Of a DNA stretch of 64,000 nucleotides, positions 1 through 64,000 are shown in pieces. Position numbers and translations under genes: made by a program. The stretch lies in NCBI GenBank assembly GCA_948144175.1, contig CANXME010001452.1, positions 496,001-560,000 on the forward strand. Reading direction: 5' to 3'. Position 1 is the stretch's first letter; each line of letters begins with the position of its first letter. The notes below the pieces were generated by a model. The model ran no database searches. It saw nothing but the letters and a program-made list of their open reading frames with translations, and had not been told where the DNA came from. This DNA is from Closterium sp. NIES-65. Lineage: Eukaryota; Streptophyta; Zygnematophyceae; Desmidiales; Closteriaceae.

Positions 1-249
1 TCGGCCATCACTGTCGCCGAGGGCATGGGGTCGACGGGAAACCTCAAGCACATGGAGCGGCGACTGGCCTGGCTGCAGCCTATGGTAAGGCGCTGGAAGT
101 TCTCGCTGAGGTACACCCCGACCACCGAGCAGCTGGCCGACTTCCTGACGAAGGCGCTGCACTATCTCGCCTTCAACCGGTGCTCCGTTGCCATCGGCCA
201 GGTGCGCTTGGCCGACGTGGGCGACGGCGACGACGACGTGCAGCAGTAG
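1..249 (+). pseudogene. Ty1/copia RNase H C-terminus (family A, copy 1)
   Basis: The frame is open from the window edge to a TAG at 247-249. It encodes the end of a copia RNase H domain, including TEQLADFLTKALHY and a VQQ C-terminus. It matches the C-terminus of the complete family A element at 13967-21322 almost residue for residue, with a few substitutions such as YTPTTEQLAD for YIPTTEQPAD. The rest of this element lies left of the window. RNase H would degrade the RNA strand during reverse transcription. Being partial, it cannot be judged intact. Confidence 0.88.
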
Positions 250-377
250 GTGCTATGCCCTATTGCATGGCTGGTGCGTTGGACGACGTGCTGTGTGTTG
301 GGTGCACGTCGATGAGCTATTCTCCGAGGAGTACTGACGTGTGGGCTGGGGGCCCAAGCGTGAACGTGGCAAGGGAG
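250..377 (+). other. 3' untranslated segment and polypurine tract of family A copy 1
   Basis: This 128-bp stretch lies between the pol stop and the LTR. It ends in GGCAAGGGAG directly before the TGTCAACAGG start of the LTR, the position expected for the polypurine tract that primes plus-strand DNA. The intact family A element has the equivalent GGCAGGGGAG. Confidence 0.7.
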
Positions 378-1542
378 TGTCAACAGGAGTTGGGTTTGGC
401 CCCGTCCACGCTTGGGCGGAGCTGACTTCGTGGTTGGGTGTGAGCGGAGCAGCCGACTTGCAGCAGTGGGCGAGCTGGTTGACAAGGAGGTCGACCTGCA
501 CGGGAGCCACTGCACGGGCGCCGACTTCAGGGTGGCGATGAATTCAGGGAGGTCGACCTGGGAAGTCGAACTGTGGAGGACGTCGACTTGGTGACGCCAA
601 CTTTGGGCAGCCGACTTGGGTGGTCGGCTGACAGGCCTGCTGGTCGACTTGGTGGTAGGTCGACCAGGCGTGATGTCGACCTGGTGGTCGACGGAGGAGG
701 GGCCGACGTCGACCACAACTCAGGACGCCGAGCAGCTGGGCGTCGAGTAGTAGGGCGTCAACTTGGTGACGCCGACTTCGGGTAGCCCACTTCGGTGGTC
801 GGCTGATAACGGTGCTGGTCGACGTGGAGCTGGTCGTGCCTCCCGCACTGCTGCCAGGAGTGACGTCGACCTAGAGCTGGTGAACCAGGGGTATGGTCGA
901 CCTGGTGAGGTCGACTGAAGGTCGTCGTTGACTTGGGAGGTTGACGGGCACATACAGGTGCAGCTGGTCGACGTGGTTGCCTGGTCGACCATGTTACCTG
1001 GGTGACGAGGTTCTGTGGAGGAGTGCGACGGTCTTCCAGGCGAAGTTGGAGAGTCTGACCTCGGTGGTGGTATCCCGAGGTCGACGTGGCTGATCAGATG
1101 CAGTCGTCAGCACCAGGTTGACTTGGTGTGTGCACTGTGCAGGTGACGAGGCTCAGCACGCCAATCATCTGCAAGCACCTGCGAAGCTGGTGTGATGTTG
1201 TACTGCGGGAGCAACGCTGGCACGCCGTCGACCTGCTGCGTTGGCACGCCGTAGACTTTGCATTGCTGGAGCGCGGTCGACCAAGTCGTGCTGGAACGCG
1301 GTCGACCATGTTGCCCTGGCAGTCGACCGACCTGAATGCTAGCTCTGATGTAGTCTTGCCATGCCAACTTCTTTGAACTATTGTTGTCAACCTTCCTTAG
1401 TGAAACTCTTGTCAAATTTCCCCGTGAACCAGCAATCAGTGTGTGCACTAGGAAAACAACTAAGGACCAACAAACGCAGAGATCACACGAGCACCCGTGC
1501 CTAGCTCATAGTCTAGCTCCCGTTGTAGTAGTTATCTCCGCA
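378..1542 (+). repeat. 3' LTR of family A copia, copy 1
   Basis: The LTR starts TGTCAACAGG and ends GTTATCTCCGCA, matching the reversed LTRs at 13967-14947 and 20342-21322. It is about 1165 bp against 981 bp in those copies. It lacks their 16-bp minisatellite and is clearly diverged, so it is an older or separate subfamily copy. It is rich in GTCGAC motifs. The 5' partner is outside the window. Confidence 0.8.
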
Positions 1543-2598
1543 GACCCACCTCCAGAAAGACCAGAAGGTTCCATTGAAGACGAAGAGGAGAACGACCCCA
1601 CATACGATGAGCTGACAGTCGGTCGCATGTAGTACGATTGGCAAGCACGACTTTAGATTCAAGAATCGCCACCTGCATGCATCGCATACGACGATGAAGG
1701 TTACGACTATGAGAATGATCACGACATGGATCATGACTTTACTCCAAAACTCGCAAATCTTGCCCAAGCCAAGAAAGACATCAACAAATGGTACCTGGAC
1801 AGTTGTTGCGGTCAGCAAATGGTGTCGTCGAATGTCTTCATTCTCAGCAGTGAGGAACTCTTCAATGAGATTGAAATCACCGTCGCCAACAACCAGACGA
1901 TCTACGCGAGAAGCCGCGGGCAGATCCAGCTGGAGTCAAACGACACCGGTTACTGCATCCACATCAGCGATGTCCTGGTGGTGCCGGAGCTTCAGTTCAA
2001 TCTCTTGTCCTTCGACCAGCTGATGAAGTGCGGTGTCGAGCTGCACACAACAGAGAACGAGCTTCACTTAATATACGAAGGGAATCTTCTCGGAATGGCG
2101 AAGAGCGAAAACAGGGTGTTCATGCTCGACTTCGAGTCACCCAAGACTTCTGGCGACAATCAACACGTCATAGTTCTTGATCCGCCCGGTCACCCGTTAC
2201 CGCCAACTTGGAGCCACCCAGAAGAAACCGATTATCAACGACTAGGCCTTGACGGAACCTTCCATGCTCTTGCCCTACCTGTCGCCTCAACCACTAATCT
2301 TGCGGACAAAGGACCACAAGAAGTGGAGGAAGGTGAAGAAATTACTTCGGAAACAGCAAACACAGAAGTTGGAGGAAGGGCGCGAGCACTCTGGGTCATG
2401 GAGAACACCGAGCTGGGAGAAGCTATTGCAGCCAAAACCGGATGGGGAAACGTCGTCAAAGGACGTGCAGCAGAAGAAGCAGAAGAACCAGAAGTTACTG
2501 AGGAGGCACTGGAAGCAGAAGAGGAAGAATCACTGACGGATTACGGGCCTCACCTCATCCCCATCGCGACAGACAAGGGGAGCAGCGATTGTCAATAA
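1543..2598 (+). pseudogene. Copia-type aspartic protease relic with altered active site
   Basis: The main open frame is 1726-2598 (290 aa). Residues about 22-140 align with a copia protease/pre-integrase segment: KWYLDSCCGQQM at the usual D-S/T-G-A active site, then ISDVLVVPELQFNLLSFDQL, like the family's DVLYVPGLxxNLLS motif. The active-site triplet reads D-S-C rather than D-S-G/D-T-G, so activity is doubtful. The second half is acidic (EEVEEGEE, EEAEEPEVTEEALEAEEEE) and has no integrase or RT after it. An acidic frame at 1543-1632 (EDEEENDPTYDE) ends at a TAG. It is probably a relic of an unrelated old copia lineage; a retained protease-like gene is possible but unsupported. Confidence 0.55.
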
Positions 2599-2743
2599 TG
2601 ACTTCGAATAAGAAGAAGTCACACCTCTGGAAGGACTCCTGGAGCTTCCCGTGACGATCGACACCTCCACCATCGGCGACACCAGCGGCAAGTAACATCG
2701 AGCACGAATCGAGACGCTCCACGCGGCAGCAGTACAAGTCTTC

Positions 2744-4361
2744 ATGCCGGAAGAACCTGCGGACGAAGTGGGAAAAGAAACCACAGAGAAGATATCAGCA
2801 CGAGAGAAGGAGCTCTACGCGCGCACGAAAGGATATCGATGGAATTCAGCGGACACCGAATGGGGAAACGTTTATTTGGCGTGCCTCGCCGACACGTTGC
2901 ACGTCCTGGACTCTGGGGTGTTCATCCACATGATGGATGCATACCTGACAACGCTAGGCAAGGCGGAAATGCACGTTCTGGAGAGGTGAGCAGGGTTGGT
3001 GAGACGTGGAGTCATAATGCTTTGATTTAGATCTAGCACTCATCTGTGAACATTGTATCACGTGAATGATAGCTAATCCTCTAAATCGCAGGTGCAAGAA
3101 GGGGGTGAAATGAGACACACTGAGCGTTCTCTTTCGTATACTTGGAGGAAACTCGTTTTTAAGCTCCGGCGCAAACTACGCAGTAGTTGAGCACCGGAGC
3201 ATGATGCAAATCGTGCCAATACTAATCGCGGATCAGAGTGCAACCAAGCGTTACGAGGCGAAAGAGCTGCGAGCACTGCAGTTCCGCGCTTTCCGTATGT
3301 ATGCCGTGTTCTACAAGGCCTTCTTGGGTGTGGATTTGCACACCCATACCACTCTAGCAATTGCCCGACAACACGCTATCACGAAAGTTTCTCTACTGAT
3401 TGTTGTGTATTCTGGCTATTTGATAGTGTATCGCATGTAGAAAATGAGGCGTTTAAATACGCATATTTGACTAATTAGTGGAGTATTTCTGCATTTGACT
3501 CCCCCGTAACGCACAGACTCGTGGAGTTGCTGCGGAGGGCTTTCAAGACTCACAAGTCCCACTGGGAAATGCCGAAGGTTCACATGATAAAACATCTTCT
3601 GGAGAACGTCGTGACACGTGGGATGCCGCACCACTACAACACTGAGATGTGGGAACGCACGCACAAGGGCATAGTGAAGACACCAGAGCGGGGGGGAAAC
3701 TGGAGGGACATTCCACAGAGAACTGTAGAAGAAGATGTGCAACGCGAGATTTACAGAGAAGTGGCTGCGGATGCGGGCGGGGGACGCCAATATGTCTCTG
3801 CTCTTCGTGAGATGTGTGCCAGGATAGAGTGGGGCATAGTGGGTTTAAGGCGATGTTTTGCCGGGTCTTGTTGGAATAGAGTCGTGAGGGATGACAATCC
3901 TGTTGTATGTCTGCCTGGGTTGGGTATTGGTGGCAGGCAGCTCGCACTAAGGAACTAGTGCTGACCAAGAAGTATCGCGCCATGCGGGTATGTGGTCCAC
4001 CAGACGTAGTTATGGGGGAGTAAAATACTGCATTGGGTGAGGAGATGGTCATCCTGCGCGCAGAAATTCAAGCACTTGGCTTAAGTGGCAACGCTGTGCA
4101 GGTGAGATTTGAAGTGTTGTTTATTTGTGGAAGGGCTCAATCGCAACCGTTGACGATGCGCCAGCTTCCATCCTAAATGGTTAAAGTGACGTGGCATTAA
4201 GTTGCCGATTTGTATTCATGTGCACAACGCTCTTGCCATTCCACGGACCCGCGGATGTGCTTTAGTACCCAAAGGGGCCTTTGTGAAGGCATCTCCGAGA
4301 GAGAAATAATTCTCGGACGTGGCAGTCAAGGCACCTACCAAAGGAGAGTGGTATTCTAGAT
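2744..4361 (+). pseudogene. CACTA/Plavaka-like (CMC) DNA transposase, main part
   Basis: Several frames resemble the transposase of CACTA-superfamily Plavaka-type elements. An exon ends at 2987 with VYLACLADTLHVLDSGVF, like the family's DxxHxLDLGVF block, followed by GTGAGC. After an acceptor at about 3091 comes ANYAVVEHRSMMQIVPILI, continuing to RALQFRAFRMYAVFYKAF. After an acceptor at about 3514 comes THKSHWEMPKVHMIKH and then RGMPHHYNTEMWERTHKGIV, like the conserved PKxHxxxHY and YNTExxERxH blocks. A tail exon, KAPTKGEWYSRCLCIFTTND, begins before 4361 and continues at 5566. Internal stops (for example TAA after ASPREK near 4308) and LTR insertions show it is dead. Recognition rests on motif order, not on a search. 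Confidence 0.6.
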
Positions 4362-4490
4362 TGTCAAAATTTAGAAGAAAGAAGAGGGTTGCACTAGGAA
4401 CAATGGGGATACAAATAGCAAACCCTAGAAGGGTTGTACTCGCTATAGAGCACCCCACTACAGGCTAGAGCATAAGATAACATTCTGACA
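4362..4490 (-). repeat. 3' LTR of Copia-I
   Basis: 129 bp, TGTCAAAATTTAG to ATTCTGACA, paired with 5437-5565. Confidence 0.9.
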
Positions 4491-4799
4491 CACCCCCATA
4501 GCCAAAGTGGGGTGTAATCAGCAGAGCAAGCAAAGCAGTACAAGCTCAGGGTGGATCACAATGTCACCACACATTCTGAGCACAAGTTCAAGAAGCAATA
4601 GTTTAAAGTTCACAATTATGAGCAAAGCTAGTGGTAGTCACAACGGGCAAGTGAGGAGGAGAGAGAGTGAGAGGAGAGAAGATAGGAGGCGACGGCTGAA
4701 GCTGCAGACACACGGGCAACAGGAGGCAGACTGGCACAGCGGCTACCGGGCGAAGCCCCCGGACTACTGGAGTAACTGGCCCCGCGGCTAAAGTAGCGG

Positions 4800-5345
4800 C
4801 AGACGAGCAACGGACCCACAGGCGACGGGAAAAGGGGGGGGGGGGGGGGGGGGTGCACGTGCCGTAGGTAGGGCGACGGGGTCGGGCCTGTAGGGCGGCG
4901 GGTCGACGGGGCCGCAGGTAGGGCGACGGGGCCGGGGTCAGGGCCGTAGGTAGGGTCGCCCGAGCCGCGCGCAGGCGGCCCGAGCCGCGCGCGGGCCTGG
5001 CGACGCCCGTACAGGTCGCGCGCGGGCCTGGCGCAGCCCGTACGGGTGGAGCGCGGGCCTGGCGCAGCCCGTACGGGCCGCGGACGGGTCGGGCGCGGCC
5101 CGTACGTGCCGCGCGCAGGCCACGACGCACGACGGGGGGCGAAGAACGGGTCCCCGTCGCCCGTCGCGGCGCCGCCCAAGTGCGACGCGCCGGTCGACGG
5201 GGCAGAAGCCCGCCGCGCGCCTCGGGGCGCACAGCGGGCAGAGAACCGCCGCGCGCCTCGGGGCGCACGGCGGGCACAAAACCGCCGCGCGCCTCGGGGC
5301 GCACGGCGGGAAGAAAAATGCCGCACACCACGGGGCGTGCGGCTC
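4800..5345 (-). repeat. GC-rich repetitive leader of Copia-I
   Basis: Low-complexity G+C sequence between the 5' LTR and the 3' region. It contains a run of 20 G at 4834-4853 and about four copies of a 36-bp unit around GCGCGCCTCGGGGCGCAC at 5200-5340. Long open frames here follow from base composition and are not credible genes. The position equals the leader in the larger copia copies. Confidence 0.75.
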
Positions 5346-5436
5346 AGAGGGTAGTTGCAGTAGTAGCAGCGGAAGCGAGAAGGTGGTAAGCCCACCCACA
5401 GGATCGATCCAAGGGGATCGACCTGCTCTGATAGCA

Positions 5437-5565
5437 TGTCAAAATTTAGAAGAAAGAAGAGGGTTGCACTAGGAAGAATGGGGATACAAATAGCAAACCC
5501 TAGAAGGGTTGTACTCGCTATAGAGCACCCCACTACAGGCCAGAGCATAAGATAACATTCTGACA
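5437..5565 (-). repeat. 5' LTR of Copia-I
   Basis: 129 bp, near-identical to 4362-4490, with the primer site on its inner side. Confidence 0.9.
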
Positions 5566-5749
5566 TAGATGCCTGTGCATCTTCACCACAAATGATAAAG
5601 ATGGTACTCGGAAGGCATTTGTGTACTTGAGGTACTACGAGAAGGTCAACCAGTGTCAGCTCACCACATGCAAGCAGCTCTGCCCCTGACGAGATGATGG
5701 CAGATACGCCGTGGTGGAGGTGGAAAGCATCATGCGCATGGTGCATGTC
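5566..5749 (+). pseudogene. CMC transposase tail, middle piece
   Basis: This continues the frame broken at 4361 by Copia-I: RCLCIFTTNDKDGTRKAF, VYLRYYEKVNQCQLTTCKQ, a TGA after LCP, then RDDGRYAVVEVESIMRMVHV. A YAVVxxxSIxxxVHxxP block is typical of the C-terminal part of Plavaka/CACTA transposases. The reading frame resumes at 8421 after two further insertions. The precise junctions show that the insertions entered an existing coding exon. Confidence 0.55.
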
Positions 5750-5754
5750 TGCCC

Positions 5755-5885
5755 GGTGAAAATTGAAACGAGAATGAATGAACTATGAAACAGTTGGGGA
5801 CAAGTACTAACCTTGATTGGGTTGTACCCCATATGGGCTACCCCACTATAGCCTACACAAAAGCATAAGCTATAATGTTCTGACA
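5755..5885 (-). repeat. 3' LTR of Copia-J
   Basis: 131 bp ending ATGTTCTGACA. The first base is G instead of the usual T. The inner side carries the polypurine tract (TATGGGGGTG on the minus strand). Confidence 0.88.
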
Positions 5886-6097
5886 CACCCCCATAGGCAA
5901 AGTGGGGGAGAACAAGCGGTCACAAGACCAGTCAAGCAAAGCAAAGCAAAGCAAGCTCAGGGTGGATCACAATGTCACCACACATTCCGAGCACAAGTTC
6001 AAGGCCACAAGGCCAGTTCACATGCAGGAGTACATATATATATAGAAAGCTAAACAAGCAAGAGCAGGTGTATATATATGTAACAGTACAAGCAAGG

Positions 6098-7490
6098 TCA
6101 AGAGGTGAGCAAGTGAGGTAAGACAGGCACAAGACCAAGCTGAGTACAGAAGCGCTGATGATCACAAGGCGCAAGTGCCTTGGTGAAGATATCAGCAGTG
6201 TTGGCCTCAGAGGCCACGTACACAAGACGCTGCTGACCACGCTGCTGCAGCTCATGAGCAAGGAAGTAGTGAAGAGCAATGTGCTTCGTTCTGTGCTCCA
6301 GTCTCTGCTCTCGACACAAGGCCAACATGGCCTTGTTGTCTACGTACAGCACTGGAGGAGAACGAGGCACCTCTCCAAAGTCAGACAGCAGGTAGGTGAG
6401 CCAGCGAAGCTCCTGTGCAGCCATGGCCCCGGCGTAGATCTCAGCCTCACAACTGGAGCCGAGAACAGAAGACGAGCGGGTAGCCCGCCACGAAACAGAG
6501 CCGGAACCAAGGCTGAAGGTGTAACCCTGTGACGACCGCTGCGTAGCCTGGTCGTCCGCCCAAGAAGCGTCTGCGTGCCCAGTGAGGACCACTGGACTCC
6601 GCCCGCCAAGCACAAGCCCCATGCCCGACGTACTGCACAAGTAGGGCAACACCCTCTTCGCTGCAGCCATGTGCTCCGGTCTGTGTCTCCCAGGAGCAAC
6701 ATAGCGTGCGAGAATGCTAAGAGGGTATACAAGGTCAGGTCGAGTGCAGGTCATCAGGTACATGAGGCAGCCAACAACCTCTGGGTACGGGCCACTCGAC
6801 TCTACGGACTCATCCGAAGGCAGAGCTGAGAGCGAGTGGCGAGTAGGCAGAGGAGTGGCCTGAGGCGAGGAGTACGTGAAGCCGAAGCGCTGAAGGACCT
6901 GCTGCACCATGTGTGACTGAGTCAGGGTAATGGTGTGGCGTGCTCTGTCCCGGGTGATCTGCAAGCCAAGGTAGCTGCGCAGTTCACCCAGGTCTGTGCA
7001 CGTGTGTCTCTTTTGCAGCTCGGACTTCACGTGGGCGAGTCCAGCAGTGTCAGCAGTGGCAAAGACCAAGTCGTCGACGTACACGAGGATGTAGAACGGC
7101 GGCAAAGAAGTGTCGGTGCGCAGAAACAGCGACGGGTCAGTAGTAGAGGGAGCAAACCCAAGAGTCGCAAGCGTAGTCTTCATTGTGTCGTGCCACTCGC
7201 GCGGTGCTTGGCGAAGACCGTAGACTGGCCCCCGGAGGCTCCACTGGGTGCCAGGAGGAAAAGTCTCAGTGAAGCCAGGTGGTTGGCGCAGCCAGATCTC
7301 CTCGTGCAGGCTACCCTGCAAGAAAGCAGTGCTGAAGTTAAGAGAGTGAAGCTCGTAGTCGCGCTGAGCGGCTATGTGCAGTAGCACGCGAAGAGTGGTC
7401 ATCTTCGGGGTGGGAGAGAAGGTCTGAAAGTAGTCAACTCCCTGCCGCTGACTGAAGCCACGAGCCACGTACCGCGCCTTGAAGACAGGC
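6098..7490 (-). pseudogene. Copia reverse transcriptase-RNase H (Copia-J)
   Basis: An uninterrupted 456-aa frame (from Met at 7468) covers most of copia RT and all of RNase H. It has ARGFSQRQGVDYFQTFSPT in the RT fingers, the catalytic ILVYVDDLVF, then the RNase H blocks GHADASWADD, CEAEIYAGAMAAQEL and LYVDNKAM, ending HLLTS before TGA. Residues upstream (FKARYVARGFSQ) are in frame but have no start, since everything upstream of the RT fingers is deleted. It would synthesise element cDNA in Gag particles. It is the cleanest RT/RH frame among the short-LTR copies, yet the element lacks all other functions. Confidence 0.88.
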
Positions 7491-7494
7491 GGGG

Positions 7495-8035
7495 CCGTAG
7501 GTAGGTGGCGGGGCTAGCAGGTAGGCGCCGGGGCGGCACAGGTAGGTGGCGGGGCCGTGGTTAGGTGGCGTGGCCGCTGGTAGGCGGCGGGGCCGCAGGT
7601 AGGTGGTGGGGCCAGCAGGTAGGCTCCGGAGCCGCACAGGTAGGTGACGGGGCCACGGTTAGGTGGCGGGGCCGCTGGTAGGTGGCGGGGCCGCAGGTAG
7701 GTGGCGGGGCCAGCAGGTAGGCGCCGGGGCCTCACAGGTAGGCGTCGGGGCCGCAGGTAGGCGCCGGGGCTGGTAAAGGGCGGCGTCAGCGCCGCAGGGC
7801 GGCGCGAGGGCCGCGGGGTAGGCGACGACGCCGCAGGGCGGCGGATCGGGGCCGGGAAAGGGCGGCGCGATGGCCGTGGGGTAGGCAACGAGGCCGCAGG
7901 GCGGCGGGTCGGGGCCAGGAAGGGCGGCGCGAGGGCCGCAAGGCAGGTGACGGGGCCGCTAGGGCGGCGCGACGGGGTCGAGAAAATGGGGGAGCGCGAC
8001 TCGGGCTAGGGCTGAGCGCGCTCCGGGCAGGAAAA
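7495..8035 (-). repeat. GC-rich tandem leader of Copia-J
   Basis: Degenerate tandem repeats of about 12-25 bp around GGTAGGTGGCGGGGCC, from the primer site to the RT junction. No conserved protein is seen. This is the same position and style as the leaders of the other short-LTR copia copies, with a different repeat sequence. Confidence 0.75.
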
Positions 8036-8094
8036 AAAAATTCGACTTGGTGGGCCCTAGGAACAGTTCCCACGAGGGAACCTGCTTGATACCA

Positions 8095-8225
8095 TGTGAA
8101 AATCGAAACGAGAATGAATGAACTATGAAACAGTTGGGTACAAGTACTAACCCTGATTGGGTTGTACCCCATATGGGCTACCCCACTACAGCCTACACAA
8201 AAGCATAAGCTATAATGTTCTGACA
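8095..8225 (-). repeat. 5' LTR of Copia-J
   Basis: 131 bp, TGTGAAAATCGAAACG to GTTCTGACA, paired with 5755-5885. Confidence 0.9.
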
Positions 8226-8234
8226 TGCCCCTCG

Positions 8235-8416
8235 TGTGAAAATAGGTAGATCGAGGTAAGAGCCATAGCTAGGACTAACCTAGCTAGGCAAGAAGAAGTT
8301 AGGCAAAAGAGGAGTTGTACTAGCAAGCAATGAGATACAAATATGAAACCCTAAGGGGTTATACTCGCTATAGAGTACCCCACTGCAGGCTAGATAACAA
8401 ATATAACATTCTGACA
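8235..8416 (-). repeat. Solo LTR (copia-type), TSD CCTCG
   Basis: 182 bp, TGTGAAAATAGG to ACATTCTGACA, flanked by CCTCG at 8230-8234 and 8417-8421. No internal sequence remains, as expected after LTR-LTR recombination. The ends match the short-LTR copia family and suggest minus orientation. It lies one base beyond the TSD of Copia-J. Confidence 0.88.
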
Positions 8417-8474
8417 CCTCGTACAGCAACACCAAGGTTCTGTTGCTGAACAAGTTTTCTTTGTGTGAGTGATG
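8417..8474 (+). pseudogene. CMC transposase C-terminal end
   Basis: The frame broken at 5749 resumes as SYSNTKVLLLNKFSLCE and stops at TGA. It resembles the short VxxxLNKF end of Plavaka-type transposases. It is assigned only because it continues the interrupted exon. Confidence 0.45.
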
Positions 8475-9289
8475 CGAGTGGCAAGCCAGCACATGCTATT
8501 TTACCCACGGGCCTCTATTTGTTTTCTGGAGAGAGGGTTTGTAGAGTGTGGATATGTATTGTTGTAGCTACTTGGGTTTGGTTGGGTTTGTGACTGATTG
8601 TAGCTTTCTCAGAACGTTATGCACTAAAATGCTCGGTGCTTGGTGGTCGTGGTCACATACTGCAAGGGCTGAATGATAAAACACGTGTTACTGGATGTTG
8701 ACATTTTTTCTACTTTGTACGCGGAAACAAGTTCAGTAGACGTTTGCATCGTTACACGGGTTGCACAGGTGTTTGAGTCCGAATATTATCGCTTTCTCTA
8801 ATGGTATGCATTTCTAGCGGTGTAGCGAGCTCCGAAATTGTGGTTTTGGTTTGCGGTTTTGTGTGTGTGGACGACCGAATCCACGAATGTGTTCCGATCA
8901 CGTGGTTGGTCAATTACAGCGGGGCTGGCTTTCTGTCCTAACGGGTTGACCAATTGCTCTACGACATGTGCGTCTTTTGCGGTACTGGTGTTTTGTGCGT
9001 TGGATATCGAGCTATGTGACTTCGTCTTATTGTAGATGGTAGTGAGGATGTTGTGTCGTTCAAATTATTGGTGTGTGTAATGTTCTTTTATTTCCGGCCA
9101 ATCATTGTGTTTCATCTGGTATGACCAATGTCATTTCTTGTCGCAGTCGTTTTGCAGTTTCTGCTTAGCACAGGAGGTATGCAATTTCACATTTGCCATG
9201 CACTTTCTCATAAGAAGAGGGTTCTTTTCCATTTTGTATATCAGTTTTGCAGTTCTTCTCCCAGTGTGACTCAGTGCCAAAACTCTCCC
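8475..9289. other. Unassigned sequence
   Basis: T- and G-rich non-repetitive DNA. Short frames such as 8838-9035 have no recognisable motifs. It may be the 3' part of the DNA transposon or an intron of the hypothetical gene that follows. Confidence 0.4.
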
Positions 9290-10361
9290 CTGCATAACAG
9301 GATGGCTATGATCAAGGGTCTCATCGAGGAGCTAAAGGCCAGTCCCGATGATGTGTTTTGGTTTGTTGAGTTACACTTCCTTCCGTCTCGGCTCCCGAAA
9401 TGGTGCATTCTCGATCGTCTCTGTAACCTTATATGCGGCGCACGCGCCATAAGTGTTGGCATCCTCTTCAACGTGGCCGGCGACTGCACTGCTTTGCCTC
9501 TCGTCGTACTATGTCCAGATGAGCGGCCCGAAAGCATTGGGAGAAGGACGGCCAAACTCGTGCGGTACACGAAGAGCGGAAGATTGACCCCCGAGGTACG
9601 TTTGGATTTTTGCAATTTTCTACATAATGTGGGAGTGTGGTGGAGCATGTTTTGGTATGCGGCTCCGCGCACCTCTAAACGTGTCCGTACTATGGTTGAT
9701 GTGTGTGTACATGTCTTTACATAGTACATGGACGAGGTAAACGTCAATCATTTCAGCAAGGACATGAGGGTTGTGATTCTCACGTGCAACGATGGACATC
9801 GCATCACCGGGGGCGTGTCTCCGCCGACTGTGGAGCATGGGTTTCCGATGCAGCACCTCCTTTGTCTGCGTTTTGTCTCCCGTTATGAGCATGCCTCACA
9901 TGAACGGAGTTGTTCATGCTTTCAAAGCGCAGTACCGTGTTTTTCTCATGCGAAGGGCAGTGCACTCCAGCGAGTGTTAGCGCTGATATTCGGCACCGAT
10001 TACTGTGGTGGATTACTACGGAATGCTGCGTTGGATTGGAGAGGCACGGAGGCATGTTTCAAGTGCGACCATGCAGCGACGCTGGTGACGTGCTGGCTGT
10101 GTTCCGGACTCGTCGACGCCCTTGAAGGGACACCTGCGCAACACTTTTGCGGCGGGGATGTACTAGCCGTTGGTGTCGACCACTGTTGATCTGCAGGTTT
10201 TGATCGAGCAGTTCAAAATCGAGCGCGGAACTTATATGACCGCATGCGGTTTTGTGGACTACGACGAGACACTGTTGGAGAAGCGGGTATTCAGTTCGAG
10301 CCAGTTTCCAACGGATCTGGTGGCGGTGGTGGGGAAATGTGCATATCTGAAGGCCCACTGA
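9290..10361 (+). CDS. Possible spliced hypothetical gene
   Basis: Three blocks look like exons. The first, about 9300-9596, follows an acceptor-like CATAACAG; it encodes MAMIKGLIEELKASPDDV and FWFVELHFLPSRLPKWC and ends before GTACGT. The second starts at 9723 after TTTACATAG with YMDEVNVNHFSKDMRVVILT. The third, 10196-10361, follows CTGCAG and encodes LIEQFKIERGTYMTACGFVD, ending CAYLKAH before TGA. I recognise no family. It could be an accessory gene of the neighbouring DNA transposon or a host gene. The exon limits are guesses from GT/AG and codon texture. Confidence 0.3.
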
Positions 10362-11323
10362 TGTGAGACGAACTTAGCAGGAGGCACGTTATTCGTTCAG
10401 TCACCCATGCGTACACTCACCATGCCGACGAGCTTGGCACACCCCCTGCAGAAGTGCCGGCTGAAATGGGGGCCCTGAATGAGGAGGTGATAAGTCGTTT
10501 ATCAAGGACCCATGTGAAGCGTTCTCACACTGTCGTGTCGCGGACGAAGGATCGTCGTTGGCGTGAGATCTAGCGATGCACGTGTTTCGGGGGCGTGCAT
10601 TGGTGGAGTATGTGGTGGCGGTCGATGCACAAAAACGTTCGCGCAGCGCCGTATGGGGATCTCGGGGACTTATTGATGTGCAAGTGTTTGCTGTTAGCTT
10701 CTTAGGGTTTGGATTTCGGAGTAAGGGATGGTGATGTGAGGACTTGTTAATTGGGTTATTGTGTGCGGTATTCCAGTGGGCATGCTCTTTTGGGTGTCGT
10801 TGTCCTAGGTGTGATGTCTGGTTTTGAAATTTGCAACGTTGGCTGTTATGCGGAGTGTGCAATCCTAAACCCTGTACCATAACATGACATGATTCTATAT
10901 CGAATGTAGAAAAGAACCCTGTATGGCGCAATGTATTGTTAATGGACTGTACTGTGAGAAGTTTGATGCAATGTTGAGTATGCGCGGCGTGTTTATGGCC
11001 AAGGCGCATGTAAAAAAAAAAAAAGTAGTTTGGTGCGGCGCGCGGATGGGCGATGTTGCCGCTAATGTAAGATCAAAGTGACATTTGGTCACTGGTTTCG
11101 CTTCCGGTATGCGGAAAGGCACTTTTTGAGGTACCGTATAGTTTCGGCTAAAAGACCCGCCAGTAAGAAGGTCCCCTGGGACTCTTGAATGGGAAGGGGG
11201 ACTCTTATTGTGGCAGGTTTTGTGAGGACCTCCCCTTTGCCTCTAATCATCATAAGACCCCCCCTTTTCTGTATATAGTAGTTATTATTGCTATTGTGCA
11301 TAAATTTTTACTGGCACAAATTC
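10362..11323. other. Unassigned sequence next to a copia insertion
   Basis: No supported gene. 11128-11160 is similar in inverted orientation to 25284-25316 on the far side of the copia insertion. The motif ATAAGACCCCCCC occurs at about 11250 and again at about 11443. Confidence 0.4.
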
Positions 11324-11395
11324 GAATTCTGACACGGTTTTTGTGTCAGACTCGAATTCTGACACTCTACTTGTGTCAGACTCGAATTCTGACAC
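11324..11395 (+). repeat. 30-bp tandem repeat with hairpin-forming arms
   Basis: 2.4 copies of a 30-bp unit starting GAATTCTGACAC and ending TTGTGTCAGACTC. Neighbouring units create GTGTCAGA...TCTGACAC inverted arms of 8 bp around a 7-nt loop. Confidence 0.75.
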
Positions 11396-11497
11396 AGATC
11401 TGACGTGCTGCTAGCGCGAAATTTGCGCGGATTCGGTACGAATATAAGACCCCCCCGCCCCAAATTGAGCTGTACACCCTAACTAACTGATTGATAG

Positions 11498-11629
11498 TGT
11501 CAAACTTATGTGCTGCTTATTGTGTAGGCTGTAGTGGGGGTAGCCTATATGGAGTACAACTCAATTAGGGTTTCCTACTTGTACCCATCTCTTCTGATGT
11601 TAATCATTCCTGCTTGTTAGATTCTGACA
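11498..11629 (+). repeat. 5' LTR of Copia-H
   Basis: 132 bp, TGTCAAACTTATGTG to GATTCTGACA, partner of 25061-25191. Confidence 0.88.
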
Positions 11630-11689
11630 TGGTTTCAGAGCATTAGGTCCATAGGACCGATTTTTTTTTTGCCCACCATTACCTAGGGA

Positions 11690-12235
11690 CCGACTGCGGT
11701 TACCGCGTTACCCCACACCCTGCCCTGCGCTGCACCGTCAGCGCGCGCCCTGCCCTGCCCTGCCTTGCGTCGTGCTGCCCCGCGCACGCCCTGCCCTGCC
11801 TTGCATCGCGCTGCCCCGTGCACGCCCTGCCCTGCCTTGCGTCGTGCTGCTCCGCGCACGCCCTGCCCTGTCCCGCATCGCGCTGCCCTGCGCACGCCCT
11901 GCCCTGCCCCGCGTCGCGCTGCCCCGCGCACGCCCTACTCCGCGTCCTGCTGCAGCCCGTGCGTCGCGCCCTGCTGCAGCCCGCACGTCGCGCCCTGCTG
12001 CAGCCCGCAAGTCGCGCCCTGCTGCCCTGCGCGTCGCGCTCTCCTGCCCTGCGCGTCGCGCTCTGCTGCAGCCCGCACATCGCGTCCTGATGCCCTGCGC
12101 GTCGCGCCCTACGGCAGCCTGTGCATCACGCTCTGCTGCCCCGCGTATCACGCTCTGCTGCCCCGCGTGTCACGCTCTGCTGCAGCCTGTGCGTAGCGCC
12201 CTGCTGCCCTGCGCGTCGGGCCCTACGGCAGTTGG
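11690..12235 (+). repeat. GC-rich tandem leader of Copia-H
   Basis: Degenerate units of about 25-30 bp around GCGCACGCCCTGCCCTGCC and later CCCTGCTGCAGCCCG. Open frames on both strands come from the repeat. The gag N-terminus seen in related copies is absent, so the leader joins the glycine tract directly. Confidence 0.75.
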
Positions 12236-13033
12236 GGTTGTGGCGGCGGCCGTAGTGGCAGTCGCCTTGGAGCTGGTCGGTCGGGAGTTTCTGGCGGTGG
12301 CCAGATGCAGCTGCAGCGGCGTCCGCGCGAGACCCTTACGCCACAGCAGCTACGTGAGTGGTACGCTCAGAGTAGAGGGTCTCGGGGTACTGCTCGCTGC
12401 CCGTACGTCATTCGCACAGGTGATCGGGCTGGTCAGACTTGCGGGACAATTGGTCACACACAGTCTTGCTGCTTCGCCGGTCTGAGCGACGCTTGGCGTA
12501 CAGAGTTTGGTGACGCAGCTGAGCTCCCCAGCTGGGTGGAGCTGCTTAGGCAGAGAGTGGATATCTTTGCTCTTGACTATGATGCTATCCTCACTGCCAT
12601 GTATGCATTGCCTGTTAGTGCTGAGGGTGACTGTTACCTGTGTGTGCCGCCCGACCCAGGTATAGAGGCTGCTGCTCTAGGTGCTAGTGAGTCTGCTGCG
12701 CTAGGTGCTAGTGAGTCTGCTGCTCTAGGTGATGGTGAGTCTGCTCTCTCTGGTACTGCGCCTGCTGCAGCCTTGCACACCTTCACGCTTGACTCAAGTG
12801 CTTCCCGCTGTTTCTTTCGCGACAGTGACACAGTCACACCGCTCTCTGCCCCGGTTGCTGTATCTTTGGCTGACCCCTCCGGGGGCCCAGTCCTTGCACG
12901 TTCCAGGACTCTTCTGCCGTGTCCAGCGGTTTCGTCTAGCTCACTGTCAAATCTTCACCTCCCCTCGTTCTCTACGAACTTGGTGAGCAACGCCGTCCTT
13001 CAGGATGAGTGGGTTGATACCTTCACCCCTTGA
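12236..13033 (+). pseudogene. Copia-H gag C-terminus and protease
   Basis: After a glycine/serine/arginine tract (about 12240-12300) the frame encodes LTPQQLREWYAQ and a cysteine motif, C-PYVIRTGDRAGQT-C-GTIG-H-TQSC-C, i.e. C-X13-C-X4-H-X4-C. Then come repeated ALGASESA units and the protease region LDSSASRCFFRDSD, where related copies have LDSGAS: the active-site Gly is Ser. It ends at TGA 13031-13033. The N-terminal half of Gag found in the copy at 43689-50977 is missing. Confidence 0.7.
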
Positions 13034-13679
13034 GGACAGCGTGTGGTGATCAGTACGTGCTCCCGGACTGGCCGGCACCTGGCCACGTTCACCCGTCGGC
13101 CTGGGTCAAGTCTGTACACACTGACTACTGCGCCTCCTCAGGTAGCTGCGTCTGCGTCTGCGTCAGGTCAGCTGTCAGCCCCCTGCTCGTGTCGCGCCCT
13201 GTCGCACTAGACGCTCCTTTGGCACCACCGCCTTGGTCACCCCTCCGTGGCACGCCTTCGTGGCATGCACTCCCGTATCCTTCTCTCTGGTCTTCCCAGG
13301 TCTCTCCCTCCCCTCCCACCCTCGCCTGCCCCTCCCTGTCTTCCCTATTTTGAGTGGCGGCAGCGCGCTGCTCCTCACTCCTCCGAGTTTCCCCCGACGA
13401 TTTCTCCCCTGCAGACTCTCCACATGGACGTGTGGGGCCCAGCCCGCGTCCGTGGAAAGGGCCGCGAGTGCTACTTTCTACTGGTTGTCGACGACTACAC
13501 GCGTTACACCACGGTCTTTCCCTTGTGCACCAAGGGGGAGGTCTCTGATGTTTTGATCCCTTGGATCCGCGCTTTTCGTCTCCACCTCCGCGAGCGATTC
13601 GAGACGGACCTTCCCGTCCTGCGTCTTCACTCTGACAGAGGTGGTGAGTTTTCCCCTGACCTCATTGCGGGACTTTTTG
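13034..13679 (+). pseudogene. Copia-H integrase, part 1
   Basis: Frames across 13034-13679 include LQTLHMDVWGPARVRGKG (first catalytic Asp region), LLVVDDYTRYTTVFPL and LRLHSDRGGEFSPDL (second catalytic Asp). Frame changes between 13040 and 13250 break the pre-integrase segment. The frame is cut after GLF by the insertion at 13680 and resumes at 21817. Confidence 0.8.
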
Positions 13680-13966
13680 CTGGGTGCACGTCATTCTGGG
13701 TGCATATAATCCTAACGTCCTGCCGAGTGCTCGTGCTATTCATGTGTGCATTGTTTGCATGAGCATATCTCATTGTGCATGGCTGTTGGATATTTTCGTC
13801 TCTGTGTTTTTCTCCAAGTTTAAATGCTTGATCATGCAAGAAAAATCCAGAGCTTTCCGACGATACCAAGATCGCCTTATTCCGACCAAGATCGCCCAAG
13901 TTACAAGATTTCCAAGACTTGGATTTCTTATTACCTTTTGGGGTTATATCTAATTTGGGTGATTAC

Positions 13967-14947
13967 TGCGGAGATAACTACTACAACGGGAGCTTAGGGT
14001 ACTGGCTAGGCACGTGTGCTCGTGTGATGTCTGCGTTCGTTGGTCCTTAGACGTTTTCCTAGTGCTCACACTGCTTGCTAGTTCATGGGGCAATTTGGCA
14101 AGAGTTTCACTAGAGAACGTTGTCAATAATGGTACAATGAAGTTGGCAATGCAAGACTACATCAGAGCTAGCATTCAGGTTGGTCGACTCCCAGCACAGC
14201 ATGGTCAACCGCGTTCCAGCACGACTTGGTCGACCACGCTACAGCAGTGCAAAGTCGACAGCTTGCCAACGCTGCAGGTTGACGGTGTGCCAGCATTGCT
14301 CACGCAGGACAGCAGTGCACCCGCTTTGCAGGTGCGCGCAGATGATTGGCGTGCAAAGTCTCGTCACCTGCACAGCGCACACACCACGTCAACCTCGGGC
14401 TAGCGACTGCCTCTGATCCGCCACGACGACCTCGGGATACCACCATGGAGGTCGGTCTCGCCAACTTCGCCTGGGTGACCGTCGCACTCCTTCGCAGAAC
14501 CTCGTCACCCAGGTATCCTGGTCGACCGGGCAACTTTGTCGACCAGCTGCTCCTGTATGTGCTCGTCGACCTCCCAAGTCGACAACCACACCAAGTCGAC
14601 CTCACCAGGTCGACCACTCCTCCGATCGACCAGATCTAGGTCGACGTCACTCCTGGTCGACCAGTGCAGTTGTCAGCCGACCACCCAAGTCTGCTACCCA
14701 AAGTCGGCGTCACCAGGTACGTCGGCGCCGACTTCCAGACTGACTTCTTGAAGTTGGCGACCTCCCAAGTCGGCGCCCTCCCAAGTCGGCGCCGACGTGC
14801 AAGTCGGTGACCTTGCAAGTCGGTGACCTTGCAAGTCGGTGACCTTGCAAGTCGGTGACCTGGCAAGTCGGTGACCTTCCGTACACCCCACCACGAAGTC
14901 GGCTCCGCCAAAGCGTGGACGGGGCCAACACACAACTCCCGTTGACA
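13967..14947 (-). repeat. 3' LTR of Copia-A
   Basis: 981 bp. Contains five copies of a 16-bp unit (GCAAGTCGGTGACCTT) at 14799-14878 and many GTCGAC/AAGTCGGC motifs. Confidence 0.95.
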
Positions 14948-15078
14948 CTCCCCTGCCGCGTTCACGCTTGGGCCCCCCCAAGTCCACTCGGCAGTACTCC
15001 TCGGAGAATAGCTCGTCGACGTGCACCCAACACACAGCACGTCGTCCACCGCACCAACCATGCAAGAGGGCATGGCAC
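14948..15078 (-). other. Copia-A 3' untranslated region and polypurine tract
   Basis: 131 bp between the pol stop and the 3' LTR, ending in GGCAGGGGAG next to TGTCAACGGG. Confidence 0.7.
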
Positions 15079-16905
15079 CTACTGCTGCACGTTGTCATCT
15101 TTGTCGCCCACGTCGGCCAAGCGCACCTGGCCGATGGCGACGGAGCACCGGTTGAAGGCCGGATAGTGCAGCGCCTTCGTCAGGAAGTCGGCCGGCTGCT
15201 CAGTGGTCGGGATGTACCTCAGCGAGAACTTCCCGCGCTTCACCATGTGCTGCAGCCAGGCCTGTCGCCGCTCCATGTGCTTGAGGTTGCCCGTCAACCC
15301 CATGCCCTCGACGACTGTGATGGCCGACTTGTTGTCCACCCGAAGGACGGTCGGCTTCCCGGCATCCAGCTGCCGGAACTCTGCAAGGAGGAAGCGAAGT
15401 CGGCGTCCTTCCTTGCCAGCTTCGGTGGCTGCCACGTACTCCGACTCAGTCGACGACAACGTCGCACACTTGATGCGCTGGCTCGACCAGGAGACTGCGG
15501 CCCCTCCATAGACGAACACGTAGCCACCCGTGCTCGTACTGTTCTGCTTGTCACCGGCGTCGTCAGCGTCCACGTAGCCGACCAGCTCCAGCGACTCAGG
15601 TCCACCGCCGAACTCCAGGGCGGTGTCGCGTGTGTTGGCGAGGTAGGCGAGGCAGCGATCGACCTCGCGCCAGTGCTGGTCGCTCCTCACCGTGAGGCCG
15701 CTCCCCAGCTTGCTGCAGGCGAAGGCGACATCCGGCCTCGTCGTTGTCGCCGCGAACTGCAGCGAGCCGACCTTCTGCCGGTACTCCTCCTCCTGCCGTT
15801 CCTGCGCCTCCTCGTCATCGAAGGTGAGTTCGGCGTAGGCACCGACCGAGACCGGCGTCTTCGGGGTGCGCCCGGTCTGCTCCTCGTCGAGGAAGCGCCT
15901 ACGCAGCTTGTCGGCGTAGCCCTGCTGGTGCAACCATAGCTTCCCCGCCGACCTGTCGCGCACGATCTCCAGCCCGAGGTACTTCTGCACCGGCGAGATC
16001 TCGCGCAGCTCGAAGGCGGCTTCCAGCAGCTCCTTCAACTCCTTTAGCAACGCAGCGCTGCTGCTGGCGGCAAGCAGGTCGTCGACGTAGACCAGCACCC
16101 AGCAGGCTACTTCACCCTCGCCGACTTTGTAGTAAAGGGCCTCGTCGACCTGGCTCTTCTTCCACCTGGCGCCGACCAGCACATCGTTGAGCGCCAAGTA
16201 CCACAACAGCGGCGACTGCTTCAGCCCGTACAGGCTCTTCAGCAGCTTACATACCCGGCCGGTTCCGTCGTTGAAGTAGTCCGGCTGAGACATGTACAGC
16301 ACCCGATCGAGCTTGCTCTGCAGGAAGGCGTTCTTCATGTCGAGCTGCATCAGGTTAAGGTTGAGGACGGCGACGATGCTGAGGAAGATCCTCAGCGTGA
16401 CATAGCTGCTCACCGTCGCGAACGTCTCGTCGTAGTCGGCGCCATACACCTGTGTGAAGCCCTTCACGACCAGCCTCGCCTTCTCTCGCTCGACGGTGTC
16501 GTCGATGTGGTACTTCGTCGTCAACACCCACCGGTTCTTCATGACGTTCACCCCCGGCGGGCGTTCGACCTGCTCCCAAGTGCCCATGTTGATGAGGCTC
16601 CGAATCTCCTCCTCCATGGCGGCCTTCACCGCCGGGCCCTTCCAGCTCGCCAGCGCCTCTTTCACCGTCATCGTCGAGATGTCCCAACGGTGGTCGGGGT
16701 CAGCTAGCATGTCGGGGTCGAGCTCCGGAAACTCCTCATCCTCCTCGGCGTCGTCGTACAGCAGGTCGTCGTCATCGTCCACGTCATACACCGTGGTGAA
16801 GGCAGCGGGGACGAAGAAGTCAGGCGTCCTCCGAAGTCGGCCTGAACGTCGCGGTCCTTGCTGGACCTCCTCGGCGTCCCCTCCATCGTCACTGTCGTCA
16901 CTGCC
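15079..16905 (-). pseudogene. Copia-A reverse transcriptase and RNase H
   Basis: The frame continues from the integrase tail; Met at 16791 follows an acidic linker. RT fingers VMKNRWVLTTKYHID and VKGFTQVYGADYDETFATV, palm MQLDMKNAFLQSKLD, catalytic WVLVYVDDLLAA, then RNase H VGYVDADDAGDKQNSTSTGG, STESEYVAATEAGKEGRRL and LRVDNKSAITVVEG. It ends DNVQQ at TAG 15079-15081. No lesion is visible inside RT/RH. Thus only the two TAG codons clearly separate this copy from a complete polyprotein. Confidence 0.92.
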
Positions 16906-17943
16906 CTAGGCGTCCTGCTGCTCCTCAGCCGGCGTCCCAGCCGACTGCTCCACTGTGGTCGGCTTCCCAGCCGACTTCTCCCCTGTGGTCGGCTCCCCTG
17001 CCGACGTCCCGGTCGCCGACTGCTCCGTGGTCGGCTTCACGCCAGCCTGCTCCTTTGTCGGCTGCTGCTCCCGGACCTGCTCCTCCCCTGTCGACTCCAA
17101 TCCCTCGTCGATTCGCCGCTCGTCACGTCGGCCACCGGCGATGCACTTGGCCGGCGCCGAAGGCGGCGTCCCACTACTCCCCTCATCGCCGGAGGCCGAC
17201 ACCGAGGTCAGCCCACGCATGTCGGCCACGAGGGGAGGGGTCAGAGGGTGAGGGGTAGGGGTGTGGACGTCCTCTACGTCCTCAGCAGCAAGCTCACCGA
17301 CCTCGGCAAGCAGCGGCAGCGTCGCCGACGAGGTGTCAGAGGGCGGCAAGCGGTCGGACACCAGCCCATGCTCCGTCTTCCACTCGGCCAGCGACAGCTC
17401 CTCGTAGAACACCACGTCCGACGTGGTGACCACCCGGTCAGTGGCGACGTCAAGGAGCTCCCAGCCCTTGCTCGCCTCTGACACACCAAGGTGCAGGCCC
17501 CACTTGGCCTTCGGCTGCAGCTTCCCACCGCGCTGCTGCTCAGGGACAAGGAACTGCGCCATGAAGCCCCACACCCGTGCCAGCGACAAGTCGGGCTTCT
17601 TCCCGGTCAGCAGCTGGTACGGTGTCGTTCCCGGCGGCAGCGTCGACCTCTCAAGGCAGTTGCGGACCCAGCCGGCCTGCCGCAGAGCGAGGTGCCACCA
17701 GTGGTGCTGCACACCCATGTGCAGCAGCATAGTCCGCACCGACTCCACTACCGTTCTCATCTCCCGTTCCGCCATGCCGTTCTGCTGCGGGGTGTATGGG
17801 CAGGTCAGGTCGTGGACGATCCCCTTGTCGTTCACGAAGTCGGTGAACTGCTTCCCGAGGAACTCCCCTCCCCGGTCAGAGCGCAGCATCAACACCGACT
17901 TCTTTGTCTGCCGCTCAGCCACCGCCAGCCACTGTACAAACGC
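16906..17943 (-). pseudogene. Copia-A integrase, rest of core and tail
   Basis: Same frame as the upstream part. LMLRSDRGGEFLGKQF carries the second catalytic Asp and PYTPQQNGMAEREMRTV the catalytic Glu. RSTLPPGTTPYQLLTGKKPD and VWGFMAQFLVPE are typical of the copia integrase C-terminal part. A Thr/Ala/Glu-rich tail (TTGEKSAGKPTTVEQSAGT) links to RT. It ends at TAG 16906-16908 after EEQQDA; the frame stays open beyond. Confidence 0.9.
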
Positions 17944-20235
17944 CTACAACGCATCGGACTTCTTGGCGACCGGCTTCACCCACACATAGCGGGTCTTGCG
18001 GTCCTTCAACAGCAAGAAGTACAGGCTGCCATCCTTGGCAGCCACGCGAAACGGCCCGCACAGGTCGATGTGCACGACGGCGAGCACGTCGTCGGCGTCG
18101 AAGCCTTGGTCGGGGAAGGTGTGCCGCGCCAGTTTCCCACCGACGCACGAGACACACGGAGAGTCGGCGTCCGTCGCCGACTTGAGGTCCAGCCCAATGG
18201 CGACCTCGTTCTTTGCCGAGCTCCGTATGGTGTCCATGCAGACATGCGCAAGCCTTGCATGCATCCGGTCCGGCGTCGACTTCGTCTTCGAGATGATCGC
18301 CCGCAGAGCCACCACCTCCGTCGTGGGCGGCGTCGACCTCGTCGCGCAGGGGCGCAGGTCGGTGCAGAGGACTCGTCCAGAGTACGTCGCCTGCCCGAGC
18401 ACCTCCCCTGCTGCCGATACGAGCAACATGCCGTCTCCGTCCTCCTGCAGCTTCACGCCATGCTCCTTCAGCTGGCCGGCCGACAGCAGGTTGGCTCGCA
18501 CACCCGGGACGTACAACACGTCGGGGATGAGCACCTCCTTCCCGGCCTCTCCTTGCAGGGCGATGGTGCCGCAGCCCTGGACATCCTGCAGCGCCCCATT
18601 GAAGCCGCGCACATGCCTGATGACGCTGCTCGGCTGCAAGTCGACGAAGGCTTCCTTCGTCCCCATCAGGTGGTGGGAGCAACCGGTGTCGAGCAGGACC
18701 ACCGCCGGGTTCGCCTGCACAGCCGCCGCCACCGCCTGGAAGTCCTCTCCGGCCTCCGGCGCCAGAGAGATGGTCGGCTCCACGACGCCGACCAGCGAGC
18801 ACGACGCCGTCTTGTCGTCTCGCCCCTTGCCGCCTGCAACGGAGTCGGCGTCCTTCGCCGAAGTCGATGTCTTGGTCAACTGCTTCTCCTTGCGCGGTTG
18901 GTTGCCTCCACGACGTGGACGACGGCTGCCAGACCTCCCGCGGCCGCCCTTGTCGTCGTCGTCGGAGTCACTGCGGTCGGGACACTCAAAGGAGAGGTGA
19001 TCGGGGCTGCGGCAGATCCAGCACTCCCGTCGTCGACCTCCTCCGCCTCGACCGCCGTCCTTGGCCGACTTCTTCTTGTCGACCTCCTTGGCCGGCTTCC
19101 AGCCACTGCTACCACCACCGCCAGACTGCCCGCTCTGTCCCGGTCGGCCTCCTTGCTTCGCTGAGGTGACCAAGTTCGCCTGCGCCAAGAGCTCCTGCGA
19201 CCGCTCAGCCTCCTGCATCGCCTCGTCCTGCAGGATATACGAGGTCAGGTTGTCCTCGTTGAGCGTCGCCCTTGTGCTCGGCGCCAGAGACAGCCGCTTC
19301 AGCAGGTTGTAGCTGCTAGAGAGACCCTGCATGACATGGGTGATATACGACGCCGTGGAGTACTGCGCTCCGGCCATCCTGATGGTGGCGAGAATTCGCC
19401 TGGCTCGGTTGCAGTAGTCGGTCGCACTCTCCTCGTCACCCATACGCAGGTGTGTCAGTTGTCCCTCCAGCTGGGCGATGAACAGGTCGTCGGTAACCTG
19501 GTACGTCGACTCGATGAAATGCCACGCCCGGTGGCCGGCGTCGAGGTACTCCCGGCACCACTTCAAGGCGATCTGCACGCCCGGCGAGCAGCACCGCGAG
19601 ATGACCGTGAAGGTCAACAGCTGCACGGCGAGAAACTCCGCACGCAGGTCGGAGTGGTGCTCCCCCGGCGTCGCCACGGTCCCTCGGGCGAAGCCAATCA
19701 GCCCGGCCATCTCCAGCTGGGGCTCGATGGCTTCCTTCCAGGTGAGAATGTCGGGTCGACCGACCAGCGGAGGGGTGACCGAGATCCTGTCCGGCGTAAA
19801 CTTGAAGTAGCCGTAGCTCGGTGCAATCCCACCTGCCGTCACCTGGGACGCCGACATAGGCGACAGCCCACTTCGACGCCCACCAGCGTCGCCATGCAAG
19901 GAGCCTGCAGCCGCCGACGACTGCATCCCTCGCGCCTGAACGCCGCCGACTTCACCGGCGTGTATCACACCTCTCTGTTTCGACGTGCCTCCAGCACTTC
20001 TGCCGACTTGACCACCACCGGCGTTGACGCCCACGTCGACGCCGCCTTCGTTGTTCACCGGACGAGGAGAGGCAGGTCGAGACGGGTGCTCCGTCGCCCA
20101 CATGGAGCGGAGTCCAGCCTCGACGACCGGCCAGGACAAGTCGCCATACTCGTTGGCCTCGTGCTTCCTCCTCGCGTTCTCCAACCGTGCCTCTAGGGTG
20201 TCCACCACCCCCGCGTCACCTACGGCTCCTACCAT
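17944..20235 (-). pseudogene. Copia-A gag, protease, start of integrase
   Basis: A 763-aa frame starting at the first Met after the 5' LTR. Order: Gag (WKEAIEPQLEMAGLIGFARG; HRAWHFIESTYQVTDDLFIA), a basic stretch and CCHC zinc knuckle CWICRSPDHLSFEC (about 415-430), protease active site VVLLDTGCSHHLMG (about 545), the HHCC pre-integrase block (LHARLAHV...CVSCVGGKLARH, about 665-715), and the first catalytic integrase Asp in HIDLCGPF. It stops at TAG 17944-17946 within the integrase core; the same frame continues at once on the other side. No shift separates gag and pol. A C-to-T change of CAG is a plausible origin of the stop. Confidence 0.9.
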
Positions 20236-20324
20236 AGTGACTACCGCACAGTTGCCGGCATGCAGCTACGAAATAGGTAAGTGGTGTCTACGTCGACCTG
20301 ACTGAAAGGTAAGTCGTGTGCCGT

Positions 20325-20341
20325 CCACGCTCACCGCACCA
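20325..20341 (-). other. Copia-A tRNA primer-binding site
   Basis: TGGTGCGGTGAGCGTGG on the minus strand, starting at the base after the LTR terminal CA. The leading TGG pairs with a tRNA CCA end; I could not name the tRNA. Confidence 0.6.
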
Positions 20342-21322
20342 TGCGGAGATAACTACTACAACGGGAGCTTAGGGTACTGGCTAGGCACGTGTGCTCGTGT
20401 GATGTCTGCGTTCGTTGGTCCTTAGACGTTTTCCTAGTGCTCACACTGCTTGCTAGTTCATGGGGCAATTTGGCAAGAGTTTCACTAGAGAACGTTGTCA
20501 ATAATGGTACAATGAAGTTGGCAATGCAAGACTATATCAGAGCTAGCATTCAGGTTGGTCGACTGCCAGCACAGCATGGTCAACCGCGTTCCAGCACGAC
20601 TTGGTCGACCACGCTACAGCAGTGCAAAGTCGACAGCTTGCCAACGCTGCAGGTTGACGGTGTGCCAGCATTGCTCACGCAGGACAGCAGTGCACCCGCT
20701 TTGCAGGTGCGCGCAGATGATTGGCGTGCAAAGTCTCGTCACCTGCACAGCGCACACACCACGTCAACCTCGGGCTAGCGACTGCCTCTGATCCGCCACG
20801 ACGACCTCGGGATACCACCATGGAGGTCGGTCTCGCCAACTTCGCCTGGGTGACCGTTGCACTCCTTCGCAGAACCTCGTCACCCAGGTATCCTGGTCGA
20901 CCGGGCAACTTTGTCGACCAGCTGCTCCTGTATGTGCTCGTCGACCTCCCAAGTCGACAACCACACCAAGTCGACCTCACCAGGTCGACCACTCCTCTAG
21001 TCGACCAGATCTAGGTCGACGTCACTCCTGGTCGACCAGTGCAGTTGTCAGCCGACCACCCAAGTCTGCTACCCAAAGTCGGCGTCACCAGGTACGTCGG
21101 CGCCGACTTCCAGACTGACCTCTTGAAGTTGGTGACCTCCCAAGTCGGCGCCCTCCCAAGTCGGCGCCGACGTGCAAGTCGGTGACCTTGCAAGTCGGTG
21201 ACCTTGCAAGTCGGTGACCTTGCAAGTCGGTGACCTGGCAAGTCGGTGACCTTCCGTACACCCCACCACGAAGTCGGCTCCGCCCAAGCGTGGACGGGGC
21301 CAACACACAACTCCCGTTGACA
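20342..21322 (-). repeat. 5' LTR of Copia-A
   Basis: 981 bp, partner of 13967-14947, with the same five 16-bp units at 21174-21253. It should hold the element promoter, but I could not point to a reliable TATA box. Confidence 0.95.
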
Positions 21323-21816
21323 ATTACTTGGTGATGACTATAAAGGGATCTTTGGTTGGGTGGTTAGGGAAGGCAACTTTGAGTTTTGGATTGGGGTGGC
21401 TAGAAGTTTCTAGCATGGGTTGCAAATGTTGCAACACCTAGGCAAAATCCAACTAGATTGGATTTTGCATGTGACACCTTAAGGACCTCATGATGAGGGT
21501 TGCATCCTTGCTGCTAGGAAGGTTCCTACCATCCTTCCCTAGCTCTTGGAGAACCCCTTCCCTCTCATGGTTCTCTTGGTGGTCCCCAACTCCAACTTTC
21601 TATGCTCTAATGTTTGTACTTCCTCCACCATTCTAGTCATGCGGCTGCTGGACGTTTTTACTTGGTTCTCACTCTATAGACCATCTTAACGACTGATTCA
21701 ACTTGGAGATGGTAGCTAAGCCTAAGGCGCACAATCCTAGTGAGCGGATTTGCGTTTAGTTGAGAAATGAATTCGTCGTAAGTTCTCAAAGTGACGGATC
21801 CTGAACAACACTTTTG

Positions 21817-23920
21817 TCGTGGGGAGGGCATTCGCCAGAGGTTCATGCTTCCGGCCTCTCCACAGCAGAATGGGGTTGCTGAGCGCCGCATTGGCTTAGT
21901 CATGGAGGTCGCTCGTACCTCCATGATCCATGCGGCTGCCCCCCATTTTCTGTGGCCGTTTGCGGTCCGATACGCTGCGCATCAGCTCAACCTCTGTCCC
22001 CGTGTCTCCTTGCCGGAGACCTCGCCGACACTGCGTTGGACAGGAGAGGTTGGCGATGCGTCGGTGTTCTGGGTCTGGGACTCTCGTGCCTTTGTCCGCG
22101 ATACGTCCGCGAACAAGCTCTCTGCCCCCGCCATCCCCTGCGTCTTCCTTGGCTTTCCCCCTGACGCGCCTGGCTGGCAGTTTTACCACCCCACCTCGCG
22201 CCGTGTCCTCCCCTCTCAGGACGTCACGTTTGACAAGCCGGTTCCCTTTTACCATCTCTTCCACTACCGCACTGCCCCTCTCTCCCCCCCACCGCTCTTC
22301 CTCGCACCATGTCCTCCTCCGGTAGACCCCCTCCCCCCTCAGGGTCCTACCCCCTCAGGTGTGTCTCAGGTAGACCCTGTCGAGCCTGTAGAGGTAGCTG
22401 TCGGCTCTGGTGCTGCTAGGGGTGCTGCGTCTAGGGGTGCTGAGCCGGCGGGTGCGGGGCCTGGGGGTGCTGAGCCTGAGCGTGCGGAGCCTGGGGGTGC
22501 TGAGCCAGGGGTTGCTGATTCTGAGGGTGCGGAGCCTGGGGGTGCTGAGCCTGAGCGTGCGGAGCCTGGGGGTGCTGAGCCCAAGCGTGCGGAGTCTGGG
22601 GGTGCTGAGCCTGGGGGTGGTGGGCCTGAGCGTGTTGCGCCTGGAGGTACTTTGTCTTCTGGAGGTCCTACTGGTGTCTTCTCACAGCGGGAGCCACTAT
22701 CTCCACCGAAGCTACGCGAGTGGTTTGCTCGGCACTTGAGCCGTGCTGCTGGGGCTGGGGGGCCTACCGCTGGAGGCCCTGGAGCTGGAGGCACTGGAGC
22801 TGCTGGTCCCGGAGGTGCTCGTACTGGAGGTACTGGAGCTGGTGGAGCTGGTGGTGCTGTAGACGTTGGAGCTGGAGACCCTGGAGCTGGAGACTCTAGA
22901 GCTGCAGGTGCTGGCCCTGGGGGTGATGGTGCTGTCGGTGCATGTTCTAGAGCCACTGTGCGGCCGCGACCGTATTTTGTTCCACTGCTTCAGCAGGTTC
23001 TTGGTCTCCCATCTTCTACTAGCCTTACTCCTCCCTTACTGTATCCACCGCCTGACCAGTCGCAGCCTCAGTTACAACCAGCCTCCCCACTGCCTGCTCC
23101 TTCTCCTTACACTGAGCAGACAGGAGGACTTACAGAGCATCGTGAGCCCCCGTCTTGTCCTGCCTCGTCTGTTCGCGCTGTTCGTACTGGTCGTCGTGTT
23201 CCGCGTCCGCGTCCTCCTCCTGTCCCCGGCAAGCACCCTATGGCACTTCGTCCTTCCTCTGTTCCACAGCGTGTCCCTCTGCCGTCTCCTCCTGCGTCAT
23301 CTCTTCCTGACGTTCCTGACCCTGTGTCCGACCTTGCTCGTGCTGCCATTCCTACTGTCATATGTCTTCTAGCCACGGCTGTCACTGACCCTTCGTTTGA
23401 GTCCACTGCTGCGTCTGCCCTAGTTGCTGAGCTTGTTGACTTTGCTGCCTCCTCTCGTCTCGACTACGCCGCTAGTCTTGTTGCTGAGTCTGAGTCTGAC
23501 TGTCCTCCGACCATCGGGGGTGAGTGTGCTCTTGGCATGGACGTCCTTGAGGCAAGGCAGGAGGACTTTGAGTATTTTGCAGCTGTTGTACCTCATCTCG
23601 TGTCCATGCTGATTGCACCAGAGGGAGACCCGGATGCACCAGACATCCCGACCCCGAGCTCTTACGCAGAGGCGATTGAGGGTCCCTACTCCTTTCAGTG
23701 GCAGACAGCCATGGACGCAGAGGTGGCACCTCGGGCGAACATTGTCAGTGGCATGTGGATTTTCAGGGTGAAGCGGCCGCCGGGTTCTCCGCTTGACCTG
23801 TCGCTATTTCTACGCACCGCCACTTTGCTGCCGCTGTTCTACATCCTTGTATACGTCGACGACTTGGTCTTTGTCACTACTGACACTGCTGAACTGGCCC
23901 ACGTGAAGTCGGAGCTATAG
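21817..23920 (+). pseudogene. Copia-H integrase part 2, linker and truncated RT
   Basis: Starts CRGEGIRQRF directly after the insertion and carries the catalytic Glu region SPQQNGVAERRIGLVMEVA. Conserved WGSRAF is changed to WDSRAF; CVFLGFPPDAPGWQFYHP follows. A linker of GGAEP/ERAEP-type pentapeptides lies at about 22430-22660, then Gly/Ala-rich and Pro-rich stretches. RT begins at ANIVSGMWIFRVKRPPGSP, then jumps to LSLFLRTATLLPLFYILVYVDDL: about 130 residues of fingers and palm present in related copies are deleted. A smaller deletion lies just before ANIVSG. A TAG ends it at 23920 where related copies have Gln. Confidence 0.85.
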
Positions 23921-24840
23921 AAGAGACACACGTGCACAGACATGGGTAAGCTGCGCAGTTATCTTGGCTTGCAGATCACCCGAGACAAAGCACGGCGCAC
24001 CATTACCTTGACTCTGTCACACATGGTGCAGTAGGTCCTTCAGCGCTTCCGCTTCGAGTACTCCTCGCCACAGTCCACTCCTCTGCCTACCGAACACTTG
24101 CTCTCGGCTCTGCCTTCGGATGAGTCCGTAGAGCCGAGTGGCCTGTATCCAGATCTTATGGGTTGCCTCATTTACCTGATGACTTGCACTCGACCTGACC
24201 TTGCTTACCCTCTTAGCATCCTGGCTCGCTACGTTGCGCCCGGGAGACACCGACCAGAGCACTGGAAGGCCGCTAAGAGGGTGATGCGCTACTTGTGCAG
24301 TACGTCGGGCGTGGGGCTCGTGCTAGGAGGCCGGGCTCGAGTTGTCCTCACTGGTTACGTAGACGCTTCTAGGGTTGACGACTTGGCTATGCAGCGGTCG
24401 TCACAGGGTTACACCTTCAGCCTTGGCTCTGGCTCTGTTTCGTGGCGGTCTAACCGCTCGTCTTCTGTTTTCAGCTCCAGCTGTGAGGCTGAGATCTACG
24501 CAGGGGCCATGGCTGCACAGGAGTTACGCTGGCTCACCTACCTGGTGACCGACTTGGGAGAGCTGCCTCGTTCTCCTCCAGTTCTGTACGTCGACAAGAA
24601 GGCCATGATTGCCTTGTGTCAGGAGCACAGATTGGAGCACAAAACGAAGCACATCGCTCTGCGCTACTTCCTTGCTCGAGAGTTGCAGCAGCGTGGTCAG
24701 CTTCGTCTTGTTTACGTGGCCTCTTAGGCTAACACATTTGATATCTTCACCAAGGCACTTCAGCCTTGTGATCATCTGCGTTTCTGTACTGTTCTAAGCC
24801 TTGTGCCTACTTGGCCTCACTTGCTCACTTCTTGGCTTTG
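23921..24840 (+). pseudogene. Copia-H RT C-terminus and RNase H
   Basis: Continues KRHTCTDMGKLRSYLGLQIT, a TAG after HMVQ at about 24032, then CTRPDLAYPLSILARYVAPG, LTGYVDASRVDD (catalytic Asp retained), CEAEIYAGAMAAQEL and LYVDKKAMIALCQ. Another TAG at 24725 replaces a Lys/Glu codon of relatives. The tail (IFTKALQPCDHLRF) and PHLLTSW follow. Confidence 0.85.
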
Positions 24841-25060
24841 CTTGTACTGTGATCTATATACTTATATCTGCATGCTTACACTTGCTAGGTTGTGATCACT
24901 GTACTTCTTGTTCTCCTTTATATATAACTCTGCATGTGAACTGGCCTTGTGGCCATTGCTTGTGCTAAGAATGCGTGGTGACTTCGTGATCCACCCTGAG
25001 CTTGCTTTGCTTGACCGTTCTTGTGACCTCTTGTTCTCCCCCACTTTTCCTATGGGGGTG
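24841..25060 (+). other. Conserved 3' region of the short-LTR copia family
   Basis: About 220 bp after the pol end, with TGCATGTGAACTGGCCTTGT and GTGGTGACTTCGTGATCCAC, ending in the polypurine tract. Similar sequence is found at the same place in the copies at 4362, 5755, 25493, 26797, 35397 and 43689. The even spacing suggests a cis-acting role. Confidence 0.7.
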
Positions 25061-25191
25061 TGTCAAACTTATATGCTGCTTATTGTGTAGGTTGTAATGG
25101 GGTAGCCCATATGGGGTACAACCCAATTAGGGTTTCCTATTTGTACCCATCTATTCTGTTGTTAATCATTCCTGCTCGTTAGATTATGACA
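25061..25191 (+). repeat. 3' LTR of Copia-H
   Basis: 131 bp, TGTCAAACTTATATG to GATTATGACA, directly after the polypurine tract CTATGGGGGTG. Confidence 0.88.
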
Positions 25192-25492
25192 GATAAATAC
25201 GTGTACCCCGGGCCTTCAAATTTTGTTTCCGCCATAATGTCCACCCAAGCATATTTTTAAGCATTTGTAGAGAGTCCCCCACGTCTTATAGCCGGAACTA
25301 TACGGTAGCTGTTTTTTGGACAATCTTCGCAACAGAACTGCATTTGTTTTGCATAAAAACTTTCGGACACAAAAAATCGCAAATTCCCTTTTCCGCGATG
25401 TAGCTAAAAGGCGAAAAACCTAGAAAATTTAGCAACTTTGTTGTCTTGCGATATCGTTACTTTTGGTGTACCTTCTTAAGAACCTACTTGCT
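25192..25492. other. Unassigned AT-rich gap
   Basis: Target-locus DNA between two copia elements. No gene seen. 25284-25316 is an inverted match (about 80%) to 11128-11160. Confidence 0.45.
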
Positions 25493-26796
25493 TGAGTAGC
25501 GAGAGAATGATCATACTAGGTCAAAGGGAGGGATACAACCAAAGTGTCGAGAAAGTTTTGTACCCCCTAACATCCAACTCACTAAAGCATATCTAAATCC
25601 ACAAACATAGTTTGACACACCCCCATAGGCTAAGTGAGGGGCATCAAAACAGGTATGACACGCATGTGGTCACAAGACCAGTCAAGAAATGAAACACAGC
25701 AAGCTCAGGGTGGATCACGAAGTCACCACACATTCTGAGCACAAATAAGAGGCCACAAGGCAAATTCAAGAGTTTGCAGACATATATAGAAGTACAGCAA
25801 GCAACAAGAGACAAGACTACTGTAGCCAAGAGCCTACGTCAACAAGGCCTAACTGCAAGTTGAACATGTGGTGGTCACCAGGCGAAAGGGCCTTGGTGAA
25901 GATGTTTGCAGAGTTGGCCTCTAAGGCCACAAAGTCCAAGCGTGCCTGGCCACGTCGTTGCAACTCTCGCAGGAGAAAGTACCTGACGTCGATGTGCTTC
26001 ACTCTGCTCTCCAATCGAGAATCTCGACAGAGGAGGACCATGGCTTTGTTGTCAGAGCCCGGTCGCTCACCAAGGTCGGTGAGCAAGAAAGTCAATCAGC
26101 GAAGCTCCTGCGCAGCCATGGCACCGGCATAGATCTCTGCCTCAGCACTAGACGAAGCCACAGGAGACGACCGAGTAGACCTCTACGACACAGCTCCTGC
26201 GCCCAAGCTGAAGCAGTAGCCTTGAGTGGATCTTTGTGTCTCCACGTCATCGGCGTAGGAAGAGACGCAGTGACCTGTCAAAACAACTGGCTGTGTCCCT
26301 CCAAGCACAAGCCCCATGCCTGGTGTAGTCGCCAGGTACTTCGCCACCCTCATAGCAGCTGTCCAGTGAACTGGACGATGTCTCTCAGTCGCAACAAAGC
26401 GAGAGAGGACGCTGAGGGGAAAAGCGAGGTCCGGACGAGTACAAGTCATCAGGTACATGAGGCAGCCCACAAGTCCTGCGTAGGGACCACTAGAGTCAAA
26501 AGGCTCGTCAGGAAAAGGGTCGGTGAGTCTGCAGTCAACGGCAAGAGGGGTGGGCTGTGTGGTGGAGTGCTGAAGCCCGAACCACTGAAGGACGAGTGTG
26601 ATGGTGCGAACGGCTCTGTCCCTGGTGATCTGCAAGCCGAGGTAGCGGCGCAGCTCACCAAGGTCAATGCATGTGTCTCTCTTCTACAGTTCGGACTTCA
26701 CCTCAGCCAGTGTAGTCCTGTCTGCTGTAGCAAAGACCAAGTCGTCGACGTAGACGAGGACGAAGAAGGGTGTGGGCCCAGAACGAGCGAAAAGCG
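25493..26796 (-). mobile_element. Copia-F, 3' fragment
   Basis: A 3' LTR ends ATAGTTTGACA at 25620; its start is estimated at 25493 from the family length. The polypurine tract and conserved 3' region follow, then pol 25817-26796. The element is cut at 26796 by Copia-D. RT begins at LFARSGPTPFFVLVYVDDL, so everything upstream is missing. Confidence 0.7.
25817..26796 (-). pseudogene. Copia-F partial RT and RNase H
   Basis: FFVLVYVDDLVFAT, then a TAG in place of Gln at about 26684, LGELRRYLGLQITRDRAV, CTRPDLAFPLSVLSRFVA, GHCVSSYADDVE (the catalytic Asp of GHADAS is lost), a TAG at about 26188 in place of Trp, AEAEIYAGAMAAQEL, and a short deletion before DNKAMVLLCRDSRLE. It ends VGSWLQ. Clearly dead. 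Confidence 0.85.
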
Positions 26797-26945
26797 TGTC
26801 AAGAACTAACTAGCATGAGAAATTGACTAAGGAAAAGCATGAACAAACAAGATATAGGAAACCCTAGCAAGTGTCCTAGCACAAGTGTAACATATTGTAC
26901 AACACCTAGATTAACATATAGAAACTATACAAATATAGTTTGACA
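26797..26945 (-). repeat. 3' LTR of Copia-D
   Basis: 149 bp, TG...CA, abutting RT sequence of Copia-F on one side and the polypurine tract CTATGGGGGTG (minus strand) on the other. Confidence 0.7.
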
Positions 26946-27199
26946 CACCCCCATAGTCTAGGTGATGGCAGTCTTGTGGAAAGCAACACATATCTCAGGT
27001 TGGGTCTTAAGGACACACACACTCTGAGAGCAAGCAAGGGTCACATGACCAGTCCACAAGAACAAGACAAATCTCGGGGTGGAGCTCAAAGTCACCACAC
27101 ACTACGAAGACAAGCAAGAGGCCACAAGGCCAGTCCACATGCAGATATATAGCAAATACAATAAGATGCTGGTATACAAGACAAGCAGGACAAAGCATC

Positions 27200-28580
27200 T
27201 CTACGTAAGCAAGTGAGGACGGGTAGGCAGAAGGCCAAGCTGGGTGCAGAAACGCTGGTGGTCACAAGGCGGCAACGCCTTGGTGAAGATATCTGCAGTG
27301 TTGGCCTCAGAGACCACACGTCGTACGAGTGCCTGGCCACGCTGCTTCAACTCACGCAGAAGGAAGAAACGAAGCTAGATGTGCTTCGCCTTCCCAACCA
27401 GTCGGGGCTCCTCACACAACAGGACAGCAAACCTGTTGTCGGCAAACAAGACTGGGGGAGAGCGAGGCCGCTCACCAAGGTCGGTGAGAAGGAAAGACAG
27501 CCAACGAAGCTCCTGAGCGGCCATGGCCGCAGCGTACACCTCTGCCTCACAGCTGGAACTGGCCACGGACGACGCCCGAGTCGACCGCCACGAAACAGCG
27601 CCTGCCCTGAGGCTAATGGAGTACCCCTGTGTAGACCGACGCGTCTCCGTGTCGTCGGCCCACGACGAGTCCGAGAAACCTGTGAGTGTAACTGGCTGCT
27701 TCCCTCCAAGGACAAGTCCCATGCCTGATGTACTTGCCACATACTTCGCCACCCTCTTAGCAGCGTACGAGTGGGACGGTCGGTGTCTCCCAGGCGCAAC
27801 AAAGCGCGCACGGACGCTAAGAGGGTAACCTAGGTCTGGGCGAGTACAGGTCATAAGGTACATGAGACAACCCACCAGCTCAGGATTTGGACCACTGGAC
27901 TCAAATGACTCGTCTGAAGGTGGAGCCGTTAGCCCATGATCCACAACAAGAGGGGTGAGTTGTACCTTTGAGAACGGGAAGCGGAACCACGTGGGGATCT
28001 GCTCAACCATATGCGACTGCATCAGCGTAATGGTGCGAGCTGCCCTGTCCCTAGTGATCTGCAGGCCAAGGTAGTGCTGCAGCTCACCAAGGTCAGTGCA
28101 AGTGTGTCTCCTCTGCAGTTCCTACTTCACGGAGGCCAGTGCGTGTCGGTCGGGAGTGGCAAAGACCAGGTCGTCAACGTAAACAAGAACAAAGAACGGG
28201 GTCGAGCCACGGCGGACGAACAGTGACGGGTCGGCAGACGACGGAAAGTAGTCAAGCGTTGCAAGGGTCGAGCGAAGCATGTCGTGCCACTCGCGTGCAG
28301 CCTGGCGCAGGCCGTAGACTGGTCGACGCAACTGCCACTGGGTCCCAGGTGGGAAAGAGCCCGTGAAGCAGGCGGGCGACGCAGCCAGATCTGCTCGTGC
28401 AGGCTCCCTTGAAGGAACGCGGTGGAAAAGTCCAAGGAGTGCAACTCGTAGTCGCTCTGGGCTGCAATATGCAGCAACACCCGAAGAGTACTCATCTTCG
28501 GGGTGGGAGCAAAGGTCTAAAAGAAGTCCACCCCCTCTCGCTGACTAAAGCCTCTCACCACGTAGCGCGCCTTGAACACT
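27200..28580 (-). pseudogene. Copia-D RT and RNase H
   Basis: RT: TAG at about 28517 in place of Gln (DFF-stop-TFAPTPKM), LHSLDFSTAFLQGSLHEQIW, a frame change around 28380, VYGLRQAAREWHDM, FFVLVYVDDLVFAT, and TAG at about 28133 in place of Ser. RNase H: LTGFSDSSWADD (Asp retained), CEAEVYAAAMAAQELRW, LFADNRFAVLL (DNK to DNR), and a stop at 27375 before the tail. At least three lesions. Confidence 0.82.
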
Positions 28581-31196
28581 GGTGATGATCCAGGCGGCCG
28601 CTTCACCTTGTAGAGCCATGGGCCACTGACGGCGTTCGTCCCAGGAGGTGGGACTACGTCGACGTAAGTGCCTGTGGACCTATAAGATGCCATCTCTGCC
28701 TCCTCAGCTGCTATCCAGTACGAGGCCCAAGGTCCCGAGACCGCCTAAGCGTGAGTGCGAGGGATCGGGATGTCAAGGTCGTCTGGATCCCCCTCAGGGG
28801 CAAGTAGCACGGCGCAGAGATGAGGAACAGCGGCCGCAAGGAAACCAAGCTCGAACTGCCTGTCTTCTAGGACCTCCAAGGGAAAGACAGGAGCACCCCA
28901 AGAGGACGGAGAACGAGCAGGGCCACTCACCAAGTGAGCGGCGTAGTCCAGGCGGTGGGAAGAGGCAAAGCCAGCGATAGTGGTAACAAGTGATTAGACA
29001 GACGACAGGGGTGCAGTCGGGTGAGTGACCAACACGGAAAAAACACGGGACACGACAGGACGGGAAGCACGGAGGTAGTCGGACAACGGGTCGTGAAGCA
29101 CAGTGAGTGACGACTCAGGAGGCTGTGGAAGGACTGGAGGAGGTGGAACACGAGAGCGAAGAACAAGGTGGAACGGACCGTCTGCACGGTAACGGGACCG
29201 ACAACGCTCTGGGGACACAGCACGACTGAGAGGAGAACGTTGAGTCCACTGGGACGAGGAAAGGGACTCAACAGGGGGAACTGGAGGGGATGGTAGGGGA
29301 CCACGAACGAAGCGTGCAGGTGTTGGGTCGGGGAGGTCGCGTAGTTGCAGTCGCCGCTGCTCCGCCTCCTCTGGCGTCTGCTACAACGGTACCGGCCCCT
29401 GCTCCCGCTCCTGTGGCTCCGCCTCTACCCTCTCTTGCTGCGACTGCAGCTGCACCCGCTGCTGCGACCGGGACTCCTGCGCTACCCTCTCCTGGTGCGG
29501 CTGTGGCTCCTCGACTCTCTCCTGCGGTGTCTATAACTGCACCCGCTACTGCACTCATGACTCCTCTACTCTCTCCTGTTGTGTCTGTAACTGAACCTGC
29601 TGCTGCGGGTGGGGCTCCTGCTGTACCCTCTCCTGGTGCGGCCGTGACTCCTCCTCTACTCTCTCCTGTTGTGGCTGCAACTGCACCTGCTGCTATAGTC
29701 GAGGCCCCTCCTCTGCTCTCTCCTGCTGCTGCTGTGGCTCCTCCTCTACACTCTCCTGCCGCTGCGAGTGAGACTGCTCCTACTCCTGCTGCTGCTGCTG
29801 TTGTGCCCTCTCAAACCGCTCACGCTTCTCCCTCTCCAATCGGAGGAGACGCTGCTCATGGGTCAGGAAACGTACAGCGTGCGGTGTAGGCGCCACAGTG
29901 CCAGTGCCTCCAGCTCCAGCACCCCCAGAACCAGCACCTCCACCACCGACACCCCCGGGGCCTCCACTACCTCCCGCAGGAACACCCCCAGGCTCCGCAG
30001 CAACCTGCCGTAGAGAAGAACGAGGAGGGAACTGCAGGACGGATAAGAAGCCAGGGGGTGACGCGGGGCGAGGCCGCCAAGTCAAGGCTGCTGTGTCCTC
30101 TACGGGAGTGGCCTCCACGCCCACACCCCCTGCACCCCCACAGCCAACACCACCAGCTCCAGCAGCCCCAGTACCGCACCCTCCGCAACTGTACCTCCCG
30201 CACCCCCAGACACGACAGGGACTGGACGCTGCGGGGGGGTCGACTGCGGAGTGACGTGCGACACACCTGACGGGGCAGGACGCGAAGGGGGGGGGGCTAT
30301 CGGCGCGACTGTGGGGGGCTCAAGGGTGAGGAACAGCGGGGGGGAAAAGGCCTCAGTACATCGGTGTGGGCGACTCCTGTAGTAACAGACAGACTCGTCG
30401 AACGTGACGTCCTGAGAAGCGAAAAACTCGTAGGTGACCGGGTCGTAGAACACCCAGCCTGAGGCGTCCAAAGGGAAGCCAAGAAAGACGCAGGCACGAG
30501 TACGCGGAGACAACTTGTTTGCGCCAGGGGCGCGAACGTGAGCCAGAGAACCCCAGACACGGAAGTCAGCTGCTACGCGCGGAGAACCTGTTCAAATGGA
30601 GATCGGCGTCACCCGTGGCCGTGCGTCACTGGGCCACAGGTTCAGCTGGTGCGCGGCGTAGTGGACTGCCTGAGGCCACAAGAACTGGTGGGCACCGGCA
30701 AGGCACATGGAGGTCCGGGCAACCTCCATGACCAGGCCGATCCATCGCTTGGCTACCCCGTTCTGCTGCGGCGAGGCTGGTAGCGTGTAAGACTGGATGA
30801 TCCCCCGACCCTGACAGAACGTCTCCAGGCGAGTGGAAGAAAACTCACCACCATGGTACGAGTGTAGGCGGAGCCCACACAGGCCCTGGGCGCCACCCCA
30901 CGCTAGTAGCCACGGCTCGTGAACGGTAGGCACGTCGGCCTTCCGTCGCAAGGGGAAAACCGTGGTGTAGCGGGAGTAGTCGTCCACCACAATCAGGAAG
31001 TAGCGCTCCTGACATGGGCCAAGGACCGGGGAGGGGCCCAAGACGTCCAAGTGGAGGGTCTGGAAGGGAGCCGTGGTAGGGGGGAACGAGGAGGAGTGAG
31101 GGGCAGTGCGCTGCCGACCCTCGACGCAGGGAGTGCACGGCGGCGCAGGCGAGCGGGGAAGCGGTGCAAGCGACTCTAGGAGACCGGAGACCAGAC
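28581..31196 (-). pseudogene. Copia-D integrase and integrase-RT linker
   Basis: In the integrase (30592-31196), LQTLHLDV-like FQTLHLDVLGP and LIVVDDYSRYTTVFPL are present, but the second catalytic block reads LRLHSYHGGEFSS where others have LRLHSDRGGEF, so the catalytic Asp is Tyr. SPQQNGVAKRWIGLVMEVA changes catalytic Glu to Lys. The linker (about 28930-30300) is Pro/Ala/Gly-rich and repetitive, with frames on both strands that are composition artefacts. Confidence 0.78.
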
Positions 31197-31576
31197 TGTG
31201 AGGATCTAGGATCGAGCTCAGAAAAGAGAGTTTGAATTGAATCGAATTGAATTGATCACCTGGGTACAACACGAGGCTATATATAGGCTCGACACAAGGC
31301 CCTGTAACCAGGTGTTACGCGAAGGTTCCGCGGGTCGCGAAGCGTCCCGAACAGATCCTTCCCGAATTCGGTAGAAGGCAATTCGGTGGCAACCGAAAAG
31401 GCCAGAATTCGGTGCACGCAACCTAGCTCGGTGCTATAACTATAATAAAATATAGGAAAGCACCTAGCCTAGGAAATCAAGCAATTCATGCATGCATATA
31501 ATTATCCTATGCTAGAAATAGCATAATAAAGTAAAGGCAAGCAAGCATAGCTGGCATGAGCCGTCGTACTCTCACA
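31197..31576 (-). repeat. 3' LTR of the gypsy chromovirus
   Basis: 380 bp, TGTGAGGATC to ACTCTCACA on the + strand. The polypurine tract GAGGGGGGACG (minus strand) lies just inside. Confidence 0.88.
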
Positions 31577-31586
31577 CGTCCCCCCC

Positions 31587-31931
31587 TCAAAGCCGGTTGG
31601 CGTGAGAAACACCCTGCTTGACAAGATAGTCCTTGAGAGCACGGCGTGAGTTGCCCATATCAGCTTCTGCAACGCAACTGTCCTCAGTGGGGTCGTATCC
31701 CTTCCAGCGTATCAGGAACTCGAGGGTCTTGCCGCCGCGGCGCCGATGAGTGAGAACAAACTCCACTTCGTACTCGGGTTCATCCTGTATGAGAACAGGT
31801 GGTGGTGGCGGTAGCTGCCGTCCCTGGAACCGTTGGTTGGGGTCCTTGTAGGGCTTCAGTAGCTGGACATGGAAAGCGTTGTGAAGCTTCCATGTATCTG
31901 GTAAGCGCAAGCGGAATGTAACTGGTGTCAC
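31587..31931 (-). pseudogene. Gypsy integrase C-terminus and chromodomain
   Basis: Continues the integrase frame after a single TAG at 31932-31934. Contains LPDTWKLHNAFHVQLLKPYK (the H-x-F/V-H-V-S/Q-LLK block) and then a chromodomain, YEVEFVLTHRRRGGKTLEFL followed by IRWKGYDPTEDS. The WEP that usually follows is CVAEA, so one cage-like aromatic is lost. In chromoviruses this domain targets integration to marked heterochromatin. The product ends GVSHANRL. Confidence 0.88.
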
Positions 31932-32768
31932 CTATGCCTCAACGAGAAAAGGACCACGGAGTTTGGATGGGAGGTGAGACAGGTTCAAGTTGCGCGTGTC
32001 AAGAAGCACCTGATCTCCGACTGCTACTGAGTGATCACGTCGCTGACGATCGGCATACTGCTTCTGGGAGGTCTGCATCGTGGTAAGTCGTCGCTGAGTC
32101 TTCTCCCATAGCTGCTGCATGGTGGTGACGAAGTCATGTGCGGCTTGGACGTGTGCCGGTGTAGTTGGCTGCTGTGGTGTGAGTGGTTCCCGTCCGTAAC
32201 ACAGGAAGAAAGGAGTTTTCCCTGTGGCCGCATGTGATGCGTTGTTGTAAGCGAACTCTAGGGTCGGTAACTGTGTGTCCCAGTGGCTGACGTCGTCCTT
32301 GCAAGCTGTGCGCAGTAACTGTTCAACCACTTGGTTGAGTCGCTCTGTCTGTCCGTCAGTCTGGGGGTGGTATGCTGAAGACATTGCAAGCTTTGTCCCC
32401 AACAGTCCCATGAGCTCCTTCCAGAACTTACTCGTGAATTTGGGGTCTCTGTCTGAGATGTGTGTAGCGGGGATGCCGTGGATGGTGATGATGCGGTCGA
32501 AGAAGAGGCGAGCAGTTGCTTCAGCTGTAGCTGTGGCGTTGGTCGGTATGAAGCGACCCATTTTTGAGAACTTATCGATGACTACGAGGATGGTATCGTG
32601 CCCCCGTGAGGTCAAAGGAAGTCCTGTGATGAAGTCCAGGCTAACGACCTGCCATGGCTGCTCCGGTACAGGTAGAGGCTGAAGTAACCCTGCTTTTTTC
32701 TTCTTGCTAGTCTTCATCCGCTGGCACGTGTTGCATGAGGTGACGAACTGCTGCACGTCTGCTGCCAT
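31932..32768 (-). pseudogene. Gypsy integrase
   Basis: CNTCQRMK keeps the CxxC of the HHCC zinc finger, but the HH half is missing. The core has LDFITGLPLT, HISDRDPKFTSKFW and SAYHPQTDGQTERLNQ, giving the DDE residues. The frame differs from the RT frame by one. The junction near 32800 (from KIWVPNY to YGRSYWPGM) is too short, so I infer a deletion that removed the HH segment and shifted the frame. Confidence 0.88.
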
Positions 32769-32789
32769 CCCGGGCCAATAGGATCTGCC

Positions 32790-34602
32790 GTAGCGGGGCG
32801 TAATTCGGTACCCAAATCTTTCGTGAACCCTTCCTTACAGCTAAGTCTTTCTCCCACTGTAACAGCTTCTTGGTCTGTGCTGTAGCAATCTCTGCGTCCA
32901 CGTCGTACCCATGTTGGAATAGACCCTTGAGCAGAGGGTTCATCCCGTCGAGCTGGATGCCTACTACATGTCCAGGGCGGCTCAACGCGTCTGCCTTGTT
33001 GTGTAGCCCGGGCTTGTAGACGATGTCGTAGTGGAAGTGAGTTTCCAGGAAGTCCACCCACCGCACATGTCGTCGTGAGAGCGTCGGCTGCGACTTCAGG
33101 TATTTGAGACTGCAGTGGTCAGTATAGACTGTAGTCTTGGCTCCCTCTAGGTAACACCTCCACGCCTTGAAGGCTATGACGATCGCTAAGGCTTCCTTGT
33201 CATGGATGGGGTAGTTTAGTTCTGCTCCATGTAGCTTCTTACTGAGGTAGGCGATGGGCTGCAAACCGCGTCCGTGATCCTGCATCAGTACTGCTCTGAC
33301 TGCTTGGTCACTAGCGTCTGCTTCCACCACGTAGTCCTTGTCTGGATCCGGCAAGATGAGTACTGGCGCTATAGTCTGTGCTGTCTGTAGTTGCTCCATG
33401 GCTTGTTGATGAGGGGTATCCCATTTGTAGGGCGTATCCTTTTTCAGTAGGTCGGCCAGTGGCGCTGCTATCTTAGCGTACTGCGGCACAAACCTGTTGT
33501 AGTAGTTGGCGAAGCCTAGGAACTGCTGCAACCCCTTCACGTTCTCCGGAACTTTCCACTTTTTAACGGCTTCGATCTTCCGCGGGTCCACGTGTATGCC
33601 CTCGGCACTCACCCTGTGCCCGAGAAACTGCACCTTCTTTAGGGCGAAGTCGCCCTTCGACAGCTTCACGTAGAATTTGTTTTTCTGCAGGATCTCGAAC
33701 ACCTTCCGCAGATGCTCCACGTGCTCCTTCATGTTCTTGGAGTAGATAAGAATGTCGTCCAGGTACACCACTACGCATTCGTCCAACAGGGGCCGTAAGA
33801 TGTGATTCATCTCCGCCTGGAATGTTGCTGGTGCGTTGCATAGTCCTAACGGCATCACCAAGTATTTGTAGGAGCCGTATCTGGTACGGAACGCCGTCTT
33901 GTGGACCAAGCTGTCTGCCATCTTGATCTGCCAGTAACCCGACCGTAGGTCCAGCTTCAAAAAGACTGTTGCTCCACGCAGTTGATCCAGTAGGTCGTCT
34001 ATGCGCGGTATGGGATATTTGTTTTTGACTGTCTGTTTGTTTAGTGCGCGGTAGTCGATGCACATCCGTAAACTGCCGTCTGGTTTTGGAGTGAAGAGGA
34101 CTGGTGCACTGTAATGAGAGGTGGATGGGCGGATCAGTTGTCTATTTAGTAGATATTCTATCTGTTTCTTCATGTCTGTCAGTTCGGTCGGACTTAGTCG
34201 GTATGGTGCACGTGAGACGGGTTTCGCACCTGGTTCCTCCACGATCTCGTGCTCGTGGGTGCGTGCTGGAGGTACGCCTGCGGATAGGTCGTCGGACATT
34301 ATATCCTTGTACTGCTCCAAGACCTCCTTCACTGCTGCAGGTAGCTCCGTACTCAGCTTCTCCTCCTCTGTTGCTGCCATAACTAGTGCTAAGTAACCCA
34401 TGTTACTCTCGTTCACTGTCCGTTCGAACCGTGCCAGTGTCATTTCAGGAACGCTCCCTGTATCCGTCCAGCTTCGCAGCTCCACTCGTTTCCCGCTGTT
34501 GTTGATGCACGCCTTCCTGTTGACCCAATCGATCTCGGGGTTGAACCGCTTCAAGAAATCTTGCCCCAAGATGAAATCTGATCCCTTGATGTTCGTTTCC
34601 AC
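32790..34602 (-). pseudogene. Gypsy reverse transcriptase and RNase H
   Basis: [17 protein letters not shown] is the protease-RT linker. [56 protein letters not shown], catalytic [26 protein letters not shown]. RNase [49 protein letters not shown]. One long uninterrupted frame. The upstream protease is in another frame because one G is missing from a G run near 34612. Confidence 0.92.
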
Positions 34603-35396
34603 CTCAGCACCCCTATGTGCAGCTGCAGTGATGCTTCGCCGTGGATGGGAAGTTTTGTACCGTCCACCATCGTTGATGTAAACTTGGTCTCTTCTGAAGA
34701 TTCTCCAATTTTCTCAAACGTCCCGCGGTCGCACACCGAGTGAGATGCACCACTGTCCACCAGTGCCTTGAGGCGTCGCCCGTTGCAGATCACCTCGAGT
34801 AATAGTGGTTGTTGCCGCTCCGAGTAACCATAGATGGTCTCGCTTACAGGATCGTAGGGTACGTCGAATAGATCATCCCTTGGTCCTGCGCTCAAAGGTG
34901 CTGATTCCATTTCAGTTTCCAACTGAGCAGGGTTAGAAGGATTTATCCGAGGCCGATTCAGCTTCGTCTTGGCCTGGAACCTTCCCTTAAGCCTTTGCAG
35001 CTGTGTAGGCTTCTCCTGTGGGCAATGGGGAGCCTTAACACTATGCTGCGGGGAGAGAATATGAACTCCTTGGAACGCACGACCCTTTTCAACGCTCCGG
35101 AGTGGTTTGCCCAACTTCTCCGGTACCTGAATAATGTCTGAAGGCTTTTTCTTGGCCTTGAAATCTCCCCTAAATTTTTTAAAGGCTTGAAAACCTCGAG
35201 AGAAAATATTCTTACTCTCGGGGGTGTTTGGCTGGAGTTTCGCAGTCGGTGCAGAGTCTTGTTTCGCGGAGCCTCCATTTGTTTCGGCGATTTCCCCTGT
35301 TGCCGGCCGGTCGTGGCGTTTTAAATTCGCGTCATCGTGTCCTCCTTTTTTCGCCATCGTTGATGTTGCACTGTTGTCGCCCTGCAGCTCTGCTCG
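34600..35396 (-). pseudogene. Gypsy gag end and aspartic protease
   Basis: A basic Lys/Arg-rich region (FKAKKKPSD, RFQAKTKLNRPRINP) precedes the protease active site [20 protein letters not shown] and a [14 protein letters not shown] strand. Met at 35357 is internal: the frame is open upstream to the Copia-B TSD at 35392-35396 and, with Copia-B removed, reads straight on from the zinc knuckle at 42903. It is a single gag-protease frame. Confidence 0.85.
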
Positions 35397-35528
35397 TGTG
35401 AAAATGAGAACGAGAATGGAATGACTATGAATGAAGTGAGTACATATAGGAAACCCTAATTGGGTTGTACCCCCTATGGGATACCCAACTATAGCCTACA
35501 CAAATAAGTAAGCTATAATGGTCTGACA
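35397..35528 (-). repeat. 3' LTR of Copia-B
   Basis: 132 bp, TGTGAAAATGAG to GGTCTGACA, paired with 42766-42897. Confidence 0.93.
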
Positions 35529-35741
35529 CACCCCCATAGGCAAAGTGGGGGAGAACAAGGGGTCACAAGACCAGTCAATCAAAGCAAGGCAAAGCTCAGG
35601 GTGGATCAGAAAGTCACCACACATTCCGAGCACAAGTTCAAAGGCCAAAAGGCCAGTTCACATGCAAGATCACATATATAGATATACAAGAGGCTAAGCA
35701 AGCAAGAGCAAGAGTATATATATGTGACAGTACAAGCAAGG

Positions 35742-38700
35742 TCAAGAAGTCAGCAAGTGAGGCAAGACAGGCACAAGACCCAACTGAGTGCAGAAGCGCT
35801 GATGATCACAAGGCGCAAGTGCCTTGGTGAAGACATCAGCAGTGTTGGCCTTAGAGGCCACGTACGCAAGCCGCAACTGTCCACGCTGCTGTAGCTCACG
35901 AACAAGAAAGTAGCGGAGAGCAATGTGCTTTGTCCTGTGCTCCAGTCGCTGCTCTCGACACAAGGCCAGCATAGCCTTGTTGTCTACGTACAGGACTGGA
36001 GGAGAACGAGGCGGCTCTCCAAGGTCGGTCAGCAGGTAGGTGAGCCAGCGAAGCTCCTGGGCAGCCATAGCCCCGACGTAGATCTCAGCCTCACAACTGG
36101 AGCCGAGAACAGAAGACGAGCGGGTAGCCCGCCACGAAACAGAGCCGGAACCAAGACTGAAAGTGTAACCCTGTGACGACCGCTGCGTAGCCTGGTCGTC
36201 AGCCCAAGAAGCGTCCGCGTGCCCAGTGAGGACCACTGGACTCCGCCCTCCAAGCACTAGCCCCATGCCCGACGTACTGCACAAGTAGCGCAACACCCTC
36301 TTCGCTGCAGCCATGTGCTCTGGTCGGTGTCTCCTAGGAGCAACATAGCATGCGAGAATGCTAAGAGGGTATGCAAGGTCAGGTCGAGTGCAGGTCATCA
36401 GGTACATGAGGCAGCCAACAAGCTCTGGATACGGGCCACTCGACTCTACGGACTCATCCGAAGGCAGAGCTGAGAGCGAGTGGCGAGTAGGCAGAGGAGT
36501 GGCCTGAGGCGAGGAGTACGTGAAGCCGAAGCGCTGAAGGACCTGCTGCACCATGTGTGACTGAGTCAGGGTAATGGTGCGGCGTGCTCTGTCCCGGGTG
36601 ATCTGCAAGCCAAGGTAGCTGCGCAGTTCACCCAGGTCAGTGCACGTGTGTCTCTTCTGCAGCTCGGACTTCACGTAGGCGAGTCCAGCAGTGTCAGCTG
36701 TGGCAAAGACCAAGTCGTCGACGTACACGAGGATGTAGAACGGCGGCAGAGAGGTGTCAGTGCACAGAAACAGCGACGGGCTAGCAGTAGAAGGAGCAAA
36801 CCCAAGAGCCGCAAGCGTAGTCCTCAGTGTGTCGTGCCACTCACGGGGCGCCTGGCGGAGACCGTAGACTGGACGCCGGAGACTCCACTGGGTACCAGGA
36901 GGGAAAGACCCAGTGAAGCCAGGTGGGCGGCGCAGCCAGATCTCCTCGTGCAAGCTCCCCTGCAAGAAAGCAGTGCTGAAGTCGAGAGAGTGCAGCTCGT
37001 AGTCACGGTGAGCAGCAACGTGCAGCAGTACCCGAAGAGTGGTCATCTTCGGGGTGGGGGAGAAGGTCTGAAAGTAGTCAACTCCCTGCCGCTGACTGAA
37101 GCCACGAGCCACGTAACGCGCCTTGAATACAGGCGGGGAACCCGGCGGCCGCTTCACCCTGAAGATCCACATGCCACTGACGATGTTCGCCCCAGGAGGG
37201 GGGACAGCGTCAACGTAGGTGCCTGTGGACTTCCAGGAAGCCATCTCTGCATCCATAGCTGCCTGCCACTGAGAGGAGTAGGGACCCTCTATCGCCTCCG
37301 CGTAAGAGCGCGGAGTCGGGATGTCAAGTGCATCCGGGTCTCCCTCAGAGGTAAGCAGTACGGACAAGAGATGCGGTGAAGCAGCTGCCAGGCACTGGAA
37401 CTCCTCTCGCCTGTCCTCGAGGACGTCCGTGCCAAGGGCACACTCACCCCTGACGGACGAAGGACAGACAAACGCAAACTCAGCGACAAGACTAGCAGCG
37501 TAGTCTAGGCGACAGCGAGCAGCAAAGTCGACGAGCTCAGTAACGAGAGCAGACGCAGCAGAAGACTCGAAAGAAGGGTCAGTGACGACAGTAGCAAGGA
37601 AACGCGTGACAGTAGGACTGGAAGCACAAAGAGAGTCCGAATCCGGGTCGGCAAGAGCAGGAAGAGAGGACTCAGGAGGAGAAGGTAAAGGGGCACGCAG
37701 AGGAGCAGTAGACGGACGTAGTGACATCCGGTGCGTGCCAGGGACAGGAGGAGGACGCTGATGCGAACTGTGACCACTAGCGCGTGCAGTACGAACAGGC
37801 GACGCAGGACGAGACGCAGGCTCACGACGCTCAGTAAGACCTCCAATAGGACCAGCGTAGGGAGAAGGAGCAGGCAAAGGGGAGGCAGGCTGTAGCTGAG
37901 ACTGTGACGGGACAAGCTGTGGACCCTCTAAGGGAGGAGGAGAACCAGTAGAAAGTGGAAGACCAAGAACCTGCTGCAGGGGTGGAACAAAGTACGGTCG
38001 AGGCCGCGCGGCGACGCCAGACACAGCAGGGACAGCACCAGTACCCCCAGCAGGAGCACCCGCTCCAGCAGCACCTCCAGCAGCTCCAGAACCTCCAGCA
38101 GCACCAGGAGCACCCCCAGCAGGACCGCGAGTGGTAGTCTCAGCGCCAACACCCTCAGCAGCACCAGCTCCAGTCGAACCCGCAGGCCCAGCAGCTCCAG
38201 TACTCCCAGCACGAGCACCTCCGGGACCCGCGACAGCAGCACCCTCAGCAGCCGAGAAACCTCCAGCACCAGCAGCATGCCTCCAGCGCCGGGCAAACCA
38301 CTCACGCACCTCCTGTGGGGAGAGTGGCTCTCGGCGAGACGAAGCACCAAGAGAACCTCCTGGCGAAGAACCTGTAGGCTCAGCACCCCCAGGTAAAGCG
38401 ACTCCAGGCGTAGCACCTCCAGTCTCAGCACCCCCACGCTCAGCACCCCCAGGCTCAGCACCCCCTGTCTCAGCACCCCCAGGCTCAGCACCCCCAGGCT
38501 CCGCACCCCCAGGCTCAGCACCCCCAGGCTCAGCACCCCCAGGCTCAGCACCCCCAGTCTCAGCACCCCTAGGCCCAACACCCGCAGCAGCACCAGAGTC
38601 ACCAGTGACCTCGACAGGCTCGACCGCGTCTACCTGGGACACACCTGAAGGGGCAGGAACCTGAGGGGGGAGGGGGTCTACCGGGGGGGACCCTGGTACC

Positions 38701-39343
38701 AAGAAGAGCGGGGGCAGGGGGAGGGACGGAGTGCGGTAGGGGAAGAGGCGGTAGTAGGGTACCGACTCGTCGAACCTGACGTCCTTGGAGGACAGAACTC
38801 GGCGAGAGGTGGGGTGGTAGAACTGCCACCCATGGGCGTCGGGGGGGGGAACCCCAGGAAGACGCAGGGAGCAGCGCGAGGGGACAGCTTGTCCGCAGAC
38901 AAGTCGCGGACAAACGCCCGAGATCCCCAGACCCGGAACGCCGACGCATCGCCAACCTTCCCCGTCCACAGCAGGGCTGGGGAGGTCTCCGGCCTGGAGA
39001 CCCTGGGGTGAAGGTTGATCTGGTGTGCCGCGAACCTCACCGCAAATGGCCACAGAAAATGGGGGGCAGCCGCATGCATCATAGATGTACGAGCGACGTC
39101 CATGACCATGCCAATGCGGCGCTCTGCAATCCCATTTTGCTGCGGTGAGTCCGGAAGCGTGAAGGTCTGACGAATGCCTCGCGCACAACAGTAGGCTCGT
39201 AGCAGGCCAGAGAAGAACTCTCTGCCTCTGTCCGAGTGCAGACGCAGAACAGGAATGTCCGAGCCAAAGCTCTGCCTGAGCTGGAGACGAGCTGTGCGGA
39301 TCCAGTCGATCAGCACCTCAGTGACATCACCCTTGCTGCGCAA
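35742..39343 (-). pseudogene. Copia-B integrase, linker, RT and RNase H
   Basis: Integrase: LRLHSDRGREFFSG (second Asp), SPQQNGIAERRIGMVMDVA (Glu), WGSRAFVRDLSADKLS. The frame shifts in a run of G at 38838-38847. The 39188-35742 frame is then open through the linker (about ten GGAEP/GGAET pentapeptides at 38390-38590, Gly/Ala- and Pro-rich segments), RT (ANIVSGMWIFRVKRPPGS, ARGFSQRQGVDYFQTFSPT, ILVYVDDLVFAT) and RNase H (GHADASWADD, SCEAEIYVGAMAAQEL, LYVDNKAMLAL), ending PHLLTS. RT and RNase H appear intact. Confidence 0.92.
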
Positions 39344-40236
39344 GGGGAAGACTGTGGTTTAACGCGAGTAGTCGTCAACAACAAGCAGGAAGTAGCGCTT
39401 GTGACCCTGTCCACGGACGCGGGCGGGGCCCCACACGTCCATGTGAAGCGTCTGCAACGGGGCCTCAGTCGGAGGAAACTGGGAGGAGTGAGGGGCAGCA
39501 CGCTGGCGCCCCTCGACACAGGGGACACAAGCAGGGCCAGGGCCCTGAGGAAGGGGAGGGAGGGACCGGGGGAGACCAGACACAAGAAGACGGGAGGCCA
39601 TGCCTCTGAGCTGAAGCAGAGAGGGGTGACCAAGGCGGTGGTGCCAGAGGAGAGTCTCGTGAGACAGGAGACGACACGAACAGGGGGCAGACTCAGGACC
39701 AGACCTGGACACTGCAGCAAACACCTGACCAGACGCAAGGACCCTACCAGACTCAGGAACTGGTGGATACAGTGTGTACAGGCTCGACCCTGGCTTACGG
39801 GTAAACGTAGCCAGGTGTCGACCTGTGCTAGCCTCTGTGCAGTGCGTCACCCGCTGACGAGCAGGGGTGAACTGATGGACTCCCGCATCTCGTAGGTTAG
39901 CACCACTCACCAAGTTCGTAGAGAACGGGGGGAGGTAGAGACATGACAGGGTGCCAGAGGGAGCCGCCGGACACGGGAGGACAGTGGAGAAGCGAGACAG
40001 GACAAGACCCCCTGAGGGGTCAGCCAGGGAAACCGCAACCGGCCGACTAAGCGGCGTGAGTGTGGTGCGATCCCGAAAGAAGGAGCGAGACGCCCCAGAG
40101 TTAAGGGTGAAGGTGTGGGAGGCCGAAGCCGACGTAGTACCTGAGAGCGCAGACTCACCAGTACCTGAGGACGCAGACACACTAGCTCCTAGAGCAGCAG
40201 CGTCGCAAGCACCTAGGGCAGCAGCCTCACCAGTAC
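39344..40236 (-). pseudogene. Copia-B protease and integrase N-terminal part
   Basis: Protease site FTLNSGASRSFFRDRTTLT: Asp of D-S-G is Asn, so catalysis is doubtful. FSTNLVSGANLRDAG, then the pre-integrase HHCC block (HETLLWHHRLGHPSLLQL...CVPCVEGRQRAAPH) and LQTLHMDVWGPARVRGQG with the first catalytic Asp. A TAA at 39359-39361 in YSRYTTVFP replaces a Tyr codon; the same frame continues below. Confidence 0.88.
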
Positions 40237-41646
40237 CTAGAGCAGCAGTTCAATGCCCGGGTCGGGCGGAAAACACCGGTAACTGTCACCCTCATCACCA
40301 ATAGTCACAGCATACATGGCAGCAAGGATAGCATCAAAGTCAAGATCAAAAATAGCTACGCCAGCCCTAGACAGCTCTCCCCAGCGGGGGATCTCCGTGG
40401 CCTCTGGAAACTGCCGACGCCAAGCGTCCGTCAGGCGGCCAAAACAGCGCTGGGTGGGGTGGGCACCCCCACACTGCTCACCCGCGCGGTCGCCGGTGCG
40501 AAGGACGTAGGTGCAGGGACCAAGACCCCCACCACGCTGACGCTGCGTGTACCACTCACGGAGCTGCTGAGGGGTGGGGACGTCGCGAGAATGCTGCTGC
40601 TGCTGCTGGCGCTTACCGCCCCCAGTGCCGCTCCGCTGTGAAGTGCCACTCCGACCACCTCCACCACCTCCACCTCCACCTCCTCCACCTCCGCCACCGC
40701 CGCCACCCCCACTAGTACCGCCGCCGCCGACGCCGCCTCCGCCTCCACTGCTGCCACTAGCACCCCCACCCCCGCCACCTCCTCCACCGCCACCCCCACT
40801 CCCTCCGCCGCCTCCACCTCCACCGCCACCACCCCCGCTAGCCCCACCCGCTCCCTTGCCCCCCTTGCCCTTGACAGGGCGGCGTCTCCCGCTAGGGGCA
40901 GACGCCGCACCGACCGACTCAAGACCAACGAGGTCGGCCGCAGCGGCAGAGGCGACAGAGGGCAAGAGAGGGGAAGGAGAACACCCCTCAAAGATGGGGG
41001 CGCGAGGGTCACCTAGAGAGGCTCCTACAGCGACGATGCTCTTCTCCGCCGCTAGGAGGGCCTTCTCTAGGCTGTCAACTGTGAGAGTGGTGGGACAGAC
41101 TGCGAGGAAGTGGTCCCGGACTACATGAAGGGAGTCAGGGAGGCGGGTGACTAGAAAGTAGAGAGTGATGTACATGGGGGGGGGGGTTCTTGGCGCAGAA
41201 GTCAGCAGGAAGCGCAGCGCGGTAGCGGGTGTCACTAGTGCGGAGGTGCGTAATGAGATCAGCGACTGTGGGAAAGGCGGCAAGGTCAGGGAAGAGGAAG
41301 GGTAGCATGAGGCGGCTCAGTGCAGCAGTGGCAGGGGAGGAGTAGCGCGCAACTACAGCATCGTACAAGGTCTGAGCACTCTTGTACTGACTAAAGTGCG
41401 CACGCTGAGAAGTAGGGAGGTGGCGACGCACAACAAGACGTGCAGCACCATCGCGCGTAGCCCACTGGGAGCGAACAGTAGGGTCAGCATCAGCAGCAGG
41501 GGCAGGGGAAGCGTCAGAGGTAAGGTCAAAGAGAGAGGCCGTCTGCCCTATCGCACTGTAAGAACAGCTGTAGGTCATCTACCCAGACCTCAAAGTCAAT
41601 GGCCCGACCCTCAGCGTCAAAAGCGAGGACACTAGGGGTAGCCATG
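40237..41646 (-). pseudogene. Copia-B Gag
   Basis: Met at about 41646 (MATPSVLAFDAEGRAIDFEV). Gag core: ATRDGAARLVVRRHLPTSQR, LYDAVVARYSSPATAALSRL, MYITLYFLVTRLPDSLHVVR. A near-pure glycine tract spans about 40640-40850, followed by TPQQLREWYTQRQRGG and the cysteine motif C-TYVLRTGDRAGEQ-C-GGA-H-PTQR-C (C-X13-C-X3-H-X4-C). Frame is lost near 41535 and in the C run at about 41180, and again near 40237. Confidence 0.82.
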
Positions 41647-41689
41647 ACGAAAGACGCCTAGCAGTGCAAACAGTAGGGTGAGGGCAGTG

Positions 41690-42700
41690 TAGTGAAAAAA
41701 AAAGGCTCTATGCTCACCAGACTGAGCAGAACGGGCGGTCTGGAAGTAGGGCAGCTCAGCGGCCGGCAGCTCGGCTGCTGGGCGGCTCAGCTGCTCGGCG
41801 GCTCGGCTGCTGGGCGGCTCGGCGGCGTGGCGGCTCGGCTGCTGGACGGCTCGGCTGTTGGGCGGCTTGGTGGCTCGGCTGCTTGGCTGCTGGGCGGCTC
41901 GGCGGCTCGGCGGCTCGGTTGCTGGGCGGCTCGGCGGCTCAGCGGCTCGGCTGCTGGGTGGCTCGGCGGCTCGGCTGCTGGGCGACCCGGCGGTCGGGCG
42001 GCTCGGTGGCGCTGGTTCAGGGCGGCGCGGCGGTCGTAGGTAGGGCGGCGGGTGGGCCGCAGTTAGGGCGGCAGGCGTGCCGCAGGTAGGGCGGCGGGTG
42101 GGCCGCAGGTAGAGCTGCGGGAGGGCAGCAGGTAGGGCGGCTGGCGGGCCGCAAAGGATATCGGCGGGGCCGCGGGAGTAGGGCGGCGGGGCCGTCAAGA
42201 AGGGCGGCTGGGCCGCTGAGGAGGGCGGCGGGGCCGTGATGTAGGATGGCGGGGCCGTCGAGAAGGGCGACGGGGCCGCGACGTAGGGCGGCGGGGCCGT
42301 CGAAAGGTAGGGCGGCGTTGCCGTCGAAAGGTAGGGCGGGGGGGCCGCGACGTAGGGCGGCGGGGCCGCAGGAGTAGGGCAGCGGGACCGCGTAAGTAGG
42401 GCGGCGGCGCCATCGATGTAGGGCGGCGGGGCCGCGACGTAGGGCGGCGGGGCCGCAGGAGTAGGGCGGCAGGGCCGCGTAAGTAGGGCGGCGGCGCCGT
42501 CGATGTAGGGCGGCGGGGCCGCAGGAGTAGGGCGGCGAGGCCGCGCGATGGGGCGGCGGGGCCGCGAGGTAGGGCGGCGTGACAGGCCGCTGCAAGGGCG
42601 GCGCGCCGCTGCCGCTAAGGTGGCTCGGCGCGACCGTAAGGGCGGCGCGACGGGCCTCTAGGGGCGACACGACGGGTCGCTAAAAAATAAAAGGAGAGCG
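41690..42700 (-). repeat. GC-rich tandem leader of Copia-B
   Basis: About 1 kb of degenerate repeats: GGCGGCTCGGCGGCTCGG-type at 41750-42010 and GTAGGGCGGCGGGGCC-type at 42030-42600. Frames in it encode low-complexity peptides and are not supported as genes. Confidence 0.78.
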
Positions 42701-42765
42701 CGACTCGAGGCGCGCTTCGGTGGGCCCTAGGAACAGTCCCTAGGAGGGGACATGCTCTGATTCCA

Positions 42766-42897
42766 TGTGAAAATGAGAACGAGAATGGAATGACTATGAA
42801 TGAAGTGAGTACATATAGGAAACCCTAATTGGGTTGTACCCCCTATGGGATACCCCACTATAGCCAACACAAATAAGTAAGCTATAATGTTCTGACA
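42766..42897 (-). repeat. 5' LTR of Copia-B
   Basis: 132 bp, TGTGAAAATGAG to GTTCTGACA. The inner side carries the initiator-Met-tRNA-like primer site. Confidence 0.93.
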
Positions 42898-42902
42898 GCT
42901 CG

Positions 42903-42963
42903 TGCCTTCTTCATTTTCCAACATGCGAAGAGTCGATGTCCTGCTGCGCCGCAAAATTGGCAC
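42903..42963 (-). pseudogene. Gypsy gag zinc knuckle, interrupted
   Basis: Encodes QFCGAAGHRLFACWKMKK, the C-X4-H-X4-C part of a CCHC knuckle. The first Cys (YEKC) lies at 43204-43212 on the other side of a solo LTR. Together they give a canonical C-X2-C-X4-H-X4-C. Confidence 0.82.
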
Positions 42964-43203
42964 TGTCGAAATATGATTTACATATTTTATAACTCCTTGT
43001 AGTTGTAGTGTAGTTATTTTGCTTTGTAGGTGGTGCACCAATTCCATTTGCTTTCCTTGTATAAGTCTTGCAACTTTCTAATGCAACACACTTTCCAATT
43101 CTCTCGACTCTCACCCTTGGCACAACTCACTCGACATCTTAGTTGGGCCTAGGCTCCTAAGCCTAGGCCCTAGTTAAACCTAATTCATTCTCGTCTTTTC
43201 ACA
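42964..43203 (+). repeat. Solo LTR inside the gypsy zinc knuckle
   Basis: 240 bp, TGTCGAAATATG to CTTTTCACA, flanked by GGCAC (42959-42963) and TGCAC (43204-43208), a TSD with one mismatch. No internal region. Removing it reconnects the Cys codons of the zinc knuckle in frame. Family uncertain; the orientation is given from the TGTC...CACA ends. Confidence 0.75.
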
Positions 43204-43688
43204 TGCACTTCTCATATTTTGTCGGCCGCTGCTTCGCGTCGATCTTGTCGATATCCATTGGGTCAGCGGTCGTGGGTGGTGCCGATCGCTTCGTGCCAAA
43301 TGATCGGTTCGGCACGTGGCGTCGTGTCTCGGGTTCACATCGCATCAGCGCATCAAATCTCTCTGCTGTACACACCATGTCGCGGTAGTTGTTGTAGTTC
43401 GCGTCAATCACCTGTCGGCGGACTTCCATTTTTAGCCCCTCAGTATACGCTTGGATTTTTTCTCCTTCGGCCAGGTCGATAATTCGGTTGAAGAGGTTCT
43501 CCAACTGCTGCGTGTACTGTGTTACACTGCTGAACTGTTTATGCCGATGAATCTGCTGCCGCGCCATGTAGCTGGAGTTGATTGGTTCGAAACGTTGAAT
43601 TAAAGCTTCCCGAAACTGCGTCCATAATCCCTCGCCTCGGATCTTATTGCTGTTGTAAATCCACTCGAGCGCCGGGCCTCGTAACAGT
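43204..43688 (-). pseudogene. Gypsy Gag, central part
   Basis: LLRGPALEWIYNSNKIRGEG, then MARQQIHRHKQFSSVTQYTQ, QLENLFNRIIDLAEGEKIQA, YTEGLKMEVRRQVIDANYNN and DPMDIDKIDAKQRPTKYEKC. Typical retrotransposon Gag order (the LxGxAxxW block, then a Lys-rich region before the zinc knuckle). Joined in frame with 50983-51359 when Copia-C is removed. Confidence 0.85.
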
Positions 43689-43825
43689 TGTCAGAACATT
43701 GTAGCTTACTCATTTCTGTAGGCTATAGTGGGGTATCCCATAGGGGGTACAACCCAACTAGGGTTTCCTATTTGTACTCACTTTGTTCATAGTTCACTCA
43801 TTTCTCTCTCGTTCACTTCTTCTCA
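43689..43825 (+). repeat. 5' LTR of Copia-C
   Basis: 137 bp, TGTCAGAACATTG to CTTCTTCTCA. Confidence 0.95.
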
Positions 43826-43879
43826 TGGAATCAGAGCAGGTTCCCCTGTGGGAACTGTGCTTAGGGCCCACCACTTAGA

Positions 43880-44700
43880 AATTTTTTTTTCCTGCCCTAG
43901 CGCCCTGCGCCCTAGCGCCTACCCTAGCGCCCGCCCTAGTGCCCAAGCGCCCGCCCTAACGCCCGCCCTAGCGCCCGCCCTAGCGCCAGCCCTAGCGCCC
44001 TAGCGCCCGGCGCCCGCCCTAGCGCCCGTTAGCCGCCCGCGGCCTGCCCGTGCGCTGCCGCCCGTGCGCCGCCGCCCGTGAGCGCCGCCCGTGAGCGCCG
44101 CCCGTGAGCGCCGCCCGTGAGCGCCACCCGTGAGCGCCGCCCGTCGGCTACCGCCCGTGAGCGCCGCCCGTGACGCCGCCGCCCGGGACGTCGCCGCCCG
44201 TGAGCCGCCGCCCGTGACGCCGCCGCCCGTGACGCCGCCGCCCGTCACGCCGCCCGCCCGTGACGCCGCCGCCCGTCACGCCGCCCGCCCGTGAACCGCC
44301 GACGCCGCCGACGCCGCCGACGTCGCCCGTGAGCCGCCGACGCCGCCGACGCCGCCCGTGAGCCGCCGACGCCGCCGACGCCGCCCGTGAGCCGCCGACG
44401 CCCGTGCCGACGCCGCCGCCGCCGCCCGTGAGCCGCCGACGCCGCCCGTGCGCCGCCCGTCCAGCCGCCCGTGAGCCGCCCGCGCGCCGTCCCAGCCGCC
44501 CGTGAGCAGCCAACGAGCCGCCCCAGCCGCCCGTGCTGTCGCCCACGAGACGCCCGCGCCGCCCGAGCAGCCCGAGCCGCCCGAGCCACCCGAGCCGCCC
44601 GAGCCGCCCGAGCCGCCCGAGCCGCCCGAGTCGCCCGAGCCGCCCGAGCCGCCCGAGCCGCCCGAGCCGCCTGCGGTGTCGGCCTCCTGCTCCTGTGGGA
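43880..44700 (+). repeat. GC-rich tandem leader of Copia-C
   Basis: Runs of GCCCTAGCGCCC (43890-44030), GTGAGCGCCGCCC and GACGCCGCCGCCC (44060-44450), then CGAGCCGCC 9-mers (44565-44670). All frames are low complexity. Gag begins after it at 44801. Confidence 0.8.
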
Positions 44701-44800
44701 CTGCTGCTGCTCCTGGGCCGCCGTAGCTACTGTGCTGCCGTGTGGCGGTCCTCCTGAGCTCCTCGACGCTTCCTGCCCGGTGAGACTGTCAGCTGCTAAA

Positions 44801-46330
44801 ATGGCCACCCCGAGTGTCCTGTCTTTTGACGCTGAGGGCCGCGCCATTGACTTTGCAGTCTGGGTCGAGGACGTGCAGCTGTACTTACTGTGCGATGCGA
44901 TAGATGAGGTTTCTCTCTTTGACTTTGTCTCTGGCGCTGTCCCTGCCCCTCCTGCTGATGCTGACCCCTCTGTTCGCTCCAAGTGGGCCACGCGCGATGC
45001 TGCTGCACGACTTGCTGTGCGTCGCCACCTCCCTTCCTCCGAGCGTGCTCACTTTAGTCAGTGCAAGACCGCTCAGGCCTTGTACAACGCTGTGGTCGCG
45101 CGCTACTCCTCCCCTTCCTCCGCTACGCTGAGCCGCCTCATGCTACCGTTTCTCTTCCCTGACCTCGCTGCCTTTCCCACAGTCGCTGACCTCTTTACCC
45201 ACCTCCGCACTAGTGACACTCGCTACCACGCTGCGCTTCCTGCTGAGTTCCGCGCCGCAAACCCTCCTCCCATGTACATCACTCTCTACTTTCTAGTCAC
45301 CCGTCTCCCTGAGTCCCTTCGTGCCGTTAGGGACCAGTTTCTCTCTGTCTGTCCCACCACCCTCACTGTCGACCTCCTTGAGAAGTCCCTGCTAGCGGCT
45401 GAGAAGAGTATAGTCGCTGTAGGGGCCTCTCGTGGTGACCCTCGCACCCCCATCTTTGAGGGGTGTTCTCCTTCCCCCCTACTTCCCTCTGTCGCCTCTG
45501 CTGCTGCGGCCGACCTTGTTGGTTTAGAGTCGGTCGGTGCGGCGTCTGCCCCCAGCGGTAGGCGCCGCTCTGGCAGGGGCAAGGGGGGCAAGGGAGCGGG
45601 TGGAGCTAGCAGGGGCGGTGGCGGAGGCGGTGGAGGCGGCGGGGGGAGTGGGGGTGGCAGTGGAGGTGGTGGTGGGAGTGGAGGTACTAGTGGCGGCGGT
45701 GGAGGCGGAGGTGGTGGCGGAGGTGGCGGTGGGAGCGGCGGGGGCGAGGGTGGCGGTGGCGGCGGTGGTGGTGGAGGCGGGGGTGGCGGTGGTGGAGGTG
45801 GTCGGAGTGGCTCGTCCCAGCGGAGCGGCGCTGGAGGTAGTCAGCGCCAGCAGCAGCAGCAGCAGCAGCGCTCTCGCGACCTCCCCACCCCTCAGCAGCT
45901 CCGTGAGTGGTACTCGCAGCGTCAGCGTGGTGGGGCTTTCGGCCCCTGCACCTACGTCCTTCGCACGGGCGACCGCGCGGGTGAGCAGTGTGGGGGCACC
46001 CACACCGCCCGCCGCTGCTTTGCCCGCTTGACCGACGCTTGGCGCCAGCAGTTTCCGGAGGCCTCTGAGATCCCCCGCTGGGGAGAGCTGTCTAGGGCTG
46101 GTGTAGCTAATTTTGATCTTGGCTTTGATGCTATCCTTGCTGCCATGTATGCTGTGACTGTTAGTGATGAGGGTGACTGTTACCGGTGTTTCCCGCCCGA
46201 CCCGGGCATTGGTACTGCTGCTCTAGGTGCCAGTGAGGCTGCTGCTCTAGGTGCCAGTGCGTCTGTACTCTCAGGTACTGGTGCGTCTGCACTCTCAGGT
46301 ACTGTGTCGGCTTCGGCCTCTCACACCTTC
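44801..46330 (+). pseudogene. Copia-C Gag
   Basis: MATPSVLSFDAEGRAIDFAV starts at 44801; the frame is also open upstream through the leader, but homology begins here. Core: RAHFSQCKTAQALYNAVVAR, LSRLMLPFLFPDLAAFPTVA, MYITLYFLVTRLPESLRAVR, STIFEGCSP-like PIFEGCSPSPLLPSVASAAA. A glycine tract of about 65 residues spans 45605-45810. TPQQLREWYSQRQRGG leads into C-TYVLRTGDRAGEQ-C-GGT-H-TARR-C. The Gag core appears intact. It would form particles packaging element RNA. Confidence 0.88.
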
Positions 46331-48540
46331 ACCCTGGGCGTCTCGCTCCTTCTTTCGGGACCGCACCACTCTTACGCCGCTCAGTCGGCCGGTTGCGGTG
46401 TCAATGGCTGACCCCTCTGGGGGTCCTGTCCTGTCTCGTTTCTCTACAGTCCTCCCGTGTCCGGCGGCTCCCTCTGGCACCCTGTCTGGTCTCTACCTCC
46501 CCTCGTTCTCTACGAACCTGGTGAGTGGTGCTGACCTACAGGATGCGGGTGTCCACCAGTTCACTCCTGCTCGTCAGCGGGTGACACACTGCACATAGGC
46601 TAGCACAGGTCGCCACCTGGCTACATTTACACGTCAGCCAGGGTCGAGCCTGTACACACTGACCACTGCTTCTCCTCCAGGTGCTGAGTCTGGTAGAGTC
46701 CCTTCGTCTGGTCAGGTGTTTGCTGCAGCGTCCAGGTCTGGTCCTGAGTCTGCCCCCTGTTCGTGTCGCCGTCTGTCACACGAGACCCTCCTCTGGCACC
46801 ACCGCCTTGGCCACCCCTCTCTGCTTCGGCTCAGAGGCATGGCCTCCCGTCTCCTTGTGTCTGGTCTCCCCCGGTCCCTCCCTTCCCTCCCTCAGGGCCC
46901 TGGCCCTGCTTGTGTCCCCTGTGTCGAGGGGCGCCAGCGTGCTGCCCCTCACTCCTCCCAGTTTCCCCCGACAGAGGCCCCGTTGCAGACGCTTCACATG
47001 GACGTGTGGGGCCCAGCCCGCGTCCGTGGACAGGGTCACGAGCGCTACTTCCTGCTCGTTGTTGACGACTACTCGCGTTACAGCACAGTCTTCCCCTTGC
47101 GCAGCAAGGGTGATGTCACTGAGGTGCTGATCGACTGGATCCGCGCAGCTCGTCTCCAGCTCAGGCAGAGCTTTGGCTCGGACTTTCCTGTTTTGCGTCT
47201 GCACTCAGACAGAGGCGGAGAGTTCTCCTCTGGCCTTCTGCGTGCCTACTGTCGTGCGCGAGGCATCCGTCAGACCTTCACGCTTCCGGACTCACCGCAG
47301 CAAAATGGGATTGCAGAGCGCCGCATTGGCATGGTCATGGACGTCGCTCGTACGTCTATGATGCATGCGGTAGCTCCCCATTTTCTGTGGCCGTTTGCGG
47401 TCAGGTACGCGGCGCATCCGATCAACCTCCACCCCAGGGTCTCCAGGCCGGAGACCTCCCCAGCCCTGCTGTGGACGGGGAAGGTTGGCGATGCGTCGGC
47501 GTTCCGGGTCTGGGGATCTCGGGCGTTTGTTCGCGACTTGTCTGCGGACAAGCTGTCCCCTCGCGCTGCTCCCTGCGTCTTCCTGGGGTTCCCCCCCGAC
47601 GCCCCTGGGTGGCAGTTCTACCACCCCACCTCTCGACGTGTTCTGTCCTCCCAGGACGTCACGTTCGACGAGTCGGTACCCTACTACCGCCTCTTCCCCT
47701 ACCGCACTCCGTCCCTCCCCCCGCCCCCGCTCTTCTTGGTACCAGGTCCCCCCCCGGTAGACCCCCTCCCCCCTCAGGGTCCTGCCCCTTCAGGTGTGTC
47801 CCAGGTAGACGCGGTCGAGCCTGTCGAGGTCACTGGTGACTCTGGTGCTGCTGCAGGAGCTGAGCCTGTCGTCGCTGAGACTGGAGGTGCTACGCCTGAG
47901 GGTGCTGAGCCTGGGGGTGCGGAGACTGGGGGTGCTGAGCCTGGGGGTGCTGAGCCTGGGGGTGCTGAGCCTGGGGGTGCTGAGCCTGGGGGTGCTGTGC
48001 CTGGGGGTGCTGTGCCTGGGGGTGCTTCGTCTCGTCGAGAGCCACTCTCCCCACAGGAGCTGCGTGAGTGGTTTGCCAGGCGCTGGAGGCGTACTGCTGG
48101 TGCTGGAGGTTCTTCGGCTGCAGAGGGCACTGCTGCCGAGCGTCCCGGAGGTGTTCGTACTGTGGGTGCTGGAGCTGGTGGGTCTGAGGGTTCTCCTGGA
48201 GCTGGTGCTGCTGAGGGTGTTGGCGCTGAGACTGCCGCTGGCGGTCCGCCTGGCAGTGCTCCTGGTGGTGTTGATGGAGGTTCTGGAGCTACTGGAGGTG
48301 CTGCTGGAGGTGCTGCTGGAGCGGGTACTCCTGCTGGGGGTACTGGTGCTGTCCCTGCTGTTTCTGGCGACGCCGCGGCCCCGACCGTACTTCGTTCCGC
48401 TCCTGCAGCAGGTTCTTGGTCTTACACCTCCTCCTCCCTTAGAGGGTCCACAGCCTGTCCAGTCACAGCCACAGCTACAGCCTGCCTCCCCTTTGCCTGC
48501 TCCTTCTCCCTACGCTGGTCCGACTGGAGGTCTTACTGAG
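46331..48540 (+). pseudogene. Copia-C protease (catalytic site deleted), integrase and linker
   Basis: The frame passes from HTFTL straight to ASRSFFRDRTTLT in another frame: a short deletion at about 46335 removes the D-S-G of the protease and shifts the frame. After TAG 46598-46600 (Glu in Copia-B) come the pre-integrase block (ETLLWHHRLGHPSLLRLRG), LQTLHMDVWGPARVRGQG, LRLHSDRGGEFSSG and SPQQNGIAERRIGMVMDVA, so all DDE residues are present. GGAEP repeats are at 47880-48030, then a Gly/Ala-rich linker. A frameshift lies at about 48375. Confidence 0.9.
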
Positions 48541-50628
48541 CGTCGTGAGCCTGCGTCTCGTCCTGTGTCGCCTGTTCATACTGCGCGCGCTAGTGGTCGC
48601 GGGTCGCGTCAGCGTCCTCCTCCTGTCCCTGGCACGCACCGGATGTCACTGCGTCCGTCCACTGCTCCTCTGCGTGCCCCTTTGCCTTCTCCTCCCGCTT
48701 CCTCTCTTCCTGCTCTTGCCGACCCGGAGTCGGACTCTCTTCGTGCTGCCAGTCCTACTGTCGCGCGTCTCCTTGCTACTGCTGTCACTGACCCTTCCTT
48801 CGAGTCGTCTGCTGCGTCTGCCCTTGTCACTGAGCTTGTCGACTTTGCTGCGCGCTGTCGTCTAGACTACGCTGCTAGTCTTGTCGCTGAGTCTGAGTCT
48901 GCCTGTCCTCCGTCCGTCGGGGGTGAGTGTGCCCTTGGCACGGACGTCCTTGAGGACAGGCAGGAGGAGTTCCAGTGTCTGGCCGCCGCTTCACCTCATC
49001 TCGCGTCTGTACTGCTAGCCCCTGAGGGAGACCCGGATGCACCAGACATCCCGACTCCGCGCTCTTACGCGGAGGCGATAGAGGGTCCCTACTCCTCTCA
49101 GTGGCAGGCAGCTATGGATGCAGAGATGGCTTCCTGGAAGTCCACAGGCACCTACGTCGACGCTGTTCCCCCTCCTGGGGCGAACATCGTCAGTGGCATG
49201 TGGATTTTCAGAGAGAAGCGGCCGCCGGGTTCTCCGCCTGTCTTCAAGGCGCGTTACGTGGCTCGTGGCTTCAGTCAGCGGCAGGGGGTTGACTACTTTC
49301 AGACCTTCTCCCCCACCCCGAAGATGACCACTCTTCGGGTTCTGCTGCACGTTGCTGCTCACCGTGACTACGAGCTGCACTCTCTCGACTTCAGCACCGC
49401 CTTCTTGCAGGGCAGCTTGCACGAGGAGATCTGGCTGCGTCGCCCACCTGGCTTCACTGGGTCTTTCCCTCCTGGTACCCAGTGGAGTCTCCGGCGTCCA
49501 GTCTACGGTCTCCGCCAGGCGCCACGTGAGTGGCACGACACACTGAGGACTACGCTTGCGGCTCTTTGGTTTGCTCCGTCTACTGCCGACCCGTCGCTGT
49601 TTCTGCGCACCGACACTTCTCTGCCGCCGTTCTACATCCTCGTGTACGTCGACGACTTGGTCTTTGCCACTGCTGACACTGCTGGACTCGCCTACGTGAA
49701 GTCCGAGCTGCAGAAGAGACACACGTGCACTGACCTGGGTGAACTGCGCAGCTACCTTGGCTTGCAGATCACCTGGGACAGAGCACGCCGCACCATTACC
49801 CTGACTCAGTCACACATGGTGCAGCAGGTCCTTCAGCGCTTCGGCTTCACGTACTCCTCGCCTCAGGCCACTCCTCTGCCTACTCGCCACTCGCTCTCAG
49901 CTCTGCCTTCGGATGAGTCCGTATAGTCGAGTGGCCCGTATGCAGAGCTTGTTGGCTGCCTCATGTACCTGATGACCTGCACACGACCTGACCTTGCATA
50001 CCCTCTTAGCATTCTCGCACGCTATGTTGCTCCTGGGAGACACCGACCAGAGCACATGGCTGCAGCGAAGAGGGTGTTGCGCTACTTGTGCAGTACGTCG
50101 GGCATGGGGCTAGTGCTTGGAGGGCGCAGTCCAGTGGTCCTCACTGGGCACGCAGACGCTTCTTGGGCTGACGACCAGGCTACGCAGCGGTCGTCACAGG
50201 GTTACACCTTCACCCTTGGTTCCGGCTCTGTTTCGTGGCGGGCTACCCGCTCGTCTTCTGTTCTCGGCTCCAGTTGTGAGGCTGAGATCTACGCTGGGGC
50301 TATGGCTGCACAGGAGTTACGCTGGCTCACCTACCTGCTCACCGACCTTGGAGAGCAGCCTCGTTCTCCTCCAGTCCTGTTCGTAGACAACAAGGCCATG
50401 CTGGCCTTGTGTCGAGAGCAGCGACTGGAGCACAGGACAAAGCACATTGCTCTCCGCTACTTTCTTGCTCGTGAGCTACAGCAGCGTGGACAGTTGCGAC
50501 TTGCGTACGTGGCCTCTAAGGCCAACACTGCTGATGTCTTCACCAAGGCACTTGCGCCTTGTGATCATCAGCGTTGTTGCACGCAGCTGGGTCTTGTGCC
50601 TGTCCTGCCTCACTTGCTCACTTCTTGA
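48376..50628 (+). pseudogene. Copia-C reverse transcriptase and RNase H
   Basis: RPRPYFVPLLQQVLGL and a Pro-rich linker precede RT: EMASWKSTGTYVDAVPPPGA, ARGFSQRQGVDYFQTFSPT, LHSLDFSTAFLQGSLHEEIW, ILVYVDDLVFAT. TAG at 49924-49926 replaces the Glu of DESVESSG. RNase H: GHADASWADD, SCEAEIYAGAMAAQEL, LFVDNKAMLAL, ending PHLLTS at TGA 50628. Confidence 0.92.
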
Positions 50629-50840
50629 CTTTGCTTGTACCTTCTGCTATATATACTCTTGCTCTTGCTCGCTTGACTCTTGTATATCTTTATATATGAT
50701 CTTGCATGTGAACTGGTCTTGTGGCCCTTGAACTTGTGCTCGGAATGTGTGGTGACTTTGTGATCTACCCTGAGCTTTGCTTTGCTTTGCTTGACTGGTC
50801 TTGTGACCCCTTGTTCTCCCCCATTTTGCCTATGGGGGTG

Positions 50841-50977
50841 TGTCAGAACATTGTAGCTTACTCATTTCTGTAGGCTATAGTGGGGTATCCCATAGGGGGT
50901 ACAACCCAACTAGGGTTTCCTATTTGTACTCACTTTGTTCATAGTTCACTCATTTCTCTCTCGTTCACTTCTTCTCA
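50841..50977 (+). repeat. 3' LTR of Copia-C
   Basis: 137 bp, identical by eye to 43689-43825. Confidence 0.95.
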
Positions 50978-50982
50978 ACAGT

Positions 50983-51359
50983 GTCGATGCGAGCTGAATC
51001 CGCATTGCATCGTGTGTCGGGGTCGTACAACCAACGGCCTCGAAGTAAATTTCGAGGGTCGCAATGAATCGACGGACGTCGGTGTCTCTAGCATTCGGAT
51101 TGAATGTCTCCGGTAGCCTCGAACATGCCGCCTCAAGATTCACTGTAGCCGCTGCCGCTGCTGCTGGGTGAAGTGTCGGTGTCATTGCTGCTGCTGCTGG
51201 CGTCGCTGCTGCATTCGCTGCTACGTTCGTTGCTGTTGTGGCGGCTACCAACTGGTTCGCGAGAAGCTCCTCTATTCGCTGGAGTGCCGCTCGCGTCTGG
51301 TCCAGGCCGGTGTGTAACTCCGTAATTTTTCGTACAAAATTATCACCATTTTCCTCCAT
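50983..51359 (-). pseudogene. Gypsy Gag, N-terminal part
   Basis: Starts MEENGDNFVRKITELHTGLD, then an Ala/Thr-rich stretch and RLPETFNPNARDTDVRRFIA, TLEIYFEAVGCTTPTHDAMR, IQLAS at the Copia-C target. Coiled-coil-like start, Ala-rich spacer and a P-x-x-F...WF/YF block are typical of chromovirus Gag. Met at 51359 is the first in-frame Met after the 5' LTR region. Confidence 0.82.
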
Positions 51360-51790
51360 TTGGCGATTTACAGGAAGATTTGCGACAGAAATAATTGTTT
51401 TCTAGGCGCTGGTCATCTTACTGTGAGTCGAGTTGACTGCAAAAATGACGAGAGCTGATTCTGTAGGTCGCGTTATTCTCCCTTAGTTGAAATTCGCGTC
51501 TGATCTCGGCCGTTGAGAAGAAATTCGATCCGACGCTCCAAATTCCAACTTATTTGGGCGAAATTCTCAGGGCCGTTGAGTTTCGAATCGATCCGACAGT
51601 CGAAATTCCATCTTGTTCGCCACTGGACCTGAGGAGTGTTCGAAAACCGGTTCGAGGGGGACGTTAGAGAATAGCGCGGAACTGGTTTACGTACCGGTAA
51701 TCAGCGCTTTCCGTCGTCGCCCCCGCTGTTTTAAAAGCTAGGTGTTAGCGGTCGAAAAACTTCGCTTGCAAACAGGCTCTGATTATCAAG
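51360..51790 (-). other. Gypsy 5' untranslated leader
   Basis: About 430 bp between the 5' LTR and gag, with a primer-site-like TGATAATCAGAGCCTG near 51773-51788. No open frame of note. Confidence 0.65.
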
Positions 51791-52105
51791 TGTGAGGATC
51801 TAGGATCGAGCTCAGAAAAGAGAGTTTGAATTGAATCGAATTGAATTGATCACCTGGGTACAACACGAGGCAATATATAGGCTCGACACAAGGCCCCGTA
51901 ACCAGGTGTTACGCGAAGGTTCCGCGGGTCGCGAAGCGTCCCGAACAGATCCTTCCCGAATTCGGTAGAAGGCAATTCGGTGGCAACCGAAAAGCCAGAA
52001 TTCGGTGCACGCAACCTAGCTCGGTGCTATAACTATAATAAAATATAGGAAAGCACCTAGCCTAGGAAATCAAGCAATTCATGCATGCATATAATTATCC
52101 TATGC
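51791..52105 (-). repeat. 5' LTR of the gypsy chromovirus, truncated
   Basis: 315 bp matching 31197-31512 at about 98-99%. The last 64 bp of the 380-bp LTR are missing and foreign sequence starts at 52106, so a deletion has removed the outer end and any TSD. Confidence 0.88.
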
Positions 52106-52122
52106 ATATAATTAGGAAATAC

Positions 52123-52701
52123 CATGGTGTAGCGCGTGAAGTCGTCGACGACCAGCAAAAAGTAGCGCTCCCGGTGCGGCCCAAGGAGAAATGCGTGGCC
52201 CCACATGTCCATGTGTAGTGTATGCAGCGGAGCAGTGGTCGGAGGAAACGAGGAGTGAGGAGCGGCGCGCTGGCGCCCCTCGACGCAAGGAGTGCACGGC
52301 GGTGCAAGCGACGACGGGATCGAAGGCAGGGTCTGCGGGAGCCCAAAGACAAGGTGACGCGAGTGCATGTGATGGAGGCGGTGAAGGGAGGGGTGACCAA
52401 GAGGGTGGGGCTAGAGGAGTGACTGGTGCGTGAGCAACCAACACGAGCAAGACGTCGCTACCTGACGTGACGCAGCTACCTGAGGGGACGCAGTGTGCAG
52501 TGTAAACTCCAGACCCAGGCCTCCGTGACAACGCGGCAATCTGAGCTCCAGTCGCTGTGTCCGTACAAGTCGCAACGAGCTTGGCCCCAGTAAACGTGGT
52601 GGTGACAAGAAGGTCCTGGAGACACCCGACACTCACCAAGTTCCTAGCGAACGAGGGTTAGGAGCAAGCCTCTGACGGAGCCAGAGGGGACCGCCGGACA
52701 T
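52123..52701 (-). pseudogene. Copia-E protease tail and integrase start
   Basis: Damaged pre-integrase block, then APPCTPCVEGRQRAAPHSSF (CxxC), LHTLHMDMWGHAFLLGPHRE with the first catalytic Asp, and FLLVVDDFTRYTMVFP, where the element ends. At least one frame change between 52640 and 52370. Confidence 0.75.
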
Positions 52702-53011
52702 TATAATTTTTGAAAGTGTAATGTAATGTAACACTTTCTAAATTTTTGTATTGTGAAAAGGGGTACGTGGCCAACACAACAAAGGTAGCGCCGAAGCGCT
52801 ACTCACCCTCTTTTGCCTACAAAAGAGGGACGTGAGGACATTCGTCCCCACCCACGTTTTCATTTCGAAATTTTAGTTCTAATTTCCCACCCGCCCACCC
52901 ATTTGTGCATCTTGTTATGTAAACTTATTTAGGACGCGAACGGTGCACTACACCCATATAAAATGATAACGATGCCTTTGCAAGTGGGCCTAAGCAAACT
53001 TTCACAATAAG
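52702..53011. mobile_element. MITE-like AT-rich insertion in Copia-E
   Basis: About 310 bp of AT-rich DNA splits protease coding that is continuous in other copies (the CPA.PSG block). Ends read TTATAATTTTTGAAAGTG and, inverted, TTATTGTGAAAGTTTG, so partial terminal inverted repeats. A perfect 9-bp stem (CCTCTTTTG/CAAAAGAGG) is at 52807-52828. No coding capacity. Confidence 0.55.
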
Positions 53012-54528
53012 GGAGGACAGTGGAGCTGCAAGCAACGACTGGTCCAGAGGTGGGGTCGGCCAGAGTGACAGGGACAAGTGACTGGAGTGGTGAGACGGTA
53101 GTGCTGTTACGGAAGAAACACTAAGTCGCGCCGGAGTCCAGCGTGAACGAGAGCGCCGCCTCCGCAAGGACTGCACATGTGCTAGCAGTCTCACAAGCAC
53201 CTACACTAGCAGCCTCTACACAATCCCTCTTGAGCAATCCTAACCAGTCAGGGACCCTGGCCTGCTAACCGAACTCGCCACGGAAGGCGTCCTCGAGATG
53301 GTAGAAACAACGAGCCTCGCCATGCCCCATCTTGTCGTAGGCGACGCCGACCTGACGGCCAGTGCGACGCACGTACGGACAAGGGCCAGTAGCAGGACCA
53401 CCACCGCCAGTGAAGCCCCTCTGAGCAACCCACTCGCGAAGCTGCTGCGGCGAGGAAGTCTCCTGCTGACGTGGCTGCTGCTGCTGCTGCTGGTGCCCAC
53501 CCCCAGAACCGCCACCTCCACTTGCTGCTCCATCAGACGCTGCTCCACCAGACGCCGCAACTGTGCCACCACCCTCGCCAGCTCCACCACGACCACCACC
53601 CCCACCCCCTCCGCCACCCCCACCACCCCCACTACCCCCACCACCCCCGCCCCCCCCAAAGCCACCGCCACCTCCACCACCCCCACCACCCCCACCCTTC
53701 CTATGCCCACCCTTGCTGCAGCTCCTCCAGCTAGGAGCGGATGCAGCGCCGACCTCCTCAGCCCCGAGGAAGTCAGCAGTAGCAGCAGAGGCAACAGTGG
53801 ACGCGAGAAGGGAGGGAGTGCACCCCTAAAAAAAGGAGGTGCTGGGGGAGCCACGAGAGGCAGCGACAATGCGGGCACTGGTCTCGGCCTCAAGGAGACG
53901 ATTCTCAAACGAGGCAAGGTCAAGACAAACGGGGTCTAGGGAGAGGAAGTGGTCTCGAACGACACGAAGGGTGTCAGGGAGGCGAGTCGCGAGGAAGTAA
54001 AGAGTGAGGTACATGGGGGGCCTGGTCCTCAGCCAGAAACTCTAGCTTGAGGGCGGCACGGTAGCGAGAGTCAAGGGAGCACAGATGAGTCATGAGGTCA
54101 GCTACAATGGTGAAGTCAGACACCTCAGGGAAGAGAAACGGCAGCGCAAAACGGCCTAGGATGGCAGAAGAGGGGGAGGAGTAGCGCTTAACCACTGCAT
54201 CATAGAAAGCCTCGGCCGACATCACTTGGCGAAAGTGGGCCTTCTGGTCGGGAGAGAGGTGAGTGCGGATGGCAAGCTTGGCGGTGGCGTCTCGGGCCGT
54301 CCACTTCGTGCAGGCAATGCGGTCAGCCTGGTACTCCTTCTGCACATCCTCCGCAGTGGTAGCGGCAGGCTCAACTGGAGTCTTGGGGGCCTTGAGGGAC
54401 CCCGACGTGTGCTCAAACAGCGAGACGTCGTCCTTGGTGACACTCTGCAGGTACAAGTCCTCTAACCAAGATTCGAACTCGATAGGGCGCCCCTCTGCGT
54501 CAAACGCTAGCACAGTAACAATGGCCAT
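53012..54528 (-). pseudogene. Copia-E Gag and protease start
   Basis: Met at 54528: MAIVTVLAFDAEGRPIEFES. Gag core: ARDATAKLAIRTHLSPDQKA, FYDAVVKRYSSPSSAILGRF, then a frame change and MYLTLYFLATRLPDTLRVVR. Gly-rich tract at about 53560-53700. The cysteine motif is damaged: the second Cys is Tyr (GVAYDKMGHGEARCF). Protease region follows with further shifts. Confidence 0.78.
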
Positions 54529-54589
54529 GACAGAAATCAGGTCAGGCGGTAGCACTAGCTGCAGTTCTAGGCACGGGCGGCGGCTCGGG

Positions 54590-55320
54590 GTGCAGCGACA
54601 GAATGGGCAGCATGGTAGTAGGCGACACTGCGGTAGTGGGCAGCGCGATAGCAGGGCGGCTCGGCGGCAGCAGCGCGGTGCGGCGCGGCGGTAAGCAGTG
54701 CGGCGCGGTGGGAGGCGGCGCGCCTCGGTAGCGGCCGGTAGTGAGCGGCAGCTGGCGGCAGTAGGCGGCAGTGAGCCGGGCGAATGTTGCAGCTAGCGGC
54801 AACGGGCATGTAGCGGGCGGCAGCGGGCGAGCAGCACGCGAGAAGAAGGCGGCAGCGGGTGGTAGCGGGCCAGACGCAGGCGACAGCGGGCGGCAGAGGG
54901 CCGGGCGTGGGCAACAGCGAGCGGCAGCGGGCGGCGGGCCTGCAGCGGGCGGCTAGCTGGCGGCAGCGAGCAGGTAGCGGGCGGCGCGGCCAGCAGCGAG
55001 TGGCATGGGGCAGCGGGAAGCGAGCAGCGAGGCGACAGCGGGCGGCTAGTGGGCGGCAGCGGGCAGGTAGCGGGGTGTGCGGGCGGCAGCTGCTCGCAGC
55101 AGCGCGCAGTAGCGCGCAGCACGGCAGCGCGTGCAGCAGCGGCAGCAGCGCGCACAGAAGGGGCAGCAGTGCGCGCAACAGTGGCAGTGCGGCAGCAGCG
55201 GCAGCGCGTGACAGCAGCAGCGCGCGCAGTAGGGCAGGAGGCAGAGCAGCGCGCGAAGCGCGCAGCAGGGCAGTGGGCAGGGCGCAGGCAGTGGGTAGGT
55301 GGATCTAACCTACGATAATA
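54590..55320 (-). repeat. GC-rich tandem leader of Copia-E
   Basis: Degenerate repeats around GGCAGCGGGCGGCAGCGG and, nearer the LTR, GCAGCAGCGCGC. Same position as in the other short-LTR copies. Confidence 0.72.
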
Positions 55321-55337
55321 GTAACATCATGATACCA

Positions 55338-55465
55338 TGTTAGAACTACGAACAGCGGAATAATGAACTAGGAATGGGTTGGGATACAATTAGGCAACCC
55401 TAAAAGTGGTGTTCCCCATATGGCTAACCTCACTATAGCCTAACAACAATATACACAGTTTGACA
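55338..55465 (-). repeat. 5' LTR of Copia-E
   Basis: 128 bp. The adjacent 55466-55470 (GACTG) would be one TSD copy; no partner in the window. Confidence 0.75.
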
Positions 55466-56540
55466 GACTGAATTGCTTAAAGCTCAAGGCACAAATTGCA
55501 CAAGTCTAGTAAGGTTGACCCATGTGTTTTTCGAGTGGGGTTGTGGCGCAAGTTCTGATTTCGCCCAGGCTCTCATCAAACACGGTCTCTCCCAGGGGGG
55601 TTGCGCGCACTGCTTGAAAGTTTGAGAGTACACATGCAAATGTCTGCGTATGGTACGTTGAGAGACCCCATACACTTTTTACCACGTTCGATGAAGACCC
55701 CTGGATCTTCAAACCGGGATACCACGGTAGCTCGCTGAAGAATATTGTCAGTGCTGGTTACGGGCAACAGGCATTGATGCCTCGCACCCTAGATACTCAA
55801 CTATCTCCACATTATCACGGGACAGCATACACGGTTCTCATGTGAAGTCTCACAGCCACTTCTAGCAGCAGATGTAACTTCCAGGGCAGAAAGTTTCTCA
55901 ACCTAGGCGCTCCTGATTTATATCCACAGTGTTATACGGTATGTACGGTGGTTAATGTACCACAACTACCGGTAGAACAAATTGCCACTGGAAGCAGATG
56001 GGAGACACCTCGGTCCCCAGGTCAAGTGCCGTGCTTCCTCTTTGATGGCTTGAGATAGATTCGTGGATCCACAGTTGAGCTTGCGTGATAACGTCCACAT
56101 AACAGCTATTAGGCATGAGCTTTCACGAGTAGATGGAAACGATTCAACTGAAACGAGCCGCAACTTGGTCGAAGCGAGGAACGTGAACAACTGCAGGATG
56201 GAGGCGGGAGGGAATAGATTATAGATAGAATTCCGGGCAGCAATGGCGCAATAACAGACGGGGAGAGCGGAGGTTACGGGTGGGGCGGAGGGGGATGGGG
56301 GAGGAAAGATAGAAAATATTGGCCGAGTTTTTACAGGAGTTGTGGAAATTGAAAAAACAAGGCCATGCTTACAAGCATGAGTGGAGAGAAAGCACATGAA
56401 TGCAAATTGCCATTCACGGATGGAGAACTCCACATGACCATTGCATGCCGTCGCATTGTGCGACTCACCACCATCACGGTATGGTATGGAGATAGCAAGG
56501 ACTCCTAACCACCGTCGGATGGCATGATGGGCCAACTCAC
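55466..56540 (-). other. Downstream flank of the MPP-alpha-like gene, unassigned
   Basis: Minus-strand frames at 55576-55767 (ILQRATVVSRFEDPGVFIER) are open but unrecognised. Near 56465-56475 a copy of the last exon end and its donor (CCGTGATGGTGGTGAGT on the minus strand) repeats the junction at 56535-56550. I could not place the terminal MPP-alpha exon; it may be within this stretch or beyond Copia-E. Confidence 0.35.
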
Positions 56541-59500
56541 CATCACCGTAGGATGCCATGGAGAGCGGCGTGGAGATGATTTTCCGCGCCACGTTGGCGA
56601 TGTCGGCTGATGTCACGTCCCTCAGCTTTGCAATGAAGTCGTGCGGTGGCTTCCTGCCGTTCCCAGCACGCAGGGAGGGAGGGCGCACAGAAAGGGAAGG
56701 GCGCACAAAGCGGTCACAATTGGCCTGAATGTGAGAGGCTTGGAGCTAGCCAAGGCTCGAAACCTCAACAAAGTGAGTCGACTCTTGAGGCAGCTCAGAA
56801 GAAGCGTCAAGCCAGCCAAGGCTCAAAGCTCGAGTGCTATCAAGCAGCTAAGCGTCATCACAAATTCGGGGTGCGATGGAAGGGTGAGAGAGTGCTTTCA
56901 TGTCAAAGAAGGCAGGACCAGTGCGTACTCGGTTGCGATGGCGTACCTGTGGCCATAGGTGAGGATCTGACGGCCGATGTCCTCCGCCACCACCACCTGA
57001 TGTGACGGCGTAGGGTGATATCAAAGGGAGGGGCAGACGGAAGGAGGGGAATGATGGCAAGCAATCACATGGCTTGGGACTGCATGGCATGGAATGGGCC
57101 GAATGGGATGAGATGAGATGAGAAATTGGAGTTGATGAAATGAGATGGGAGAGGAGGCATGCCACGATATGAGACATGGCAGCGAGGGCGCTATGGGCAT
57201 GAGCAGCACTAAGAAGGCACGACCTCCCTTGCAACCCACTGCTTACACACAAGGCACGACCTCCCTTGCAACCCACTGCTTACACACAAGGCACGACCTC
57301 CCTTGCAACCCACTGCTTACACACAAGGCACGACCTCCCTTGCAACCCACTGCTCACACACAAGGCACGACCTCCCTTGCAACCCACTGCTCACACACAA
57401 GGCACGACCTCCCTTGCAACCCACTGCTCACACACAAGGCACGACCTCCCTTGCAACCCACTGCTCACACACAAGGCACGACCTCCCTTGCAACCCACTG
57501 CTTACACACAAGGCACGACCTCCCTTGCAACCCACTGCTTACACACAAGGCACGACCTCCCTTGCAACCCACTGCTTACACACAAGGCACGACCTCCCTT
57601 GCAACCCACTGCTTACACACAAGGCACGACCTCCCTTGCAACCCACTGCTCACACACAAGGCACGACCTCCCTTGCAACCCACTGCTTACACACAAGGCA
57701 CGACCTCCCTTGCAACCCACTGCTCACACACAAGGCACGACCTCCCTTGCAACCCACTGCTTACACACAAGGCACGACCTCCCTTGCAACCCACTGCTTA
57801 CACACAAGGCACGACCTCCCTTGCAACCCACTGCTTACACACAAGGCACGACCTCCCTTGCAACCCACTGCTCACACACAAGGCACGACCTCCCTTGCAA
57901 CCCACTGCTTACACACAAGGCACGACCTCCCTTGCAACCCACTGCTCACATACAAGGCACGACCTCCCTTGCAACCCACTGCTCACACACAAGGCACGAC
58001 CTCCCTTGCAACCCACTGCTCACACACAAGGCACGACCTCCCTTGCAACCCACTGCTCACACACAAGGCACGACCTCCCTTGCAACCCACTGCTTACACA
58101 CAAGGCACGACCTCCCTTGCAACCCACTGCTCACACACAAGGCACGACCTCCCTTGCAACCCACTGCTCACACACAAGGCACGACCTCCCTTGCAACCCA
58201 CTGCTCACACACAAGGCACGACCTCCCTTGCAACCCACTGCTCACACACAAGGCACGACCTCCCTTGCAACCCACTGCTCACACACAAGGCACGACCTCC
58301 CTTGCAACCCACTGCTCACACACAAGGCACGACCTCCCTTGCAACCCACTGCTCACACACAAGGCACGACCTCCCTTGCAACCCACTGCTCACACACAAG
58401 GCACGACCTCCCTTGCAACCCACTGCTTACACACAAGGCACGACCTCCCTTGCAACCCACTGCTCACACACAAGGCACGACCTCCCTTGCAACCCACTGC
58501 TTACACACAAGGCACGACCTCCCTTGCAACCCACTGCTCACACACAAGGCACGACCTCCCTTGCAACCCACTGCTCACACACAAGGCACGACCTCCCTTG
58601 CAACCCACTGCTCACACACAAGGCACGACCTCCTTGCAACCCACTGCTCACACACAAGGCACGACCTCCCTTGCAACCCACTGCTTACACACAAGGCACG
58701 ACCTCCCTTGCAACCCACTGCTCACACACAAGGCACGACCTCCCTTGCAACCCACTGCTCACACACAAGGCACGACCTCCCTTGCAACCCACTGCTCACA
58801 CACAAGGCACGACCTCCCTTGCAACCCACTGCTCACACACAAGGCACGACCTCCCTTGCAACCCACTGCTCACACACAAGGCACGACCTCCCTTGCAACC
58901 CACTGCTCACACACAAGGCACGACCTCCCTTGCAACCCACTGCTCACACACAAGGCACGACCTCCCTTGCAACCCACTGCTCACACACAAGGCACGACCT
59001 CCCTTGCAACCCACTGCTTACACACAAGGCACGACCTCCCTTGCAACCCACTGCTTACACATCACCAAGATCTCTCTCTTTCCCATGTGACCCAACGCCC
59101 TTGTGACCCAACGCCCTTGTGACCCAACGCCCTTGTGACCCAACGCCCTTGTGACCCAACGCCCTTGTGACCCAACGCCCTTGTGACCCAACGCCCTTGT
59201 GACCCAACGCCCTTGTGACCCAACGCCCTTGTGACCCAACGCCCTTGTGACCCAACGCCCTTGTGACCCAACGCCCTTGTGACCCAACGCCCTTGTGACC
59301 CAACGCCCTTGTGACCCAACGCCCTTGTGACCCAACGCCCTTGTGACCCAACGCCCTTGTGACCCAACGCCCTTGTGACCCAACGCCCTTGTGACCCAAC
59401 GCCCTTGTGACCCAACGCCCTTGTGACCCAACGCCCTTGTGACCCAACGCCCTTGTGACCCAACGCCCTTGTGACCCAACGCCCTTGTGACCCAACGCCC

Positions 59501-61634
59501 TTGTGACCCAACGCCCTTGTGACCCAACGCCCTTGTGACCCAACGCCCTTGTGACCCAACGCCCGCCCCCCTGGGTGTGCATCTCACCCGCCCCCCTGGG
59601 TGTGCATCTCACCCGCGACTCAAGGTTCATCTCGATGGACGAGATGCACGCGTTCTTGGCGCGCTGCAGCTCCTCCGCCGACACTGCGAGGGCATGTGGG
59701 GATAGGGGCGAGGAGAGGTGTGAGTTGACAAGGAAAAAACAGATGCACACACTCTTGGCCCGCTCCAACCCCTCTACTGATGCTGTGTTGTGGGACAGGC
59801 AATGCTGTGTTGTGGGACAGGCAATGCTGTGGGGAAAACGGGTAAGGAGACACGCGAGCTAAAAGGGTAGGAGCTGGAGCGGGTGAGGGGAGAGGGCAGG
59901 TAAGCGGGATGAGGGCAGGTTGGAATTGACAAGGAAGACTACTGTTGGCAGGCAGGCGCAAGAGCAGCACGGCGCAGCGTAGATACACTTAAGAGGAGCG
60001 AGTGGCAGCGTTGCTGCACTCTAGCGCCATCGCTTCTCGTCCCCCCTCCACACCTTGCATTGCTCCTGTCTCACCTCCCTCGACTGTAACCCTGCTTGCC
60101 TCTCACCTCGCTCACACCTCAACTTTCTCACACCTCAACTTTCTCACACCTCAACTTTCTCACACCTCAACTTTCTCACACCTCAACTTTCTCACACCTC
60201 AACTTTCTCACACCTAAACTTTCTCCGCGTTATCAACATGAACATCGACAAGCTTTGACCAGCTCTTCATTCACCTCCCTCACACCTCATCTCCCCCCAC
60301 CTCACATCCCCCACCCCACCCGCCCCCACATGCGTCTCCGCCCCGCCCCAACCCAACCCAACCCACCCCACCCCACCCCGCCCCGCCCCGCCCTCCCCTC
60401 CCCCGCGTGGCACCTCCATTGGGCTCAGCGACGGCAAGCAGCTCGCGAGTCATGATGTCCACCAGCTCTGCCGCATGGCCTGACGCCTGGTGCGCGCGCG
60501 CACAGGGGGGAGAAGAGGGGAAGGGGGGAGACGGGGGGCGCGGTTGTTAGGCACTGCACTGCACAAAGGGGATTGACGTGAGCGACCTCAGCCGCATGGG
60601 CTGACGCCTAATGTACACGTGGGAAGGAGGGAGGACGGGAGAGAAAGGGGAAGAAGGAGCCTGTTTTTGAGGTGCCTCAAACAAGGAGCTCGCATCGCAA
60701 GCAACGACGTCCACCACGCCAGCTGCATGGCCTCATGCCCCATGGACGCGTGGCCTCATGCCCCATGGACGCGTGGCCTCATGCCCCATGGACGCGTGGC
60801 CTCATGCCCCATGGACGCGTGGCCTCATGCCCCATGGACGCGTGGCCTCATGCCCCATGGACGCGTGGCCTCATGCCCCATGGACGCGTGGGCTGGCAGG
60901 AGGAGTGGGGAGGAGGGGGGAAAAGGGGGAAGGCGGGGAAGGATTGGGAAGGATTTGGGGGAGGGGGGGGGGTGGGGAAAGGGGGGAGGATACAGGAAGA
61001 GAGTATGTTTGTGAAAACTTAAGTAAGGAACTCAAGAGCCATGGTGTCACTTCACTTCATGATGGGTGCCTTAAACGACACGTAGCACTCACGGGTGTAG
61101 CAGAGCAGCCGTCCCCTCACAGCACTCACGGCGGTGGCGTGGATGCCTCCCCCCTCTACCACTCACAGCAGTGGCGTGGATGCCTCCCCCCTCTACCACT
61201 CACAGCAGTGGCGTGGATGCCTCCCCCCTCTACCACTCACAGCAGTGGCGTGGATGCCTCCCCCCTCTACCACTCACAGCAGTGGCGTGGATGCCTCCCC
61301 CCTCTACCACTCACAGCAGTGGCATGGATGCCTCCCCCCTCTACCACTCACAGCAGTGGCATGGATGCCTCCCCCCTCTACCACTCACAGCAGTGGCGTG
61401 GATGCCTCCCCCCTCTACCACTCACAGCAGTGGCGTGGATGCCTCCCCCCTCTACCACTCACAGCAGTGGCGTGGATGCCTCCCCCCTCTACCACTCACG
61501 GCGGTGGCGTGGATGCCTCCCCCCTCTACCACTCACGGCGGTGGCGTGGATGCCGATGAGCCCTGTGTCGTTGTAGATGGAGTTGAAGGCGCTGCATGAC
61601 GTCACCATGCCGTACTGGTTCAGCACTCGCGTGT
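56541..61634 (-). CDS. Mitochondrial processing peptidase alpha subunit-like gene, C-terminal exons
   Basis: Five exons with GT-AG borders and compatible phases. A 61634-61537: TRVLNQYGMVTSCSAF, NSIYNDTGLIGIHATA. B 60486-60414: ASGHAAELVDIMTRELLAVA, EPNG. C 59683-59613: VSAEELQRAKNACISSIEMN, LESR. D 56996-56947: VVVAEDIGRQILTYGH. E 56653-56541: RKPPHDFIAKLRDVTSADIA, NVARKIISTPLSMASYGD. The order matches the C-terminal half of MPP-alpha (M16-fold; its glycine-rich loop helps the beta subunit cleave presequences in the matrix; part of the bc1 complex in plants). The exon before A should end KGMYSRLY; its junction forms the 33-bp array at 62184-64000. Start and last exon are not seen. Introns are full of minisatellites. 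A pseudogene cannot be excluded. Confidence 0.82.
57217..59061 (-). repeat. 37-bp minisatellite, about 50 copies, in the intron between exons C and D
   Basis: Unit of 37 bp (starts GCACGACCTCCCTTGC on +), nearly perfect. The main variant is TTACACAC/TCACACAC; one unit has lost a C at about 58632. On the gene strand each unit carries GTGTGTAAGC or GTGTGTGAGC, a donor-like hexamer. The long + strand frames here (up to 653 aa) follow from the repeat. Confidence 0.97.
59087..59565 (-). repeat. 16-bp minisatellite, about 30 copies
   Basis: Unit GTGACCCAACGCCCTT on +, essentially perfect, directly adjoining the duplicated exon C donor. Open frames on the minus strand (GHKGVGSQGRWVTRAL) are repeat artefacts. 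Confidence 0.97.
59566..59614 (-). repeat. Duplicated exon C 5' splice junction
   Basis: Two copies of a 25-bp unit that on the gene strand reads CGG then GTGAGATGCACACC and a G run. The first copy is the true exon C end. Confidence 0.85.
59739..59790 (-). other. Decayed copy of exon C
   Basis: On the minus strand GTTGGAGCGGGCCAAGAG and GTGTGTGCATCT match exon C (GCTGCAGCGCGCCAAGAA, GCGTGCATCT). It reads GLERAKSVCI against ELQRAKNACI, lies 56 bp upstream of exon C and lacks a usable donor. Confidence 0.7.
60111..60222 (-). repeat. 16-bp tandem repeat, 7 copies, in the intron between exons B and C
   Basis: Unit CTCACACCTCAACTTT; the last copy has A for C. On the gene strand it reads AAAGTTGAGGTGTGAG. 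Confidence 0.95.
60570..60610 (-). other. Decayed copy of exon B start (copy 2)
   Basis: On the minus strand TAG then GCGTCAGCCCATGCGGCTGA, against the exon B start CAG then GCGTCAGGCCATGCGGCAGA. The acceptor AG is kept; similarity fades after about 35 bp. Confidence 0.7.
60655..60740 (-). other. Decayed copy of exon B (copy 1)
   Basis: Minus strand GAGGCCATGCAGCTGG, GTGGTGGACGTCGTTG and GATGCGAGCTCCTTG align with exon B around HAAELVDIMTRELL. It directly abuts the 22-bp array. Confidence 0.6.
60728..60889 (-). repeat. 22-bp tandem repeat, about 7 copies
   Basis: Unit CATGCCCCATGGACGCGTGG plus CCT. On the gene strand the units precede the exon B copy and share its GCATGAGGCCA start. Confidence 0.95.
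61123..61555 (-). repeat. 37-bp array made of exon A end plus its 5' splice site, about 11 copies
   Basis: Unit of 37 bp. On the gene strand it holds GGCATCCACGCCACTGCT, the last 18 nt of exon A, followed by GTGAGTGGTAGAGG and a G run. The copy overlapping 61537 is the true junction. Inner copies share two changes (GCC ACC GCC to GCC ACT GCT); two copies have CAT for CAC. The array lies immediately downstream of exon A. Confidence 0.93.
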
Positions 61635-61639
61635 CTGGG

Positions 61640-61900
61640 GAGGGGGCAGGGGCGACGGGGCACGGGGAAAGGGCAAGGGGGAGAGGCAAGGGGCCAGGGG
61701 CCAGGAGGGAGGGGGCAGGGACCAGGGAGGAGGGGGCATAGGGCAGGGGGCAGTGGGCAGGGGCCCGTGGGAGAGGGCAGGAAGCAGGAGGGAGGGGGTA
61801 GAGGGCAGGGGACAGGGGGGAAGGGGGCGGGGGGAGAGGGCAAGGGGCAGGGGGCAGGAGGAGGGGAGAGTAGGCAGCAGTGGGGGAAGAGCGAGGGTTG
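61640..61900. repeat. G-rich low-complexity tract
   Basis: Purine-rich + strand of short GGGGCAGGGG/GGGAGGGGGC words upstream of exon A (pyrimidine-rich on the gene strand, next to its acceptor). Confidence 0.75.
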
Positions 61901-61924
61901 GCGGATGAGCGGATGGGCAAAGGC

Positions 61925-61980
61925 GCATGAAGCGTGACGTCACCATGCTCACGTGGTACAGCACATGGGAACGTAGGAGG
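61925..61980 (-). other. Decayed copy of exon A start
   Basis: Minus strand GTGCTGTACCACGTGAGC and ATGGTGACGTCACGC match exon A GTGCTGAACCAGTACGGC and ATGGTGACGTCATGC. It reads VLYHVSMVTS against VLNQYGMVTS. Confidence 0.7.
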
Positions 61981-62021
61981 GGAGGCGGCAGGGGAAGAGA
62001 TAAGGAGTTGGTATGTGGGGT

Positions 62022-62047
62022 CTAAACCCTAAACCCTAAACCCTAAA
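62022..62047. repeat. Interstitial plant-type telomere repeat
   Basis: 3.7 copies of CCCTAAA, followed by AT-rich DNA to about 62160. Confidence 0.85.
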
Positions 62048-62183
62048 TTATGGAATTTTTCGGTCGAAATTTTCGATAGCGAAATTTTCGCCCAAAATAT
62101 GAAAAATTCGGCGACATTTTGCACCCTGTGTGGGGAGAACGAATTCCCAACACGGAAAGAAGCGTTGCATGCTGTGAAAGCAA

Positions 62184-64000
62184 AGCAGGACTGACAGAGG
62201 CGCGAGTACATGCCCTTGCAGGACTCACAGAGGCGCGAGTACATGCCCTTGCAGGACTCACAGAGGCGCGAGTACATGCCCTTGCAGGACTGACAGAGGC
62301 ACGAGTACATGCCCTTGCAGGACTGACAGAGGCGCGAGTACATGCCCTTGCAGGACTGACAGAGGCGCGAGTACATGCCCTTGCAGGACTCACAGAGGCG
62401 CGAGTACATGCCCTTGCAGGACTCACAGAGGCGCGAGTACATGCCCTTGCAGGACTGACAGAGGCGCGAGTACATGCCCTTGCAGGACTCACAGAGGCGC
62501 GAGTACATGCCCTTGCAGGACTCACAGAGGCGCGAGTACATGCCCTTGCAGGACTCACAGAGGCGCGAGTACACGCCCTTGCAGGACTCACAGAGGCGCG
62601 AGTACATGCCCTTGCAGGACTCACAGAGGCGCGAGTACATGCCCTTGCAGGACTGACAGAGGCGCGAGTACATGCCCTTGCAGGACTCACAGAGGCGCGA
62701 GTACATGCCCTTGCAGGACTCACAGAGGCGCGAGTACATGCCCTTGCAGGACTCACAGAGGCGCGAGTACATGCCCTTGCAGGACTCACAGAGGCGCGAG
62801 TACATGCCCTTGCAGGACTGACAGAGGCACGAGTACATGCCCTTGCAGGACTGACAGAGGCGCGAGTACATGCCCTTGCAGGACTGACAGAGGCGCGAGT
62901 ACATGCCCTTGCAGGACTCACAGAGGCGCGAGTACATGCCCTTGCAGGACTCACAGAGGCGCGAGTACATGCCCTTGCAGGACTCACAGAGGCGCGAGTA
63001 CATGCCCTTGCAGGACTCACAGAGGCGCGAGTACATGCCCTTGCAGGACTCACAGAGGCGCGAGTACATGCCCTTGCAGGACTGACAGAGGCGCGAGTAC
63101 ATGCCCTTGCAGGACTCACAGAGGCGCGAGTACATGCCCTTGCAGGACTCACAGAGGCGCGAGTACATGCCCTTGCAGGACTCACAGAGGCGCGAGTACA
63201 TGCCCTTGCAGGACTGACAGAGGCGCGAGTACATGCCCTTGCAGGACTCACAGAGGCGCGAGTACATGCCCTTGCAGGACTCACAGAGGCGCGAGTACAT
63301 GCCCTTGCAGGACTCACAGAGGCGCGAGTACATGCCCTTGCAGGACTCACAGAGGCGCGAGTACATGCCCTTGCAGGACTCACAGAGGCGCGAGTACATG
63401 CCCTTGCAGGACTCACAGAGGCGCGAGTACATGCCCTTGCAGGACTCACAGAGGCGCGAGTACATGCCCTTGCAGGACTCACAGAGGCGCGAGTACATGC
63501 CCTTGCAGGACTCACAGAGGCGCGAGTACATGCCCTTGCAGGACTCACAGAGGCGCGAGTACATGCCCTTGCAGGACTCACAGAGGCGCGACTACATGCC
63601 CTTGCAGGACTCACAGAGGCGCGAGTACACGCCCTTGCAGGACTCACAGAGGCGCGAGTACATGCCCTTGCAGGACTCACAGAGGCGCGAGTACATGCCC
63701 TTGCAGGACTCACAGAGGCGCGAGTACATGCCCTTGCAGGACTCACAGAGGCGCGAGTACATGCCCTTGCAGGACTCACAGAGGCGCGAGTAGTACATGC
63801 CCTTGCAGGACTCACAGAGGCGCGAGTACATGCCCTTGCAGGACTCACAGAGGCGCGAGTACATGCCCTTGCAGGACTGACAGAGGCGCGAGTACATGCC
63901 CTTGCAGGACTCACAGAGGCGCGAGTACATGCCCTTGCAGGACTCACAGAGGCGCGAGTACATGCCCTTGCAGGACTCACAGAGGCGCGAGTACACGCCC
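62184..64000 (-). repeat. 33-bp minisatellite, about 55 copies, reaching the window edge
   Basis: Unit of 33 bp. On the gene strand AAGGGCATGTACTCGCGCC then TCT, GTGAGTCCTGC. The coding part reads KGMYSRL plus T, the exact end and phase expected for the MPP-alpha exon before exon A, and GTGAGT is a consensus 5' splice site. Variants: GTCAGT for GTGAGT in roughly one fifth of units, one 3-bp insertion at about 63790, some A/G changes. All three frames stay open because 33 is divisible by 3; the long frames here are not evidence of a separate gene. Confidence 0.95.

Follow-up and report, generated by a model that had tools for sequence, protein, structure and literature searches.

In the few Closterium genes that we examined, the introns are filled with tandem copies of the edge of the adjacent exon. 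Over four genes lying on separate contigs, 34 of 60 exon edges (15/30 donor edges and 19/30 acceptor edges) are matched by a significant copy in the intron next to them, the share being 7/22 in MPP-alpha, 12/14 in MPP-beta, 9/14 in CCT2 and 6/10 in CCT7. By comparison, exon edges set against non-adjoining introns under a looser criterion gave 3 hits in 428 tests (0/220, 1/84, 2/84 and 0/40, in the same order). Weak edges were excluded from the hits, namely the acceptors of exon 5 (9/400 shuffles) and exon 4 (23/400) and the donor of exon 11 (10/400) in MPP-alpha, the donor of exon 1 in CCT7 (2/300) and the acceptor of exon 3 in CCT2 (16/300). This anatomy is directly visible in all four genes, two copies of MPP-alpha differ in it, and one of them carries a duplication that the other has not.

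MPP-alpha and the arrays at its donor sites

The window, a 64,000-nucleotide stretch of contig CANXME010001452.1 from Closterium sp. NIES-65, carries on its minus strand (the strand of every feature below) a gene that a first-pass annotation had described as MPP-alpha-like, with exons A to E. Joining these exons bears this out: they splice in frame, and the resulting protein aligns gap-free with plant MPP-alpha (8zno_A, E 1.8e-50) and matches Pfam family PF05193 (peptidase M16). The full-length product has 526 aa, with 483/526 residues (93%) identical to CLOP_g6343 of Closterium sp. NIES-67. Exons A to E are exons 7 to 11 of 12 (61537..61634, 60414..60486, 59613..59683, 56947..56996 and 56541..56653). 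Exon 12, or F (56144..56190), which the annotation had missed, carries the stop codon, and six more exons lie outside the window. A search for M16 proteins found one bacterial gene in the genome_contigs collection and no match in viral_contigs.

Tandem arrays in the window were located with TRF and their units compared with the exons. In MPP-alpha the unit is mostly short. A 33-bp minisatellite (62185..64000) has 54.9 copies in the window and 69.1 over the whole gene, its unit being the last 24 bp of exon 6 followed by the first 9 bp of the intron; the whole-gene view reveals that it begins within the real exon 6, itself outside the window. At exon A, a 37-bp minisatellite (61123..61554, 11.7 copies) joins the last 18 bp of the exon to the first 19 bp of the intron, and in both gene copies its first and last copies are of the exon type while the inner ones have drifted. 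The proposal that these two arrays, put at about 55 and 11 copies, are made of exon end plus donor is thus confirmed, as is the recurrence of exon-intron junctions as array units at separate exons of the gene. Two further cases had been claimed. At exon C, a 25-bp tandem duplication bounded by GCGGG (59562..59616) does lie across the donor, but just 4 bp of it are exonic. The second junction copy at exon E, represented by possible decayed copies of exon end and donor (56469..56526), is weak, its score being reached by 27/1000 shuffles (10/400 in the whole-gene test), and it was therefore left out of the count. With these corrections, the original observation is partly confirmed.

MPP-alpha is present in a second copy. 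Both contigs bear the same kinds of array, and non-coding sequence differs at 22/4170 bp (0.5%), yet all ten arrays with units of at least 16 bp differ between the copies (shorter-unit or low-complexity rows, three of which do not differ, were omitted from this comparison). The 25-bp duplication at exon C, flanked by 5-bp GCGGG repeats, is present in one copy and single in the other, so junction copying is recent. A 16-bp array (59082..59564) has 30.2 copies here and 3.2 in the other gene copy, and a 37-bp array without recognised exon sequence, with GTGAGC or GTAAGC in its unit (57214..59061), has 50 here and 178 there. A 16-bp minisatellite of 7.2 copies (60111..60225) also lacks recognised exon sequence, and a 115-bp insertion with 3.7 TTTAGGG repeats (62021..62135) is missing from the second copy.

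Copies of exon starts, overlooked in the first-pass annotation, are found on the acceptor side of exons A, B and C. Decayed copies lie at 61920..61964 for exon A (33/45 identical), 60682..60738 for exon B (39/57) and 59741..59774 for exon C (27/34), each with a score reached by 0/1000 shuffles. Exon B has in addition a younger copy (60574..60657) that comprises a polypyrimidine tract, an AG and the exon start (60607-60574) and sits 121 bp upstream of its genuine counterpart. A 23-bp minisatellite of 7.1 copies (60728..60891) lies at the decayed exon-B copy, and a 22-bp repeat at that of exon C has 2.4 copies here (59780..59831) and 7.4 in the other gene copy. Within the window, 4/11 edges are copied in the intron beside them with a score that 0/1000 shuffles reach, whereas 0/50 tests on non-adjoining introns gave a hit (at most 2/200); for the whole gene, the 7/22 edges stand at 0/400 shuffles, and none of the 220 control tests stands at 0/100. 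Ab initio exon finding over 242 kb gave mostly repetitive peptides outside the MPP genes and their CPL neighbour.

Size and placement of the duplications

In MPP-beta, CCT2 and CCT7 the boundary-spanning copies have long units. Over the four genes, the nearest copies are 70-100% identical to the exon edge (mean 89%), and their offsets have a median of 147.5 bp (n=34): 13/34 fall at 140-153 bp, where 0.7 would be expected if offsets were uniform, and 24/34 at 117-181 bp, where 3.5 would be expected. None of 100000 uniform-offset draws reached the observed clustering. Repeated 12-mers give a similar picture, in that 40/128 events in MPP-beta, CCT2, CCT7 and the CPL gene pooled are spaced 140-179 bp apart, compared with 8/124, 25/396 and 12/314 in three control stretches, which have small bumps at 120-159 bp. 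Taken singly, MPP-alpha (5/44 events at 140-179 bp) and the CPL gene (4/41) peak at 20-39 bp instead. The mode near 147 bp thus derives from few genes. Since a single nucleosome wraps about 147 bases of DNA, the preferred offset suggests duplication of nucleosome-sized pieces, and the size may be tied to nucleosomes themselves or to nucleosome-sized Okazaki fragments.

Are splice junctions singled out by this process? The first-pass annotation had proposed specific copying of 5' junctions, and its interpretation is partly supported overall. Since acceptor edges are affected just as much, copying restricted to 5' junctions was discarded as the chief explanation. Placement points the same way: in MPP-beta, 9/18 duplications span boundaries (shifted exon map mean 7.0, P 0.15) and 9/14 boundaries are hit (mean 9.0), while in MPP-alpha, where long arrays dominate, the figures are 3/10 duplications (mean 3.6) and 3/22 boundaries (mean 11.4). 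The reach of copies into exons at 20-120 bp (0.61, 0.53, 0.52, 0.41, 0.22 and 0.10), with the two long MPP-alpha introns excluded, roughly fits what would be expected from random placement of a unit of about 147 bp (0.61, 0.51, 0.42, 0.32, 0.22 and 0.13, the model being scaled to the first point). Against random placement, the profile of duplicates is highest at the boundary and falls to a low between +20 and +80 bp of intron, a pattern that may reflect faster decay of intron-intron pairs.

The arrays of MPP-alpha itself also count against the random-placement model, since junctions there look somewhat preferred. True or fossil junctions account for 6/10 arrays against 1.9 expected (P 0.0045) and true donors for 3/10 (P 0.031); 3/8 arrays span donors (P 0.009), although this becomes 2/7 (P 0.062) with complete arrays only and P 0.058 when acceptors are added. 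GTRAG occurs in 5/8 sense units against 1.25 expected (P 4e-4) and in no antisense unit; without the three junction arrays it is found in 2/5 (P 0.19). As a general minisatellite motif GTRAG was rejected, being present in 4/35 other arrays of the window (hand-picked from the TRF list, one per place) against 4.5 expected. A process aimed at splice junctions, through 5' sites, R-loops or splice-site DNA, could account for these excesses and for the positive GC skew that 4/5 window introns show in their first third, but the equal involvement of acceptors, the shifted-map results, the near-random reach into exons and the weaker statistics for complete arrays make preferential copying of junctions an unlikely explanation.

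Probable intron growth by tandem duplication and its closest parallels

We consider it probable that frequent tandem duplications, random with respect to splice sites, survive where they straddle an exon-intron boundary; the splice-site usage and the mutational mechanism in this explanation are what we infer. Local tandem duplication would be frequent in Closterium genes, with breakpoints random relative to splice sites, and duplications internal to exons would be purged by selection. Those straddling a boundary would be tolerated, the remaining copy turning into intron: on the donor side because the upstream copy, still attached to the body of the exon, would continue to provide the donor, on the acceptor side because the downstream copy retains tract and AG. 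Short units (16-37 bp), whose ends share 4-5 bp in two cases, would later expand and contract as minisatellites, and long ones of about 120-180 bp, many of them close to 147 bp, would decay into exon fossils. Introns would consequently gain length where they meet their exons, in the manner of the amphioxus mirages described below.

That the copies instead have a function, being kept by selection as alternative exons or as decoys for splicing, is improbable. The splice dinucleotide is intact in 24/24 nearest copies that align up to the exon edge; yet GT or AG is kept at the homologous place in 26/34 overall, about the 27 predicted from the mean identity of 0.89, so that with no excess we dropped selection on the copies' splice signals. 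Likewise, the 33-bp unit is in frame and stop-free, and on C1954 its frame is open for 789 aa, but one copy in the window contains TAG, the 37-bp unit shifts the frame, and neither the protein of NIES-67 nor the spliced product, both 526 aa, contains the repeat peptide, for which a search of proteins limited by length gave no match. The in-frame unit was accordingly noted but not taken as a sign of coding; synonymous variants inside the 37-bp array are too few to be informative, and the 33-bp array has non-synonymous ones. An assembly artefact is very improbable: arrays as long as 2-6 kb pose difficulties for assembly and copy numbers may be off, but most nearest copies are diverged and spread over four genes, and both MPP-alpha contigs bear the same array kinds. 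The published Closterium assemblies of this size, of which this is presumably one, are based on PacBio reads (N50 28-30 kb; PMC10407611), and the published assemblies have 27,822-52,529 annotated genes.

The statement that no named system resembles this proved wrong, since such repeats are called mirages in amphioxus. The amphioxus reports (PMC3087553; PMC3902484) describe mirages as minisatellites at intron-exon boundaries of Adh3, globins, TnC and PGBD5: tandem repeats over donor or acceptor boundaries, with units of 10-160 bp (150-160 bp in the globins) and splice signals within copies, whose haplotypes vary in length and whose terminal copies escape homogenisation. Splicing was tested by RT-PCR there, and somatic instability reported for Adh3. 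The Closterium long-unit class matches the globin units. Closterium also shares boundary-spanning arrays (33, 37 and 25 bp, at donors), involvement of donors and acceptors, splice signals within copies, length instability and, in the 37-bp array, terminal copies excluded from homogenisation. It differs in being a streptophyte alga, in the number of junction copies, which reaches 69 (the array without recognised exon sequence reaches 178), in the involvement of more than half of the tested exon edges in four genes and in its measured offset mode. What is new is the occurrence in a green alga, the density of copies and the preferred offset, a denser version of an amphioxus oddity.

Other systems are more distant. 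In the intron gain by tandem duplication described for potato RdRp, the duplication likewise crosses an intron-exon boundary and splice signals are reused (PMC4974935), whereas existing introns are lengthened in Closterium. Hypervariable minisatellites resemble the Closterium arrays in copy number variation, here between gene copies, homogenised inner copies and a G-rich sense strand (6/8 arrays), but several Closterium units are exon-intron junctions. Introners are a genome-wide source of intron DNA; exon-edge copies also supply intron DNA, but sit in the adjoining intron.

Tentatively, the process may extend to the whole genome, Closterium introns growing mainly by tandem duplications of about 147 bp that straddle boundaries, with chromatin or replication units setting the quantum; most introns would then start with a fossil of the preceding exon and end with one of the following exon. 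To our knowledge, the lengthening of spliceosomal introns has rarely been observed directly. Closterium is related to land plants, and several of its strains have been sequenced. Dense and recent growth from exon edges can be seen in it, so that the rate, the breakpoints and the tolerance of the spliceosome become measurable. How the spliceosome chooses its donor meets a natural test in an intron that offers 69 near-identical ones and, if true, a quantum near 147 bp would link intron growth to nucleosomes.

Two copies of an MPP-alpha gene

Window positions 56144-64000 hold, on the minus strand, the final exons of an MPP-alpha gene. The five exons (A-E, exons 7-11) that the first-pass annotation had assigned to it all join in one reading frame, which terminal exon F (56190-56144) continues to a stop. 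Translating the joined exons and searching with the product confirmed its identity: its alignment with plant MPP-alpha 8zno_A is gap-free (E 1.8e-50), it matches PF05193 and, aligned with the Closterium sp. NIES-67 protein CLOP_g6343, it shows 93% identity. The whole gene on contig C1449 has 12 exons encoding 526 amino acids (483 of them identical to CLOP_g6343), an exon set reproduced by a custom spliced-alignment script. A second copy lies on contig C1954; between the two, the aligned segments outside the arrays show 22 differences in 4170 non-coding positions and 6 in 1524 coding ones. The assembly comprises 874 Mb in 2400 contigs; PMC10407611 gives 876 Mb for Closterium NIES-65, with more than half of orthogroups duplicated despite haploid samples. 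Most of the approximately 11 CCT/cpn60 genes, grouped by eye, are present twice in the assembly, and exon duplications are visible even in CCT/cpn60 protein matches at C43, C1626 and C1052.

Copies of exon edges in adjoining introns

For each exon edge, 40-45 bp were aligned to the adjoining intron and scored against dinucleotide shuffles; the same edges against non-adjoining introns, judged by a looser criterion, served as controls. In MPP-alpha, 7/22 edges have a copy at 0/400 shuffles (controls 0/220, at 0/100). The corresponding figures, limited to the stretch that the reference protein spans, are 12/14 at 0/300 (controls 1/84) for MPP-beta on C1894 (7jrg_A, E 2.6e-176), 9/14 (2/84) for CCT2 on C1757 and 6/10 (0/40) for CCT7 on C1657; MPP-beta was a paralogue met in the search, and the CCT genes were chosen partly for complete matches. 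Pooled over the four genes, 34 of 60 edges have a copy, against 3 of 428 controls on the looser criterion. A fifth gene, adjoining MPP-beta and outside the edge test (C1894, about 1078700-1085100), matches the CPL domain weakly (PF08144, E 3.1e-5), and no PDB relative was found for it; one of its exon starts is repeated upstream of the real exon in units of 121 bp (2.6 copies) and 113 bp (6.5 copies), roughly nine tandem copies in all.

The exon-edge repeat structure described in the first-pass annotation is real, and wider than first reported: acceptors and other genes are also affected. Nor is it without a named counterpart, as had been supposed: two amphioxus papers describe minisatellites spanning exon-intron boundaries, termed "mirages" (PMC3087553, PMC3902484). 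In potato, a new intron is reported to have arisen from tandem duplication across an intron-exon boundary (PMC4974935). Our literature search, with subscription papers mostly outside its reach, found no green-alga report among the matches listed.

Arrays at the junctions of MPP-alpha

As first described, exon end plus donor forms the tandem unit at two exons. The 33-bp array starts within exon 6, and its unit combines 24 exon with 9 intron bases; every unit carries the exon end, and nearly all carry GTGAGT or GTCAGT, with few exceptions. The 37-bp array at exon A (61123-61554; 18 exon and 19 intron bases) has exon-type copies at both ends, which share CGGC, and drifted copies inside. Its start holds two exon-type copies in C1449 and one in C1954, which suggests that exon A still seeds copies. 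Three changes in the exon part of inner copies are all synonymous in the exon frame, unlike the 33-bp array, where non-synonymous changes and a stop are present. The 25-bp repeat at exon C is indeed a junction duplication, but includes only 4 exon bases; flanked by GCGGG repeats and single in C1954, it is most simply read as young. Further arrays lie on fossils, that is, decayed intronic copies of exon edges: a 27-bp array in intron 4 on a fossil of the end of exon 4 with its donor, 147 bp further downstream, the 23-bp array on a fossil of the exon 8 acceptor and the 22-bp array on one of the exon 9 acceptor.

All ten arrays with units of at least 16 bp, a count that omits TRF rows of shorter period or low complexity, differ in copy number between C1449 and C1954: 33 bp (69.1 and 48.1 copies, respectively), 37 bp at exon A (11.7, 12.7), 23 bp (7.1, 5.1), 22 bp (2.4, 7.4), 25 bp at exon C (2.2, single), two of 16 bp (7.2, 6.2; 30.2, 3.2), two of 27 bp (5.1, 2.1; 2.2, 3.2) and the 37-bp array of intron C-D (57214-59061; 50, 178). 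Three omitted arrays (7, 13 and 15 bp units) are equal. In the intron C-D array the main variation is GTGAGC versus GTAAGC, both donor-like; no exon sequence was recognised in its unit. At 62021-62135 the C1449 copy alone has a 115-bp insertion with 3.7 repeats of TTTAGGG, the plant telomere motif, perhaps telomeric DNA added where a break was repaired.

Use of the first donor of each array is predicted from sequence to give the conserved protein. Inclusion of the 37-bp unit would shift the frame; that of the 33-bp unit would keep it, with TAG in one copy within the window. At C1954:2401494-2401706 the exon 6 frame is open for 789 amino acids, so that use of a late donor there could add many copies of an 11-residue repeat.

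Tests of boundary targeting, and the offset near 147 bp

One explanation is a process aimed at exon-intron boundaries that copies splice junctions, specifically 5' sites as first proposed. Placement and motif tests lean this way, all post hoc and on selected arrays of one gene, MPP-alpha, with units of at least 16 bp: 6/10 arrays sit on a junction, true or fossil (P 0.0045), 3/10 lie at true donors (P 0.031), 3/8 span donors (P 0.009; complete arrays only, 2/7, P 0.062; either junction type, P 0.058), and GTRAG occurs in 5/8 units (P 4e-4), or in 2/5 when the three junction arrays are set aside (P 0.19). However, specificity for 5' junctions did not hold up, donor and acceptor edges being copied alike (15/30 versus 19/30). 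Shifting the exon map gives on average 7.0 boundary-spanning duplications in MPP-beta, where 9/18 were observed (P 0.15), and 3.6 in MPP-alpha, a gene dominated by long arrays, where 3/10 were. The thinning of copies deeper inside the exon also approximates random placement of a 147-bp unit, in a comparison that skipped two MPP-alpha introns above 1300 bp and scaled the model to the first point. Duplicates do peak at the boundary; such a peak would arise if an exon copy remains recognisable for longer than an intron copy, just one member of its pair being free to drift. We consider boundary targeting improbable.

Distances to the nearest copy range from 33 to 521 bp over the 34 edges, with a median of 147.5 bp; amphioxus globin mirages have units of 150-160 bp (PMC3087553). 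Offsets fall at 117-181 bp in 24/34 cases and at 140-153 bp in 13/34, where uniformity predicts 3.5 and 0.7; none of 100000 uniform-offset draws was as extreme. By a separate measure, offsets of repeated 12-mers, 40/128 events fall at 140-179 bp in MPP-beta (20/36), CCT2 (7/25), CCT7 (9/26) and the CPL gene (4/41) pooled; MPP-alpha has 5/44, and in the last two genes the tallest bin is 20-39 bp. The same count over 258 kb of control sequence, in three stretches outside these genes, gives 8/124, 25/396 and 12/314, with small bumps at 120-159 bp. The first, window positions 1-55500, consists mostly of LTR-retroelement-like frames, judged by eye, with short-period arrays of its own. The mode near 147 bp is clear in three genes, not in all five.

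Nucleosomal DNA is 147 bp long and Okazaki fragments are nucleosome-sized, and the offset may be linked to either. The exon-edge repeats belong to a known type, here in a lineage for which we found no report, and they are dense in the genes seen. Their most novel aspect is the quantum of about 147 bp, which rests on few genes. We tentatively suggest, at somewhat less than even chances, that introns across the Closterium genome have grown mainly by boundary-straddling duplication of about 147 bp, the quantum being set by chromatin or replication units.
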